Positions 1 through 64,000 of a DNA stretch of 64,000 nucleotides are shown piece after piece. Under the pieces are notes generated by a model. The model did no database searches, was not told where the DNA came from, and saw only the letters and a program-made list of their open reading frames with translations. A program made the translations under genes and the position numbers. The stretch is taken from NCBI GenBank assembly GCA_005880985.1, contig VBIQ01000007.1:248001-312000 (forward strand). Reading direction: 5' to 3'. The number at the start of each line of letters is the position of its first letter. Position 1 is the first letter of the stretch. The stretch is from Chloroflexota bacterium. GTDB taxonomy: Bacteria > Chloroflexota > Dormibacteria > Aeolococcales > Aeolococcaceae.

Positions 1-524
1 ATCTTCTCCCGCTCGCGCCAGGCGTAGAGGAATGGGGTGGTCGCGCCGAGGTCGAGGGCGTGGGTGCCGAACCAGATCAGGTGGCTGCCGATCCGCGCCA
101 GCTCGGCCATGATCACCCGGATGTACTGTCCGCGCAGCGGCACCTCGATCCCCAGCAGCTTCTCCACCGCCAGCGAGAAGCCGAGGTTGTTGATCGGCGG
201 TGCCAGGTAGTCCATGCGGTCGGTGAAGGGGATGCACTGCTGATAGGTGTGCGACTCGAAGGAGCGCTCGAACCCGGTGTGGAGGAAACCGATGTCGGGG
301 CGCATCTCGCGGACGACCTCGCCGTCGAGATTCACCACCAGCCGCAGCACCCCGTGGGTAGAGGGGTGCATCGGCCCCATGTTGAGCTCCATGGTGTCGT
401 CATCGATCTGGGTGAGCTCGATCGCCTCCAGATGGCTCGGGACACCGAGAGTCTCGCGAGCGCGCGCGTACTCGTCGGGCTCACCGGTCGGCGGCGGGGT
501 GGCGGGTGGCAGCGCCGCCGTCAT
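1..524 (-). CDS. nuoD: NADH-quinone oxidoreductase subunit D (NuoD), N-terminal part, truncated by window edge
   Basis: Reverse-complement translation [69 protein letters not shown]...[34 protein letters not shown]; NuoD-characteristic [13 protein letters not shown]. Start overlaps nuoC stop (ATGA). Confidence 0.95.
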
Positions 525-1105
525 CGGGTGCTCCCCGGCATCCCCGGCGGACGTTCCTGCGCGGGCAGCGCCCACTCGAGGTTGTGGGTGAAGGCGACCG
601 GCTCGCCGAAGGACACGTAGTCCTTGCGCAGCGGATGCCCGACCCAGTCGTCGGGAAGCAGGAGGCGGCGCAGCTCGTGGTGTCCCTCGAAGATGATCCC
701 GAGGAGGTCGTAGGTCTCCCGCTCCAGCCAGTCCATGCCGGCGAACACGCCCTCCAGGGTGGGCACCGTGGGGTTCTCCTCGGGAGCCTGCACCACCAGG
801 CGGCAGATGTCGTTGTGCTCCAGCGAACGGAGCTGGTACACGACGTCGAAACGGGGCTCCTCCGGCTCGCGGTCGGGCCAGTCGACGGCGGTGACGAACA
901 CCGCCATCTCGTAGCGCCCCTCGGGGTCGTCACGGAGCAGGGTGCAGGCGTCGACCAGGCGCTCGGCACGGAGGTAGACGGTCTCCTCGCCGAATGCTTC
1001 GTCGCGGCGGAGCACGGCGTCGGGCATCTTGGCGGCGAGCAGCTGCGCTGCCCGAGCCCCGGCCACCGGCCGCGCCGCCGCGTTCGGGGTGGTGCCGGTG
1101 CTCAA
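521..1105 (-). CDS. nuoC: NADH-quinone oxidoreductase subunit C
   Basis: Contains [23 protein letters not shown]...[36 protein letters not shown]; position between nuoB and nuoD. Confidence 0.95.
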
Positions 1106-1111
1106 GGCTGC

Positions 1112-1687
1112 CTACCCGCGCAGTGACGCCGGCTCGGCGACGATCTTCTGCTGCAGCTTCAGCACCGCGTCCAGCACCGCCTCGGGACGCGGCGGGCAGC
1201 CGGGGATGTACACGTCGACCGGCACCACCTTGTCGACCCCCTGCACGATCGCGTAGTTGTTGAACATCCCACCACAGGAGGCGCAGGCGCCCATGCTGAT
1301 CACCCACTTGGGCTCGGGCATCTGGTCGTAGATCTGTCGCAACACCGGCGCCATCTTCTGGGAGACACGGCCGGCGACGATCATCAGGTCGGCCTGCCGC
1401 GGCGAGGCCCGGAACACCTCGGCGCCGAAGCGCGCCATGTCGAAGCGGCTGGCGCCGGTGCCCATCATCTCGATGGCGCAGCAGGCGAGCCCGAAGTTGG
1501 CCGGCCAGATGGAGCTGGCGCGGCCCCACGAGATCACCTTGCCGAGGGTGGTGGTGATCACCCCGCTGCGGATGGCGGTACGCTCGCGCGCTCCGGTCCG
1601 GGGAAGCGGGATCGCTCCTGCGTCGCCCTGGGCGCGCAGCAGCGTGGAGCCGTTCAGAACTCCCACCGCAACGCACCCTTGGCCCAC
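1112..1687 (-). CDS. nuoB: NADH-quinone oxidoreductase subunit B (true start possibly downstream of ORF start)
   Basis: [95 protein letters not shown]; Fe-S cysteines present. Confidence 0.95.
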
Positions 1688-2013
1688 ACATAGATGAGCG
1701 CGATGAACAGGGTGGCGATGAAGATGCCCATCTCCACCAGCCCGAAGATCTTGAGATCACGGACGATGGTAGCCCAGGGGAAGAGGAAGATCGATTCGAC
1801 GTCGAAGATGATGAAGAGCATCGCCGTCACATAGAAGCTGACCGAGAAGCGACGCCGCGCCGACTCCAGCGGCACGATGCCGGACTCGTAGGGGAGCTCT
1901 TTCTCCGGCGTCGGCTTGCGCGGTCCCACCGCGGCGCTGAGCGCCTGGACCCCGACCCCGAAGGCCACGCAGATCCCCAGGAAGACGAGAATCGGAGCGT
2001 AGTCCGAGAGCAT
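1654..2013 (-). CDS. nuoA: NADH-quinone oxidoreductase subunit A
   Basis: Three-TM protein with [41 protein letters not shown]; upstream of nuoB. Confidence 0.95.
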
Positions 2014-2078
2014 GTGCGGGTCATCGTAGCAAAGGCCTCTCGCGGCAGGACCCGGTTCGGAGTTGCGACGATTGCGGC

Positions 2079-2861
2079 ATGCGATCAGCTCTGTCGCCCT
2101 CGGTTCCCGCGCTGGTCACCGGTGCCTCGAGCGGGATCGGCGAGGCGATGGCGCGCGCGCTCGCCGGTCGCGGCCACCACGTGGTCGCGGTGGCGCGCCG
2201 GCGCGACCGGCTCCAGGCTCTCGCCGCGGAGATGGCGCCCTCCGGCGGCCTGATCGAGCCGATGGTCGCCGACCTCGGCACCGAGGCGGGGATGTCGGCG
2301 GTGGCCGAGCGGCTGCAGGACGGCCGGGCCTGGGTGCTGGTCAACAACGCCGGGTTCGGCAGCCGCGGTCGCTTCACCGAGCTCGACGCGACGCGCGAGG
2401 TCGACGAGGTCCTGCTCAACGTGGTGGCGCTGCACCGGCTGACCGCGGCCGCGCTGCCCGGCTGCGTCGCCCACGGCACCGGCGGCGTCCTCAACGTCGC
2501 CAGCACCGCCGCCTTCCAGCCGGTGCCCTACATGGCCACCTACGGCGCCACCAAGGCCTTCGTCCTCCACTTCACCGAGGCGCTGGCGGTCGAGCTCGCC
2601 GGCAGTGGGGTGCGGGTCACCGTGCTCTGTCCCGGTGCCACCCGCACCGAGTTCGGGGAGGTCGCCGGCAACGTCCGCCAGATCGAGATGGCGATGCCCA
2701 TGGGTCCCGTCAGGGTGGCCGCCAGCGCCCTGCGCGCCTTCGACCGCAACCAGACCATCTGCATCCCCGGCGCCGCCAACGCCGTCGGCGCCTACAGCGT
2801 GCGCCTCGTGCCTCGCTCGGTGGTCCGCCGGGTGGTCGCCCCCCTCTTCAAACCGCGCTGA
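2079..2861 (+). CDS. SDR family NAD(P)-dependent oxidoreductase
   Basis: ALVTGASSGIGEAMARAL (TGxxxGIG), VNNAGFGSRG, catalytic YGATKAF. Confidence 0.9.
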   Translation: MRSALSPSVPALVTGASSGIGEAMARALAGRGHHVVAVARRRDRLQALAAEMAPSGGLIEPMVADLGTEAGMSAVAERLQDGRAWVLVNNAGFGSRGRFTELDATREVDEVLLNVVALHRLTAAALPGCVAHGTGGVLNVASTAAFQPVPYMATYGATKAFVLHFTEALAVELAGSGVRVTVLCPGATRTEFGEVAGNVRQIEMAMPMGPVRVAASALRAFDRNQTICIPGAANAVGAYSVRLVPRSVVRRVVAPLFKPR

Positions 2862-2897
2862 CCGCGGCGCGGCTCCGCCGCGATCCGCGCCCCGCCC

Positions 2898-4451
2898 TCA
2901 GGCGTACGCGTACCCCTCCGGCAGTGGCCGCAGCGCGGGGGGACCGACGTAGAGCGCCGACGGGCGGATCAGCCGGTTGCTGGCGGCCTGCTCGGCGATG
3001 GCCGCCGTCCAGCCCACCGTCCGGCTGCAGGCGAAGGTCGGGGTGAACATGTCGCGGGGCACTCCCACGGTGTTCATCACCACCCCGGCGTAGAACTCGA
3101 CGTTGGTGTACAGCCGCCGCCCGGGCTTGAGCTCGTTGAGCACCCGCAACGCCGTGGCCTCGACGAACTGGGCGAACTCCGCCTGCTCGCCGCCGATCTC
3201 GGCGGCCACCTCACGCAGCAGCGTCGAGCGCGGGTCGTCGGTCTTGTAGACGCGGTGGCCGAAGCCCATCAGCCGGTGGCCGGCGCCGATCTCGTCGCGC
3301 AGGTACTCCTCGGCGTGGTCGGGGGTGCCGATGGCGTCGAGCATCGCCAGAGCGCGTGAGGGCGCGCCGCCGTGGAGCGGACCCGCGAGAGCGCCGATGG
3401 CGCCGGTCAGCGCCGAGCCGATGTCGGATCCGGTCGAGGTGATCACCCGGGCGGTGAAAGTCGAGGAGTTGAAGCCATGGTCCATGGTCAGGACCAGGTA
3501 CTTCTCGAGAGCTCGGGCCGCCGTCTCGGCCGGCCGAGTTCCGGTCAGCATCTGCAGATACGCGGCGGCGTAGCCGAGGTCGGGGTCGGGATCCACCGCG
3601 GGCAGACCCTGCTGGTAGCGATGCAGCCGCATCAGCAGCACCGGGGTCAGCGACGCCAGTCGCAGGGCCTCCGCGCGCACCTGCACGGCGGAGATGTCGA
3701 GGGTCGGCTCGACCTGGAGGGCCGCGCCAGTCAGCGACACCGCGGTGCGAAGCGCGCCCAGGGGGCTGTATCCGGGCAGGGTGGCGAGGCTGTGGAGCAG
3801 CGGATCGACGCCGCCGGGGAGGCTGCGAGCCGCCACCGTCCGCCCGCGGAAGTCCCGCAGCTGCGCGGAGTCGGGCAGCTCACCCTCGACCAGCAGGTGC
3901 CACACCTGTTCGAAGCTGCACCGCCGGGCGAGCTCGCAGGCGTCGTAGCCGCGGTAGTGAAAGAAGCCCTCCTCGCCGCGCACGTCGCCCACGGCCGTCT
4001 CCGCCACCGCGACCCCCTCCAGTCCGCGGGGCGCGAGTGCGGGCGCCGAGCCGGCCGGTTTGACCTCCTCGATGTGGGCGACCCGCACCACGTGCCGGAT
4101 CGAGAGGATCCCGGCGACGTGACCGTTCTCCAGCACCGGCAGGTGGCGGAACTGCCGGGTGCGAAAGATCTCCAACGCCTGCGCCACCGAGTCGTCGGCG
4201 GCGACGGTGACCGGGTGGGCGGTCATCACCTCCGACACCCTGGTGCTGGCAGGGTCGACGCCCTGCCCCAGCGACCGGAGGATGTCGCGCTCGCTGACGA
4301 TGCCGCGAACCCCGCCGTCGCTGTCGAGGACGGCGGCCGCCCCCACCTTGTGTTCGTCGAGCGCGTGGGCGGCCTCGGACAGGGTGAGATCGGCGCCCAC
4401 CGTGACCGGGGGCTTGTGCATCACGTCGCGGACCCGGAGCGCTTCGGTCAC
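2898..4451 (-). CDS. Citrate synthase-family enzyme with N-terminal tandem CBS domains (GTG start)
   Basis: N-term VRDVMHKPPVTVGADLTLSEAAHALDEHKVGAAAVLD...GIVSERDIL and VSEVMTAHPVTVAADDSV...RHLPVLE (two CBS motifs), then citrate synthase motifs DHGFNSSTFTARVITSTGSDIGSALTGAIGALAGPLHGGAPSRAL and GFGHRVYKTDDPRS. Confidence 0.9.
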   Translation of the reverse strand: MTEALRVRDVMHKPPVTVGADLTLSEAAHALDEHKVGAAAVLDSDGGVRGIVSERDILRSLGQGVDPASTRVSEVMTAHPVTVAADDSVAQALEIFRTRQFRHLPVLENGHVAGILSIRHVVRVAHIEEVKPAGSAPALAPRGLEGVAVAETAVGDVRGEEGFFHYRGYDACELARRCSFEQVWHLLVEGELPDSAQLRDFRGRTVAARSLPGGVDPLLHSLATLPGYSPLGALRTAVSLTGAALQVEPTLDISAVQVRAEALRLASLTPVLLMRLHRYQQGLPAVDPDPDLGYAAAYLQMLTGTRPAETAARALEKYLVLTMDHGFNSSTFTARVITSTGSDIGSALTGAIGALAGPLHGGAPSRALAMLDAIGTPDHAEEYLRDEIGAGHRLMGFGHRVYKTDDPRSTLLREVAAEIGGEQAEFAQFVEATALRVLNELKPGRRLYTNVEFYAGVVMNTVGVPRDMFTPTFACSRTVGWTAAIAEQAASNRLIRPSALYVGPPALRPLPEGYAYA

Positions 4452-4634
4452 GACGAGAGCTTAGTCCGGTTCCGCCGGCCCGAGCGCAGCAGATCGGGAT
4501 GCCAGACGAGGTGAGCCGAAGGCGGCGACGAGCAGCGCAGGGAGCGCACCTGAATGGTGCGTGACCGAAGCAGCCACAAGCCAACGCACGGATCGCCCGG
4601 CTGGCGCCCGAGATGCGGGCGAGCGCGGCAGAGG

Positions 4635-5675
4635 CTAGGGGACCGAGTATCCGACTCCTCGCGGTACCAGGATGATCCACACCAGGCCCGGGGCGATCGG
4701 CGCGGGCGCGCCACCGGGAAGGGTGAACTGCGGCGGACCCGACGAACCCTGGGTGTAGCTCACGTCGTACCCGAGACCGCCGGTGAGGATCTGCGCGTTG
4801 CCGGTGCCGGCAAGGGTATGACGGGTGCCGATGGCGCCGGTGACGTCGTGCACCTCCGGTGCGGGAGAGACGTCGACCTGCATCACGATCACCGTGGGCG
4901 CGACCACGGGTTGGTTGCTGTTGGCGTCGATCAGCGGACCGGAGACATCGCTGCGGGTGTACCCGTTCAGCTCCGGGTGCCAGGTGTACGACGGCTGCTC
5001 GTAGGCCGAGATGGGCACGGTGAAGCTGCCGATGGGGTGGCCGCCGGGGACGGTGGCGGGGTCGACCCGCGGCCAGAGCTGGTACCCGACGGGCGGCAGC
5101 GCGAGTCGGTCGAGGAGGTGGCCGATGTGGGGCCCGTCGGTGTACAGGTTGTGGGGCGCGGCGCGAAAGCCGACGCGGAAGCTGTCGCCCGCGGCGGCGG
5201 TCTCGCCGAGGTGAGGGACGTTGGCCCCGTTGAGCTGGCCCTCGACGTACTGGCCGGCTCCCGAGTAGAGGAGCGCCGCACCGTAGATCTGGACGAGCTG
5301 CACGGTGGCGATGCGCGCGCTCCGCACCGGTCCGACCGATCCCGGCGGCACGTGGTAGAAGAACGCGCTCATCCGGGTGATGCCACCCTCGGTGACGTAC
5401 TCGTAGATCAGGTCGGCCGTGGGGAGCCCCGACTGGGGCCGCGACATCGGTGAGTTCTCGATCTGGACGATCAGGGGAACCGGGGATTGGGGTGGTGGCG
5501 GCGGTGGTGGTGGCGTCGGAGCCGGCGTCGGCGCCGGCGTGGGGGTGGCGACCGGGGTGGGCTTCGGGGTCTTGCGGACCGCTACCTGGGACGCCGATCC
5601 GCACCCGACCGCGGCGAGAGCGCCGACGGCGAGGGCGGCGACGAGGCGGGTCGGTCGGCGCTGGGGGATGGGCAA
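4635..5675 (-). CDS. DUF3048 (YerB-like) domain lipoprotein with Pro/Thr-rich linker
   Basis: Signal/lipobox-like LAVGALAAVGCGSA, TPTPAPTPAPTPPPPPPPP linker, then VQIENSPMSRPQSGLPTADLIYEYVTEGGITRMSAFF...VGPVRSAR. Confidence 0.8.
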   Translation of the reverse strand: MPIPQRRPTRLVAALAVGALAAVGCGSASQVAVRKTPKPTPVATPTPAPTPAPTPPPPPPPPQSPVPLIVQIENSPMSRPQSGLPTADLIYEYVTEGGITRMSAFFYHVPPGSVGPVRSARIATVQLVQIYGAALLYSGAGQYVEGQLNGANVPHLGETAAAGDSFRVGFRAAPHNLYTDGPHIGHLLDRLALPPVGYQLWPRVDPATVPGGHPIGSFTVPISAYEQPSYTWHPELNGYTRSDVSGPLIDANSNQPVVAPTVIVMQVDVSPAPEVHDVTGAIGTRHTLAGTGNAQILTGGLGYDVSYTQGSSGPPQFTLPGGAPAPIAPGLVWIILVPRGVGYSVP

Positions 5676-5762
5676 CCTGGGCTCCTGGATGGCGGCGTGG
5701 CAGGACGGAGAGAGGGTCTGCCGGGCGTCGGGATCATGCCACGACCGGCCCGGTTGTGCCCG

Positions 5763-6920
5763 TCAGGCCACCGCCCGCGTGCGGCGTCTCCCCGGAGCCG
5801 GCGAGGTCCTCCCTCGGCCTCGTCCCGGCCGCGGCTCTGCCCCGCGCTCCCACGCCTGCATCGCCGTTCGCGCCGCCTCGCGCCCGCTGCGCATGAAGCC
5901 GGGCCAGTCCTTGTGGTCGAGGAACTGCTGGTAGAAGCCCGCCCCTCGCACCGCCTCGTAGGGCACCGGGTTGGTCATCAGCACCTCGGTGGACGCTCGC
6001 AGCCGGGCCAGGTTCTCGCGGGCCAGCTCGATTTGCTGGGCGGTGCGGATCTGGCTGGCGATGTGGAGGATGCTGGCCGCGCGTGTCTTCCATCCGGTCG
6101 CATCCTCGCCCGCGAAATCGGGCGGATAGAACCCGTTGACGGCGAGGACGACGTCCGGACGCTCCTCCAGTTCCAGCAGCGGCCGCACCGGGAAGATGTC
6201 GACGATGCCGCCGTCGCACCAGTAGTTGCCGTCCAGCGGCACCGGATCGATGAAGAGCGGGATGGCGATCGCGGTGCGCACCGCCCTGGCCACCGGAAGG
6301 TCGGGGTGGGTGCTGGGCCCGAGGTACTCGATGCGGTTGGCCTCGATGTTCCACACCGGCGCGTAGCAGGGGATGGAGAGATCGCCGAGGCACATGTCAC
6401 CGAGCAGGCGGCGGTAGGTCGACTCGAGTCGCTCACCGCGGATGATCCCGGCGAAGCCGCGCGCGCCGGTGGTCAGGGTGGCCAGGCCCGACCAGTTGAT
6501 GTCGACGAAGTCGGCGGAGCTCATCGAGAGGGTGAATTCGGCCACCTCCTCGGCCGGGATGCCGGCCGCCAGCGGAAAGCCGAAGAGGGCCGATCCCGAG
6601 CACACCGAGATCACCGACGGGGTGGTGCCCGCCTCCTCGAAGGCGCGGAGACAACCGACCACCGAGGCCAGGGCGCCACTTCCCCCGGTCGCGACCAGGC
6701 CCACTCGGCGCTCGCGCAGACGCGGCAGCCGCAGGGCTCGCGGCGGCGGGAATGGCCGGGTCTCGACCGAGGTGTCCTCGAAGGGAAGGGTCACCAGGGC
6801 GCGCCGGATGGTGTTGACGAAGCCGACGTCCTCGTAGACCTGGGTCCCCAGCTCGCGGGCCAGGGTCACGGCGTTGAAGTACTGCCGCAGCCGGAAGACG
6901 TCGAGAACGGTCCCGAGCAT
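5763..6920 (-). CDS. Patatin-like phospholipase family protein
   Basis: GLVATGGSGALASVVGCLRAFEEAG, SVCSGSALFGFPLAAG, and YWCDGGIVDIFPV (DG[G/A] dyad). Confidence 0.75.
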   Translation of the reverse strand: MLGTVLDVFRLRQYFNAVTLARELGTQVYEDVGFVNTIRRALVTLPFEDTSVETRPFPPPRALRLPRLRERRVGLVATGGSGALASVVGCLRAFEEAGTTPSVISVCSGSALFGFPLAAGIPAEEVAEFTLSMSSADFVDINWSGLATLTTGARGFAGIIRGERLESTYRRLLGDMCLGDLSIPCYAPVWNIEANRIEYLGPSTHPDLPVARAVRTAIAIPLFIDPVPLDGNYWCDGGIVDIFPVRPLLELEERPDVVLAVNGFYPPDFAGEDATGWKTRAASILHIASQIRTAQQIELARENLARLRASTEVLMTNPVPYEAVRGAGFYQQFLDHKDWPGFMRSGREAARTAMQAWERGAEPRPGRGRGRTSPAPGRRRTRAVA

Positions 6921-7050
6921 GGCCGGATTATGGTTGGCGCCGCCCCCAGGCCGCCCTGCGCCATCGGGAGAACCGATCATCGCCACCACCGCCGTGGCCG
7001 CGCCCGGGCGCCGGCCCCCCAGCCGCCCGGCCCGCCGTCGGGCCGCCCCG

Positions 7051-7932
7051 ATGTCGGTCAGGGGCACCGGTGTCGCCCTCCGCGACCGGGCCGCCGAGAT
7101 CGGCGGCACCAGCCTGCACTGGGTCGAGGCGGGGAGAGGCCCGACGCTGCTGCTGCTGCACGGCCTCGGTGACACCGCCGACACCTGGCGCCGCGTCCTC
7201 CCCGAGCTGGCCCGCCACCACCGCGTGGTCGCGGTCGACCTCCCCGGCTGCGGAACATCGGGTCCGGTCACCGGTCACCCGGTGCTTCCCTGGCTCCTCG
7301 ACGTCCTCTCCGAGCTGCTCGACGGCGTCGCTCCCGGACGCAAGGTGTCGGTGATCGGCAACTCCGTGGGCGGATCCCTGGCCCTGCGCCTGGCGCTCCA
7401 TCATCCGCGGCGCACCGAGCGGGTCGTCCTGGTGGACCCCGCCGGCGCCGGACGCGACGTCCCGGTCTGGTGGAAGGCGGTGAAGTTCCAGCGTGCGGTG
7501 CGCCTGGTGCTCGGCCCGTTCCTCGCGCTGCTGCCGGAGTCGGTGCTCGAGGAGATCGTCGCCCAGTGCTACATGCGCATGGCCTTCCACCGACCCGATC
7601 GAGTTGATGCCGCTGCCGCCCACAACTACGCGCGCTACCTGCGCACCCACGGCGACATCGACGACTTCCTCGAGCGCGCCGACGAGGTGGTCCACGGATT
7701 GATGAGCGGGCTCGGCCGCGATCCCGGCAGCCTGCGCGTCCCGGTCCTGATCGTGTGGGGAGCCGACGACCGGTTGGCGCCCGTGCGCGACGCCCACGTC
7801 CTGCTGCAACGACTCCCGCGGGCGGAGCTGCGCGTCATCGAGAACTGCGGCCACATGCCCCAGATGGAGCGACCGCGAGAGTTCCTCCAGGCGGTGGAGC
7901 CCTACCTGCTGCAGGCGCGCAGGCGAGGATGA
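7051..7932 (+). CDS. Alpha/beta hydrolase
   Basis: LLLLHGLGDTADTW, nucleophile elbow GNSVGG, VLIVWGADDRLAPV, ENCGHMPQMERP. Confidence 0.9.
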   Translation: MSVRGTGVALRDRAAEIGGTSLHWVEAGRGPTLLLLHGLGDTADTWRRVLPELARHHRVVAVDLPGCGTSGPVTGHPVLPWLLDVLSELLDGVAPGRKVSVIGNSVGGSLALRLALHHPRRTERVVLVDPAGAGRDVPVWWKAVKFQRAVRLVLGPFLALLPESVLEEIVAQCYMRMAFHRPDRVDAAAAHNYARYLRTHGDIDDFLERADEVVHGLMSGLGRDPGSLRVPVLIVWGADDRLAPVRDAHVLLQRLPRAELRVIENCGHMPQMERPREFLQAVEPYLLQARRRG

Positions 7933-8195
7933 ACCCCTGGTTCGAGCGGTTCACCGCCGCCCTGGAAGCAGATCCCGCTCCGCTCCTGGACCGCGAGGAG
8001 GCGCGGCTCCTGCTCGACCTCGCCGGCGCCGCGGCGCGGGGAGCGGGAGCCCGCCAGTTCGCTCCGCTGGCGACCTATCTGGCCGGGCGGGTCGCCGCCG
8101 ATGCCGCCTACGCCGACCGGCTCCAGGTGATCCGGGCCGCCATCGAGGCGGCCGCTGCCGCCGGCCCCGCCGAGGAGCCGCTGGGCATCGACTGA
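7929..8195 (+). CDS. Small DUF6457-like protein
   Basis: Overlaps the upstream stop (ATGA); MNPWFERFTAALEA...LLDLAGAAARGAGARQFAPLATYLAGRVAAD resembles the DUF6457 family by eye. Confidence 0.55.
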   Translation: MNPWFERFTAALEADPAPLLDREEARLLLDLAGAAARGAGARQFAPLATYLAGRVAADAAYADRLQVIRAAIEAAAAAGPAEEPLGID

Positions 8196-8202
8196 CCTCA
8201 CC

Positions 8203-8235
8203 AGCCGGCCGCCTCGAGCGCCGCGCCGGCCGGCT
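8203..8235. terminator. Hairpin between convergent genes (candidate bidirectional terminator)
   Basis: AGCCGGCC (8203-8210) and GGCCGGCT (8228-8235) form a perfect 8-bp stem in the 8195/8247 gap; no clear U-tract. Confidence 0.4.
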
Positions 8236-8246
8236 CCGAGAGCGGC

Positions 8247-9983
8247 TCAGAGCGTCTCCCAGATCGACACCGACTCCGGGGGGAGTTCGACGCCGGCGCC
8301 CGCCAGATCGGGTGCTGCCTCGGAGCAGAGCAGCAGCCGGCGCCGGGCGGTCGCGGGCAGCGGCGCGCGGACCCGGCGCGCGCCGAGATTGCAGGCGACG
8401 GTGATCCGCCCCCGATCCATCTGCAGGCACCGATGCTCCTCGTCGACTCGGATCCGGACCCGGTCGAGGCGTCCGTCGCAGAGCTCGGGCCGGCTCCGCC
8501 GCAGCCGGAGCAGCTCCCGGTACCACCGCAGCAGCGAGGCGTGCGGCTCGCGCGCCGGCTCCGACCAGTCCAGGCGCGAGCGGACGAAGGTGGCCTCATC
8601 CTGGGGATCCGGCACCGCCTCGGCGGGCGAGCCGAAGGCGGCGAGCTCGCGGCGGCGGCCGTCGGTCACCGCCCGTCCCAGCTCGGGGTCGGTGTGGTCG
8701 CTGAAGTAGGGGAAGGGCGTCAGGGCCCCCCACTCCTCCCCGGCGAAGAGCAGCGGCACGAAGGGCGCGCTGAGCACCAGGGCGGCGCCGGCGCGCAGCA
8801 GTCCCGGGCCGAGCAGCGCCGCGATGCGTTCCCCCGCGGCACGGTTGCCCACCAGGTCGTGGTTCTGCAGGAAGCCGAGGAAGCGGCTGCCGGGAATCCC
8901 GCTGGGACGGCGGCCGTGCCGTCGGCGGCGGAACCGCGAGTAGCGGCCGTCATTGACGAAAACCTGACGGAGCGCGGTGGCGACGTCGTCGAGGCGGCCG
9001 AAGTCGGCGTAGTACCCGTGGCGCTCGCCGGTCAGCGCCGCGTGCACGGCGTGATGGAGGTCGTCGCTCCACTGGGCGTCGAGGCCGTATCCACCCGCCT
9101 GGCGGTCACCAACCAGGCGGGGGTCGTTGAGGTCGCTCTCGGCGATCACCCACAGGGTCCGGCCCAGCTGCGCCTGCAGGGTGCCGACCGCCTCGGCGAT
9201 CTCCTCGAGGATGTGGGTCGCCGAGGTGTCGACGATGGCCTGGACGGCGTCGAGACGCAGCCCGTCGACGTGGTAGTCGCGCAGCCACATCAGCGCGTTG
9301 TCGACCACGAAGCGCCGCACCTCGTCGCTGTCCGCACCGTCGAGGTTGATCGCCGCGCCCCAAGGGGTGCGATAGCGGTCGCTGAAGTAGGGGGCGAAGT
9401 CGGCGAGGTAGTTGCCGTCGGGACCGAGGTGGTTGTAGACGGCATCGATCACCACCGCCAGCCCGTGGGCGTGGCAGGCGTCGACCAGCCGCTTCAGCCC
9501 CTCGGGGCCGCCGTAGCCGTGGTACGCCGCGTAGAGGTCGACGCCGTCGTACCCCCAGCCACGCCGTCCGGGAAACTCGGCCACCGGCATCAGCTCCACC
9601 GCCGTCACCCCCAGGTCGACGAGGTGGTCGAGGTGCTCGACGACGCCGTCGAAGGTGCCAGTGGCGCTGAAGGTGCCGACGTGGAGCTCGTAGATCACCG
9701 CCGCCCCCAGCGGCGCCCCGTGCCATCCCGCATCGCTCCATGGGAAGGCACGGTGGTCCACCACCCGCGAGCGCCCGTGCACGCCCTCCGGCTGCCAGGG
9801 TGAGCGCGGGTCGGGGCGGGCCGGACCGCCGTCGAGGTGGAAGGCGTAGTCGTCCCCGGTCGCCGCCTGCTGGTCGGCGACCGTGAACCAGCCGTCCGGG
9901 TGCGACTCCATCGCCAGGCGCCGGCCGGCCACCTCGACCTCCACCGCTCGCGCCCGGGGCGCCCAGACGGCGAACTCGTTCAT
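8247..9983 (-). CDS. treZ: Malto-oligosyltrehalose trehalohydrolase
   Basis: GH13: YELHVGTFSATGTFDGVVEHLDHLVDLGVTAVELMPVAEFPGRRGWGYDGVDLYAAYHGYGGPEGLKRLVDACHAHGLAVVIDAVYNHLGPDGNYL; DGLRLDAVQAI; next to treY. Confidence 0.93.
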   Translation of the reverse strand: MNEFAVWAPRARAVEVEVAGRRLAMESHPDGWFTVADQQAATGDDYAFHLDGGPARPDPRSPWQPEGVHGRSRVVDHRAFPWSDAGWHGAPLGAAVIYELHVGTFSATGTFDGVVEHLDHLVDLGVTAVELMPVAEFPGRRGWGYDGVDLYAAYHGYGGPEGLKRLVDACHAHGLAVVIDAVYNHLGPDGNYLADFAPYFSDRYRTPWGAAINLDGADSDEVRRFVVDNALMWLRDYHVDGLRLDAVQAIVDTSATHILEEIAEAVGTLQAQLGRTLWVIAESDLNDPRLVGDRQAGGYGLDAQWSDDLHHAVHAALTGERHGYYADFGRLDDVATALRQVFVNDGRYSRFRRRRHGRRPSGIPGSRFLGFLQNHDLVGNRAAGERIAALLGPGLLRAGAALVLSAPFVPLLFAGEEWGALTPFPYFSDHTDPELGRAVTDGRRRELAAFGSPAEAVPDPQDEATFVRSRLDWSEPAREPHASLLRWYRELLRLRRSRPELCDGRLDRVRIRVDEEHRCLQMDRGRITVACNLGARRVRAPLPATARRRLLLCSEAAPDLAGAGVELPPESVSIWETL

Positions 9984-12490
9984 GACATCCTCGACAGCAA
10001 CGCGACGGGAAACCGGGCCAGCAGGCGAGCCATCGGCAGCCTGCCACCGTCGACGCTCTCGCCGGTCAGCTGGTTGTGCCACCGCCCCGCCGGCAGCCGG
10101 ACGGTGGTGTCACCCCAGCCGTCGCCGAGCCGGCTGACCAGGCGGGGCACCACCGTCACCGCCCCGGGACCGCGTCCGCGGGCGAAGGCGACGCCGTGCT
10201 CGCTGCGCTCGCCGTCGATGGGCAACGGCAGATAGTCGCCACCCTCGCCGAAGTCCGCCGGCCGCCGCGCCCGGAGCTCCAGGGCGCGCCGGATCAGGTA
10301 CAGCTTGGGCAGACCGCTGTCGGCGTCGGCGTTGATCGCCTCCGCGGAGACCGATCCGGCCCTGGCCAGCAGGCGGCGGCGCAGCCCGAAGTCGACCGGG
10401 CGGCGGTTGTCGGGATCGACCAGGCTCAGATCCCAGAGCTCGCATCCCTGGTAGATGTCGGGAACGCCCGGCGAGGTCAGCTTGAGCAGCGTCTGCGCCA
10501 GCGAGTTGCTCCTCCCCCACTCCACCAGCGGCCCGACGAAGCCGGCGATGTCGGCACCGAGTTCCTGGTCGGCGAGGACCGCCTCGGTGAAACGGCGAAC
10601 CGCGGCGTCGTACCTCGCGTCGGCATTCAGCCAGGAGGTGCGCAGCTTGGCCTCGCGAGTCGCCTTCTCCATGTACGCAACCGCGCGAGCGGCATCCAGC
10701 GGGTGGGCGCCGACCAGGGTCTGGAAGAGGACGTACGCGGTGAGCCGGTCGGGCATGCCCTCGGTGCGGTGGCGTTCGCACCGCCGGCTCCACCGGCGCA
10801 CCGCCTCCGCCCAGGCATCGGGAATCTCGGAGAGCAGCGCGAGCCGGGCCCGCACGTCCTCGCCGCGCTTGCTGTCGTGGGTCGAGGTCGCCACCAATCC
10901 GAACGCGCCGTGCGCCTGCGCCCGCTGGTTGGCGGCGTGGAACGCCTCCACCGAGACCCCGAAGCAGCCGGGGTCGGCGCCGACCTCGTTGAGCGCGAGC
11001 AGCCGCGGGTAGCGGTAGAAGGCGGTGTCCTCGAGCCCCTTGGCCGACACCGCCACCGCCGTCTGGGCGAACCGCAGCATGAGCTCCGCCGCCGCCGGCC
11101 CGGCGACCAGGCCCAGCACCACGTCTGCGAGCAGATCGAGCAGCGCCGCGGGCAGGTCGGCTCGGACGCGCCGTGCCTCGCCGACCGCGCTGCGGATCAC
11201 CGCGACATCGGCGTCGCTCGCCGGCTCGCCGGGAACGCCGTAGGTCCGGTAGACGGTGAGCCCGGCACCGAGCTCGATGAGCGCCTCGCGCATCGCCCCG
11301 CGGGGATGGTCGCCGTGCTCGGGGTCGGCGGCGCAGACGCGGGCGAGCAGCCGGGTCAGTCGCTCGGTCTCGGCCGCCAGCATGGTGCGCATCACCTCCC
11401 GCCGGGCGTCGCGCGCGATCTGCGCGTACGGCCGCCGCTCCCCGGTGAGGTCGGCGAGCAGCGCGGTCAGCGGCGCCTCGCCGCGAGGATCGACGAACAG
11501 GCCGGTCACCCGGGCGGCGAAGTCATACCCGGTGGTGCCCTCCACCGGCCATCCGGGCGGAAGCGCCTCTGACGCGGCGAGGATCTTCTCGACCACGACC
11601 CAGCGGTCGCCACCGACCGCGTCGCGCAGGCGGCCCAGGTAGCCAGCGGGACGGCACAGGCCGTCGACGTGGTCGACCCGCACGCCGTCGAGCCTGCCCT
11701 CCCCCACCAGCCGCAGCACGCGCTCGTGCATCGCGTCGAAGACCGCCTCGTCCTCCACCCGCATGCCGACCAGCGAGGAGATGTCGAGAAAGCGCCGGTA
11801 GTTGAGCTGCTCGCTCGCCAGCCGCCAGTGCGCCAAGCGGTAGTGCTGGTGGTCGAGCAGGACGAGGAGCGCGGCGTGATCGGCCTCGACCTCGGCGAGG
11901 CGGTGGCCGGTGTCGCCGCCACCCCACCCCAGCTCCGCCAGTGATCCCGCCGACAGGGGCAGGCGCATGTCGGCATACCGGAGCAGCGGCCGCCCGCCGT
12001 CGAGACCGAGGCCCACCTCGCCCCGGGCGATGACGCGACCGATCTGGTCGCCGAGGATCGGCATCAGCACCCGATCGCACAGCGACGGCTCGTCAGCATC
12101 CCAGTCGATGTCGAAGAACGGCGCGTGGCGGCTGCCGCGGCCCCGCTCGAGCACGTCCCACCACCAGGGGTTGGCGGGGACGGCGGCGGTGTGGTTGGGG
12201 ACGATGTCGACCAGAAGTCCGAGGCCGGCCCCCGAGAGGGTGTCGACGAGGGAGGCGAAGCCCGCCTCGCCGCCCAGCTCCTCGCTGATGCGGGTGGGGT
12301 CGACGCCGTCGTAGCCGTGGCTGCTGCCGGCGGCCGCCTGGGTGATCGGCGAGGTGTAGACGTGGCTGACGCCCAGCTCGGCGAGGTAGCCGGCGACGTC
12401 CGCGGCGGCGGCGAAGTCGAAACGGCGGTTGAGCTGAAGCCGGTAGGTCGCCCGCCGCTCGGTCACCCTGCGCTCCCAGTCCGCCGGCAC
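9980..12490 (-). CDS. treY: Malto-oligosyltrehalose synthase
   Basis: ATYRLQLNRRFDFAAAADVAGYLAELGVSHVYTSPITQAAAGSSHGYDGVDPTRISEELGG...GLLVDIVPNHTA; overlaps treZ start. Confidence 0.95.
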   Translation of the reverse strand: MPADWERRVTERRATYRLQLNRRFDFAAAADVAGYLAELGVSHVYTSPITQAAAGSSHGYDGVDPTRISEELGGEAGFASLVDTLSGAGLGLLVDIVPNHTAAVPANPWWWDVLERGRGSRHAPFFDIDWDADEPSLCDRVLMPILGDQIGRVIARGEVGLGLDGGRPLLRYADMRLPLSAGSLAELGWGGGDTGHRLAEVEADHAALLVLLDHQHYRLAHWRLASEQLNYRRFLDISSLVGMRVEDEAVFDAMHERVLRLVGEGRLDGVRVDHVDGLCRPAGYLGRLRDAVGGDRWVVVEKILAASEALPPGWPVEGTTGYDFAARVTGLFVDPRGEAPLTALLADLTGERRPYAQIARDARREVMRTMLAAETERLTRLLARVCAADPEHGDHPRGAMREALIELGAGLTVYRTYGVPGEPASDADVAVIRSAVGEARRVRADLPAALLDLLADVVLGLVAGPAAAELMLRFAQTAVAVSAKGLEDTAFYRYPRLLALNEVGADPGCFGVSVEAFHAANQRAQAHGAFGLVATSTHDSKRGEDVRARLALLSEIPDAWAEAVRRWSRRCERHRTEGMPDRLTAYVLFQTLVGAHPLDAARAVAYMEKATREAKLRTSWLNADARYDAAVRRFTEAVLADQELGADIAGFVGPLVEWGRSNSLAQTLLKLTSPGVPDIYQGCELWDLSLVDPDNRRPVDFGLRRRLLARAGSVSAEAINADADSGLPKLYLIRRALELRARRPADFGEGGDYLPLPIDGERSEHGVAFARGRGPGAVTVVPRLVSRLGDGWGDTTVRLPAGRWHNQLTGESVDGGRLPMARLLARFPVALLSRMS

Positions 12491-12534
12491 CCCGGCACAG
12501 AGACTAGCGGCGGCGAGGCGGCAGGCTCAGCGGC

Positions 12535-12711
12535 TCAGCTCTCCACCCGCAGGCGCTTGCCGGCGGGCCGCCCGAGGTCGCGCTCGTAGGCCCGCTTGAG
12601 GATCCCGAGGATCGCCTCGCGCCGCGCCACCATCCGCTCGATCGCCGGCCCGTGTGCCGGCTCGCCGGGCTCCTCCGTCCCCCCCGGATCCTGCCTGGGT
12701 GTGTCGGCCAT
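12535..12711 (-). CDS. Small hypothetical protein
   Basis: ORF MADTPRQDPGGTEEPGEPAHGPAIERMVARREAILGILKRAYERDLGRPAGKRLRVES. Confidence 0.45.
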   Translation of the reverse strand: MADTPRQDPGGTEEPGEPAHGPAIERMVARREAILGILKRAYERDLGRPAGKRLRVES

Positions 12712-12859
12712 GGTCTCCTCCGGCCGCGCCTGCTCGGGGAGGGGCTGGGGGTCCTGCGCGGCGAGAAAAGACGATAGCAAAGCTATCACCAAAGAGAAAG
12801 CCGGCGCATTCAGCTTGCTGCCGGCCCGGGCTCTCTCCCGGGCGGGCGACGGGCCCGCC

Positions 12860-13120
12860 TCAGTCGTCCGGCGCGGCCAGGATCCGCTGTCCGGCGCGGC
12901 CCACCACCGTCAGCCGCATGGCGCGCTCGACCTGGAGGGGAAGCACCAGCTCCTCGCCGCAGCTGAGGCAGCGGCCACGCAGCTCGTCGCCGACCTCGGC
13001 GAGGGCTCGGCGGCGGCCGGCGCAGCGGGGGCAGGAGGCGAGCCTCAGATATCCCGGACCGGCGAGCGGGGCCGGCCCGGAGACCGGCGGGGACGGCAGC
13101 ACACCTGGAGCGGTGGACAT
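12860..13120 (-). CDS. Small zinc-ribbon-like protein
   Basis: CPRC-x17-CLSC Cys pairs in MSTAPGVLPS...LASCPRCAGRRRALAEVGDELRGRCLSCGEELVLPL. Confidence 0.5.
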   Translation of the reverse strand: MSTAPGVLPSPPVSGPAPLAGPGYLRLASCPRCAGRRRALAEVGDELRGRCLSCGEELVLPLQVERAMRLTVVGRAGQRILAAPDD

Positions 13121-13235
13121 CGAAGACCCCCTCGTACCGGCTGACGGGGGATGGATTGTCCCACCGCTGTGCGACACGCACAAGACAGCACAACCGCTCC
13201 GTCACAGTGCGTCACAAAGCGTCAGACCCGCGAGG

Positions 13236-14309
13236 TCAACCGGCCAGCTGGGCGACCCGTGTGACCTCGGCGGCGCGCCGCTCCCGATCCAGCTCCTCGG
13301 CGAGGCGCTCGTCGTCGGCGCTCATCACCTCGGTGTCCAGCTGCGAGAACTCCATCACCCCCATGTCCTGGAAGGCGGCCTGGATGCGCGGACCCCAGAT
13401 GCCGATGTCCTTCAGGGTGGGCACGATGCGCGAGAAGAGCATCCGCCGGAACTCGACCATGGTGACCGAGGCGTTGACCCACTCGAGCGCTTCGCTGCCG
13501 ATACCGAGGTTGTCCCACACCTCGTCGGCGAGGAAGCGGTCGCGCATCAGGTAACACGCCTGGACGGCGAACTGCTCGCGCTCCTCGCGTTCACGCTCGC
13601 CGATCTCGCGGTAGTACTCGCGCAAGGCGATGCGACCGAAGGCGACATGGCGCGCCTCGTCCTGCATGACATAGGCGTTGATCGCCCGCGCCAGGGGATC
13701 GCCGGTGAAGTCGCGCTGCAGCCCGAAGGCGGCCAGCGCCAGCCCCTCGATGAGCACCTGCATGCCGAGGTAGGTGATGTCCCAACGGCTGTCGCGGATG
13801 ACGTCGTCGAGCAGCGCCTTCAGGTTCTCGTTGATCGGATACGCCAGCGACATCTTCTCGTGCAGGAAGCGCGAGTAGGTCTCGACGTGACGCGCCTCGT
13901 CGATCACCTGGGTGGCGGCGTAGAACTTGCTGTCCAGGTCGGGCACCGTCTGGACGATCTTGGAGGCGCAGATCAGCGCGCCCTGCTCGCCGTGCATGAA
14001 CTGGGAGTAGGTCCAGGCCGCCATGTGCCGGCGCAGGTCGGCCCGGGCGCGCTCATCGAGCCGCACCCACATCGGCGAGCCGTAGATGCCGATGTACTCG
14101 TCGGGGGAGCCGAGGGGGTTGTCGGGATCAGGATCGTGCGACCAGTCGATGCGCGTGGTCGCGTTCCACTGCTTCTCCTTGCCCTTCTCGTAGAGGCCGA
14201 GCATGCGCTCACGCCCCTCGTCGTACTCCCAGTTGAAGACGGTGGTGGCCGAACCGTCGACGCTCCATTGGGTCAGGTCGACGGGAAGGGCGTAGCGCCG
14301 AGTGCTCAT
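13236..14309 (-). CDS. Ferritin-like diiron protein (AurF/R2-like helical carboxylate-bridged)
   Basis: Two ExxH-type metal motifs: VIDEARHVETYSRFLHEKM and QDEARHVAFGRIALREYY. Confidence 0.7.
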   Translation of the reverse strand: MSTRRYALPVDLTQWSVDGSATTVFNWEYDEGRERMLGLYEKGKEKQWNATTRIDWSHDPDPDNPLGSPDEYIGIYGSPMWVRLDERARADLRRHMAAWTYSQFMHGEQGALICASKIVQTVPDLDSKFYAATQVIDEARHVETYSRFLHEKMSLAYPINENLKALLDDVIRDSRWDITYLGMQVLIEGLALAAFGLQRDFTGDPLARAINAYVMQDEARHVAFGRIALREYYREIGEREREEREQFAVQACYLMRDRFLADEVWDNLGIGSEALEWVNASVTMVEFRRMLFSRIVPTLKDIGIWGPRIQAAFQDMGVMEFSQLDTEVMSADDERLAEELDRERRAAEVTRVAQLAG

Positions 14310-14358
14310 CACATCCTCCCAAGCGCCGCCATCTTAGCCCGGATCCCCACGGGAGAGC

Positions 14359-15279
14359 TCAGGCCTCGGCGCGCAGCGCCGCGAGCGACGGATCGCGCCC
14401 CGGGCTGCGCACCCTGGCGAGCAGCACCGCCGCCACCAGCACCATCGCCCCGCCGGCGATCCGCGACGGCGCCAGCGACTCGCCGAGGAGCAGCGCCGCC
14501 AGCAGGGCCGTGGTCGCCGGCTCGAGGGTGCTGACGATCGCCGCCCTGGCCGGTCCGATCCGCGACAGGCCGGCGAGAAAGCTGGTGGCGGCGATCAGCG
14601 TGGGAACCACGGCGATGCCGACGATCACCCCCCAGGCCGACGGCTGGACGCGGTGCAGCCCGCCGCCCGCAGCGGCCACCACCAGGAAGCAGGCGCCGGC
14701 AACGCTCGAGACCACCGCCATCGCCGGCAGGGCGCCGATGCCGCGCAGCACCGCGCTGCCGAGCAGGATGTAGGCGGAGTACACGGCGGCGGAGAGCAGG
14801 CCGAGCAGGACGCCCTGGAGAACCAGCCCGGACGACCGCCCCGGCCCGGCGACGAGGATGACGCCGGCCGACGCCAGCAGCAGTGCCATGGCCCGGCCCC
14901 TGGTGACCCGCTCGCCGAAGAGGACGCGGGCGAGCACGGTGACGACTCCCGGATAGACGTAGAGAAGGATGCTGGTGATCGCCGCCGGAACGAAGCGCAG
15001 GCTGGAGAAGAAGGCGCTTGCCTGGCCGACGTAGAGCAGGCCCATCAGCCCCATGCCGGCCGCACCGCGCCTGCCGTACCAGACGCGCTCGCGACGGACG
15101 GCGACCATCGCCCAGAGCAGCACCGCAGCGATGCCGAAGCGCAGTCCCAGCAGGGTGGGGATGTCGAGGCCGCGCCCCGGCGCCCACTTGCCGAAGATGC
15201 CCAGGGTGCCGAAGCTCACCGCCGAGACGGCGACCAGCGCCAGGCCTGCCGATTCCCCTCGCCCGGGGCGCCCGCTCAC
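14359..15279 (-). CDS. EamA/DMT family transporter
   Basis: Ten-TM-like hydrophobic pattern; GTLGIFGKWAPGRGLDIPTLLGLRFGIAAVLLW, ALAALLLGESLAPSRIAGGAMVLVAAVLL. Confidence 0.85.
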   Translation of the reverse strand: MSGRPGRGESAGLALVAVSAVSFGTLGIFGKWAPGRGLDIPTLLGLRFGIAAVLLWAMVAVRRERVWYGRRGAAGMGLMGLLYVGQASAFFSSLRFVPAAITSILLYVYPGVVTVLARVLFGERVTRGRAMALLLASAGVILVAGPGRSSGLVLQGVLLGLLSAAVYSAYILLGSAVLRGIGALPAMAVVSSVAGACFLVVAAAGGGLHRVQPSAWGVIVGIAVVPTLIAATSFLAGLSRIGPARAAIVSTLEPATTALLAALLLGESLAPSRIAGGAMVLVAAVLLARVRSPGRDPSLAALRAEA

Positions 15280-15312
15280 CGGCGGCGGTGACGTCTCATC
15301 GTCGGCAGCCTG

Positions 15313-16095
15313 CTAGCCGTCGCCGACCGGCGTCTGCGACTCATCAGGCACTCGTGTCGGTCGCAGGCCGACCTCGCGCGAGGCGGCGGCGAAACGGACC
15401 GCATCGCGCAGCGCACACCCGGCACCGTCGTTGTTGAAGTAAACGTACCGGTCGGCACTGCTCGGCCATGCCGCGGCCAGTCGCTCCGCCCATTGCTGCA
15501 GCGTCGAGCGCCGGTAGCACGGATCCGGCGAGCCGGTGCCCTGGTGGAAGCGGAGATAGGTCCAGTCCGCGGTGCGCCAGACGGGAGACATCGCATGGGC
15601 CTGACGGTCGGCCAGGCACAGGGCGGCGCCGTGCTCGACCAGCACCTCGTGCACCGCGTCGCTGTACCAGGAGGCGTCACGGAACTCCACCGCCACCCGG
15701 ATCGGACGGGGAAACCGCGACAGGGTGTCGGCGAGGCGCGCGGGCTCGGCCCGCATCGTCGGGGGCAGCTGGAGGAGCAGCGGCCCGCACTTGCCGCCGA
15801 GCGGCCTGGCGCGCTCGAGGAACAGGGCGGCCGGCTCCGCCGGCTCGCGCAGACGCCGCACGTGACTCAGGTAGCGGCTGAGCTTGGGGGCGAAGACGAA
15901 GTCCGCGGGAGTGCGCCGCGCCCACGCCTCGAAGGTCGCCTTCTCGGGCAGCCGGTAGAAGGTGTTGTTGATCTCGACGGTGCGGAAGTGTTGGGCGTAC
16001 ACCTCGAGCCAGCGATTGGCGGGCAGGTCGTCCGGATAGAACAGGCCGCGCCAGTGACGGTACTGCCAACCTGAGGTGCCGACGAAGAGGGTCAC
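15313..16095 (-). CDS. DUF72 domain-containing protein (GTG start)
   Basis: LFVGTSGWQYRHWRGLFYPDDLPANRWLEVYAQHFRTVEINNTFYRLPEKATFEAWARRTPADFVFAPKLSRYLSH...RVAVEFRDASWY. Confidence 0.9.
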   Translation of the reverse strand: MTLFVGTSGWQYRHWRGLFYPDDLPANRWLEVYAQHFRTVEINNTFYRLPEKATFEAWARRTPADFVFAPKLSRYLSHVRRLREPAEPAALFLERARPLGGKCGPLLLQLPPTMRAEPARLADTLSRFPRPIRVAVEFRDASWYSDAVHEVLVEHGAALCLADRQAHAMSPVWRTADWTYLRFHQGTGSPDPCYRRSTLQQWAERLAAAWPSSADRYVYFNNDGAGCALRDAVRFAAASREVGLRPTRVPDESQTPVGDG

Positions 16096-16101
16096 GCGAT
16101 A

Positions 16102-17853
16102 ATGCAACTCGTGAGCGCCCCCTTCGCGAAGCCGCGGCGAGGTCCGCTGGGGCCGGCGGTGCCGGGGGCGGTGGCCGGCGAGGCTCCCGCGGAGGCGGTC
16201 GAGCTCTACCACCGGACCTACACCAGCCTCCTGCGCAGCAGCGGCGAGATGCGGTTGCGAGTGTTGGAGTCGTCGCATCGCGCCATGCGGTCGAGCCTGC
16301 ACCCGCTCGCCGATTGGGCCGAGCTCGACCTCGGCGCCCTGCTCTACGCCCTGCGGCGCCTCCCCGAAGCGGTGACCTCGGCGCGGCTGATCGTCATGGG
16401 GCAGTCGGCGGAGGTCTTCCTGCGCCACGGCTTCGGGCCTCTCGACAGCACCGCCGAGCTGGCCGCCCCGGGACGCCGCCGCCGCTGGTACCGCGCCCGG
16501 TCGGGGGCACTCGCGGTGCTGATCGCCAGTCCATCGGACGTCGACGACCTGGTGCCGACGCTGGTGGCGCTGCAGATGGAGTGGAACAAGCTGCACCGGC
16601 GGCTGCGCACCACCGGCGGCCTGACCGGGATCGCTCCCGACCCGGCCGCCTGCGCCGCCGTCCTCGGCGGCGAGCTCGACGACTGGCAGCACCTGGCCGA
16701 GCTCTGGAAGGACGACTTCGGCGACTGGCTGCGCGGCGTCGCCGCCGAGGAGATGTCGCTGCGCATCCGCATGCTCGGCGGCACCGCCGTGGGCTACGCG
16801 CGCGAGACCCGGCACTGGTGGACCGCGGTCACCGCGGCGATGGCCGCCGAGGGACTGGGGGAGCGGCCCGTCTACTTCGTCAGCAGCAACACTCACAGCC
16901 TGGTCAACCTGGTCACCGGCGTCGCCGCCCGGCACGAGCAGGAGCTGGTCGACTTCATCGCCACCCAGGGGCCCGACGACATGCGCCACGAGCTCGAGCA
17001 GCTTCGCGCCGGCCGCGCTCACAGCGAGTGGGCGAACTTCCTCTACTACGCGGCGCGGCTCTTCTACGCCGCGCTGCCGCCCGGCTCCCCCCATCGCGAC
17101 CAGCGACGGCAGCAGGAGCGGGAGGCGGGCGTGCTCCACATCGGCAGCACCACCGCCCTCGACGTCGCCGCCCAGCTGATCGTTCTCGACCGCCTCGACC
17201 GCGCCCGCTTCGACGATCGCCTGCAGGACGTCGATGCGGGCTCGCTGGAGGCGTCGCGGGCGGTGGTGGTGAACATCGACTACCCGCTGGGCTGGGCGGC
17301 GTACAACATCCTCCGCGAGGTCGCCGAGGCCACCGCCGAGCTGCGCGGTGTCTACGTGCTCGGCAAGGCGGCAACGCTCAACGCCGACATCGGGGACGTG
17401 ATGATCAGCAGCATGGTCCACGACGAGCACACCGGGACCACCTACTGGCTGGACAACGCCTTCAGCGTCGGCGACATCAGCCCCTACCTGCGCTTCGGCA
17501 GCGGCCTCGACAACCAGCGTGCGGTCAGCGTCAAGGGCACCTTCCTGCAGAACCGCGGCTACCTCGACTACTACTACCGCGAGGCCTACACGGTGGTGGA
17601 GATGGAGGCGGGACCGTACTGCAACGCCGTCTACGAGATCTCCGAGGCGGACCGCTATCCCACCGGCACCTCGGTCAACTTCTCCAAGCTCCCGCTCGAC
17701 TTCGGCGTCATCCACTATGCCTCGGACACGCCGTACACCCAGGCACGCACCCTCGGCGCCCGCGGTCTCTCGTACTTCGGGATGGACTCCACCTACGCCT
17801 CCTCGGTCGCGATCCTGCGCCGCATCCTGCGACTCGAGAACGCCCTGCCCTGA
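16102..17853 (+). CDS. Large uncharacterised protein; C-terminal region weakly resembles nucleoside-phosphorylase-type fold
   Basis: Uninterrupted 583-aa ORF with good codon bias; motifs GVYVLGKAATLNADIGDVMISSMVHDEHTGT, VVEMEAGPYCNAVYE, FGVIHYASDTPYT. Confidence 0.8.
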   Translation: MQLVSAPFAKPRRGPLGPAVPGAVAGEAPAEAVELYHRTYTSLLRSSGEMRLRVLESSHRAMRSSLHPLADWAELDLGALLYALRRLPEAVTSARLIVMGQSAEVFLRHGFGPLDSTAELAAPGRRRRWYRARSGALAVLIASPSDVDDLVPTLVALQMEWNKLHRRLRTTGGLTGIAPDPAACAAVLGGELDDWQHLAELWKDDFGDWLRGVAAEEMSLRIRMLGGTAVGYARETRHWWTAVTAAMAAEGLGERPVYFVSSNTHSLVNLVTGVAARHEQELVDFIATQGPDDMRHELEQLRAGRAHSEWANFLYYAARLFYAALPPGSPHRDQRRQQEREAGVLHIGSTTALDVAAQLIVLDRLDRARFDDRLQDVDAGSLEASRAVVVNIDYPLGWAAYNILREVAEATAELRGVYVLGKAATLNADIGDVMISSMVHDEHTGTTYWLDNAFSVGDISPYLRFGSGLDNQRAVSVKGTFLQNRGYLDYYYREAYTVVEMEAGPYCNAVYEISEADRYPTGTSVNFSKLPLDFGVIHYASDTPYTQARTLGARGLSYFGMDSTYASSVAILRRILRLENALP

Positions 17854-17899
17854 CGGGGCACCGGCCAGTCGACGAGACCGCACCGCGCGCGGCAACCGG

Positions 17900-18562
17900 C
17901 TACGCGATCCGGAGCGCGATCATCACCCCGTCGCGCACCGGGGCGATCATCGAGGCGAAGCGGGCGTCCTCGGCGACCAGCCGGTTGTGCTCGCGGATGG
18001 CCTCGGTGTATCCGGGTCGCCGCTCGTCGGGCTCGCCGGTGGCGGCGCGCCCGCTCCAGAGCGCGTTGTCGCAGAGGTAGAGCCCACCGCGCCGGATCCG
18101 CTCGCGGCCGGCGCGCCAGCAGTCGGGATAGCCGTCCTTGTCGACGTCGCAGTAGACGACGTCGAAGAGCCCCTCCTCCATCGCCAGGCCGGCGAGGGCG
18201 TCGCCGACGCGGTAGCGGACCCGTTCACCGAGGCCGGCGCGCCCCAGGTACCCGGTGCCGTCGAGGGCGTTGTCGGCATTGCCGTCGGTGCAGATCACCT
18301 CACCGCCCTCCCCCACCGCCCGGGCGAACCAGTAGGCGGAGTAGCCGTACCCGGACCCCAGCTCGATCACCCGCCGGGCGCCGATCGACCGCGCCTGCAA
18401 CTCCAGCAACCGTCCGACGGCGCGGCCGACGATGGGAAAACTGTGCTCGCGAGCGCGTGCCTCCATCTCCTCGAGGACGCTGTCGGAGTGTTGCAGCGCG
18501 GCCAGCTCGAGCAGGTAGCTATCGACCGCTGGGTCCATGTAGGGCATGGCGCGGGCAAGCAT
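17900..18562 (-). CDS. O-methyltransferase family (class I SAM-dependent)
   Basis: RVIELGSGYGYSAYWFARAVGEGGEVICTDG; LFDVVYCDVDKDGYPDCW; RGGLYLCDNALWSGR. Confidence 0.88.
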   Translation of the reverse strand: MLARAMPYMDPAVDSYLLELAALQHSDSVLEEMEARAREHSFPIVGRAVGRLLELQARSIGARRVIELGSGYGYSAYWFARAVGEGGEVICTDGNADNALDGTGYLGRAGLGERVRYRVGDALAGLAMEEGLFDVVYCDVDKDGYPDCWRAGRERIRRGGLYLCDNALWSGRAATGEPDERRPGYTEAIREHNRLVAEDARFASMIAPVRDGVMIALRIA

Positions 18563-18608
18563 GCCTCACGCCGCGGCGGCGCCGCGCAGGTGACCTCTCA
18601 GGCCGATA

Positions 18609-19439
18609 TCAGGAGGACGGTGCCGCCGGAGCGGAGCTGCCGTACGCGATCGCGAACCCGTCCGATGCGCTGGCGTCGGACTCGGGCGAGTCCGGTGAAG
18701 ACGGCGTCGATACCGATCCGTGCCGCTGGATCATCACCCCGCCGTCCGCCTTCACCAGGGCCGGCGACGCTCCGTTGGCAGTGCCGTGATCGAACACCGT
18801 GCTCCCGTAGCGCGCCAGCGTGGCGAGACGGCCACCGACCGTCGGCGCCTCCACGATCCACTCGGCGGAGGTGCCCGGACCAGCATAGGCGAGGCCCGTG
18901 GTCGTGAACGAGTTCCCATTTGACGAGTCCGTCAGGGTGATGCTCCACCCCGACACGCCCTTGCTGATCGACGCGGCCATCGTGTCGCCATGGCTGACGG
19001 TGATGCAGTTCGTGGTCACCGACACCGAGCAGGCTGGGATGAAGGTGACTGAGGCAGGGAGGATCTCCCACCACGCCGCGTAGTGCGCGGCGCCGCCGTA
19101 GTAGTCCTGTTCGGTGCCGGTCTGGATCAGGGAGGTATTGCCGAATCCGTCTATGCCGACCCACGCCGACGAGTACGTCGCGCCCGATGTCGCGCTGACC
19201 GTGGGCACCGTCCACCCCCCGGTGACGCTGCTGTACGTCGTCCCGGTCACCGCGTAGCCGGACCAATTGCTCGAGGCCCACCCCAGACCGCTCCCCCCGC
19301 CGCCGGTGCCGTGGCCGCCCTTCTCGGTCACCCGTGGATGGTGGCTGACGGCATTTGACGGGTGGGAGGCCGCCTGCGCGCTCACCCCGAAGGTGCCGGC
19401 CGTGACGAGCAGCACAACCATTGCCAGCAGGCCGCGCAT
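18609..19439 (-). CDS. Secreted G1 (glutamic/eqolisin-like) family endopeptidase
   Basis: Signal peptide MRGLLAMVVLLVTAGTFGVSAQAA; SNWSGYAVTGTTYSSVTGGWTVPTVS; AYSSAWVGIDGFGNTSLIQTGTEQ-like; SAEWIVEAPTVGGRLATLARYG. Confidence 0.82.
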   Translation of the reverse strand: MRGLLAMVVLLVTAGTFGVSAQAASHPSNAVSHHPRVTEKGGHGTGGGGSGLGWASSNWSGYAVTGTTYSSVTGGWTVPTVSATSGATYSSAWVGIDGFGNTSLIQTGTEQDYYGGAAHYAAWWEILPASVTFIPACSVSVTTNCITVSHGDTMAASISKGVSGWSITLTDSSNGNSFTTTGLAYAGPGTSAEWIVEAPTVGGRLATLARYGSTVFDHGTANGASPALVKADGGVMIQRHGSVSTPSSPDSPESDASASDGFAIAYGSSAPAAPSS

Positions 19440-19547
19440 CGGGCGCCCTCCCTCTCACGTCCCCCGTTTGAACGCGTCTATCCTATCACCGGCCCGCTAG
19501 CAACTCGAGCTTGCCGACGGGACCCGCCCCCTGCGAGCATCGAAGCG

Positions 19548-20399
19548 ATGGAAGGCGCGCCGGGCGGACGCCGGATGGAGGCCAACGGGCTGTCGTTCCA
19601 TGTCGAGGACCACGGCGAGGGCTCGCCGGTGTTGCTCCTCCACGGCTGGCCCGACTCCTCGTACCTCTGGCGTCACCAGATTCCCGCCCTGGCGGCTGCC
19701 GGACATCGCGTCATCGCTCCCGACCTGCGCGGCTTCGGCCGCTCCGACCGGCCCAGCGAGGCGACCGCCTACGCGATGACCACCCTGGTCGCCGACGTCG
19801 CCGGCATCCTCGACGCCGCCGGCGTCGAGCGCGCCACGGTGGTGGGCCACGACTGGGGCGCCAGCCTCGCCTGGGTGGTCGCCGGCTTTCTCCCCGAGCG
19901 GGTCGAGCGGCTGGTGGTGCTGTCGGTCGGGCATCCGACCGCCTTCGCGCGCGTCGGGATGCGGCAGTGGCAGCGCTCCTGGTACATGCTCTGGTTCCAG
20001 TTCGAGGGAGTCGCCGAGGCGGCGCTGCCGCGCAACGACTGGCAGCTCTTTCGCGACTTCGTCGGCAGCGGCGGCGGCGACGTCGACCGGTACATCGCCG
20101 ACCTGTCGCGTCCTGGGGCGCTGACGGCGAGCCTCAACTGGTACCGCGCCAACATCTCGCCCGCGATGTTCGGCGGTGAGCCGCCACGGCTGCCGCCGGC
20201 GCGCTGCCCCACCATGGGCATCTGGAGCAGCGGCGACTTCGCCCTCACCGAGGAGCAGATGCAGCTCTCGGCGGAGCACGTCGACGCCTCCTGGCGATTG
20301 GAACGCATCGACGGATGCGGGCACTGGATCCCGGTGCAGGCGCCGGACGTCCTCAACCGCCTCCTCCTGGACTTCATCCCCACCCCGGCGGGCGTGTAG
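19548..20399 (+). CDS. Alpha/beta hydrolase (epoxide hydrolase / haloalkane dehalogenase-like)
   Basis: VLLLHGWPDSSYLWRHQIPALAAAGHRVIAPDLRGFGRSDRP; VVGHDWGASLAW; CGHWIPVQAPDVLN. Confidence 0.9.
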   Translation: MEGAPGGRRMEANGLSFHVEDHGEGSPVLLLHGWPDSSYLWRHQIPALAAAGHRVIAPDLRGFGRSDRPSEATAYAMTTLVADVAGILDAAGVERATVVGHDWGASLAWVVAGFLPERVERLVVLSVGHPTAFARVGMRQWQRSWYMLWFQFEGVAEAALPRNDWQLFRDFVGSGGGDVDRYIADLSRPGALTASLNWYRANISPAMFGGEPPRLPPARCPTMGIWSSGDFALTEEQMQLSAEHVDASWRLERIDGCGHWIPVQAPDVLNRLLLDFIPTPAGV

Positions 20400-21276
20400 C
20401 GGCGCGGCGAGTCCACAGCTCCGCCCCGGCGATGCCGGCACCGGCCAGCACCAGACCGGCGAGGACGTCGACGACATAGTGCTCTCCCAGGTAGACGACG
20501 GCGACGCAGATGCACAGGGGGTAGAGCGCGATCCAGGCGGCCCGCCAGCCGAAGGCGCGGACGGTCCACCAGGCGACGATCACCGGGTAGGCGACGTGCA
20601 GCGACGGCATGGCGGCGTTGGGCAGCGGATCGGCACCGCCGTAGACGCCTGACAGCGGCCCGCCGTGGGCGACCACCTCGGACGCGATGCGCCGCACCGG
20701 GGGCAGCACCCCGAGCTGCGCCGCCCGCCACGGCGGCGCCTCGGGAAAGGCGAGATAGACCACCAGGCCCACCACGGCATTGCCGATCTGGGTGAGCACG
20801 AAGGGCCGGAAGAAGCGGCGGCGCAGGCGCCACAGCACCGCGCCGCAGACCAGCGGCGCCGGGCTGTGGAACAGATAGACGACCGAGAGCACGACGTCCC
20901 ATGGCTGCAGGCCCGACCGGCCCCAGGCCTGCTGTAGGCGGTTCACCGGTGAGCCGCCGAAGAGCCGGCTCTCGAAGGCGACGACGTCGGCGGCGTGGGG
21001 CGTGCCAAGCACCGCCTGCAGTCCGCGCAGGTCGTCGAGGGCGACGATGGCCGCCAGCCATGCGGTCCACGCCCACGCCGCCGCCGGGTGGCGTCCCACC
21101 GCGGTCCACAGCACCAGTCCGGCGAGGATGCAGTACTCCGCGGTCAGCGGCACCCGATGGATGGCGATCAGTGGCACGCTCGCCGCGACCGCGCCCGCCA
21201 TGGCCGCGAACCAGCGGGGGTGGGCGCGCCACGCCCGCGGCGCCGGTGGCTGCGCAGGCACCGTGGCGGGCGTCAT
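20374..21276 (-). CDS. PAP2-superfamily membrane protein (phosphatase / inositolphosphotransferase-like)
   Basis: Multi-TM; PSLHVAYPVIVAWW and YLGEHYVVDVLAG motifs. Confidence 0.8.
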   Translation of the reverse strand: MTPATVPAQPPAPRAWRAHPRWFAAMAGAVAASVPLIAIHRVPLTAEYCILAGLVLWTAVGRHPAAAWAWTAWLAAIVALDDLRGLQAVLGTPHAADVVAFESRLFGGSPVNRLQQAWGRSGLQPWDVVLSVVYLFHSPAPLVCGAVLWRLRRRFFRPFVLTQIGNAVVGLVVYLAFPEAPPWRAAQLGVLPPVRRIASEVVAHGGPLSGVYGGADPLPNAAMPSLHVAYPVIVAWWTVRAFGWRAAWIALYPLCICVAVVYLGEHYVVDVLAGLVLAGAGIAGAELWTRRAATRPPGWG

Positions 21277-21320
21277 GCCGGCGCATTCTCGCAGCGCCGC
21301 CGCCGCTGCACTGGGCCATC

Positions 21321-22264
21321 ATGGGGCGCGGGATGACCACCGCCGCCCGCCTGCCCGTCGAGGCCGCCGACGTCGCCGCTGCCGCGGTGCTGCTCGCCGG
21401 CAGGGTGCGGCGCACCCCGCTGCTGCCACTCGACGGCACCGAGCTGCTGGTCAAGTGCGAATGCCTTCAGGAGACGGGCTCGTTCAAGCTGCGCGGCGCC
21501 ACCAACGCGGTGACGGTGCTGCGCCCACCAGGGGTGGTCACCGCCTCCTCCGGCAACCACGGGCGCGCGCTCGCCGCCGCGGCGCGCCGCGCCGGCATCC
21601 CCGCCACGGTGGTGATGACCGCCGACTCCACCCCGTTCAAACGGGCCGCGGTGGAGCGGGCGGGAGCGACGGTGGTCGACTGCCCACCGGAACCGAGGCG
21701 CGCGCCCGTGCCGCCGCGGCGATCGCGCGACAGGGCGGCCTCGCCCTGATCCCCGCCTACGACCACCCGCTGGTGATCGCCGGACAGGGCACCGTCGGGC
21801 TCGAGATCCTCGCGGATGCGCCGGAGGTCGAGGTGGTGGTGGTGCCGCTCGGCGGCGGGGGCCTGCTCTCCGGCATCGCCACCGCACTGACGGGGAGCGC
21901 CCGCAGACCCAAGATCATCGGGGTGGAGCCGCGGGCGGGCGACGACTTCGTCCGCTCACGCGCCGCCGGCCACCGGGTGACGGTGCCCCTGCCCCGGACC
22001 ATCTGCGACGGGGCCCGGGTGCAGACGCCGGGGCAGCTGACCTTCGACATCGTCCAGGCCCGCGTCGACGAGCTGCTCAGCGTCGATGACGGCGCCGTGG
22101 TCGATGCCATGCGGGTTCTGGCCAAAGGCGGCATCTATGTCGAGCCCACCGGCGCCCTCGCCGTCGCCGGTGCGCTTCAGCTACGCCTGCGCGGCGGCAC
22201 CGTCTGCGTGGTCAGCGGTCGCAACATCGACCCCACGGAGTACGCCCGGCTGCTCGGCGCCTGA
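21321..22264 (+). pseudogene. Threonine/serine dehydratase (PLP fold type II) split by a frameshift near 21690
   Basis: Frame of 20901 ORF: LLVKCECLQETGSFKLRGATNAVTV...ASSGNHGRALAAAARRAGIPATVVM...VVDCPP; continues in frame of 21002 ORF as GTEARARAAAAIARQGGLALIPAYDHPLVIAGQGTVGLEIL...VVPLGGGGLLSG...KGGIYVEPTGALAVAG. Confidence 0.8.
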
Positions 22265-22338
22265 CCTCGACGGGTGGGCCGCCGAGGCGGCGGAGCGTCG
22301 CGATGACGCCCCGCCGCCGGCTTCACTGCCTGGTGATG

Positions 22339-23265
22339 TCAGCTGCCGTGTCCGCCCATGCGACGGCGGATGGCCAGCGCCCCCAGGCCGCCGCCGATCA
22401 ACGCCAGCCCGAGGCCGAGCGGCAGAGCCACCCCGGTCCGTGGGGTGGTCACCGCCGCGCCCGTCCCGGTGTTGGGAGTGGTGGCGCTGGCGGCCGAGAC
22501 GGCACCGGTACCGCCGCTGCTGGTGGTCGACCGGCTGGTCGCGGTGGCCTGCTGACCGCTCGACTGCCCGCTGGACGTGCTGATGCCGCTCACCGCGCCC
22601 GCCGGCGACGCGCTCGACGTCGAGGACTGCGACGCGTGGGAGCTGGTGGCCGCCGAGGTCGTCGACGACGTGGCCGCGACCTGGCAGTTCACCCAGAACG
22701 TCTTGTGCTTCTGCGGATCCTGCGAGAACTGAAGCTTGAAGTGGAACCCCTGCTGCGGCTGTGGCATGTCACCGTTGGCCCTGGCATTCGCGATCAGGGT
22801 CTTGACGGGGATGGCCCAAGGCTGCGCAGGCGTCATGCCCCCGGGACCCGCGACGCTGAAACCGTCGTTGGTCAGGATGTCCTGGGTGCCGCCATTCTTG
22901 CCCAGCGAGTACTTCCACATGGCACTTCCCGGGCTCTTTGCCGTCCCCGGCCACGCCTGGTTGCCGGCCCCCGAACCGCTCGGCGGCCAGCCATCGATGG
23001 TGAAGCTGCCCGACGGATCGGCGAGGTCGCTCCCCCACAGAATGATGTCGGCACAGGCGAGATGGGGATCCATCTCGTGACCGGGACCGGGCGGCTGCCC
23101 GGCGTTGTCGAGCCAGACGTCGCCGGCGTTGTTGTTCCCCCCGGACGCCGCCTGGGCGGGCGACCCGGCCACCACACCACCCAGGGCCACCAGGCCCACC
23201 CCTGCGGCGATCGCGGAGACACCGATCTCCCGCAACCGCTGTGCAAATCCCTCGGATGCGCTCAC
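22339..23265 (-). CDS. Secreted protein with Ser/Thr-rich stalk and C-terminal TM anchor
   Basis: N-term signal (VGLVALGGVVAGSPAQAA), low-complexity SSTTSAATSSHASQSSTSS stalk, C-terminal LPLGLGLALIGGGLGALAIRRRMGGHGS. Confidence 0.75.
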   Translation of the reverse strand: MSASEGFAQRLREIGVSAIAAGVGLVALGGVVAGSPAQAASGGNNNAGDVWLDNAGQPPGPGHEMDPHLACADIILWGSDLADPSGSFTIDGWPPSGSGAGNQAWPGTAKSPGSAMWKYSLGKNGGTQDILTNDGFSVAGPGGMTPAQPWAIPVKTLIANARANGDMPQPQQGFHFKLQFSQDPQKHKTFWVNCQVAATSSTTSAATSSHASQSSTSSASPAGAVSGISTSSGQSSGQQATATSRSTTSSGGTGAVSAASATTPNTGTGAAVTTPRTGVALPLGLGLALIGGGLGALAIRRRMGGHGS

Positions 23266-23356
23266 TCAACCTTCCTCCGCCTTGTGGCCCCACCCACCTC
23301 GGCTGGCTGCACCGCTTGTGGTGATTGATCACCTTGGTGCAGTTAACTCAGTATCT

Positions 23357-23362
23357 ATTATA
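23357..23362 (-). promoter_or_regulatory. Candidate sigma70-type -10 element for the 22339-23265 gene
   Basis: TATAAT on the minus strand; AAGACA 16 bp upstream as weak -35; AT-rich patch in an otherwise high-GC region. Confidence 0.5.
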
Positions 23363-23683
23363 ACGAGACTGTCGCCTGTGTCTTACGCGCCAGTGTGCCC
23401 ATCCGGCCACCGGGCAACCGCGGCGCATGCCGGGCGCGCGTCGGTGTGACGATCCCGTGCCCGCCTTTCCGGGGTGGGACGGCAGACCGTACCATCGCGC
23501 CCGTGCGCTCCCGCGACCCCCGTCCCCGCCCCTCCGTCATCGACCGCGCCGGACAGAAGCGCTGGGCGCTCACCCAACTGCTGCGGATGAAGCTGCGGCG
23601 CCTGTTGGGACGCGGCGCCACCGACCTGCCATCGCAGGGACGCTGACAGCTCGGTCGGCTGCCGCCTGGATCCGGATCCCGGC

Positions 23684-26600
23684 TCAGGCGGGGACGCGGG
23701 CACGGCGCTCGGCGTACCAGACCAGGCCGCGCGGCGTCGCCTCGAAGCCGGAGGCGCGCAGCACCGGCTCGAGGGCCGAGCCGTGGGCCGCCGAACCGTC
23801 GACGCTCTGCACCTCCAACCGGTCATCGCGCCCGGCCAGGGCCGCGAGCGCGGCGAGGTGCTCCTCCCCCACCTCGCCGAAGGTTAGCAGGGCGCGGCGG
23901 CCCCGCAGAGCGACCAGGCGCAGCTCGCCACCGTCGAGGACGAGATGGACACCGGGGACGCGGGCGAGACGGGCGCCGGAGGAGGGCCAGGGGAGGCTGA
24001 CGCCGAAGGGGTTGGCGGGATCGGCGGCGCCGAGAGCGACGACCGCGGCCGGCGCCTCGCGGGTGGCGCGCAAGCGGTCGACCGCCCCGGGCAGGGCGAA
24101 CTGGGACCCGCCCAGCCCGTCGATGAAATACCCGCGACGGATGCGGCCCGCCTCCTCCATCGCCCGCAGCACCGGGTAGAGGCCGGCGAAGCCGCCCGGC
24201 ACCGCCTCCGCGGCGACCGCCTCGCGAGCGAGCACTCCGTGGCGAAGCAGCAGCGTTCGGGCCTGCGCCTCCAGCCGCTCGGTCGGCGACGGGGTCCGGC
24301 GCAGCAGGTCGCCGACCAGCCACCAGCGGCCGGCACTGCGGGGTGATCCCAGCCGCAGCAGCACCCCACGGGGGCTCCGACGGGGCCGGGGGCCGAGCAG
24401 CCGGAGCGGCGCCACGCTGTCGTTGGTCACCTCGCCGCCCCACACCATGTCCCAGAGGGCGTCGAGCACCTCTTCCTCGTCCCCGCCGCCGCCGGCGGCC
24501 CAGAGATCGGCGAAGAAGCACGCGCCGCGGGCCGCCAGGTGCTCGCGGAGGCGACGATGCAGGTCGCCCTCCCGCGCCTCCGGGGGCGGCAGCAGCGGTG
24601 CCGCGTCGCGGCGCAGGTAGAGGGCGACGCGTCCGTCAGCGGCGCCGAGCGACCCGCGACCGGCCCACACCACCTCCCCGGTCGAGACCAGCTGGTCGAG
24701 CAGGTGAGGACCGTAGCCGGCCACCCGCGGCGCCAGCACCTCGCGTTCGAGCAGCGACGCCGGGACGGCGCAGCCCTGCAGCTGGGCCACCACCTCGCGC
24801 AGCCGGTCGGGTCCGCGCGCGGTCGAGCCGATTCCGTGCCACTGCGGCAGGAAGCCGACCAGGGTGTCCACCGGCACCGCTTCCACCTGCCGCCGCAGCG
24901 CCGCCAGAGATCGGCGGCGGAGGGTACGGAGAACCTCGGGGTGACACCACTCGCGGGCGCCGCCACCACGGGGATGGAAGGCGCCGCTGAGCAGCGAGGA
25001 GGCGGCGGCGAGCCCGGCCAGCCGCGCCTCGACCGCGGCCGCGGTCAGCCCCCAGCGGCGGGCCGGCTCGGCGGCGGTGAAGGGGACGTGGGTGCGGCCC
25101 CAGCGCAGCAGCAGCGAGTCGAGGGGGTCGACCACCGCCGCGAGATATGCCTGCGGCAGTCCCGGCGGCAGCGCCACGCCGAGGGCGTCGCGGTAGCGTC
25201 CCGCGTCCTCGGCGGCGATCCAGCGCAACTCTCCGGCAATGCGCACCGACGCCGTCCGGCGCTCCTGGCCGAGCTGTTCCAGCCATTGCTGGCCGATACC
25301 ACGGGCCTGCGCCTCCTCTGCCGAGAGGTCGCCGAGGCGGCGCAGGACGTCACCGGCGGCGTCGACGTCGGTGGGGCGCCGCCGAGCGGTCAGCTGCTGC
25401 AACTCCAGCTCCAGCTCGCTCACCACCGCCGGGTCGAGCAGCTCGCGAAGCTCCTCGTCGCCCAGCAGCTCGGCGAGGAGCTCGCGATCGAGGGTGAGCG
25501 CCTGGGCGCGACGCTCCGCCAGGGGGGCGTCGCCCTCGTACATGTACTGGGCGATGTAGTCGAAGAGCAGCGAGGAGGCGAACGGCGAGGCGCGCTCGAG
25601 GTCGGCGACCACGACGCGGGTCGCGCGCGCCCGCAAGGAGCGCATCAGCGCCACCAGCGACTCCATGTCGAAGACGTCGGAGAGGCACTCGCGGTAGGTC
25701 TCCAACAGGATGGGGAAGCCGGGATGGCGCGAGGCGACCTGAAGCAGGTCGTGAGCCCGCTGCCGTTGCAGCCACAGCGGGGTGCGCGATCCCGGGCGCC
25801 GGCGCGGCAGCAGCAGGGCGCGGGCGGCGTTCTCCCGGAACCGCGCGGCGAAGAGGGCGGACCCCGAGAGCTGCTCGGTGACCAGGTCGGCCACCTCGTC
25901 CGGGTCGAGCAGCAGCTCCTCCACATCCGGAGGACGATCCGCCTCGGGCAGACGCAGAGCGAAGCCCTCGTCACCATGGATCGACTGCACCTCCAGGCCG
26001 GTGCGCTGGCGCAGCCGCGCCTCCACCGCCAGCGCCCAGGGGGCGTGCACCCGAGCCCCGTAACAGCTGAGCACGCAGACGCGCCAGTCGCCGAGCTGGT
26101 CGCGGAAGCGCTCGACGACAACGCTCTGGTCGTCGGGCAGCGCGCCGGTGATCGCCACCTCCTCATCGAGGTAGGCGAGCAGGTTGCGGGCGGCGCGGCC
26201 GTCGAAGCGGGAGCGCTCGCGCAGCCGGGCGATGCCCGCGTCGCCGGTGCCGCGCAGCTCGCGTGCCAGCCGGCCCACCGACAGCCCGATCTCGACCGGC
26301 CGTCCCAGGGCGTCGCCGTGCCAGAAGGCGATCCGTCCCGGCTCGCCCGGGGCCGGCGTCACCAGCACCTGTGAGGCGGTGATCTCAGCGATCCGCCAGG
26401 TGCTGGCGCCGAGCACGAAGGTCTCGCCCGGACGGCACTCGTAGACCATCTCCTCGTCGAGCTCGCCGACCCGGCGCCCGTCGTCGAGCAGGTTGACGGT
26501 GTAGAGCCCGCGGTCGGGGATGGTGCCGCCGCTGGTCACCGCCAGACGCTGGGCGCCGGCGCGCCCCCGCACCGTCCCGGCGACCCGGTCCCACACCACC

Positions 26601-28048
26601 CGCGGGCGGAGCTCGGCGAAGTCGTCGGAGGGATAGCGGCCGGCGAGCATGTCGAGCACCGACTCGAAGGCGGCGTCACCGAGAGCACGAAAGGGATGGG
26701 CCCGCCGCATCAGGGCGACCATCTCGTCGACGCGCCATTCCTCCATCGCCACCATGGCGACGATGTGCTGGGCGAGAACGTCGAGCGGGTTGCGCAGGGT
26801 GCGGATCGCCTCGATGTCGCCGCCGAGCATCCGCTCCACCACCGCCGCGCACTCCAGCAGGTCGCCGCGATACTTGGGCAGCACCACGCCGGTGCTCGGC
26901 TCGCCCAGGGAGTGGCCGGCGCGGCCGATCCGCTGGATGCCGCGCGAGACGCTGGTGGGCGACTCCACCTGGATGACCAGGTCGACCGCCCCCATGTCGA
27001 TGCCCAGCTCGAGGCTGGAGGTGGCGACGATCGCGGGCAGCTGTCCCGCCTTGAGGCGCTCCTCGATCACCACCCGCTGCTCGCGCGCGATCGAGCCATG
27101 GTGGGCCAGAACCAGCTCCTCGCCGGCGAGCTCGTTGAGGCGCGATGCCAGCCTCTCCGCCAGGCGGCGCGAGTTGACGAAGACGATGGTCGAGCGATGG
27201 GCCCGGATCAGCTCGAGGATGCGGGGGTGCAGCGCCGGCCAGATGCTGCGCTGCGGTCCCTCCTGCCCCGGTGCAGCCGCCGGCTCGACGCCGCGTTCCA
27301 GGTCGGCCATGTCCTCCACCGGCACCTCGACGGTGATCTCCAGCGACTTGCGCAGCCCCGCGTCGACGACCTCCACCTCGCGGCCGTGGCCGCCGAGAAA
27401 ACGGGCGATCTCGTCCAGCGGGCGCTGCGTCGCCGACAGTCCGATGCGCTGCGGCTCGTCGGCGGTGAGCGCCGCGAGTCGCTCGAGGCTCACCGCAAGG
27501 TGCGCACCGCGCTTGCTTCCGGCGACCGCGTGGATCTCGTCGACGACCACCCAGCGCACGCTGCGCAGCACCCGCCTCGCGGCGCTGGTGAGCAGCAGGA
27601 AGAGCGACTCCGGGGTGGTGATCAGGATGTCGGGCGGATGGCGCTCGATGTCGCGACGGCCGGCGGCGGGAGTGTCACCGGTGCGCACCGCAACCGCCAG
27701 GGCGCTGACCTGGGCGCCGCGCCGCTCGGCCTCGAGCGCGATGCCGCGCAGCGGGGCGCGCAGGTTGCGTTCGACGTCGACGGTCAGCGCTTTCAGCGGC
27801 GAGATGTAGAGGACGCGGCAGCGCTCGTCCGCCGGCGGTGGCGGTGCCGCCATCAGCCGGTCGACGCACCACAGGAAGGCCGCCAGCGTCTTGCCACTGC
27901 CGGTGGGAGCGCTCATCAGGGTGTGACTGCCCGCGGCCACCGCCGGCCAGCCGCGCTCCTGCACCTCGCTGGGCGATCCCAGGGTGGCGCTGAACCACGC
28001 GCGCGAGGCCGGGGAGAGGAGCTCGAGGACCGGGGCCGTGGAGGCCAT
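23684..28048 (-). CDS. lhr: Lhr-type DEAD/DEAH-box ATP-dependent helicase
   Basis: 1454 aa; MSAPTGSGKTLAAFLWCVDRL, DEIHAVAGSKRGAHLAVSLERL, ATSSLELGIDMGAVDLVIQVESPTSVSRGIQRIGRAGHSLG. Confidence 0.93.
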   Translation of the reverse strand: MASTAPVLELLSPASRAWFSATLGSPSEVQERGWPAVAAGSHTLMSAPTGSGKTLAAFLWCVDRLMAAPPPPADERCRVLYISPLKALTVDVERNLRAPLRGIALEAERRGAQVSALAVAVRTGDTPAAGRRDIERHPPDILITTPESLFLLLTSAARRVLRSVRWVVVDEIHAVAGSKRGAHLAVSLERLAALTADEPQRIGLSATQRPLDEIARFLGGHGREVEVVDAGLRKSLEITVEVPVEDMADLERGVEPAAAPGQEGPQRSIWPALHPRILELIRAHRSTIVFVNSRRLAERLASRLNELAGEELVLAHHGSIAREQRVVIEERLKAGQLPAIVATSSLELGIDMGAVDLVIQVESPTSVSRGIQRIGRAGHSLGEPSTGVVLPKYRGDLLECAAVVERMLGGDIEAIRTLRNPLDVLAQHIVAMVAMEEWRVDEMVALMRRAHPFRALGDAAFESVLDMLAGRYPSDDFAELRPRVVWDRVAGTVRGRAGAQRLAVTSGGTIPDRGLYTVNLLDDGRRVGELDEEMVYECRPGETFVLGASTWRIAEITASQVLVTPAPGEPGRIAFWHGDALGRPVEIGLSVGRLARELRGTGDAGIARLRERSRFDGRAARNLLAYLDEEVAITGALPDDQSVVVERFRDQLGDWRVCVLSCYGARVHAPWALAVEARLRQRTGLEVQSIHGDEGFALRLPEADRPPDVEELLLDPDEVADLVTEQLSGSALFAARFRENAARALLLPRRRPGSRTPLWLQRQRAHDLLQVASRHPGFPILLETYRECLSDVFDMESLVALMRSLRARATRVVVADLERASPFASSLLFDYIAQYMYEGDAPLAERRAQALTLDRELLAELLGDEELRELLDPAVVSELELELQQLTARRRPTDVDAAGDVLRRLGDLSAEEAQARGIGQQWLEQLGQERRTASVRIAGELRWIAAEDAGRYRDALGVALPPGLPQAYLAAVVDPLDSLLLRWGRTHVPFTAAEPARRWGLTAAAVEARLAGLAAASSLLSGAFHPRGGGAREWCHPEVLRTLRRRSLAALRRQVEAVPVDTLVGFLPQWHGIGSTARGPDRLREVVAQLQGCAVPASLLEREVLAPRVAGYGPHLLDQLVSTGEVVWAGRGSLGAADGRVALYLRRDAAPLLPPPEAREGDLHRRLREHLAARGACFFADLWAAGGGGDEEEVLDALWDMVWGGEVTNDSVAPLRLLGPRPRRSPRGVLLRLGSPRSAGRWWLVGDLLRRTPSPTERLEAQARTLLLRHGVLAREAVAAEAVPGGFAGLYPVLRAMEEAGRIRRGYFIDGLGGSQFALPGAVDRLRATREAPAAVVALGAADPANPFGVSLPWPSSGARLARVPGVHLVLDGGELRLVALRGRRALLTFGEVGEEHLAALAALAGRDDRLEVQSVDGSAAHGSALEPVLRASGFEATPRGLVWYAERRARVPA

Positions 28049-28077
28049 GAAGGAAGTCTAGGTGGCGGCGGAGTCGG

Positions 28078-28806
28078 TCACCCGCGGACGTGCCCGGCGA
28101 CCAGCCCGAGCATGTCCTGATCGCCGCCGAGATGCGCCGCGTCGTTGAGGGTCAGCAGGATGCGCCGATCGGCGCGCAGCAGCACCGCGCTGATGCCGGT
28201 GTGCCAGGGCACGAACCACATGTCGTCGACAACCCCGAGCCAGCTGCCGACGACGGCGTTGATCAGCCCTCCGTGCGAGATGCACGCGACCACGCCACCG
28301 GGATGGCGGGCGACGGCGCGGTCGATCGCCGCCTGACCACGTGCCCGCACCGCCTCGATGCTCTCGACTCCATCCATGGTCAGCCAGCGACCGGTCCTGG
28401 GGATCACCCGCACGCCGGCCAGCGCCGAGGCCGCGTAGTCGCCCGGGTCGGGCTCCATCGCCCGTGCCGGACTGTGGGTGTAGCGCCGCTCCCGCGCCTC
28501 GGGGGTGAGCCGGTACTCCTCCAGCCCGGGCTCGACCTCGGGCTGGAGCCGGCAGCGGCGCGCGACGATCTCGGCGGTCTGCCGCGCCCGTCGCAGCGGG
28601 CTGGACACCACCGCGGTCGGCGGCAGCGCCGCCAGCCGCTCGGCGAGCAGCGACGCCTGAACCACCCCCCGCTCCGACAGGTCTGCGTCGGCGATCCGCA
28701 TCGTCGCCTGCTCGGCATGACGGATCAGCAGCAGCATCAGGTCGGGCGGCGCCGCCGCCGCCGCCAGCTGGGAGCCGTCGGTGCCAGGCGACGGCTCGGG
28801 GCGCAT
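28078..28806 (-). CDS. Histidine phosphatase (phosphoglycerate mutase-like) family protein
   Basis: LLLIRHAEQATMRIADADLSERGVVQASLLAERL; SSPLRRARQTAE; VACISHGGLINAVV. Confidence 0.9.
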   Translation of the reverse strand: MRPEPSPGTDGSQLAAAAAPPDLMLLLIRHAEQATMRIADADLSERGVVQASLLAERLAALPPTAVVSSPLRRARQTAEIVARRCRLQPEVEPGLEEYRLTPEARERRYTHSPARAMEPDPGDYAASALAGVRVIPRTGRWLTMDGVESIEAVRARGQAAIDRAVARHPGGVVACISHGGLINAVVGSWLGVVDDMWFVPWHTGISAVLLRADRRILLTLNDAAHLGGDQDMLGLVAGHVRG

Positions 28807-28864
28807 GGGTGCAGGAGTGTAGGTCAGCCCGGGACGAGGACCAGGAGGTCGGACCGGGCGCCGG

Positions 28865-29383
28865 TCAGAAGGAGTCGGACGCGTCCAGTTGCTGCAGCGA
28901 CGCCTCCAGGCGGGCACGCGCCTGGGCGCGCAGCGAGGCGTCCCGCACCACGGTGTCGAAGGTGCGCCGCGCCCGGTAGGCGGACAGCGCTCCCCGCTCG
29001 GCGACGTCGGCGGCGAGCTGGCCGCGGCTGGTCTCGCGCCGCTGCAGCCGGCTGGCCAGGGTGCGCCCGCCGCCCACGCGGCTGGCCGCCGGCAGCGAAC
29101 GCCTGCCCACCAGCTGCAGCGCGGCACACGACACGCAGCCGGCGGGTTCCGTCTCCACCCCCGTCGCCTCGATGCCGGTCGTGCCGGTGTACTCCCAGCC
29201 ACAGCGGGTGCAGGCCCGGGCGGTGCGGCCGCAGGCGCGGCACGAGACGGGGCTCACCTCGCCGTCCGGCACCGGCTGGCCCAGCCAGACACGGGACGCC
29301 TGGCAGCTCGGACACGGGCTGGGATCGACCATATTCATGAAACGCCTCGAACCCGCGGAACCTTGCACCGCGGCGACGATCAT
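28865..29383 (-). CDS. Hypothetical protein with multiple CxxC zinc-ribbon motifs
   Basis: CPSC, CRAC, CTRC, CVSC pairs followed by charged helical C-terminus. Confidence 0.6.
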   Translation of the reverse strand: MIVAAVQGSAGSRRFMNMVDPSPCPSCQASRVWLGQPVPDGEVSPVSCRACGRTARACTRCGWEYTGTTGIEATGVETEPAGCVSCAALQLVGRRSLPAASRVGGGRTLASRLQRRETSRGQLAADVAERGALSAYRARRTFDTVVRDASLRAQARARLEASLQQLDASDSF

Positions 29384-29409
29384 TTCGCGACAGCGAAGCT
29401 ATCACATCT

Positions 29410-30261
29410 TCACGGGGGCGTGCGACCGGCAACCCGGGAGGCGGCCTGGCGGCCCACGGCGGTCAGCCGGAGCCGGCGAGGGGCCACCCGCCGGGCTGCC
29501 GCCAGCGACCGCCAGGCGGCGCGGGCGACGAGGTCCTCGCGGCGCGACCAGTCGATTCCGTAGCCACGGCGGAGAGAGGTGGGGAGCAGGCTGATGGTGG
29601 TCAGGCGGAGGACGTGGTCGAGCGGCGCCAGCAGCGGGGACGGAAGCGGCGGGTGGAGCACGGCGTGGGCGATCTCCATCGACGCCGCCGACGGCCGGAG
29701 CGCACCGCTCGCCAGGGTGGCGTCGATGTAGGCGTGGAGATGAGCGGCCCCGCGGAACTGGGCGCTCTCGGGAAGGTCCATCAGGGCCGCCGCGGCGTTC
29801 CACTCGACGACGAACCGATCGCCATCGGCAGCGGCGATCCGCCCGCCCAGACGGAGCTCGGTCTCCAGCATCGACTCCACCAGGGTCGCGTGCACCCAGC
29901 GAGCGAGCACTGGATCGCCGGCGGCGTAGCCGTCGGCGACCACCTGCCGGTGGCGCGCCGTCACCGCGGCGCAGGCGGCGCGGGCCTCGGCGGTGGTGCC
30001 CATCGAGATCGCCGCCGCCCACTCGAGGGTGCGCAGCAGCCGGCCGTACGGGTCGTGGGCGAAGTCGCTGTGCTCGACCACCGCCGCGGCGATCAGCGGA
30101 TGGGCCACCTGCATCAGCAGCGCCCGGCCGCCGCCGAGCAGGAGCAGCGGTTCTCCCGCCAGACGCCAGGTCACCGAGCCGGGTCCGAAGAGGCCGGGGT
30201 CGGGGCTGGGATCGTGCAGCGGCGAGGTCGCGGGAAGGCCGGGGAGCGGCCCCACCAGCAT
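29410..30261 (-). CDS. Oxygenase MpaB family / DUF2236 protein
   Basis: DPGLFGPGSVTWRLAGEPLLLLGGGRALLMQVAHPLIAAAVVEHSDFAHDPYGRLLRTLEWAAAISMGTTAEA; RWVHATLVESML. Confidence 0.85.
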   Translation of the reverse strand: MLVGPLPGLPATSPLHDPSPDPGLFGPGSVTWRLAGEPLLLLGGGRALLMQVAHPLIAAAVVEHSDFAHDPYGRLLRTLEWAAAISMGTTAEARAACAAVTARHRQVVADGYAAGDPVLARWVHATLVESMLETELRLGGRIAAADGDRFVVEWNAAAALMDLPESAQFRGAAHLHAYIDATLASGALRPSAASMEIAHAVLHPPLPSPLLAPLDHVLRLTTISLLPTSLRRGYGIDWSRREDLVARAAWRSLAAARRVAPRRLRLTAVGRQAASRVAGRTPP

Positions 30262-30296
30262 CCCCGCGAGGCGTCTCAGCGACGCCGGCGGGGCGG

Positions 30297-30713
30297 CTAC
30301 GCCTTGGTCGCGCGGAACGCCTTGTCCACCTCGGCAACGGCGTCGAGAAGCTTCTGCCCGTCGGCCGGGTCATTGCTCTTCTTGGCCGCGCCGGCAGCCT
30401 TGGTCGCGGTCCAGAAGATCTCGTGCAGGTTGGGGACCTTCTGCTGGTGCTCGGGCTTGAAGTAATCGGTCCAGAGGACCCACAGGTGATGCTTGACCAG
30501 GTCGGCGCGCTCCTCCTTGATGAAGACCGCGCGTTCGCGGAAGGTCGGGTCGTCGCTGCCCTGGTACTTCTCCTGGCACGCCTTCACCGACTCGGCCTCG
30601 ATGCGCGCCTGCGCCGGGTCGTAGACGCCGCAGGGAAGGTCGCAGTGGGCGCGCACGACGGTCGGCGCCGAGATCCGATCGGCGAGGGCGAGCACGCAAC
30701 TGAGCATCCGCAT
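30297..30713 (-). CDS. sodN: Nickel-dependent superoxide dismutase precursor
   Basis: 22-aa leader followed by the Ni-hook HCDLPCGVYDPAQARIEAESVKACQEKY. Confidence 0.96.
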   Translation of the reverse strand: MRMLSCVLALADRISAPTVVRAHCDLPCGVYDPAQARIEAESVKACQEKYQGSDDPTFRERAVFIKEERADLVKHHLWVLWTDYFKPEHQQKVPNLHEIFWTATKAAGAAKKSNDPADGQKLLDAVAEVDKAFRATKA

Positions 30714-30776
30714 CGGCGCAATCCTCCTCCTGACCTGACTGCAATGCGATCAATGCTAGTCACCTACCGTGCAGCC

Positions 30777-31241
30777 ATGCCCCGGATCGGCCGCGTCCTG
30801 ACCGCCGCCGGCCTCGCTGCCGGCGCCGCGGCGGCGTGGCGGTGGCTGGGTCCCGACCGCGTGGCGGTCGACGGCGAGAGCATGAGCCCCGCGCTGCGCC
30901 CCGGTGACCGTCTGCTGCTCCTCCGCGGGCGGGTGCAGCGCGGCGACGTGGTCGCCTTCAGCCATCCCCGCCTGCCCGGGATCACAGCGGTCAAGCGCGT
31001 TGCCGGCCTCCCCGGCGACCGCGTCGAGAGCGGTGGCTGCTCACCGCTCGAGGCCGGCGACGGCTACCTCCTTCTCGGCGACAACCCGGCGGCCAGCACC
31101 GACAGCCGGCACTTCGGGGCGGTGCCGGCCGCCGCGCTGCGCGGCCGCGCCGTCTACCGCTACGCGCCACCCGCCCGCCGCGGCCGGCTTGGCGCCGACG
31201 GCGGGCTCAGTGCCCGGAGGCCGCGACGATGGGGGCGTTGA
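30777..31241 (+). CDS. sodX: Ni-SOD maturation protease (signal-peptidase-I-like)
   Basis: [20 protein letters not shown] (Ser), [14 protein letters not shown] (Lys), [18 protein letters not shown]; divergent from sodN. Confidence 0.9.
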
Positions 31242-32622
31242 GCCGCTGACCGCCGGTCGAGCCCTCGAAGGGGGCGTCGCCGAAGCTGAAGGTTCCGCCG
31301 TCGGAGGCGACCAGCCAGTAGCCGCTGCCAGCGGTGCGAGGGGCGATCCGGGTGATCGGCTGGTTGAGGCGCATGGCGCCGGTCGAGCCGAGGAAGGGGG
31401 CTCCGCCGAAGCTGAACACCCCGCCGTCGGCGGCGACCAGCCAGTAGCCGCTGCCGTCGGGGGCCGCGGCGGTGCCGACGATGGGGGCGTTGAGGCGCGC
31501 GGCGCCGGTGGAGCCCTGGAACGCGGCGGTGCCGTAGGTGAAGACGCCGCCGTCGGAGGCGACCAGCCAGTAGCCGCCGCCGTCCGGGGTGGCGGCGATG
31601 CCGACGATGGGAGCGTTGAGGTGCACGGCACCGGTCGAGCCGTGGAACGCCGCGTCGCCGAAGGCGAACACGCCGCCGTCGGCGGCGACCAGCCAGTAGC
31701 CGCCGCCGTCGGGGGTGGCGGCGATGCCGACGATGGGGGCGTTGAGGTGGTTGGCGCCGGTCGAGCCGTGGAACGCCGCGTTGCCGTAGGTGAACACGCC
31801 GCCGTCGGAGGCGACCAGCCAGTAGCCGCCACCGTCACCGGTGCGCGAGATGCCCACCACCGGTGCCTGCAGGCGGACGTTGCCGGCGCTTCCCAGGAAG
31901 GGCGCGTTGCCGAAGGCGAAGACTCCGCCGTCGCGGCCGGCCAGCCAGTAGCCGGCGGTGGGGGGCGCCGACGGGCTTGGCGCCGGTCCGCCGCTGCTTG
32001 CCGCATCGGGCGGCAGCTGGGCGAACTCCTCGGCGGTCACGATAACGTTGGACACCTGGCTCCCACCGCCCGACCAGCTGGCCGCGGTGGCGGATCCGAT
32101 GGCGACGTGGGTGTAGCTGGGATTGAGGATGTTGGCCCGGTGATCGGGGCTGTTCATGAACATCCGATGGAGCGTCGCCGCCGCCGCCGCCGGATCGCTC
32201 TCTCCGCTCAGCCAGCCGATGTTCTCGCCCGCCGACCGGAAGGGCACGCCGGCCGACTGCATGACGTTGAACACGTTCTGCCCGCCGCAACCGGGGATGA
32301 CATGCGAGAAGTAGTTGCGCTGCACCATGTCGACGGCCCGCCCGCTGATCGGGAAGCCGCAACCACCGTAGCCGCCGCTCTCGGCGATCGATCCGAGAGT
32401 GTCGTTCCACTGCAGCGGCGCCAGCCCGTTGGCGGCCCGGTCCTGGTTCAGCAACGCCACCAGGTCGGAGTCGAAGGTCGCATCGGCGCTGGCTGAGCGG
32501 CCGGGGTGCACCAGACCGGCTGCGGCGGCGAGCATCACCGCGCTCAGCACGCCGGCTGCGGTGCGACGGAGTCGACGGCGCGGGCGGACGGCGGATGGGA
32601 GGGTCGGACCGACGACGCGCAT
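31207..32622 (-). CDS. Secreted CAP-domain (SCP-like) protein with C-terminal 42-aa [12 protein letters not shown] repeats
   Basis: Signal peptide; [27 protein letters not shown]...[11 protein letters not shown]...[23 protein letters not shown] (CAP), then repeats [42 protein letters not shown]. Confidence 0.93.
31240..31990 (-). repeat. Six in-frame tandem repeats, exact 126-bp period
   Basis: CCGCCGTC core at 31295, 31421, 31547, 31673, 31799 and 31925, each 126 bp apart; encodes 42-aa repeat units. Confidence 0.9.
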
Positions 32623-32654
32623 GAGCTTCCTCGCGTCGGCCCACCGTTGCTGAC

Positions 32655-32735
32655 TCCTTCGGTAGCCCGGCCGTCTCCGGCGGAGACCCGTGACTTTGCG
32701 CCCCCTCCTCGCGGAGGGTTAGCCGTTGTCGGGAG
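32655..32735 (-). ncRNA. c-di-GMP-I (GEMM-type) riboswitch in the 5' UTR of the CAP-domain gene
   Basis: Minus strand GGCUAACCCUCC-GCGA-GGAGGGGGCGCAAAGUCACGGGUCUCCGCCGGAGACGGCCGGGCUACCGAAGG: hairpin capped by a GNRA loop, GCAAAG core, and GCCGGG-CUACCGA receptor arm, aligning with the GEMM-I consensus. Confidence 0.88.
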
Positions 32736-32934
32736 CCGACGCACTGAGCCTACCGGTGACGCCGGACCCCGGCACCACCCGCACCAAGGCGCTCGACGCG
32801 CGCGACGGCGGTGCGATTAATCGCCACCGCCCCGTGACCGCTCCCACCGCGAACGCGTGACTCGCGGCACGCGTCCTTGCCACCCCCGCTGCCCGGATCT
32901 CCACGGCCGCCGATGGAGATGCGACGATGAGGAG

Positions 32935-33096
32935 GTGCCCGATCCCGCCGGCCGGCTGCGGTCGCGCATGGCCGGCTTTCTCACCAACCTCGAGGCCGGA
33001 CCGCCGTGGCCCGGCAAGGCGATCCCGCTGGTCCGCAACCGGGCTCGCGCGCTGTTCGGCGGCTGCTGCGGCAATCACGGCCAGCCCGGCTGTTGA
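32935..33096 (+). CDS. Small protein with C-terminal CCGNHGQPGC motif (GTG 32935 or ATG 32968 start)
   Basis: VPDPAGRLRSRMAGFLTNLEAGPPWPGKAIPLVRNRARALFGGCCGNHGQPGC; GAGGAG just upstream. Confidence 0.5.
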   Translation: MPDPAGRLRSRMAGFLTNLEAGPPWPGKAIPLVRNRARALFGGCCGNHGQPGC

Positions 33097-33170
33097 CAGG
33101 GCCCTGACAAGGGCGCCGGTCGGGCGTCCCCACCCCGCCGGAGGCGCCGCTAGCCCCGGCCCCACCACGC

Positions 33171-34778
33171 TCAGGCGGTCGGCGGTTCGGCTCCCCTGGG
33201 CTCTGCCCGGCCGCGCCGCCCGCCACCGCCGCGCCGCCGCGGCGCCGCCGCCCGCGCGGCGGTGCGCCGGCTCGTCTTGCTGTCGCCGCGACGCCCGCGC
33301 GACCGCGCCGAGGCGCCGGCGCCGTTGGCCGGCGGCTTGGCGACGGCCACCGGCTCGGCGGCGCGCACCTCCTCGGCGCTCTGGCTTCGCGCCAGCCTGA
33401 CCAGCTCGTCGATCGCGGTCGCGATCCCCCGGGCGACGACGTCGATGTCGTGCATCTCGTCGTAGTCCCCGATCAGACCGAAGCCGATGCGGCCGTTGTA
33501 GGACATGATCGCCACCGCCAGCCGCTTGTCCTCGGCGAGGAAGGCGATGGGGAAGACCTCACGCAGCTCGCGCCCCAGCATGTAGACGGGAAACTGCGGT
33601 CCCGGCACGTTGGTGACCAGCACGTTGTAGAAGCGGGTGGAGAACGCCAGCCTGCTCGCCTGCGCCAGCAGCGTCGGCGGTGCGAAGTCCTGCATGTCGG
33701 TGATCACCCGCGCGCCGAGCGCCTGCTTCGACTCCTTGACCCCGTCCATCGCCGCCCGCACCACCCGTAACCGCTCGATCGGGTCCTCGACGTACACCGG
33801 CAGGGGCGCCAGCATGATCACGATCTTGTTGCCCATGGCGGTGCGCTCGTCGAGGCCACGCACCGACATCGGGACGCAGGCGCGCAGGTGGAGGCCCTCG
33901 GTGCGCACTCCCCGCTTGTGCAGCCAGCGTGCGATTCCGCCGCTCACCACGCTCACCACCACGTCGTTGATGGTGCCGCCGAAGGTGTTCTTGATCAGCC
34001 GGAACTCGGCGAGGTCACCGCGCACGGCGACGAACCGTCGATGCGGCCCGATCGGACCGTTGAGCGGGGTGCGGGTCGGCGGGTTGAGCGCCGCCCAGGT
34101 GATCTCGGCCAGCGCCTGGGCTGACTCGGCGGCCTTGCCCGCCACCGTCAGAGGCCGGCCGGCGGCACTCACCGCGGTCTCGGCCAGCTCGACGGCGGTG
34201 CGAGCCGCGTCGCGCACCCCCGCCGCCAGCAGCCCGGCGGTTCCCGGCTCGGGCTCGGCCTGCCAGGGCGCGTCGGGCTCGACCCGCGGCGCCGGCTCGG
34301 GAGCGAGGTCGAAGAGCAGGGTCATCAGCTCCGCCCCGGACACGCCGTCGACCAGGGCGTGGTGGGTCTTGGAGATGACCGCGAAGCGGTTGCCCTCCAG
34401 TCCCTCGACGATCCACAGCTCCCAGAGCGGCTTGCCGCGGTCCAGCCGCTGGGAGGCGATCCGCGCCGCCAGCCGCAACAGCTGCTCCTCGGCGCCGGGT
34501 GAGGGCAGTGCCGTCTGCCGGACGTGGTATTCGAGGGTGAAGTTGGGATCGTCGATCCACAGCGGCCGGCCTGCTTCGAAGGGCGGGAAGGCGAGCTTCT
34601 GGCGGTAGCGGGGGACCATGGGGAGGCGGCCGCCGATGTGTCCGAGGACCTCCTCGAGCGGCGGTGGCGGCCCGTCGAAGATGGCGATGCCGCCGATGTG
34701 CATGTGAGAGCCGTGCCGTTCCTGGTGGAGGAAGGTGGCGTCGACCACGCTGAGCCGGTCCAGGTGTCGCTGCCCCAT
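33171..34778 (-). CDS. Wax ester synthase / diacylglycerol acyltransferase (WS/DGAT) family
   Basis: RLSVVDATFLHQERHGSHMHIGGIAIFDG; KTHHALVDGVSGAELMTLLFD (HHxxxDG); NDVVVSVVSGGIARWL; NVPGPQFPVYMLGREL. Confidence 0.93.
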   Translation of the reverse strand: MGQRHLDRLSVVDATFLHQERHGSHMHIGGIAIFDGPPPPLEEVLGHIGGRLPMVPRYRQKLAFPPFEAGRPLWIDDPNFTLEYHVRQTALPSPGAEEQLLRLAARIASQRLDRGKPLWELWIVEGLEGNRFAVISKTHHALVDGVSGAELMTLLFDLAPEPAPRVEPDAPWQAEPEPGTAGLLAAGVRDAARTAVELAETAVSAAGRPLTVAGKAAESAQALAEITWAALNPPTRTPLNGPIGPHRRFVAVRGDLAEFRLIKNTFGGTINDVVVSVVSGGIARWLHKRGVRTEGLHLRACVPMSVRGLDERTAMGNKIVIMLAPLPVYVEDPIERLRVVRAAMDGVKESKQALGARVITDMQDFAPPTLLAQASRLAFSTRFYNVLVTNVPGPQFPVYMLGRELREVFPIAFLAEDKRLAVAIMSYNGRIGFGLIGDYDEMHDIDVVARGIATAIDELVRLARSQSAEEVRAAEPVAVAKPPANGAGASARSRGRRGDSKTSRRTAARAAAPRRRGGGGRRGRAEPRGAEPPTA

Positions 34779-34875
34779 CGTCCTGCCTCCTCCTTCCGCG
34801 GAGAGGAGATCGTAGGCGAACCCGTCAGTCAGTGGTGATCGACATATTCGCCGTGATCGACATATTCTTCGCGGC

Positions 34876-35268
34876 ATGGCGCAGACCGTTGAACGACAGG
34901 AGCTCCGGGTCCTCGAGGCGCAGTGGACCTTCCTCGACAACTTCTGCCAGCGCCAGGCGGAACGGCTGCGCCACGGGCAGGACACCGACGAGGACGACGA
35001 CCAGGTCCCCTACGAGCTCCACGCCTCCATCGCCCAGCGGGAGCTGCAGGCGCTGCGCGGAACGCTCGACGCTCTCCGGCGTGAGCGCGACCAGCTGGCG
35101 GCCGAGGTCGAGTGGCTTCGATCGGCCCTGATGCTGCGCGGAGGCGAGCCCACCGCAACCGTCATCGGCCGGGCGACCTTCGGCGTCCCGGCGGGCGGAT
35201 GGTGGCGCCGGCAGAGCGGCCGGCTGCGCTGGCGGGGCTGGCTGCGCTGGCTTCGCCCCCGGCGCTGA
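34876..35268 (+). CDS. Hypothetical coiled-coil protein with basic Trp/Arg-rich C-terminus
   Basis: ORF with heptad-like helices (LRGTLDALRRERDQLAAEVEWLRSAL) and WWRRQSGRLRWRGWLRWLRPRR tail. Confidence 0.6.
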   Translation: MAQTVERQELRVLEAQWTFLDNFCQRQAERLRHGQDTDEDDDQVPYELHASIAQRELQALRGTLDALRRERDQLAAEVEWLRSALMLRGGEPTATVIGRATFGVPAGGWWRRQSGRLRWRGWLRWLRPRR

Positions 35269-35347
35269 TCCGAGAGGGTGGCGCGCGGCGTCAGGTCGGG
35301 GTAAGGTTGCTCCGCCGCTCGCCCCCACGAGCGTGTGGAGGAAGGAG

Positions 35348-35665
35348 ATGGTCGACCGGCCGAATGGCCGTCCCTCGTCCCGCGAGGCGCTGCGTCTCGA
35401 CGGCATGACCTGGCGACACCTCGAGCGGATCACCGGAGACGCCTGCCACGACTGCGGCCGGTGCGACCGCGGCGCCGACGGGCACTACCGTCATCAGTGC
35501 AGCCTGAGCCCGGGGTGGTTCGCCGGCACGGTGGTGGTCTGCGCCACCTGCTTCGCCGGGCGCATCCGCGACGCGCTCTCCGACGGAGAGCTCACCGGCA
35601 TCGCCGTGCGCGCCGCCACCGGGGACCCCGAGGCGCTTCGCCGGGTCCGCGACACGGAGTCGTAG
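35348..35665 (+). CDS. Hypothetical Cys-rich protein
   Basis: AGGAAGGAG RBS then MVDRPNG...DACHDCGRCDRGADGHYRHQC...VVCATCFAGRIRD. Confidence 0.6.
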   Translation: MVDRPNGRPSSREALRLDGMTWRHLERITGDACHDCGRCDRGADGHYRHQCSLSPGWFAGTVVVCATCFAGRIRDALSDGELTGIAVRAATGDPEALRRVRDTES

Positions 35666-35750
35666 GCACGGTTCCCCCCGGCTGAGCCGGCATTCGCGGC
35701 CGCGACGGCACCGGCGCCGCCTCCGGGCCTGGCTCCGGGACAATGGCGAG

Positions 35751-38700
35751 ATGTCGGTGTGCGCCACCTGCGGGGTCGACAACCCGCCCGGGTTCCGCTT
35801 CTGCGGCGGCTGCGGTGAGCCGATGGCCGCGGGGGCGTGCGCCTCGTGCGGCGCCACCAACCCCCCCGAGCACCGCTTCTGCGGGCGCTGCGGCGCCGAG
35901 CTGACCAGCGCCGACCGGCCGAGCGGCGAGCTCGGGGAGCGCAAGCTGGTCACCGTACTTTTTGCCGACGTTGTCGGTTTCACGACCCTCGCGGAGAGGG
36001 GCGATCCCGAGGAGGTGGCCCGCGCCGTCGACGCCGCCTTCCGGCGCATGGGCGAGGTCGTGGTCGACCACGGCGGCACCGTCGACAAGTACATGGGCGA
36101 CTCGCTGATGGCCCTGTTCGGGGTGCCCCAGGCCCACGACGACGACGCGGAGCGGTCGCTGGCCGCCGCCCTGGCAATGCGCGACGTCTCCGGGGAGCTC
36201 GACTTCTCCATCGGCGTCAACAGCGGCGAGGTGATGGTGACCTCGGTGGGGCGCGACGCCGACGTCACCGTGATCGGCGACGCGGTCAACGTGGCGGCCC
36301 GCCTCGAGAAGGCCGCCGCATCAGGGGAGATCCTGGTCGGCCCGCTCACCGCCGAGCTCGCCGGCCGCGGCATCGTGCTGCGACAGCGCGAACCGCTGGT
36401 GCTCAAGGGCCGGCGCGAGCCGGTGTCCGTCTGGGAGGCGGTCTCGCTGCGCTCCCGCGAGCCGGGGCCAAACCCCTCCAGGCTTCCGCTGCTCGGTCGC
36501 GACGACGAGCTCGACTTCCTGCGCGGCTGCTGGCGGCGGGTGGTGCGCTCCCGGCGTGCCGAGGTGGTGCGGCTGGTCGGTGACGCCGGGGTGGGCAAGA
36601 CGCGGCTGCTCGACGAGCTGGTCGCGACGGCCGCCCCGGAGGCCCACGTCGCCCGCTCGGCCTACCCCGCCTATGGCGCCCCCAGCGGCCCCCGGGTGGC
36701 GGGCGACATCGCTCGCCAGCTCGGCAGCGTCGGCGACCCCGACGCCGACGCGCGCATCGCGACCCTGACCGGCGCGGCCCCGGCCACCCCCGACTCGGCG
36801 CCGGCCAATCTCCGGCAGGAGACGGTTTGGGCGCTGCGCCGCCTGCTCCGCGCCCGCGCCGACGGGCGGCCGGTGTTGCTCACCATCGACGACACCCACC
36901 GCGCCGGCGACGCGGCCCTCGACCTCTTCGCCGAGGTGATGGCGCGGGTGGTGGAGGCGCCGGTGCTGCTGGTTCTGGCGGGCCGCCCGCAGCCGTCACA
37001 ATGGCTGGCCCAGCCGGCGGTCGCCTCGACCCTGGTGGTGCCGCCGCTGGAGGCGGAGGACGCCCGCGCCCTGCTCGACGCGCTGCTGCCGGAGCGCCGC
37101 CTCGACGCCGCCGCCGCGGAGGTGCTGGTGCGCCGAGCCGGCGGCAACCCGCTGCACCTGCGCGAGCTGGCGCGCCTGCTCGACGCCCAGGGCTACGGCG
37201 CCGGCGGGACGCCGGCGCTCCCGGCCACCCTGCAGAGCGTGCTCGCCGCCCGCCTCGACGCGCTCCCGCCCGCCGAGAAGGCAGCCCTGCTCCACCTCGC
37301 CCTCTTCGACGAAGGCGCCGGCGACGGCGAGCTCGCCGCGGTCGGCCTGACCCGCGCGGAGGAGCCCCTCCGCCGGCTGGTGAGCGCCGGGCTGGCGCAC
37401 CAGCATGAGGACGGACGGCATGCGGTGGTCGACCCCCTGCTGCGCGAGGTCGCCTACGAGGCCATCCCCCGCGAGCTGCGCGGGCAGCGTCACCGCCTCG
37501 CCGCCGGCGCGCTCGACGATCCCGCCGAGGCAGCTCGTCACCTCGACCAGGCGACCCGCTTCCTGCCCGACGACGCCGGCTTGCGAGCCGAGGCGGGGGA
37601 AGCGCTGGCGGCCGCGGCGGCGGCGATGCTCAACACCCACCGCCATGCCGAGGGCATCCGGCTGCTGGAGCGCGCCATCGAGCTCGGCGCGACCGGCAAC
37701 GACATCCGGCTGCGACTCGCCCAGGCGCTACTGGCGATCTCGCGCGGACACGATGCCGAGCGCGCCCTCGACGAGATGCGGATCCCCGAGGACGATCCCC
37801 GCCTGGCAGCGGAGGTTCTGCTCGTCCGCGCCAACGCCGTGTCGATGTATTCGCCCAACGATTCGCTCGCGCTCTTCGACCAGGCGCTCCACCATTGGAC
37901 GGCCATCGGCGACCGCGACAAGCAGGCCTGGGCGCTGACCAACAGCGGCCTGCCGCACTTTCTCGCCGGAGATGGTGCCGGCGCTGTCACCAACCTCGAG
38001 GCGGCGATGGCGATCTTCGAGGAGATCGGCAGCCGCAACGGGCTCACCGCGGCGCGCTCGATGTTCGGCGTGTTCAAGCCCGAGGATCCCCGCGTCGGCG
38101 CTTGGTTCGACGAATCGCTCGGCTTCGCCGAGCAGATCGGGGACCGGAGCCGGCAGCGCGTCGCGCTGGAGGCACTGGTGTGGCACCACTCGATGCGGAG
38201 CCGTTGGGGTGGTCCCGCCGACACCAGCACGGCGCTGGCTCACGCCGAACGTCTCGCCCAACTCGGCGCCGAGGCGGGGGACAGCCACGCCGAGATGACG
38301 GGGCTGGCCCTGGCCACATATCTGTGCCGCATGGGAGGCGACATCGCCGGGGCCTGCGGTCTGGCCGAACGGCTCCGCACGCTTCCCGGCGACGACCCGG
38401 GTTCGGTGGCGACGGTGGCCCGGGCGGCGCTGTTCAGCGTCGACGTCCTTGCCGGCAACGTCCAGCCGCAGCGCCCGGCGATCTCCACGCTCGACCCGCT
38501 GACCGGCTTCGCCCTGGTGATCGTCGCCGAGTCGCTGGCCCTGCTGGGCCTGCTCGGCGAAGCTCGGGCCTGCCTCCCCGCCCCGAGCAGGCAGGACGCG
38601 CTCCCGCTGGAGGCGATGGTCGTCAGTCCCGCCGGCGGTCTGGTGGCGGTGCTGCGCGGCCAGACCGCCGAAGCCGAAGCGTGGCTCGAGATCGTCGCCC

Positions 38701-38966
38701 GCACCGCCGACGCCATCGACGCCGGGCCGGCAGGCGTCGCCGCCCGGGCGATGCTGGCCGAGATCGCGCTGGACGCGGGCGACGCTGCCGCGGCGCGGCG
38801 CCGGCTCGACGAGGTTGGCGAGCGCCGGCCCGGCGGGCTGGCGGCACTGCTTCTGCTGCGCGCCCGCGCGCGCTTGGGCGAGGTGTCGAGCGAGGCGGTC
38901 AACGCTGCCGCCGACGCCCTCGCCGCGCCCGCCCTGCAGGTGGTGACCGCGCCGGTGCGCAGCTGA
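35751..38966 (+). CDS. Class III adenylate/guanylate cyclase with N-terminal zinc ribbons, AAA ATPase and TPR-like region
   Basis: CATCGVDNPPGFRFCGGCGEPM and CASCGATNPPEHRFCGRCG ribbons; KLVTVLFADVVGFTTLAE, VDKYMGDSLMALFG, VIGDAVNVAARLE; Walker A GDAGVGKTRLLDEL. Confidence 0.92.
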   Translation: MSVCATCGVDNPPGFRFCGGCGEPMAAGACASCGATNPPEHRFCGRCGAELTSADRPSGELGERKLVTVLFADVVGFTTLAERGDPEEVARAVDAAFRRMGEVVVDHGGTVDKYMGDSLMALFGVPQAHDDDAERSLAAALAMRDVSGELDFSIGVNSGEVMVTSVGRDADVTVIGDAVNVAARLEKAAASGEILVGPLTAELAGRGIVLRQREPLVLKGRREPVSVWEAVSLRSREPGPNPSRLPLLGRDDELDFLRGCWRRVVRSRRAEVVRLVGDAGVGKTRLLDELVATAAPEAHVARSAYPAYGAPSGPRVAGDIARQLGSVGDPDADARIATLTGAAPATPDSAPANLRQETVWALRRLLRARADGRPVLLTIDDTHRAGDAALDLFAEVMARVVEAPVLLVLAGRPQPSQWLAQPAVASTLVVPPLEAEDARALLDALLPERRLDAAAAEVLVRRAGGNPLHLRELARLLDAQGYGAGGTPALPATLQSVLAARLDALPPAEKAALLHLALFDEGAGDGELAAVGLTRAEEPLRRLVSAGLAHQHEDGRHAVVDPLLREVAYEAIPRELRGQRHRLAAGALDDPAEAARHLDQATRFLPDDAGLRAEAGEALAAAAAAMLNTHRHAEGIRLLERAIELGATGNDIRLRLAQALLAISRGHDAERALDEMRIPEDDPRLAAEVLLVRANAVSMYSPNDSLALFDQALHHWTAIGDRDKQAWALTNSGLPHFLAGDGAGAVTNLEAAMAIFEEIGSRNGLTAARSMFGVFKPEDPRVGAWFDESLGFAEQIGDRSRQRVALEALVWHHSMRSRWGGPADTSTALAHAERLAQLGAEAGDSHAEMTGLALATYLCRMGGDIAGACGLAERLRTLPGDDPGSVATVARAALFSVDVLAGNVQPQRPAISTLDPLTGFALVIVAESLALLGLLGEARACLPAPSRQDALPLEAMVVSPAGGLVAVLRGQTAEAEAWLEIVARTADAIDAGPAGVAARAMLAEIALDAGDAAAARRRLDEVGERRPGGLAALLLLRARARLGEVSSEAVNAAADALAAPALQVVTAPVRS

Positions 38967-38971
38967 CCGCG

Positions 38972-39847
38972 TCAGCAACCGGTCAGGGCGGTGAGCAGCC
39001 GCTGGACGGGGCCTTCGATGGCGTGGCGCAGGCCGAGCTGCTCGAGACGAGCGGTGTCGGGAGGGCGTCGCGGCGGAATCACAACGTTGAGGTCGGTTGC
39101 GACCGGAACCACGGTGCGCATCGCCTCGAGATAGTCGCGCGCCTGCTGCAGCGCCGTGCGCAGCCGGGGCGATTGCACGTCGACCGCCGCCATCACCCCG
39201 GCAAGCGACCCATGGGTGGCGATCAGCCGCGCCGCCGTCGTCTCGCCGACCCCGGGGACGCCGGGAAGCCCGTCGGAGGGATCGCCGCGCAGCATCGCGA
39301 AATCGGCGTAGCGCGCGGCGGGGATGCGGTAGCGCGCCTGCACCGCCGCCTCGTCGAAGGTGCCCAGGTCGCGCACCCCGCGCACGGTGAAGAGGACGCG
39401 GACCGCCGGGTCGCGCACCAGCTGGAGGAGGTCGCGGTCGCCGGTGACGATGTCCACCGGGGCCGACGCGGTGGCGCGCGCCGCCAGGGTGCCGATCACG
39501 TCGTCGGCCTCGTAGCCCGGCACGGCCACCACCGGTAGCCCGGCGGCGTCGAGCACCTCGAGGAGGATGTCGAACTGACCCTCGAGCTCGGGCGGATCGG
39601 GCCGCCGGGCCGCCTTGTATCCGGGATAGGCCTCGACCCGCCACTGCGGTCGCCAGTCGGCGTCGAAGGTGTGCACGGCACCGGCGGGACGGCGGTCGGT
39701 GAGCAGCCGCGACACCATGTCGAGGTACCCGCGGACGGCGTTGACCGGTTGACCGGACGGGCTGCGGATGCTCGCCGGCAGGGCGAAGAAGGCTCGGTAG
39801 GCGAGGCTCGGCGAGTCGAGCAGCAGCAGCGGACGCGGCGGGTTCAC
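38972..39847 (-). CDS. 5'-3' exonuclease (PolA N-terminal-like, H3TH), GTG start overlapping upstream TGA
   Basis: LLLDSPSLAYRAFFALP; YEADDVIGTLAARA; DIVTGDRDLLQLV; LRGDPSDGLPGVPGVGETTAARLI. Confidence 0.92.
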   Translation of the reverse strand: MNPPRPLLLLDSPSLAYRAFFALPASIRSPSGQPVNAVRGYLDMVSRLLTDRRPAGAVHTFDADWRPQWRVEAYPGYKAARRPDPPELEGQFDILLEVLDAAGLPVVAVPGYEADDVIGTLAARATASAPVDIVTGDRDLLQLVRDPAVRVLFTVRGVRDLGTFDEAAVQARYRIPAARYADFAMLRGDPSDGLPGVPGVGETTAARLIATHGSLAGVMAAVDVQSPRLRTALQQARDYLEAMRTVVPVATDLNVVIPPRRPPDTARLEQLGLRHAIEGPVQRLLTALTGC

Positions 39848-41361
39848 CGCAGTCGCGACCGCTGCAGCTTGCCCATCCGGTTGCGGGGCAGCCGCTCGGT
39901 CACCACGAACGTCCGCGGTCGCTTGTAGGGCGCCAGCCGGTCGCGGCACCACTCGTCGAGCTCCCGGCTCGAGGGTGGCGAGGCTGGGTCGGCGGGGACG
40001 ATGTGGGCGATCACCTCCTCGCCCCACTCCGGCGACGGCCGTCCGGCAACGCCGGCCTCGGCGACCCCCGGATGCAGCTCCAGCACCTCCTCCACCTCGC
40101 GCGGATGCACGTTGTGGCCGCCGGTGATGATCAGCTCGCGCCGCCGGCCGCAGACCCGGAGGTACCCGTCGGGGTCGCGGCGGACGACGTCGCCGGTGTG
40201 CATCCAGCCCTGCGCGTCGACCACAGCGCGGCGATCCTCGGGCCGCCGCCAGTAGCCGGCGAAGACGGTGGGACCGCGAACCAGCAGCTCGCCCTGGCCG
40301 GCATCACCGTCGCCATCGGCATCGCCGATCAGCCGGGTCTCGATACCAGGAAGGGGCAGGCCGATGCTCCCCGGCCGGCGCTCACCGTCGTGTGGGTTGG
40401 AGACGGTGATCATCGTCTCGGTCATCCCGTAGCGCTCGAGCACCTCCTGACCGCACAGGGCGCGGACCGTCTCCCAGAGCGCCACCGACAAGGGCGCCGA
40501 CCCCGACACCATCAGTCGCAGCGACGCCGCGGCAGCCGCCCTCCGCGGTGACGCCCGCATCACCTCCGCCAGTCGCGCGTACATGGTGGGAACGCCGAAG
40601 AAGACGGTGGCATCCGCGCGTTCGCAGGCATCGAGAGCGGCAGCGGCGTCGAAGCGCGGCAGCACCAGCAGGCGCGCGCCCGCCAGCAGGCTGCCGTTGA
40701 CGCCGAGTCCCAATCCGTGGACGTGGAACCAGGGCAGCGCCAGCACCAGACCGTCGTTCTCGCCGAGGCGCCATGCCAGCCGCACCACCTCCGCGCCGGC
40801 GAGCAGGTTGGCGTGGGTGAGCATCGCGCCCCGGGGGGTTGCGGTCGTCCCCGACGTGAAGACGATGGCGGCCAGGTCGCTGCCGTCCGCCTGGTCCAGC
40901 ACGATGTCGGCGGCCGGCTCGGCGCTCAGCTCGGCCACCGCATCGGCCTCGAGGATCGGGGTTCGCGGACCTGCCGCGGCGACGTCGCCGGCGTGTTCGT
41001 CGCCGACCACGGCCAGCGAGGGTTCGACCTGGGCGAGGACATGGCCGAGCTCGCGCCGGGTCAGCGCCGGGTCGGCCGGCACCGCCACCGCCCCCAGGCG
41101 CAGCACCGCGACGTGCGCCAGCAGCAGCGGCCATCCGGGGGGCAGAGCCAGCAGCACCCGGTCGGCCCGGCCCACGCCTCGCCGGTTCAGCCCGGCGGCG
41201 AGAGCAGCCGAGCGCGCGTCGAGGTCTCCACGGGTGAGCCCGCGGCGTGCCTCCTCGCCGATCACCTCCAGCGCCACCGCGCCGGCGCGGTCCCGCCATC
41301 GCCGCCGCCACGCCCGGGGCAGCGAATGCTCGCGCAACAGGTCGACCGCCTCCGGCGTCAT
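39844..41361 (-). CDS. AMP-binding acyl-CoA synthetase
   Basis: AIVFTSGTTATPRGAMLTHANL; ERYGMTETMITVSNP; WMHTGDVVRRDPDGYLRVCGRRRELIITGGHNVHPREVEEVL; PRNRMGKLQRSRL. Confidence 0.93.
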   Translation of the reverse strand: MTPEAVDLLREHSLPRAWRRRWRDRAGAVALEVIGEEARRGLTRGDLDARSAALAAGLNRRGVGRADRVLLALPPGWPLLLAHVAVLRLGAVAVPADPALTRRELGHVLAQVEPSLAVVGDEHAGDVAAAGPRTPILEADAVAELSAEPAADIVLDQADGSDLAAIVFTSGTTATPRGAMLTHANLLAGAEVVRLAWRLGENDGLVLALPWFHVHGLGLGVNGSLLAGARLLVLPRFDAAAALDACERADATVFFGVPTMYARLAEVMRASPRRAAAAASLRLMVSGSAPLSVALWETVRALCGQEVLERYGMTETMITVSNPHDGERRPGSIGLPLPGIETRLIGDADGDGDAGQGELLVRGPTVFAGYWRRPEDRRAVVDAQGWMHTGDVVRRDPDGYLRVCGRRRELIITGGHNVHPREVEEVLELHPGVAEAGVAGRPSPEWGEEVIAHIVPADPASPPSSRELDEWCRDRLAPYKRPRTFVVTERLPRNRMGKLQRSRLR

Positions 41362-41396
41362 GCCGGCCGGCAGGTGCCGCCGCCACTCCTCCAGGT

Positions 41397-42893
41397 TCAG
41401 CCCCTGCCGTGGACCAGCCGCGTCACCTTCTTCAGCAGGTCGACCATCCTGGCAGGACGCTCGAAGCTGAGCAGCTCGACCGGCAGGGCATAGCGCTGCC
41501 GGGTGATCGCCTTGGTCCGGCTGAACTCGCGCAGACCCTCGTCGCCGTGGATCCGGCCGAACCCGGAGTCGCCGACGCCGCCGAAGGGGAGACCGGGGAC
41601 CGCGGCGAAGGTGATCATCGCGTTGATGCTGGTCATCCCCGCCCGCAGGCGGCGGGCGATGTCGGTGGCGCGACGCTTGCCGAAGACCGCTGACGCCAGG
41701 CCGTAGCGGGTGTCGTTGGCGAGCCGCACCGCCTCGTCGGCATCGCGGACGCGCACCACCGGCAGCGCCGGTCCGAAGGTCTCGTCGCGCATGATCAGCG
41801 CATCGGCGGGAACGTCGACCAGCACCACCGGGTCGACGTAGGGCGGGTGCACCGCCTCGGGTCCGCCGACCAGGGCGCGGGCGCCGCGCGCGAAGGCATC
41901 GTCGAGGTGACTGCGAATGACGTCGATCTGCCCCGGCATGGTGATGGGGCCGATGTCCGCCTGGGCACCGTCGCCGCTGCGCACCCGACCCGCGAGCTCG
42001 ACAACGCGGGCGGTGAAGCGGTCGTAGACGGCGTCGGTGGCGTAGACGCGCTCCACCGCGATGCACGTCTGCCCGGCGTTCTGGATCGCGCCCCACACCG
42101 CCGCCTGCGCCGCCGCCTCGACGTCGGCGTCGTCGTCGACGATCATCGCGTCCTTGCCACCCAGCTCCAGCAGCACGGGGGTGAGGTTGTCGGCACACGC
42201 GGCCATCACTCTGCGGCCGGTGCGCGCCGACCCGGTGAAGGCGAGCTTGTCGACGCCGCTGCGGCAGAGCGCCTCACCGGTGGCGCCGAGACCGGTCACC
42301 ACCTGCACCAGGGGCTGCTCGGGGATCGCCTCGGCGAAGCGCTCGGCCAGCCAGACGCCCACCGCCGGGGTGTGCTCGCTCGGCTTGAAGACCACCGCGT
42401 TGCCGGCGGCCAGCGCGTACCCGATCGACCCCATCGGGGTATAGACGGGGTAGTTCCAGGGCCCGATGACGCCGATCACCCCGAGGGGATCGTAGACGAC
42501 CTGGGCGGCGTGATTGGCGGCCAGCATCCCGGGGCGGACCCGCCGCGGCGACAGCACCCGCCGCGCGTTGCGCGCCGCCCAGGCGACGTGGTGAAGGGCC
42601 AGCATCGTCTCCAGGAAGGCGTCCGCGTCCGGTTTGCCGTTCTCCCGGTGCACCAGCTCGCTGAGCTCGTCGATGCGCTGGGCCACCACCCGGCGGAACC
42701 CCGCCAGGCGCCGCCGCCGCTCGGCGAAGTCGAGAGCACTCCACCATCGCGCCGCCTCGCGGGCCCGGCCGACCGCGGCGGCCACCTCGTCCGGTCCGTC
42801 GATGGGGAAGGTCCCCACCACCGCACCGGAGGCGGGGTTGAGGGACTCGAATGTCGTGGCGGCGGGCTTGGCGCTGGGACTGGTGGCGATCAT
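41397..42893 (-). CDS. Aldehyde dehydrogenase family protein
   Basis: GPWNYPVYTPMGSIGYALAAGNAVVFKPSEHTP; FTGSARTGRRVMAACADNLTPVLLELGGKDAMIVDDDAD; AIQNAGQTCIAVERVY. Confidence 0.95.
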   Translation of the reverse strand: MIATSPSAKPAATTFESLNPASGAVVGTFPIDGPDEVAAAVGRAREAARWWSALDFAERRRRLAGFRRVVAQRIDELSELVHRENGKPDADAFLETMLALHHVAWAARNARRVLSPRRVRPGMLAANHAAQVVYDPLGVIGVIGPWNYPVYTPMGSIGYALAAGNAVVFKPSEHTPAVGVWLAERFAEAIPEQPLVQVVTGLGATGEALCRSGVDKLAFTGSARTGRRVMAACADNLTPVLLELGGKDAMIVDDDADVEAAAQAAVWGAIQNAGQTCIAVERVYATDAVYDRFTARVVELAGRVRSGDGAQADIGPITMPGQIDVIRSHLDDAFARGARALVGGPEAVHPPYVDPVVLVDVPADALIMRDETFGPALPVVRVRDADEAVRLANDTRYGLASAVFGKRRATDIARRLRAGMTSINAMITFAAVPGLPFGGVGDSGFGRIHGDEGLREFSRTKAITRQRYALPVELLSFERPARMVDLLKKVTRLVHGRG

Positions 42894-42955
42894 CGGGTCA
42901 TCGTACGCAGCAGCGCGAGCCGCTGCCGGTCCGCGCGGGGCACTAGTCTGGCCCC

Positions 42956-43354
42956 ATGTTTCGCGGCCAGCGCGGCCAGTCCGGCCAGGCGACGCCCCAC
43001 CGGACCGCCGCCGTGGGCCGGGGCTGCTCGCGGCTTGCTGGCGAGATCGACGTCGCCCTGGCCACCGTCGAAGCCGGCCGGCTGGCGGAGTTCGCGGTCG
43101 AGTCGGCGGCGACGCGGGCCCGCGTTCGCGCACTCGCGCAGATGGTCGGAGCGTGGCGGCGCCCCGACGACATGGCAACGCTGCGCGATGAGCTTCTCTA
43201 CGACCTCGACCAGTCGGACCGCGCCCTCCGCTACATCGTCGTTTGCCTGCGCAAGCAGCGCTTCGAGGAGGTGCATCGCGGCACCAGGCCGTTGCGCGCC
43301 GTCGAGCAGCGCCTGCTGAGTGTCGCCGAGCGATGCGCCGGAGTCACGGCGTGA
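42956..43354 (+). CDS. Hypothetical helical protein upstream of thiD
   Basis: 132-aa ORF; stop overlaps the GTG start of thiD. Confidence 0.55.
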   Translation: MFRGQRGQSGQATPHRTAAVGRGCSRLAGEIDVALATVEAGRLAEFAVESAATRARVRALAQMVGAWRRPDDMATLRDELLYDLDQSDRALRYIVVCLRKQRFEEVHRGTRPLRAVEQRLLSVAERCAGVTA

Positions 43355-44160
43355 GCGCACCTGCGCTGGTCTGCTCGGTGGCGGGAAGCGACAGCAGCGC
43401 CGGCGCGGGGATCCAGGCGGATCTCCGGACCTTCGCCGTCTGCGGGGTCTACGGGACAACGGTGGTGACCGCGGTGACCGCCCAGGACACGGCCGGGGTG
43501 CGCGCCCTCGAAGCGGTCTCACCGGAGCTGGTGGCGGCCCAGATCGACGCCGTCGCGGGCGACCTCGGCCCGCTCGCCTGGAAGACAGGCATGCTGGCGA
43601 CCGCGCAGCTCGTCGAGGTCGTCGCCGAGCGGCTTCGCCACCACCGCGCCCGCAACCTGGTGGTCGACCCGGTGCTGGTCTCGAGCGCGGGGCAGCGGCT
43701 GCTCGACGAGGCCGGTGTCGAGCGGCTGCGCCGCGATCTGCTGCCGCTGGCGACGGTGATCACCCCCAACCTCGACGAGGCGGCCGCCCTGCTCGGCGCC
43801 GCCGGCGCGGACCGGCCGTCGGCGCGCGAGGCGGCGCGGCTGCTGACCGAGCTCGGACCCCGGATGGCGGTGGTCACCGGTGGTGACGGAGGCCGCGACA
43901 CCATGGTCGACACCGTCCACGACGCCGCCACCGATCGCACCGTCGAGCTGCGTCACCTCCGCCTGCCGGGTGAGCCGGTGCACGGCAGCGGCTGCGTCCA
44001 CAGCGCCGCCGTCGCCGCCCACCTCGGCCGCGGCCTGGAGCCGCTCGAGGCGGTCACCGCCGCCGCCGAGATCGTCCAGGACATGCTCGCCGGGGCCCAG
44101 GCCTTGGGGCGGGGACAGCGGCTGATCTGGCGACCGGCCTCGGGGATGGACCTCCTCTGA
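43351..44160 (+). CDS. thiD: Hydroxymethylpyrimidine/phosphomethylpyrimidine kinase
   Basis: VAGSDSSAGAGIQADLRTFAVCGVYGTTVVTAVTAQDT; VVDPVLVSSAGQRLL; ITPNLDEAAALLG; GEPVHGSGCVHSAAVAAHL. Confidence 0.94.
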   Translation: MSAPALVCSVAGSDSSAGAGIQADLRTFAVCGVYGTTVVTAVTAQDTAGVRALEAVSPELVAAQIDAVAGDLGPLAWKTGMLATAQLVEVVAERLRHHRARNLVVDPVLVSSAGQRLLDEAGVERLRRDLLPLATVITPNLDEAAALLGAAGADRPSAREAARLLTELGPRMAVVTGGDGGRDTMVDTVHDAATDRTVELRHLRLPGEPVHGSGCVHSAAVAAHLGRGLEPLEAVTAAAEIVQDMLAGAQALGRGQRLIWRPASGMDLL

Positions 44161-44197
44161 ACGATTGCCGGGCGGCACGCCGGGGAACACTTCGGGC

Positions 44198-44413
44198 ATG
44201 GAGACGGAGACCTCGGATGCGCTGCCCTTCGAGAGGGCCAAGCGTCTCGCCGCCGAGACCCACCGCCCCGTCTACATCGTGGACGGAGAGCTGACCCACA
44301 CCAAGCCGCGCAGGCCGGCGGCCACCGCCTGGCCGAACGGGACGATCACCGTGGGCAACCCGGACGCCGCCTCCCGCGACATCGATCGCCGCCTGGTCCC
44401 GCCGGCGGCCTGA
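44198..44413 (+). CDS. Small hypothetical protein
   Basis: 71-aa ORF METETSDALPFERAKRLAAETHRPVYIVDGELTHTK...; ends one base before the convergent aat stop. Confidence 0.5.
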   Translation: METETSDALPFERAKRLAAETHRPVYIVDGELTHTKPRRPAATAWPNGTITVGNPDAASRDIDRRLVPPAA

Positions 44414-45106
44414 TCACCCGCCGAAGCCGGGCGGCGGGGGCAACCGCAGGGCGCGCGCCAGCAGCCGCAGGTAGGCGCGCCTCGACACCTCGACCGCTCC
44501 CAGACTGGCCAGGTGCGGGGTGAGCCACTGCACGTCGAGCAGCCGCCCCGCCCGCGCCGCCGCCGCCGGGCCCCCCTCGCCGGCGCAGAGCAGCTCGACC
44601 AGAGCGACCAGGGCGACCTTGGAGGCGTCGCGGCGATCGTGGAACATCGACTCGCCGGCGAAGAGCCCGCCGGCGGCCACCCCGTAGAGGCCGCCGGCCA
44701 GCTGCCCGTCGGCGGTCCACGACTCCACCGAGTGAGCCCAGCCGAGCCGGTGCAGGCGTAGGTAGGCGGTACGGATCGCCGGGGTGATCCAGGCGCCGGG
44801 ACGATCGGGGGCGGCGCACCGGTCGACCACGGCGGTGAAGGATGTGTCGACCCGCACCTCGAACCGCCGGCAGGCGCGGCGGAGCGAGGCGCTGACCACC
44901 AGCTGGTCGAGGGGGATGATCGCCCGCGGGTCGGGCGACCACCAGGCCAGCACCGAGTCCTCGACCGGCATGGGAAAGATGCCGCGCCGGTACGCAGCCA
45001 GCAGGGTTCCCGGCTCGAGGTCGGCACCGACGCCCACCACCTCGCCGGTGCGAGCGCTCGCCGGCGGAAACGACCAGCCGGTCGGGGGTGGCTCGACCTG
45101 GGGCAC
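44414..45106 (-). CDS. aat: Leucyl/phenylalanyl-tRNA--protein transferase
   Basis: FPPASARTGEVVGVGADLEPGTLLAAYRRGIFPMPVEDSVLAWWSPDPRAIIPLDQ; AYLRLHRLGWAHSVESW; GLYGVAAGGLFAGESMFH. Confidence 0.95.
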   Translation of the reverse strand: MPQVEPPPTGWSFPPASARTGEVVGVGADLEPGTLLAAYRRGIFPMPVEDSVLAWWSPDPRAIIPLDQLVVSASLRRACRRFEVRVDTSFTAVVDRCAAPDRPGAWITPAIRTAYLRLHRLGWAHSVESWTADGQLAGGLYGVAAGGLFAGESMFHDRRDASKVALVALVELLCAGEGGPAAAARAGRLLDVQWLTPHLASLGAVEVSRRAYLRLLARALRLPPPPGFGG

Positions 45107-45126
45107 CGCGCCAGTGTGCCGCGCCT

Positions 45127-46053
45127 ATGATCGCCCCAGTGGCAGCCCACCGCTCACCCGCCGCCCCACGCCGCCGCGGCGGGACCGCCCTGCTGGGTGA
45201 CCTGCTGGACGACGCCGAGCGGCGCATCCTCGCCTCTCGCCAAGCGGACCTCTGGAAACCATGGGTGGCGCGGGCCGACGCCGAGGAGATCGCCGAGCTG
45301 GTGCTCGGTCGCACGATCGGCGATGACGACCTCGACCAGCCCCTCAGCGCCGCGACACGCCGGCGACTGCAGGCGATGTTCCAGCGCCGCATCGACGGCG
45401 AGCCGCTCGCCATGATCCGCGGCTGGATCGACTTCCGCGGCCTGCGACTGACGGTGCGGGGGGACGTGTTCACCCCGCGACCCTCCAGTGAGCTGCTCGC
45501 CATCGAGGCCATCCGGCGGCTGCGCCGCCGCCGCCGCCCGGTCGCGGTCGACGTCGCCACCGGTGCCGGGCCGGTGGCGCTCGCGGTCGGCGACGCGGTG
45601 CCGGGCGCGCGGGTGATCGGCCTCGACATCGCCGCCCGCGCGGTGTCGCTGGCGCGGAGCAACGCCCGCCGCCTCGCGGTCGGCAACGTCGAGTTCCGGC
45701 GCAGCGACATGCTCGCCGGGCTTCCGAGGCCGCTGCGCCGACAGGTGGACGTGATCACCTTCCACCCGCCGTACGTCGCCGGCCACGAGCTGAAGACCCT
45801 GCCGGGGGAGATCGCCCGGTTCGAACCCGTCGAGTCCCTGACCGACCGCTCCTCCGACGGCCTCGGCCTGGTGCGCCACCTGGCGGACGAGGCGACGGCA
45901 TGGCTGCGCCCGGGCGGCTGGGTTCTGGTCGAAGTCGGCCCATACCTGGCACGCTCGGCGACGGCGGTGCTGCGCCGCGGCGGGATTCGTGACCTGCGCA
46001 GCCTTCGCGACGGGCTGGCCGTGACCCGGGTGCTGGCCGGGCAGGCACCGTGA
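45127..46053 (+). CDS. PrmC/HemK-like methyltransferase
   Basis: Helical N-domain, FTPRPSSELLAIEAIRRL, VDVATGAGPVALAVGDAVPGARVIGLDIAARAVSLARSNARRL; HPPY replaces NPPY. Confidence 0.8.
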   Translation: MIAPVAAHRSPAAPRRRGGTALLGDLLDDAERRILASRQADLWKPWVARADAEEIAELVLGRTIGDDDLDQPLSAATRRRLQAMFQRRIDGEPLAMIRGWIDFRGLRLTVRGDVFTPRPSSELLAIEAIRRLRRRRRPVAVDVATGAGPVALAVGDAVPGARVIGLDIAARAVSLARSNARRLAVGNVEFRRSDMLAGLPRPLRRQVDVITFHPPYVAGHELKTLPGEIARFEPVESLTDRSSDGLGLVRHLADEATAWLRPGGWVLVEVGPYLARSATAVLRRGGIRDLRSLRDGLAVTRVLAGQAP

Positions 46054-46757
46054 GCGGCTGCCGGGTGGTCGAGGTCACCGCCGAGCGCGGCCTCGACGAC
46101 CCGCCCGAGATCCCCTGGCACCTCACCGGACCGCCGGGCGCGGTGCGCCTCCAGCTGCGCTCGACGCTGCGTCGCGTCGCCGTCGGGGCGGGCCTGGCCC
46201 GCGACCAGTCGCTGCTCGCGTCGGTGCGCGCCATCACCGGACTCCCCGGCCCGGTGACCAGCCCGGCCGGGGGTACCTTCATCGTGGGCGGTCCCGGTTG
46301 GCTGGGGCTCTGCGCCATCGGCGTGCCCCCCGTGGACCGGCCGATGCCCCTCGACTGGATGATGGGCGAGCTGCGCGAGTGGTTCGCCGAACGGTTGGGA
46401 TCGCTCGGCCTGCCGATCAGCACCGGGCGCATCGACGGCGCCTGGTGTCCCGGCTTCAGCGACATCGCCGTCGGCGGGCGCAAGCTCGCGGGACTGGGGT
46501 TTCGGGTCACCCGCGACCGGGTGGTGATGCGCGGGGTGATGGCGGTGGAGCCGATCACCCCCGCGGACGTCGATCTGCTGACCGCGTGCCACCGGCTCAT
46601 CGGCGTCGCCGTGGACCCGGGCGCCGCCACCTCGCTGGTGGAGTGCACCGGCGACGCGTCGTGGACGGTGGCCCGCGCCATCGAACATCTCCGCGCGCCC
46701 GCGCCCGAGCCCGCTGTGGTATCCACTGCCGATGCCCAACCAGCCGCTGAGCCGTGA
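46050..46757 (+). CDS. Lipoate--protein ligase A-like (BPL/LplA/LipB family)
   Basis: Start overlaps upstream stop (GTGA). SPAGGTFIVGGPGWLGLCAIG, GRIDGAWCPGFSDIAVGGRKLAGLGFRV (GRKLAG lysine). Confidence 0.8.
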   Translation: MSGCRVVEVTAERGLDDPPEIPWHLTGPPGAVRLQLRSTLRRVAVGAGLARDQSLLASVRAITGLPGPVTSPAGGTFIVGGPGWLGLCAIGVPPVDRPMPLDWMMGELREWFAERLGSLGLPISTGRIDGAWCPGFSDIAVGGRKLAGLGFRVTRDRVVMRGVMAVEPITPADVDLLTACHRLIGVAVDPGAATSLVECTGDASWTVARAIEHLRAPAPEPAVVSTADAQPAAEP

Positions 46758-49257
46758 CGAAGCCCGGGCGCGGGCGAGGCTGATCTCGGCCATCGCCTAC
46801 GAGGTTTCGCTGCGCCTCGACGGGCAGGGCGACACCTTCGAGAGCACCGCGGTGGTCGACTTCGCCTGCGCCCAGCCGGGAGCCACCACCTTCATCGACC
46901 TGGAAGCGTCGACGATGGTGCGCGCCGAGCTCAACGGATCGGCGATCGGTGCCGAGCACTTCAACGGCTCGCGAATCGAGCTCGCCGGCCTTGCTGCGCA
47001 GAACCGGTTGGTGGTGTCCGCGCGCTGCTCCTACGAGCACACCGGCGTCGGGCTGCACCGCTTCAACGACCCCGTCGACGGCGCCGTCTACCTGCACTCC
47101 CACCTCGAGCCGTTCGACGCGCACCGCATCTTCGCCTGCTTCGACCAGCCCGACCTCAAGGCGAGCATCGCCCTCCAGGTCGACGCCCCCGAGGAGTGGG
47201 AGGTCCTGGCCAACGGCGAGGAGGTGGGCCGCGACGGCCGGCGGCGGCGCTTCGCCACCACCGTGCCGATCTCCACCTACCTGTTCGCCACCGTCTGCGG
47301 ACCGTTCCACGCGGTGCGCGACCGCCATCGCGACATCGACCTCGGTGTCTTCTGCCGCCGCTCCCTGGCCGAGCACCTCGACGCCGACGAGATCCTGGAG
47401 ATCACCAAGCAGGGCTTCGACTTCTTCGAGGCGCTCTTCGACACCCCCTACGCCTTCGGCAAGTACGACCAGGTCTGGGTGCCGGAGTTCAACGCCGGAG
47501 CGATGGAGAACGCCGGCTGCATCACCTTCTCCGAGCACTACATCTTCCGCTCCAAGGTCACCGACGCGGCGCGGGAGTCACGCGCGGGAACCATCCTCCA
47601 CGAGATGGCGCACATGTGGTTCGGCGACCTGGTCACCATGCGCTGGTGGGACGACCTCTGGCTCAACGAGAGCTTCGCCACCTACATGGCCACCCTCAGC
47701 CAGGTTCAGGCCACCCGATTCGTCAACGCCTGGGTCACCTTCTGCAACGAGGAGAAGGTGTGGGCGCTGGTGCAGGACCAGCTTCCCTCCACCCATCCCA
47801 TCGTCGCCGACATGGTCGACACCGACGCAGTTCGGGTCAATTTCGACGGGATCACCTATGCCAAGGGCGCCTCGGTGCTGCGCCAGCTGGTCGCCTGGGT
47901 GGGCGACGACGCCTTCACCCGCGGACTCCGCGCCTACTTCCGCGACCACCGCTTCGGCAACGCGGAGCTGCGTGACTTCCTGGGCGCGCTCGAGGAGGCC
48001 TCCGACCGCGAGCTCGAGAGCTGGTCCAGGGAATGGCTGGAGACGGCGGGGGTCGCCACCCTGCGTCCCGTCTTCGACACCGCCGGCGGCCGCTACACCC
48101 GGTTCGCCATCGCCCAGGAGGCGGCGCCGGAGCACCCCAGCCTGCGGCGCCACCGCCTCGCCATCGGCCTCTACGGCGGTGACGACGGGCGGCTGCGGCG
48201 CCGCGCCCGGGTCGAGCTCGACGTCGTCGGGGCCCTCACCGAGGTCCCGGAGCTGGCGGGCGAACCGGTGGCCGACCTGCTGCTGGTCAACGACGACGAC
48301 CTCACCTTCGCCAAGATCCGGCTGGACCCCGGCTCGCTGCGGACAGCACTCACAGGCCTCTCCAGCGTCGACTCGCCTCTCGCTCGCATCCTCTGCTGGA
48401 CCGCCGCCTGGGACATGACCCGCGACGCCGAGCTGGCTACCCGGCGGTGGGTCGAGCTGGTCACCGCGCATGCCGCGAGCGAACCCGACGTCGGCGTTCT
48501 GCAGCGGCTGCTGGGCCAGGCGGAGCGCGCCACCGACCTGTACGGCGACCCGGGCAACCGCTCGACGGCGCGGCTGCTCCTCCATCGCCGGGCACGGCAC
48601 GAGCTCGAGGCCGCCGAGCCGGGAGGTGACCTGCAGCTGGTCTGGACGCGTCTCGCCGCCACCAGCGCGAGCACCGCCGAGGGCCTGGGCTTCATCCGCG
48701 CCCTGCTCGACGGGTCGGTCGTGGTGCCCGGTCTCGCCGTCGACACCGAGCTCCGCTGGCACCTGGTCGACGCCCTCGCCGCCGAGGGTGCGGCCGACGA
48801 GGCGCTGATCGCGGCCGAGCTGGAGCGCGACCCCACCGACATCGGTCGCCGCCGGGCCGCCACCGCGCGGGCGGCGCGCCCGCTGCCCGACGCCAAACGC
48901 GAGGCGTGGACACGCTTGTTCGAGGAGCGCGACATGCCGCTGGCGACGATGCGCGCCCTGGTCGCCGGCATCCAGCGCCCGCGTCAGGAGCAGGTGTTGA
49001 TGCCGTATGTCGACCGCTACGTCGAGGCGCTCGACGGCATCTGGCGCGACCGCAGTCCGGACGAGGCGCTCACCCTGACCAGCGGTCTCTATCCCAGCTA
49101 CATCGTCGACCAGAGCGTGGTCGCCGCCGCCGACCGCGCCCTGGCCGGCGACCTGCCGGCACCGGCGCGGCGCATCCTCAGCGAATCGCGCGACCAGACC
49201 CTGCGGGCGCTCCATGCCCGCAACGCCGACGCGCTGCTCGCCGAGACGGCACGCTAG
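46732..49257 (+). CDS. pepN: Aminopeptidase N (M1 family)
   Basis: VPEFNAGAMENAGCITFSE (GAMEN); TILHEMAHMWFGDLVTMRWWDDLWLNESFATYMA (HExxHx18E). Confidence 0.96.
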   Translation: MPNQPLSRDEARARARLISAIAYEVSLRLDGQGDTFESTAVVDFACAQPGATTFIDLEASTMVRAELNGSAIGAEHFNGSRIELAGLAAQNRLVVSARCSYEHTGVGLHRFNDPVDGAVYLHSHLEPFDAHRIFACFDQPDLKASIALQVDAPEEWEVLANGEEVGRDGRRRRFATTVPISTYLFATVCGPFHAVRDRHRDIDLGVFCRRSLAEHLDADEILEITKQGFDFFEALFDTPYAFGKYDQVWVPEFNAGAMENAGCITFSEHYIFRSKVTDAARESRAGTILHEMAHMWFGDLVTMRWWDDLWLNESFATYMATLSQVQATRFVNAWVTFCNEEKVWALVQDQLPSTHPIVADMVDTDAVRVNFDGITYAKGASVLRQLVAWVGDDAFTRGLRAYFRDHRFGNAELRDFLGALEEASDRELESWSREWLETAGVATLRPVFDTAGGRYTRFAIAQEAAPEHPSLRRHRLAIGLYGGDDGRLRRRARVELDVVGALTEVPELAGEPVADLLLVNDDDLTFAKIRLDPGSLRTALTGLSSVDSPLARILCWTAAWDMTRDAELATRRWVELVTAHAASEPDVGVLQRLLGQAERATDLYGDPGNRSTARLLLHRRARHELEAAEPGGDLQLVWTRLAATSASTAEGLGFIRALLDGSVVVPGLAVDTELRWHLVDALAAEGAADEALIAAELERDPTDIGRRRAATARAARPLPDAKREAWTRLFEERDMPLATMRALVAGIQRPRQEQVLMPYVDRYVEALDGIWRDRSPDEALTLTSGLYPSYIVDQSVVAAADRALAGDLPAPARRILSESRDQTLRALHARNADALLAETAR

Positions 49258-49261
49258 CCCG

Positions 49262-50614
49262 CTAGCCGCTCGCCTCCGGCTCCGGCTCCGGCTGGGCCGG
49301 AATCATCGTCAGCGGCAGCGCGGTGGCCACCGCGATGGTCAATGCGGCCACCACCAGGGCGACGTCCAGCGAACGAGCCACGATCGGTCCGCCGAGAGCG
49401 GCGCCGAGCGGGTAGCCGGCAAAGTTGAGGCTCATCGACACCGCGAAGGCGCGTCCCATCCAGGCGGGCGCGGTGCGGCGCTGTCGCAGGGAGAAGAGGC
49501 TGATGTCGTACGGCCCGTTGGCCACCCCCAGCAACACCATGCCGGTCCCCACCAGCACCATCGCCAGCACCACCGGGGCGAGCGAGGACGACAGCGCCAC
49601 CAGGCAGAGCGCGACCACCGTGCCGGCGGAGCCCGCGGCCATCAGCTGACGTTCGCGCCCTTCGGTATCGACCCGTCCCGCGAAGGCCCCGGCGACGATG
49701 CCGGCGATCCCCATCGCCGCCCAGAGGGCCCCGACCGCCCCCGGTCCCTGGTGCAGACGATGGAGCACCAGCACCGGCAGGGTGATGGTGAACACGCCGA
49801 AGCCGAGGTTGAAGACCGAGAGGGTGACCGCCAGGCCACGCAGGCTGCGATTGCGGCACACGTAGAGCAGGCCGCCGAGGGAGTCGCGCAGCAGCCCGGC
49901 GCGGGGCTTGCCCGGAGCCGGCTCCTTCATCCCGAGAAGCGCCGCCGCGCCGGCCAGGAACACCCCCCCGGTGGCGGCCACCGCGATGCTGCCACCGACG
50001 GCCGCAACCAGCGAGCCGCCAAGGGCCGGGCCGATGATGGTGGAGATGACGAAGCGCCCGCTGTCGACCGCGTTGGCGCGGTCCCAGAGGTGGCGCGGGA
50101 TGAGCAGCGGAAACAGCGACCGGGTTCCGGCGCGGCTCAGCGGGTTGCTCAGCGAGGAGATCGCGGCAATCCCCAGCAGCGAGGCCGGCGTCAACCGGTC
50201 GAGCAACGCCAGGGCTCCGATCAGCGTCATCGACGTCGCGGCCACGGCGTAGTCGGCGGCGATCAGGCGCAGCCGGCCGCTGCGGTCCAGCAGGGCTCCA
50301 GCCAGCGGGCTGATCACCAGACCGGGTCCGATGTTGAGGAGCAGGGTGAAGCCCGCGAGCTGCGGTGACGCAAAGCGTTCGAGCACGAAGAGCACCAGCA
50401 CCACCGCGGTCATCTGAGAGCCGATCTCTCCCAGGGTCGAAGCCGCCACCAGGCGGGCAAAGCCCTCGACCTCGAGCAGGGCGCGATAGGAGCGCACCTC
50501 CGTCTCGCTGACCGCCGCCGGCCGGACAGGATTCGGCGCGGGAACGGGGGGCGACACGGCGGCCGAGCGTAGCTCGGCTAGCGCGGCAAGTGGGTCGTGG
50601 GCTCGGTGCGCCAT
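49262..50614 (-). CDS. MFS transporter (start uncertain)
   Basis: 12-TM-like; FARLVAASTLGEIGSQMTAVVLVLFVLERFASPQLAGFTLLLNIGPGLVISPLAGALLDRSGRLRLI. Confidence 0.88.
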   Translation of the reverse strand: MAHRAHDPLAALAELRSAAVSPPVPAPNPVRPAAVSETEVRSYRALLEVEGFARLVAASTLGEIGSQMTAVVLVLFVLERFASPQLAGFTLLLNIGPGLVISPLAGALLDRSGRLRLIAADYAVAATSMTLIGALALLDRLTPASLLGIAAISSLSNPLSRAGTRSLFPLLIPRHLWDRANAVDSGRFVISTIIGPALGGSLVAAVGGSIAVAATGGVFLAGAAALLGMKEPAPGKPRAGLLRDSLGGLLYVCRNRSLRGLAVTLSVFNLGFGVFTITLPVLVLHRLHQGPGAVGALWAAMGIAGIVAGAFAGRVDTEGRERQLMAAGSAGTVVALCLVALSSSLAPVVLAMVLVGTGMVLLGVANGPYDISLFSLRQRRTAPAWMGRAFAVSMSLNFAGYPLGAALGGPIVARSLDVALVVAALTIAVATALPLTMIPAQPEPEPEASG

Positions 50615-50638
50615 GGTTCCATGTAGCATCTCTGGGCG

Positions 50639-51439
50639 ATGGCCGCGCTCGCCCCCGTCGGTGCCGCCGCCGGCGACCCCCAGTACACCATCGACCAGCT
50701 GGCGCAGGAGACCGGGGTCACCACCCGCAACATCCGCGCCCATCAGTCGCGCGGGCTGCTTCCCCCTCCCGCGGTGCGCGGGCGAACCGGTTTCTACGGA
50801 CCCGAGCACATCGCCAGGCTGCGCTTCATCCTGCGCATGCAGGCCGACGGCTTCAACCTCAACGCCATCCGCCGCATCCTCGACAGCGTCCCGGCGGGCT
50901 CGGTCGGCGAGATGCTCGACTTCGAGAGCGCCCTGCGCTCGGCGTGGGAGGAGGAGCAGCCGGAGATCTTCGAGCGCGACGAGCTGCTGCGCCTGCTCGG
51001 GCAGGGGCGCATGGACGCCGCGGTGGAGCGCCGCGCCCAGCGCCTCGGTCTGGTCACGCCGCTGCCCGACGGGCGGCTCGAGGTGCGCAGCCCGGCGCTG
51101 GTGCGCGCCGCCGCCGACCTGGTGTCGCTGGGCATCCCGCTGAGCACCTGCCTCGACGTGCAGGAGGGGTTGACCCGGCACGCGCAGGGGGTCGCCCGCA
51201 GCTTCAACGACCTCTTCCTCGCTGAGATCTGGCAACCGTTCGAGCGGGCCGGCCGGCCCGAGGCCGAGTGGCCGCGCATCCACCAGGCGCTGGAGCGGGT
51301 GCGGCCGCTGGCCACCGAGGCCCTGCTCGCCACCTTCCGCCTGGCGATGGGGCGCGAGGTGGACCGCGCCTTCGGGCGGATCCTCGAGCAGCAGGCGCGG
51401 AGCGCGCGCCGCGGCCCCCGGGGCCGCCCGCGTCGTTGA
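50639..51439 (+). CDS. MerR family transcriptional regulator
   Basis: YTIDQLAQETGVTTRNIRAHQSRGLLPPPAVRGRTGFYGPEHIARLRFILRMQADGFNLNAIRRIL. Confidence 0.92.
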   Translation: MAALAPVGAAAGDPQYTIDQLAQETGVTTRNIRAHQSRGLLPPPAVRGRTGFYGPEHIARLRFILRMQADGFNLNAIRRILDSVPAGSVGEMLDFESALRSAWEEEQPEIFERDELLRLLGQGRMDAAVERRAQRLGLVTPLPDGRLEVRSPALVRAAADLVSLGIPLSTCLDVQEGLTRHAQGVARSFNDLFLAEIWQPFERAGRPEAEWPRIHQALERVRPLATEALLATFRLAMGREVDRAFGRILEQQARSARRGPRGRPRR

Positions 51440-51452
51440 CGTCGTCGCCGAA

Positions 51453-51755
51453 ATGTCCTTCCCCGCCGACAGCGAGTACCACCGGGGCGCCATCCCGCCG
51501 GTGCCGCAGCGTACCGTCACCTTCGTGCCGGCGAGCAAGTGGCTGATGCGGGAGGCCCACGGAGGTGCCGCGTGGCCCGCCATCGTCGCCTACTCGGGGC
51601 TGGTCGCCGTGGCCCTGCTGTGGGTGGGGATGCTGACCCTCGCCTACGCCGCGGTGAGCCGGCGCTTCACCGCCCCACCGGGTCGACCCGCCGGACCGGC
51701 CGAACCGCCGGGCGAGCGGGTGCTGGTGGGACGGCCGCAGTACGTCACCCGATGA
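51453..51755 (+). CDS. Single-TM hypothetical protein
   Basis: WPAIVAYSGLVAVALLWVGMLTLAYAAVSRR TM; stop overlaps the SDR start (ATGA). Confidence 0.6.
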   Translation: MSFPADSEYHRGAIPPVPQRTVTFVPASKWLMREAHGGAAWPAIVAYSGLVAVALLWVGMLTLAYAAVSRRFTAPPGRPAGPAEPPGERVLVGRPQYVTR

Positions 51756-52624
51756 CCCGTCTGGCCGGGCAGCGGGTCGTCATCACCGGCATGGCCGGGG
51801 GCATCGGCGGTGCCGCCGCCAATGCCCTCCGCGCCCGGGGCGCAAACGTGACCGGCATCGATCTGCGTGCTGCCGATGGGGTCTTCGCCGCCGACGTGCG
51901 CGACCGTCAGCAGCTCGACGCCGCCATGGACGCGGCGGCGACGCATCTGGGTGGCATCGACATCCTGATCACCTGCGCCGGCATCGGCCGCGCCCAGGAC
52001 AGCGGCGACTTCCCCACCGAGGGGTCGCGTCTGGTGCTCGAGATCAACCTGCTCGGCACCTGGAACTCGGTGGCGGCGGCTCTCCCCCACCTGCTGCGCG
52101 CGCGCGGCCACGTCGTCACCATCGCCTCGGCGCTGGCCGCGGTCAGCGCCCCCTGGGCGGCGGCCTACGCCGCGAGCAAGCGAGGCGTCGCCGCCTACAG
52201 CGACGCGCTCCGCATCGAGTACGCGGGACGGCTGACGGTGACCACCGTCTATCCCGGCTACATCCGCACCGCCATCCACGACGTGGTCAACCGCCAGGGG
52301 GCGACGATGGAGGGCACGGTCCGGCCGGACACCCTGGAGCAGGCGGCGGGGGCGATCGTGCGCGCCTGCGCGCGCCGCCCCCGGGGCGTCGCCACCAGCT
52401 CGCGCACCGCGGTCGGGGTCTGGTTCGGCCGCCATCTGCCCGCGCTCGCCGACGCGGTGATCCGCCGCGGCATGATGCGTGCCCGCGCCACCCGCCCCCT
52501 GCCCAGCTTCGTGCGCGTCGACGAGCCGCGCATCATCACCCCTCAGCCGGAACCCGATGGCGACCACCCGATGGCGTCGCCGGTCGCAACCCCATCGCCC
52601 ACCGTGGAGGAGACCAAGGCATGA
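51752..52624 (+). CDS. SDR family oxidoreductase
   Basis: RVVITGMAGGIGGAAANALRARGANVTGIDLRAADG; LITCAGIGRAQ; AYAASKRGVAAYSDALRIEY. Confidence 0.9.
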   Translation: MTRLAGQRVVITGMAGGIGGAAANALRARGANVTGIDLRAADGVFAADVRDRQQLDAAMDAAATHLGGIDILITCAGIGRAQDSGDFPTEGSRLVLEINLLGTWNSVAAALPHLLRARGHVVTIASALAAVSAPWAAAYAASKRGVAAYSDALRIEYAGRLTVTTVYPGYIRTAIHDVVNRQGATMEGTVRPDTLEQAAGAIVRACARRPRGVATSSRTAVGVWFGRHLPALADAVIRRGMMRARATRPLPSFVRVDEPRIITPQPEPDGDHPMASPVATPSPTVEETKA

Positions 52625-53049
52625 CCGACCAGAACATCAGCAGTCCCGCCGCCGACCTGCGGGCCACCATCGCCGGGAAGAGCGACGCCGAGATCACCGC
52701 CTTCGTGGAGCAGGCCGGCGTCGAGACCGTGCTCAATGAGATCTTCACCCAGATGAGCGCGCGCTTCCTCCCCGACAAGGCCCAGGGCAAGAACGCGGTG
52801 GTGCAGTACGACATCACCGCGGGCGACGGGATGCACAGTCACCAGGTGATCGTCGCCGACGGCACCTGCACCACCGCCGCCGGCAGCGAGCGTCCCGCCA
52901 CCGTCACCCTGTCGCTCAGCCTGCCCAACTTCCTGCGGCTGATCGCCGGTGAGCTGAACGGCATGCAGGCGTTCATGTCGGGAGCGCTCAAGCTCAAGGG
53001 CGACATGATGCTGGCCCAGACCATGCAGACCTGGTTCGACCAGAGCTGA
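52621..53049 (+). CDS. SCP2 sterol-binding domain protein
   Basis: VQYDITAGDGMHSHQVIVADGTCTTAAGSERPATVTLSLSLPNFLRLIAGELNGMQAFMSGALKLKGDMMLAQTMQTWF. Confidence 0.9.
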   Translation: MTDQNISSPAADLRATIAGKSDAEITAFVEQAGVETVLNEIFTQMSARFLPDKAQGKNAVVQYDITAGDGMHSHQVIVADGTCTTAAGSERPATVTLSLSLPNFLRLIAGELNGMQAFMSGALKLKGDMMLAQTMQTWFDQS

Positions 53050-53075
53050 CCAGTCCCGCGAGCTGACCGACCAGG

Positions 53076-54362
53076 GTGGGCTTCGCCGAGCGCTACCTCG
53101 ACCTCGCCGACCGGCTGTGGCGGGGCGAGGAGGACGTCGAGAACGCCGGCAACCACCCGTTCGGCACGTCCGCCGACGAGGTCGTCGAGGTGAGCGAGGG
53201 GATCGGCTTTGTCCCCTCGTTCGCCAACGTCAGCGCCGTCGCCACCGACGATGGGCTGGTCCTGGTCGACACCGGCGGCAACCTGCTCGCCGCCCAGGTG
53301 CACGCGGCGCTGCGGAGGTGGACTCGGCAACCGCTGCACACCGCCGTTTACTCGCACGGGCACATCGACCACGTCTTTGGAATGCCGCTCTTCGAGGCGG
53401 AGGCGCACCACCATGGGTGGCCGGCACCGCAGGTTGTTGCCCACGAAGCGGTGCCGGCGCGCTTCGACCGCTACATCCTCACCGCCGGCTACAACGCCGC
53501 CATCAACCAGCGTCAGTTCCAGGCCCCGGGACTGCGCTGGCCGGTCGACTACCGGTACCCCGACCTGACCTACCGCGACCTGCTGCGGCTCGAGATCGGG
53601 GGTGAGCAGGTCGAGCTCCACCACGCGCGCGGCGAGACCGACGACCACACCTGGACCTGGTTCCCGCAGCGGCGCCTGCTCTGTTGCGGCGACCTCTTCA
53701 TCTGGGCCTCGCCCAACGCCGGCAATCCCCAGAAGGTGCAACGCTATCCCGCCGAGTGGGCGGCCGCGCTGCGCGAGATGGCGGAGCTGGGAGCCACGCT
53801 GATGCTTCCCGGCCACGGCTATCCCGTGGTCGGGGCCGAGCGCGTGCGCCAGGCGCTCGAGGACACCGCGTTGCTGCTCGAGAGCCTCCACGACCAGACG
53901 GTGGCGATGATGAACGCGGGGTCGCGTCTCGACGAGATCGTCAACACCGTGCGAGCACCCGCCGCCCTGCTCGAACGGCCCTACCTGCGGCCCGTCTATG
54001 ACGAGCCGGAGTTCGTGGTTCGCAACCTCTGGCGCCTCTACGGTGGTTGGTACGACGGCAACCCCGCCCATCTGAAGCCCGCCCCCGACGCCGCGCTGGC
54101 GGCGGAGATCGCCGACCTCGCCGGCGGCGCGGCTCGCCTGCGGCAACGAGCCGCCGAGCTGGCCGAGTCCGGTGAGCTCCGTCTGGCCCGCCACCTCGCC
54201 GAGATGGCGGCGCTGGCGGCGCCGGAGGACGCGAGCATCCGCACCACCCGCGCCGCGGTGTTCGAGCGTTCGGCCAGGGCCGAGCGGTCGCTGATGGCGC
54301 GCGGGATCTTCGGCTGGGCGGCCACCCCGTCACCGGGCCGGTCCGGGCCGGCGGGCGCTTGA
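53076..54362 (+). CDS. MBL-fold hydrolase with alkylsulfatase-type dimerisation region (GTG start)
   Basis: YSHGHIDHVFG (HxHxDH), HARGETDDHTWTWFPQRRLLCCGDLFIWASPNAGNPQKVQRYP, LPGHGYPVVG, C-terminal helical GGWYDGNPAHLKPAP region. Confidence 0.88.
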   Translation: MGFAERYLDLADRLWRGEEDVENAGNHPFGTSADEVVEVSEGIGFVPSFANVSAVATDDGLVLVDTGGNLLAAQVHAALRRWTRQPLHTAVYSHGHIDHVFGMPLFEAEAHHHGWPAPQVVAHEAVPARFDRYILTAGYNAAINQRQFQAPGLRWPVDYRYPDLTYRDLLRLEIGGEQVELHHARGETDDHTWTWFPQRRLLCCGDLFIWASPNAGNPQKVQRYPAEWAAALREMAELGATLMLPGHGYPVVGAERVRQALEDTALLLESLHDQTVAMMNAGSRLDEIVNTVRAPAALLERPYLRPVYDEPEFVVRNLWRLYGGWYDGNPAHLKPAPDAALAAEIADLAGGAARLRQRAAELAESGELRLARHLAEMAALAAPEDASIRTTRAAVFERSARAERSLMARGIFGWAATPSPGRSGPAGA

Positions 54363-54457
54363 CCCGCTACCACCAGTGGATGCAGCATCGCCCGGTGTCA
54401 TGATCCCGGCACCCCACCGCCGGGAAATGCCACCGCAGTCGTTTCTGTCATAGAGAG

Positions 54458-56254
54458 ATGAGAGCCGCCGAGGGCGGCGGCCGACGGTTGAAGGGAAGAG
54501 CCGTGGCAGCAGGGAAGGGGACAGCCCTCCTCGGCGTCGTCGGCGGGCGAGCCTGGCGGCGGAGTGCGCCCGTGATCTCGGCAGCGGCCTGCCTGGTGGC
54601 GGTGGCGGCCACCCTTCCCTCGCTGCCGACGACCAATCCGCTCACCGCTCATCACGGGGGGTCCAGCGGCACCGCGTCCGGGGGTGCCAATGGCGCGACC
54701 GGGTCGAACGCGCCGGGCACATCGAACCCGGCAGCTCCGGGCGTCAATGGGACCGCACCCGGAGCTGCCGTCCCCGGGGCCGCCGCTGGGGCCGGGACGG
54801 CGCCGCGCGGCGCCGCCGGGGCCGGGCCGGCGGTCCAGAACGGCTGCAACACCTACCAGGGGGTGAGCTGCAACGCCATCCAGGTCGCCTTCCACTGGTA
54901 CGACCAGGGGCCGGAGTGTCCCGGCGACCAGAACCTGGGTCCCTTCCTCAAGACCCTGGGAGTGCACACCGACCCCGAGGCCTCAATCGGGGTGCTGGTC
55001 CAGTACTTCAACGCCCACTCTCACGACATCTTCTCCCAGCTTCCGTCCGGGCAGCCCGGCTTCTACGGCCGCCAGATCGCGCCCCACCTGTACAAGAGCG
55101 ACGGCGGACCCTTCTGCGGCAACGTAAACAAGCAGGCTGCGGTGCAGATGGCCACCGACGGCAACTTCGCCGCCATTGGCGGTTGTATCACCTGCGGCAG
55201 CGAGGGCTCGGGCGACGTCATCCAGTCAGTGCTGGCCCAGTATCACGTCAACTCCTACGAGCCCACCTGGAACACCAATGCGTATTACGCGAATAGGAAC
55301 ACCGCCCCGTACGCGTGGGGAGCGCTCACCAGCGGCGACACCATCGTCCAGCACCTGAGCAGCGTCATCTGCAATGCCTACGTCGGCCGCCCGGCCTCCG
55401 ACACCGGTGACGGTACTGTCACCGGCAAGTCCCGCGTTTTCTCGATCGCCAACATCGACGAACCCGAGGAGAACACCCTCGGCGACCGGCTGATCGGCAA
55501 CATCCGCGGCTGCGGCGCGACCATCGCCTCCGGTCCCGCCGGCCACGTTGAGTACGCCAAGGACACCTCGACGGCCTCCCAGCAGGCGGCGAACATCGAG
55601 TACCAGCAGCGGTCGGCCGGAGTGACCACCATCGTCTGCGTCTGCGACGCCATCGCCGCCCTGGTCGGCAACACCCAGGACGCGTCAACCCACTGGTACC
55701 CGGAATATCTGGTGTCCGACTTCGGGTTCCTCGACTCGCCGACGGCCGTCTACTCGCAGCCGCCGGCGGCGTCGAAGAACGTCGTCGCCGTCGCCGAGAC
55801 CAACGAATACGACGAGTCCACCCAGCCCTTCTGCGCGACCCCCTACGGAAAGATCTGGTGCGCGGTGAAGGGCAAAGCGCAGCCGCCGGAGGACTTCGCC
55901 CTCTGGTGGGTGGTGTTCCGAGTGTTCATCGGGCAAATCGCCGGCGCCGGCGCCAACCTCAGCCCACAGACGATCTACGACGCGTCAGTGAACGGCTGCG
56001 CTCCGTGTGCGCCGGCGGGAGACTCGCGGCCGTACGATCCACAGATCGGCTTCGGGCCGAAGTACCCCGATGGGCAGTACAGCGCCTGGAAGGACTACAC
56101 CCTGGTGCGCTGGGACCCCAACGCGACCAGCCCGTGGCTGCAGGACATCCAGGGGAGCGGCGCCCACGGCGCGTTCGTGCCCTACAACCCGGCGACCAAG
56201 AGCGCCAGCCTGGGCTGGTCGCGCTGGCGCAGCTGGGGAGTGCGAACCAAATGA
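54458..56254 (+). CDS. ABC-type substrate-binding (type I periplasmic-binding-like) protein, membrane-anchored with Gly/Ala-rich linker
   Basis: N-term TM, low-complexity GGSSGTASGGANGATGSNAPGT linker, PBP-like segments and position upstream of LivHM-type permease. Confidence 0.72.
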   Translation: MRAAEGGGRRLKGRAVAAGKGTALLGVVGGRAWRRSAPVISAAACLVAVAATLPSLPTTNPLTAHHGGSSGTASGGANGATGSNAPGTSNPAAPGVNGTAPGAAVPGAAAGAGTAPRGAAGAGPAVQNGCNTYQGVSCNAIQVAFHWYDQGPECPGDQNLGPFLKTLGVHTDPEASIGVLVQYFNAHSHDIFSQLPSGQPGFYGRQIAPHLYKSDGGPFCGNVNKQAAVQMATDGNFAAIGGCITCGSEGSGDVIQSVLAQYHVNSYEPTWNTNAYYANRNTAPYAWGALTSGDTIVQHLSSVICNAYVGRPASDTGDGTVTGKSRVFSIANIDEPEENTLGDRLIGNIRGCGATIASGPAGHVEYAKDTSTASQQAANIEYQQRSAGVTTIVCVCDAIAALVGNTQDASTHWYPEYLVSDFGFLDSPTAVYSQPPAASKNVVAVAETNEYDESTQPFCATPYGKIWCAVKGKAQPPEDFALWWVVFRVFIGQIAGAGANLSPQTIYDASVNGCAPCAPAGDSRPYDPQIGFGPKYPDGQYSAWKDYTLVRWDPNATSPWLQDIQGSGAHGAFVPYNPATKSASLGWSRWRSWGVRTK

Positions 56255-56287
56255 ACGCCACTCGAGGCGGCGAGGCGGGGTGAGCTG

Positions 56288-58453
56288 ATGGCCACCGCAG
56301 CGCTGGCGGCGGCGAGGATCCGGCTGCGACGCATCGGCCCTGGTACCAGCGGGCGCCTCCCCTTCGATCCCGGCTACCTGCTGGTCGCCGTCGGCATCGT
56401 GGGTTTCCTCCTCTACGAGGAGGTGATGATCACCCCTCGCCTGCCCCTGGAGATCATCGTCCTGGGCCTGGTCTTCGGCTCGCTCGACGCGCTGCCGGCC
56501 CTGGGACTGGTCCTCGTCTATCGGGCCAACCGTGTCATCAACTTCGCGCTTGGCGAGCTGGGAGGCATGGCCGCGGCGCTGGCCGCGGCGCTGATCTTCA
56601 TCAAGGGCTGGCCTCCCATCCCAGCGTTCCTCCTGGGCATCCTCGCCGCGGTCCTCGCCGGCGTGGTGGCCGAACTGGTGGTGGTGCGAGCCTTCTTCAA
56701 CGCGCCGCGGCTGGTGCTCACGGTGGCGACGATCGGCCTGGCCGAGGTCCTCTACGCCGTGCAGCTCTTCATCCCGGGCTGGTTCGGCAACCCGACCACC
56801 AGCCTCTTCACCCTCCCCGCGCCGATCTCCGCGCAATTCAATGTGGGCATCGCGACCTTCGACGGTGCCGCCATCACCGCGCTGGTCCTGGCCCCGGTGC
56901 TCGCCGGGCTACTGTTCTGCTTCCTGCGGTTCACCATGGTGGGATCAGCGATCCGGGCCGCGGCGGAGGACAGCTCGCGGGCCCGCGCCCTGGGCGTGCC
57001 GGTCAAGCGACTGTCGACCCTGGTCTGGGCGCTCACCGGCGGGGTGGCGGCGCTGGCCGCCATCCTCATCGGCCACGTCCAGGGATTCGCCTTTGGTGCG
57101 CCCGCCGGCCCGGGCTTGCTGCTGCGCGTCCTCGCCCCGGCGGCGATCGCCCGATTCGAGAATCTGGGCGTCACCTTCGTCGCCGCCCTCGCCATGGGGG
57201 TCATCGATCAGGGGATCTTCTTCAACACCGGCCGCGACTCCCGCGTCGAGCTGACGCTGTTCGCTGTCATCCTGCTCGCCCTACTCTTGCGCGGCTCGGC
57301 GCGGGGACGGCGGGCGCTCGCCGAGGGATCGACCTTCGCCATGATCCGCGAGGTCCGTCCCATCCCGCTGCACCTGCGCTCCCTCCCCGAGGTGAGGCTG
57401 CTGCGCTGGGGTCCGCCGCTGCTGTGCGCGGCCGCCCTGGTCGTCGTGCCCCAGCTGCTCCAGCCCTACCAGATCGTCGAGGCGCAGACCTTCCTGATCT
57501 ACGCAATGGTGGGCCTCTCTCTGGTCGTTCTGTCGGGCTACGCAGGACAGATCTCGCTTGGCCAGTGGGCATTCGCAGGGGTGGGGACGTTTGCCGCGGG
57601 GCGGTTCTTCAGCGCCATGCAGGGGCATGCCGTGGCCAACGACTTCTTCGTGGCGCTTGCCTTCGCAGGAGTGGTCGGCGCCATCGTCTGTATGGTCGTC
57701 GCCCTGCCGGCACTGCGCATCGGCGGCTACCTGCTCGCCGTCGTCACCCTCGGCTTCGCCGTGGCCGCCGATGCAGCGCTCTTCCAGTTCGACGTCGTGC
57801 AGCTACCTTCGTTCCTGCCACGGCCATCCCTGTTCGGCCGCTTCAACACCTTCGATGAGGCGACCTTCTACTACGTGGTCCTGGCCCTGTTCGCACTCGC
57901 CTTCGTGGCGGTGACCAACTTCCGGCGAAGTCGCCGTGGTCGCGAGCTGGTCGCCATGCGTGACAACGAGAGCGGTGGCGTCGCCTTCGGCCATTCACCG
58001 CTGCGGGCCAAGTTCGCCGCCTTTGCCTTGAGCGGCTTCATCGCCGCCGTCGCCGGCGGGCTGTACGCCTTCCAGGTGAACGCCCTCGGATCCGGCTCGG
58101 CGTCGTCGAAGGCATTCCTCCCGGTGGTCAGCATCTTCCTCTTCGCCATCGTCGTCTTCGGCGGCCTTGGCTCGCCCGTCGGGGCCACGATCGGCACCGC
58201 CTTCATCATCGGCGTCGAATCACTTGCCAACAGCCTCAACCTGCCCGGGCTCGACCTGCTGGCCGGCGGCATCGGCATCCTGCTGGTTCTCTATCTCGCT
58301 CCCGGAGGCCTGGGTCAGGTGGTCTACGACACCCGCGACGCCATCGTCCGCGCCATCGCCGCGCGGCGTCTCGGCCCGACCGCCGCTCCGCCGCCGACAC
58401 CGGGCCCCGACAGCAGCGTGCCGGTGGGAGCACCGGCCGGAGGCGGACGATGA
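56288..58453 (+). CDS. Branched-chain-type ABC transporter permease, LivH-LivM fusion
   Basis: GLVLVYRANRVINFALGELGGMAAALAA (LivH) and later MVGLSLVVLSGYAGQISLGQWAFAGVGTFAAG, RRSRRGRELVAMRDNESGGVAFGHSPLRAKFAAFALSGFIAAVAGGLYA (LivM). Confidence 0.93.
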   Translation: MATAALAAARIRLRRIGPGTSGRLPFDPGYLLVAVGIVGFLLYEEVMITPRLPLEIIVLGLVFGSLDALPALGLVLVYRANRVINFALGELGGMAAALAAALIFIKGWPPIPAFLLGILAAVLAGVVAELVVVRAFFNAPRLVLTVATIGLAEVLYAVQLFIPGWFGNPTTSLFTLPAPISAQFNVGIATFDGAAITALVLAPVLAGLLFCFLRFTMVGSAIRAAAEDSSRARALGVPVKRLSTLVWALTGGVAALAAILIGHVQGFAFGAPAGPGLLLRVLAPAAIARFENLGVTFVAALAMGVIDQGIFFNTGRDSRVELTLFAVILLALLLRGSARGRRALAEGSTFAMIREVRPIPLHLRSLPEVRLLRWGPPLLCAAALVVVPQLLQPYQIVEAQTFLIYAMVGLSLVVLSGYAGQISLGQWAFAGVGTFAAGRFFSAMQGHAVANDFFVALAFAGVVGAIVCMVVALPALRIGGYLLAVVTLGFAVAADAALFQFDVVQLPSFLPRPSLFGRFNTFDEATFYYVVLALFALAFVAVTNFRRSRRGRELVAMRDNESGGVAFGHSPLRAKFAAFALSGFIAAVAGGLYAFQVNALGSGSASSKAFLPVVSIFLFAIVVFGGLGSPVGATIGTAFIIGVESLANSLNLPGLDLLAGGIGILLVLYLAPGGLGQVVYDTRDAIVRAIAARRLGPTAAPPPTPGPDSSVPVGAPAGGGR

Positions 58454-60507
58454 CGGCGACGCCACTGCCGCTCACCGCACCGCGCCGCAGCCTGTCGCGG
58501 CGGCTCCTCGGCGAAGAGGGTCATCCCGTCCTTCCGGTGGTGTCGCTCTTCCTGATCGTCTTCCTCGCCTACGCCGACCTGTCGGCCTCGGGCGTGCTGG
58601 CTCCCGACATCCGCGACACCTTCCACCTCAACGACGGGCAGATTCTGCTGATCGGTGGCGGCGCCGGCTTCCTCGCCACCTGCGCCGCGCTCCCCCTCGG
58701 CTACGCCGGCGATCGCATCTCCCGCATCGACATCGTGGTCGTGCTGGCGCTGGTGCTCGGCCTGGCGACGGTCGGCAGTGCCCTCGCCCCGGCCATCGTC
58801 CTCTTCGTGATCGCCCGTCTGTTCACCGGTGTCGGCGAGGTCTCCAACCTGCCCATCCAGCAGTCGCTTCTCGCCGACTGGTATCCGCAGCGAATGCGGC
58901 CGCGCGCCTTCGCGATGCACCGGATCGGCCAGCCGGCCGGGCTCGTCCTCGGCGCCTTGATCGCCGGGGGCGTCGCTCAGGTCAGCAACTGGCGCGTCGC
59001 GTTCGTGGTGGTGGGCATGCCCTCCTTCGCCTTCGCCTACGTCGCCGGAATGCTGCGTGATCCGGCGCGTGGCGCCCACGAGGGTCTGGCACACGTCCGC
59101 GGCCAGCCGGTTCGCCTGTCGGCGGCGATGCGGCGACTCTGGCTCAACCGCACCCTGCGGAGGGTGTGGATCGCCTCCTTCATCATCGGCGGCGCCTATA
59201 TTCCGCTGCTCACGCTCTTCCCGCTCTTCTACAAGGACGTGTACGGGATGGGCGACTTCCAACGCGGCGTCGCCGCCACGCTGTCGGGAATCGCACTGCT
59301 CCTCGGCCTGCTCGCCGGCGGCGTCCTGGGGCAGCGGCTCAGCGGCCGCACCGTGCGCGGTCAGCTGTACTACGCCGGCGCCTCGATCACCACCGCCTCA
59401 CTGGCGGTGGTGGCAGCGGCGATAGCCCACACCGCGGCGATGTCGGTCACGGCCGCGGTGGTGTCGAGCTTCCTCGGCGGCATCTACTACGCGCCGTTCA
59501 CCCAGGTGCTGGCGCTGGTCAGCCCGCCCCGGATACGCTCCACCGGCCTGGCCGGTGCAGAGTTCGCCCTCGGCCTGGGAACTCTGGTGGGCACCGCGCT
59601 CATCGGCAGCATCGCCACCGCCCACGGCGACCGCACAGCGTTGGCCACCGCCGGAGCACTTCTGGCCTTCGGTGGCCTGATCATCGGCAGCGCCATGACC
59701 AGCGCCTTCGAGGACGCGGTGGCGGCAGCGCGCGAGCTTGCGGTGCAGACTCGCCGCCGCAGCCCGGAGGAGGGCGCGACGCCGGCGCTCGAGGTGGTGG
59801 GCATCGAGTTCGCCTATGAAGGTAACCAGGTGCTCTTCGGCGCCAGTCTCGAGGTCCAGCCGGGTGAGACGGTGGGGCTGCTGGGCACCAACGGCGCCGG
59901 CAAGTCGACGGTGCTCAAGGTGGTGGCCGGCATCCTGCAGCCGCACCGCGGCGGTGTCTTCCACGCCGGTGTCGACATCACCGGAATGCCTCCCGAGGAG
60001 GTGGCCCGTCGCGGCATCGTGCTGATGCCCGGCGGCCGCGCCGTCTTCGCCAACCTCTCCGTGCGCGAGAACCTGCGGCTGGCGACGTGGCTCTACCGGC
60101 GCGAGCGCGAAGCGTCGCACGCAGCGATCGACGAGGCCCTCGAGCTCTTCCCCAAGCTCCAGGCCCGCATTGACCAGCCCGCCGCCCTGCTGTCGGGCGG
60201 GGAGCGGCAGATGCTCGGGGTGGCGCAGGCGCTGGTCTGCCGGCCCCAGCTGCTGCTCCTCGACGAGCTGACCCTGGGGCTCTCCCCTCGCATCGTCGAG
60301 GAGCTGATCGGCGTCGTCGCCGACCTGCGCAAGCGCGGCCTGACCCTGGTGGTGGTCGAGCAGTCTGTCAACATCGCCGCGCTGCTCTGCGAACGTGCCT
60401 ATTTCATGGAGAAGGGACGGGTCCGCTTCAGCGGGGCACCGCAGGACCTGTTGCGCCGTCCCGACCTGGTGCGCTCCGTCTTCCTGGGCGCGGTGACCGC
60501 GACATGA
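58450..60507 (+). CDS. MFS transporter domain fused to LivF-type ABC ATPase
   Basis: Residues ~1-430: FLAYADLSASGVLAPDIRDTFHLNDGQILLIGGGAGFLATCAALPLGYAGDRISR...RLFTGVGEVSNLPIQQSLLADWYPQRMRPRAFAMHRIGQPAGLVLG (MFS). Residues ~440-685: GLLGTNGAGKSTVLKVVAGI, LLSGGERQMLGVAQAL, LLLLDELTLGLSP. Confidence 0.93.
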   Translation: MTATPLPLTAPRRSLSRRLLGEEGHPVLPVVSLFLIVFLAYADLSASGVLAPDIRDTFHLNDGQILLIGGGAGFLATCAALPLGYAGDRISRIDIVVVLALVLGLATVGSALAPAIVLFVIARLFTGVGEVSNLPIQQSLLADWYPQRMRPRAFAMHRIGQPAGLVLGALIAGGVAQVSNWRVAFVVVGMPSFAFAYVAGMLRDPARGAHEGLAHVRGQPVRLSAAMRRLWLNRTLRRVWIASFIIGGAYIPLLTLFPLFYKDVYGMGDFQRGVAATLSGIALLLGLLAGGVLGQRLSGRTVRGQLYYAGASITTASLAVVAAAIAHTAAMSVTAAVVSSFLGGIYYAPFTQVLALVSPPRIRSTGLAGAEFALGLGTLVGTALIGSIATAHGDRTALATAGALLAFGGLIIGSAMTSAFEDAVAAARELAVQTRRRSPEEGATPALEVVGIEFAYEGNQVLFGASLEVQPGETVGLLGTNGAGKSTVLKVVAGILQPHRGGVFHAGVDITGMPPEEVARRGIVLMPGGRAVFANLSVRENLRLATWLYRREREASHAAIDEALELFPKLQARIDQPAALLSGGERQMLGVAQALVCRPQLLLLDELTLGLSPRIVEELIGVVADLRKRGLTLVVVEQSVNIAALLCERAYFMEKGRVRFSGAPQDLLRRPDLVRSVFLGAVTAT

Positions 60508-62216
60508 GCATCGATCTCACCGGCCAGGTGGTGCGCCTCGACGGCGCCGCGCCACTGCTCACCGTCGAGGGACTGGGGGTGACCTTCGGCGGCCTGGCCG
60601 CCGTGTCTGACGTCAGTTTCGAGGTGCCGTCTGGTCAGCTGGTCGGGGTGATCGGCGCCAACGGCGCCGGCAAGACCACCATGTTCGACGCCATCAGCGG
60701 CCTGGTCCCCCACCACGGACGCGTCACCGTGGCCGGTGTGCCCGTCGATGGTCTGCCGCCCCAGATGCGGGCCCGGGCCGGCCTGGGGCGCTCCTTCCAG
60801 GATGCCCGCCTGTTCCCCGGCCTGACGGTGCGCGAGACCGTCTCGCTGGCGTTGCAGCGGCACGCCGAGGACCCCGGCATGTGCGCCGAGCTGATGGCAT
60901 GGCCCGGCGCCGTGATGAGAGAGCGGCGTTTGCGCGAGCAGGCGCAGCAGGCGGTGCATCTCTTCGGCCTGGACGCCTGGGCCGACACCTTCATCAGCGA
61001 GCTCTCCACCGGGACGCGGCGCATCGTCGACCTCGCCTGCGTCTACGCGCAGCAGCCCCGGGTGATCCTGCTCGACGAGCCCTCCTCGGGCATCGCCCAG
61101 CGCGAAGTCGAGGCGCTCGGCGAGGTGATCCTGCGACTGCGCGAGCTGGCAGGAGCAACCCTGCTGCTGGTCGAGCACGACGTGCCCCTGGTTCGACGCA
61201 TCGCCAACCGGGTGCTGGTGATGGAATCGGGCCGCCTCATCGCCGACGGACCGCCGGCGACAGTGCTCGAGCTGCCGGCGGTCATTGCCAGCTACCTCGG
61301 CACCGACGAGCGTGCCCTGCAGCGCTCAGGCGTCTCCGCCGCGGCACTGGTCGAGGTGGCTGAGCTGCCGGCCGAGGAGCGCACCGATGAGACGCAGCCG
61401 GCGCTGGCGGGCCTCCCGGCGCGCGACCAGTTCCGCGTCCCTTTCCGCCAGGTCGGCGAGATGGCCATGGCGGCGGCCGCGGCCCTGGTCGTGGCCGCGG
61501 TCGCCTTCCAGTCGCCGGCGCTGGAGACCGCCGCCCAACACCTGGCACCGAATCGCGCGCCGGCGGTAGCCGGTTCCGCTCCTCCGGCCGGGCCACCCGC
61601 CGCGCCGCCGGCGATCCCACTTCCGAATGCGCCTGCGGTCACCACGCCGATCGTCTTCCCCACACCTGACACGGGAGTGGTCGTCGTTCCCCCGGACACC
61701 GGGAGCACGTCGACGCCAACTCCGAAGCCGACGCCCACGCCCACCCCCTGCCCGGCACAGCAGCTCCAGCCGCTGTGCGATGTCCTGCCGCTGCCCGCGC
61801 TTCCGGTGACTCCGCTGGCGGGCCTGCCGTTGCAGGCGTCGAGTCCCGGCTACAGCTGGGTCCACGCCGCCACCGGCGGACCCTGGGTGCAGCTCCCTGC
61901 CGGCTGGCCGGTGACCGCCTGGGGGGCGACCGAATCGGTGCCCGCCGCCGGCGACAGCGGCACCCTCATGGCCTGGGGGCTGACCCCGGCAAAGCTATGG
62001 AGCCAGATGTCGGTGAGCTGGTGGCGCTCCACCACCGCGCCGTCTCGCAGCACCGCGTCGGGACCGCTGCCGCTGACCCTGGAACAGACGGAGTGGCTGC
62101 AGTCGACCTGCGACGGGACCCACTGCTATCTCTTCGTTGCCATCTCGGCGCCACGTGGCGGCGGCGCCGGCCCCACCCAGCTCGCGGTGGCGGCGGCCAG
62201 CCTGCGCCCCAGCTGA
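60504..62216 (+). CDS. LivG-type ABC ATPase with C-terminal TM helix, Pro/Thr linker and uncharacterised domain
   Basis: GVIGANGAGKTTMFDAISGLV, ELSTGTRRIVDLACV, VILLDEPSSGI; then MAMAAAAALVVAAVAFQ, TSTPTPKPTPTPTPCPAQQ, and ~150 aa ending HCYLFVAISAPRGGGAGPTQLAVAAASLRPS. Confidence 0.93.
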   Translation: MSIDLTGQVVRLDGAAPLLTVEGLGVTFGGLAAVSDVSFEVPSGQLVGVIGANGAGKTTMFDAISGLVPHHGRVTVAGVPVDGLPPQMRARAGLGRSFQDARLFPGLTVRETVSLALQRHAEDPGMCAELMAWPGAVMRERRLREQAQQAVHLFGLDAWADTFISELSTGTRRIVDLACVYAQQPRVILLDEPSSGIAQREVEALGEVILRLRELAGATLLLVEHDVPLVRRIANRVLVMESGRLIADGPPATVLELPAVIASYLGTDERALQRSGVSAAALVEVAELPAEERTDETQPALAGLPARDQFRVPFRQVGEMAMAAAAALVVAAVAFQSPALETAAQHLAPNRAPAVAGSAPPAGPPAAPPAIPLPNAPAVTTPIVFPTPDTGVVVVPPDTGSTSTPTPKPTPTPTPCPAQQLQPLCDVLPLPALPVTPLAGLPLQASSPGYSWVHAATGGPWVQLPAGWPVTAWGATESVPAAGDSGTLMAWGLTPAKLWSQMSVSWWRSTTAPSRSTASGPLPLTLEQTEWLQSTCDGTHCYLFVAISAPRGGGAGPTQLAVAAASLRPS

Positions 62217-62221
62217 GCGAA

Positions 62222-62257
62222 CGCTCCGGCCGGCCCTGGCGGCCGCCCTGCGGAGCG
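62222..62257. terminator. Hairpin between convergent genes (candidate terminator)
   Basis: CGCTCCG (62222-62228) pairs with CGGAGCG (62251-62257), with further GC pairing inside. Confidence 0.4.
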
Positions 62258-62271
62258 CCCCGACCTGGCGG

Positions 62272-64000
62272 CTAGTGCGGGCCGGCGAACATCTCGCCCA
62301 GCCGCGCCGCCACCGCCAGGTCTCCCTCGATTTCCATGCCGCCCTCGAGGAAGACCTGGCCGGGGTCGGCCTCGCCGGCGGCGAGCCGGGCGAAACGGGC
62401 CACCGGCATGCGGATGGTCACCGCCGGTCTGCTGGCGACACCGGGACGCGCCTCGGCGTGGCGGTCGGCGATCCGCAGGGTCCACGGCGTCACCCCCCGC
62501 CGTCCGGTCAGCTGGTACTGCACCTCGCCGCTGAAGCCGTGAGCGTGGTCGGGCTGGAAGCTGCGCTCCATGCCGCGGAAGAGCACCGTCAGCCCCGGGC
62601 GCGAGCCGACGATGCGGTCGAGCTGATAGTCGCTGCGCCCGCGGACCAGCCTGACGAAGGCGGCCTCTCCGGCACGCCGGGCGCGCGCTGCCAGGGCCGA
62701 GGGAACGCTGCCGTTGCCCGGTGCCGGCGCGCGATACACCGACGCTGCCGGCGACGGCTCACCCGCCGGGGTGACCAGGTACTCGGCGGGCGCTGACCGA
62801 GCCGGGCGGCGCCGGGCGAGAGCGCGCTCGCAGGCGGCGGCGAGGCACTCGCGCTTGGCCGCCTCGCGCTGCTCGACCGCCGCCGCGATGTCGGGGAGCA
62901 CGGTGCGGCCGAAGAGCTCGATGCTCTCGCAGATGTGCTCGTGCCGGTTGCCACCGGCCTGGCCGACGAAGATCACCTGATCGATTCCCGCGGCCTGGTA
63001 GCGCTGCAGCAGATCGGCCACCTGCCTCGGTGTGCCGATGGCGCCGCGCAGTGAGCCGAGACCCTGCTGCAGCAGCCGCACCGCCAGCGGCCCCTGGTCG
63101 GCGCTGACGATCTCGCGTGCGAACCCGCGCTCGTTGCGGTCGCGGTTGAACTGCTCCCAGAGGTTGGTGATCCCCGGCCGGTGCTCGCCGAACACGTAGT
63201 AGTGGGCCAGCGAGTAGCCGAAGAAGTGGCCGCCGTCGATGCCGCGGTCGATGGCGGTGGCCTCGTCCTCGTGACACATGAACGGCAGCACCACCGCGAC
63301 GTTGGGATTGACGGCGAATCCCGCCGCCACGCACTCGTCGGAGGCGATGATGCGGTAGTAGTCGTCGACCCACTGCTTGGCCTGCTCGGGCTCGACGAAG
63401 GAGAAGGAGAGCGCGCCGATCCCCTTGCGCGCGGCCAGCAGGATGCTCTCCCGGCGGCTGCACGCCATCCACAGCGGCGGATGCGGTCGCTGCTTGGGCT
63501 TGGGCACCACGTTGCGGGGAGGGAGCGAGAGGAACTGTCCCTGGTGACCGGCGAAGGGTGTCTCCACCAGCATGCGGGTCACCACGTCGAGCGACTCCTC
63601 CCATTGGGGGTGCTTGAGCTCCCGGTCGACGCCGAAGCCGCCCAGCTCCATCTGCGAGCTGGACTCGCCGGTGCCGAACTCCACCCGGCCGCCGGAGATC
63701 AGGTCGAGGGTGGCGATACGCTCGGCGACGCGGGCCGGGTGGTTGAAACCGGGGGGCAGCTGGACGATGCCGTGGCCGAGGCGGATCCGCGACGTCCGCT
63801 GGCTGGCGGCGGCGAGGAAGACCTCCGGCGCCGACGAGTGCGAGTACTCCTCGAGGAAGTGGTGCTCGACCTCCCAGACGGTGTCGAAGCCGGTGCGGTC
63901 GGCGAGCTCGACCTGCTCGAGGGCGTTGCCGAGGAGCCGCTCCTCGGCGCCGTCGTCCCAGGGGCGTGGCAGCTGGTGCTCGTAGAAGAGGCCGACCCGC
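62272..64000 (-). CDS. LLM-class flavin-dependent oxidoreductase with C-terminal SCP2-like domain; N-terminus cut by window edge
   Basis: Minus-strand reading from the edge: RVGLFYEHQLPRPWDDGAEERLLGNALEQVELADRTGFDTVWEVEHHFLEEYSHSSAPEVFLAAASQRTSRIRLGHGIVQLPPGFNHPARVAERIATLDLISGGRVEFGTGESSS. C-term GFSGEVQYQLTGRRGVTPWTLRIADRHAEARPG...VFLEGGMEIEGDLAVAARLGEMF is SCP2-like. Confidence 0.9.
   Translation of the reverse strand, partial: RVGLFYEHQLPRPWDDGAEERLLGNALEQVELADRTGFDTVWEVEHHFLEEYSHSSAPEVFLAAASQRTSRIRLGHGIVQLPPGFNHPARVAERIATLDLISGGRVEFGTGESSSQMELGGFGVDRELKHPQWEESLDVVTRMLVETPFAGHQGQFLSLPPRNVVPKPKQRPHPPLWMACSRRESILLAARKGIGALSFSFVEPEQAKQWVDDYYRIIASDECVAAGFAVNPNVAVVLPFMCHEDEATAIDRGIDGGHFFGYSLAHYYVFGEHRPGITNLWEQFNRDRNERGFAREIVSADQGPLAVRLLQQGLGSLRGAIGTPRQVADLLQRYQAAGIDQVIFVGQAGGNRHEHICESIELFGRTVLPDIAAAVEQREAAKRECLAAACERALARRRPARSAPAEYLVTPAGEPSPAASVYRAPAPGNGSVPSALAARARRAGEAAFVRLVRGRSDYQLDRIVGSRPGLTVLFRGMERSFQPDHAHGFSGEVQYQLTGRRGVTPWTLRIADRHAEARPGVASRPAVTIRMPVARFARLAAGEADPGQVFLEGGMEIEGDLAVAARLGEMFAGPH

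Follow-up and report, generated by a model that had tools for sequence, protein, structure and literature searches.

The sequence upstream of the gene for an exported CAP-domain protein in the 64 kb window (the whole stretch of 64,000 nucleotides analysed) carries an RNA that, on covariance-model evidence, belongs to the GGC subfamily of the c-di-GMP-I riboswitch class. Its pairing potential suggests that the first eight bases of the mRNA may be able to unlock a hairpin that would otherwise hide the start codon. On balance we favour, as the explanation of the whole arrangement, a c-di-GMP-sensing translational riboswitch that holds the CAP gene off when ligand is bound. The host belongs to the class Dormibacteria (AD3), a little-studied soil lineage, and the same three platform elements, here called U, D and S, are common to 20 loci of this lineage.

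Identification and anatomy of the aptamer

Searching the window against Rfam with cmscan returned RF03167 (c-di-GMP-I-GGC) as the single match above gathering across the whole 64 kb (64.9 bits, gathering cut-off 59, E 4.5e-13), with the model covered in full (positions 1-80 of 80). RF01051 (c-di-GMP-I / GEMM-I) passes too at the same aptamer, scoring 59.0 bits against a cut-off of 35. The preliminary description had named RF01051 and proposed an Rfam scan for it; the c-di-GMP-I identity stands, with covariance scores above the cut-offs, but the best-fitting family is RF03167. The hairpin CCCUCC-GCGA-GGAGGG with its GNRA loop, the junction GCGCAAAG and the segment GCCGGGCUACCGAAGG all lie where that description placed them, and GAGGAAG and the ATG at 32622 are likewise present in the sequence. 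All family features that could be mapped are found in the aptamer, which is why the RNA is classified, by sequence, in the c-di-GMP-I class, GGC subfamily. RF03167 had no match in any of 14 control genomes.

The end of the aptamer is separated from the ATG by 34 nt. The functional unit exceeds the interval originally noted, running from the -10 box at about 32752 to codon 6 at 32606. Its elements are listed in Table 1.

Table 1. Features of the riboswitch leader and its target gene in the window
Feature	Position	Strand	Basis or remark
-10-like box, TAGGCT	32747..32752	minus	first base 12 nt upstream of U
U, GUCGGCUC	32733..32740	minus	mRNA predicted to begin here; complementary to D
P1 5' strand, GGCUCCCG	32730..32737	minus	five bases in common with U; pairs in sequence
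c-di-GMP-I-GGC aptamer	32657..32733	minus	RF03167 and RF01051 scores, contact residues
GNRA loop of the CCCUCC-GCGA-GGAGGG hairpin	32712-32709	minus	
P1 3' strand, CG AA GGAGUC	32652..32661	minus	two bulged A
D, GGGCCGACG (U-complementary part GGGCCGAC)	32634..32642	minus	partner of U or of S
Shine-Dalgarno-like GAGGAAG	32626..32632	minus	inside the D-S hairpin (fold)
S, CGUCGGUCC	32606..32614	minus	within CAP-gene codons 3-6; almost a copy of U
Exported CAP-domain protein gene, 471 aa	31207..32622	minus	PF00188

The proposed U/D/S platform

A box starting 12-13 nt before U (the GUCGG motif) reads TAnnnT in 15 of the 20 loci and CAnnnT in the remaining five; in shuffled sequence, TAnnnT would be expected 0.014 times per locus. 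From this -10-like box at a fixed distance, the transcript is predicted to start at U, with +1 at 32740. In the window U and D can form 8 of 8 pairs, and the U bases 32737-32733 double as part of the P1 5' strand. The last base of D lies 12 nt upstream of the start codon, and D can pair with S over 9 bp, closing in the predicted fold a hairpin across the Shine-Dalgarno sequence and the AUG; S lies near or beyond the start codon across the sister loci. By eye, the window has no U-run of an intrinsic terminator in 32657-32622.

U, D and S quite probably constitute the switching platform, a candidate mechanism where the preliminary description had given neither a mechanism nor a direction of control. 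P1 and the U-D helix would compete for U, and U-D and D-S would compete for D. With c-di-GMP bound, P1 would be locked and U consumed, leaving D free for S; the D-S hairpin would then shut in the Shine-Dalgarno sequence and the AUG, and translation would be off. Without c-di-GMP, P1 would be weak and U would capture D once it is transcribed, before S exists; S would stay single-stranded, translation would be on, and export of the CAP protein would be favoured at low c-di-GMP.

Tests of the pairings and of the direction of control

The pairings were examined by partner permutation, comparing partners from the same leader with partners swapped among leaders (20000 permutations). The matched fit between U and the 3' strand of P1 was reached by 17/20000 permutations, and the matched D-S energy of -17.7 (permuted -15.0 +/- 0.55) by 0/20000. 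For U-D, 3/20000 permutations reach the matched fit, a figure flattered by D having been located by its fit to U; when the whole region is offered and D is not preselected, the count is 824/20000. The partner swaps lend support, at the sequence level, to all three pairings. The MAFFT alignment misplaces U in leaders of the L007 type, and for this reason pair counts were taken on anchored segments, alongside the permutations. Exposing the initiation region costs 16.2 kcal/mol when D is left free, and masking D lowers this to 12.4 (20 loci, Wilcoxon p 0.002; in the window, 16.6 and 10.5), the D-S fold and opening-cost rows of L001, L008 and L022 being less reliable because D was there assigned to the wrong CCG. 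As the tested loci are related, the figures of all these pairing tests are not independent observations.

That c-di-GMP turns the CAP gene off, rather than on, we infer with moderate confidence. In ligand-free equilibrium folding of the whole leader the probability of U-D is at most 0.16 at every locus, with mostly D-S formed, and in the window the minimum free energy is -81.4 (D-S plus a 5' hairpin GUCGG/CCGAC) as against -76.6 with U-D enforced. Given that this equilibrium favours D-S, the on state would be kinetic or helped by the ribosome, or else the sign is reversed. The 5' hairpin was considered as the core mechanism and rejected, L027 and L150 being on inspection unable to form it.

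The reversed sign, with c-di-GMP switching translation on through the same parts, is possible but rather unlikely. Ligand would then close the inner P1 only, and the adjacent U would pair with D, lengthening the closing stem and breaking D-S, the latter being the default without ligand, with the gene off. The unliganded ensemble, which defaults to D-S at most loci, is in keeping with such a design, as is the RF03167 model, in which P1 has only three pairs and most of U is left free; c-di-GMP riboswitches of both kinds, on and off, have moreover been described (PMC4744006). However, the outer part of P1, which it shares with U, is paired and covaries across the sister loci, as the low permutation count for this pairing indicates, and in L005 an A-U pair keeps the outer P1 at the price of a mismatch in U-D; both observations speak against the reversed sign.

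It is also conceivable, but improbable, that the aptamer is real while the CAP gene is not switched by U, D and S, the complementary motifs being a coincidence of GC-rich sequence or serving the promoter, and control being absent or transcriptional. The leaders are indeed very GC-rich, and against dinucleotide shuffles the U-D energy has z -3.6 in the window and mostly z -1 to -3 at other loci, which is modest for single loci; L005, L024 and L025 do no better than shuffles, and in L025 the aptamer is present and D is absent. Terminator-like hairpins also follow the aptamer in L016 and L017, of the same class, showing that other platforms exist. D-S is, however, specific to its locus in the permutations, and the U-D helix, with 92.3% of cells paired on the anchored segments, falls to 15-56% when slid by 1-3 columns; a slide of a single column is enough to bring it from 92% to 56% or 37%. 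That no U-run terminator was seen by eye downstream of the window's aptamer, up to the ATG, also speaks against this reading. The U-D covariation score, on the anchored segments, was reached by 1/500 shuffles, and in one pair both bases had changed; covariation is weak where D was not selected by its fit to U. Compensatory cases are GUCGGUC/GGACCG in L003 and L004, and UGGGC/GCCCA in L007 versus GGGGC/GCCCC in L030.

Ligand specificity

The ligand predicted from the sequence is, very probably, c-di-GMP. G20, A47 and C92, the c-di-GMP contacts of Vc2 (PMC4744006; PMC3764141), correspond to 32724, 32697 and 32662 (mapped by hand from the named residues), all canonical, and the host genome has 19 GGDEF matches, 18 of them above cut-off; c-di-GMP is taken as ligand on these two grounds. 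Of the interhelical C44-G83 pair, C44 could be placed, at 32700. Position 23 (32721) is U, against A, and position 43 (32701) is G, against A/G, a combination that recurs in a Gemmata locus (L067). GEMM-I variants with changed specificity are known, and rare (PMC7266159); the GGC subfamily bears a name distinct from that of RF01051, and U here replaces the usual A at position 23. Nevertheless, the three canonical contacts, the RF01051 score of 59.0 bits and the abundance of GGDEF enzymes make c-AMP-GMP or any other cyclic dinucleotide a highly improbable ligand. In c-AMP-GMP variants, position 20 differs.

The CAP gene and its neighbours

The downstream ORF matches PF00188 with 42.5 bits (cut-off 21.1, E 1.4e-10), bearing out the earlier placement of the riboswitch upstream of a secreted CAP-repeat protein. 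Its N-terminus is basic, followed by a hydrophobic stretch ending in SASADA, and was read by eye as a signal peptide. The protein shares the CAP domain with exported CAP/SCP proteins (PF00188; PDB 4ifa, a weak sequence match) and differs from them in adding about six C-terminal repeats of 42 residues that have no match in Pfam. The repeats also hit IMP dehydrogenase by sequence (PDB 8p4q, E 1e-4), which was taken as a glycine-rich chance match. Predicting the structure of the CAP-repeat protein from one sequence alone gave nothing informative (mean pLDDT 35).

The CAP gene is probably monocistronic, as the next minus-strand gene, for a nickel superoxide dismutase (PF09055), is at 30713 and a signal-peptidase-like ORF on the opposite strand lies in between. 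The superoxide dismutase is divergent from this ORF (region 30297-31241), in the usual sodN/sodX pairing. CAP homologues are present in 25 of the 32 genomes of the host family; among the loci inspected, the riboswitch precedes three CAP genes (the window, L005 and L006).

Distribution and sister loci

RF03167 matches occur in 16 of 110 genomes of the class, with six or seven each in G007-G009. The aptamer lies in the 5' leader of a c-di-GMP-type target gene (surface, motility or export), and its sisters precede genes for sortase-fold, TadE-like and CAP proteins. The sortase-fold target of L018 has a PF04203 match just under cut-off; further targets are TadE-like (PF07811), a sigma-70 region 4 protein and a response regulator (by eye). 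In a second sister group, which lacks U and D, the downstream genes encode glycosyl hydrolases and pectate-lyase-like proteins. The evidence leans slightly towards a U-D exchange platform that is lineage-wide in Dormibacteria and controls many surface-protein genes, with S near or inside the first codons.

The host genome has a second RF03167 copy (C3:40217-40291, 71.8 bits). The target of this copy (L001, 1607-2383), an exported sortase-fold protein rich in proline, retains VGHN and QTC, and the Arg of its relatives is seemingly absent from it (DRILDVV versus NLIVDAV); a sortase-like gene (ORF 1195-545) lies on the opposite strand.

The riboswitch loci L008 (G104, another family) and L022 (G007) are almost identical, suggesting contig misbinning in one of the assemblies. 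L133 (JAOAPE010000055.1), labelled Acidobacteriales, has a leader of Dormibacteria type, with AUCGGCUCC upstream and GGGGCCGA downstream, and is probably misbinned. In L016 and L017 (G078 and G073) the aptamer is followed by a terminator-like hairpin with a U-run and by Ig-like-repeat genes; their source genomes are possibly misbinned different organisms.

Relation to known systems and significance

The window aptamer shares with RF03167 (clan CL00126) the P1/P2/P3 architecture, the GNRA loop, the contact residues and a match over the full length, and differs in having U23 and G43; the U/D/S platform lies outside the family model. Vibrio Vc1 (RF01051, upstream of gbpA; PMC4744006) is alike in aptamer fold, ligand residues and a secreted-protein target; in the present system D could be captured by a 5'-terminal U, and S sits close to the first codons or within them. 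No description of a U/D/S-like platform was found for Vc1.

In the c-di-GMP-I loci L035, L147, L071, L078 and L125 of Rokubacteria and Nitrospirota, the 5' flank (for example GAAGACCCC) is complementary to a segment beyond the aptamer (GGGGUCUUC), although the sequence is unrelated to that of the window and the downstream partner sits in a different hairpin. Upstream-downstream complementarity has z -2.4 to -5.5 in these five loci together with L117 and L104 (Rokubacteria, Nitrospirota and others), and possibly represents the same switching principle in unrelated sequence.

Within the literature searched, there was no description of the U/D/S platform and no paper that joins "Dormibacterota" and "riboswitch". 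The platform is apparently lineage-specific and undescribed, its novelty being provisional given that most subscription papers lay outside the search. It offers a link, open to experimental test, from c-di-GMP to the cell-surface proteins of a soil class with hardly any cultured members, and a comparative case of one expression platform reused before unrelated genes, with the switch partly within coding sequence. If the proposed mechanism is true, a single lineage-wide design would govern many surface-protein genes.
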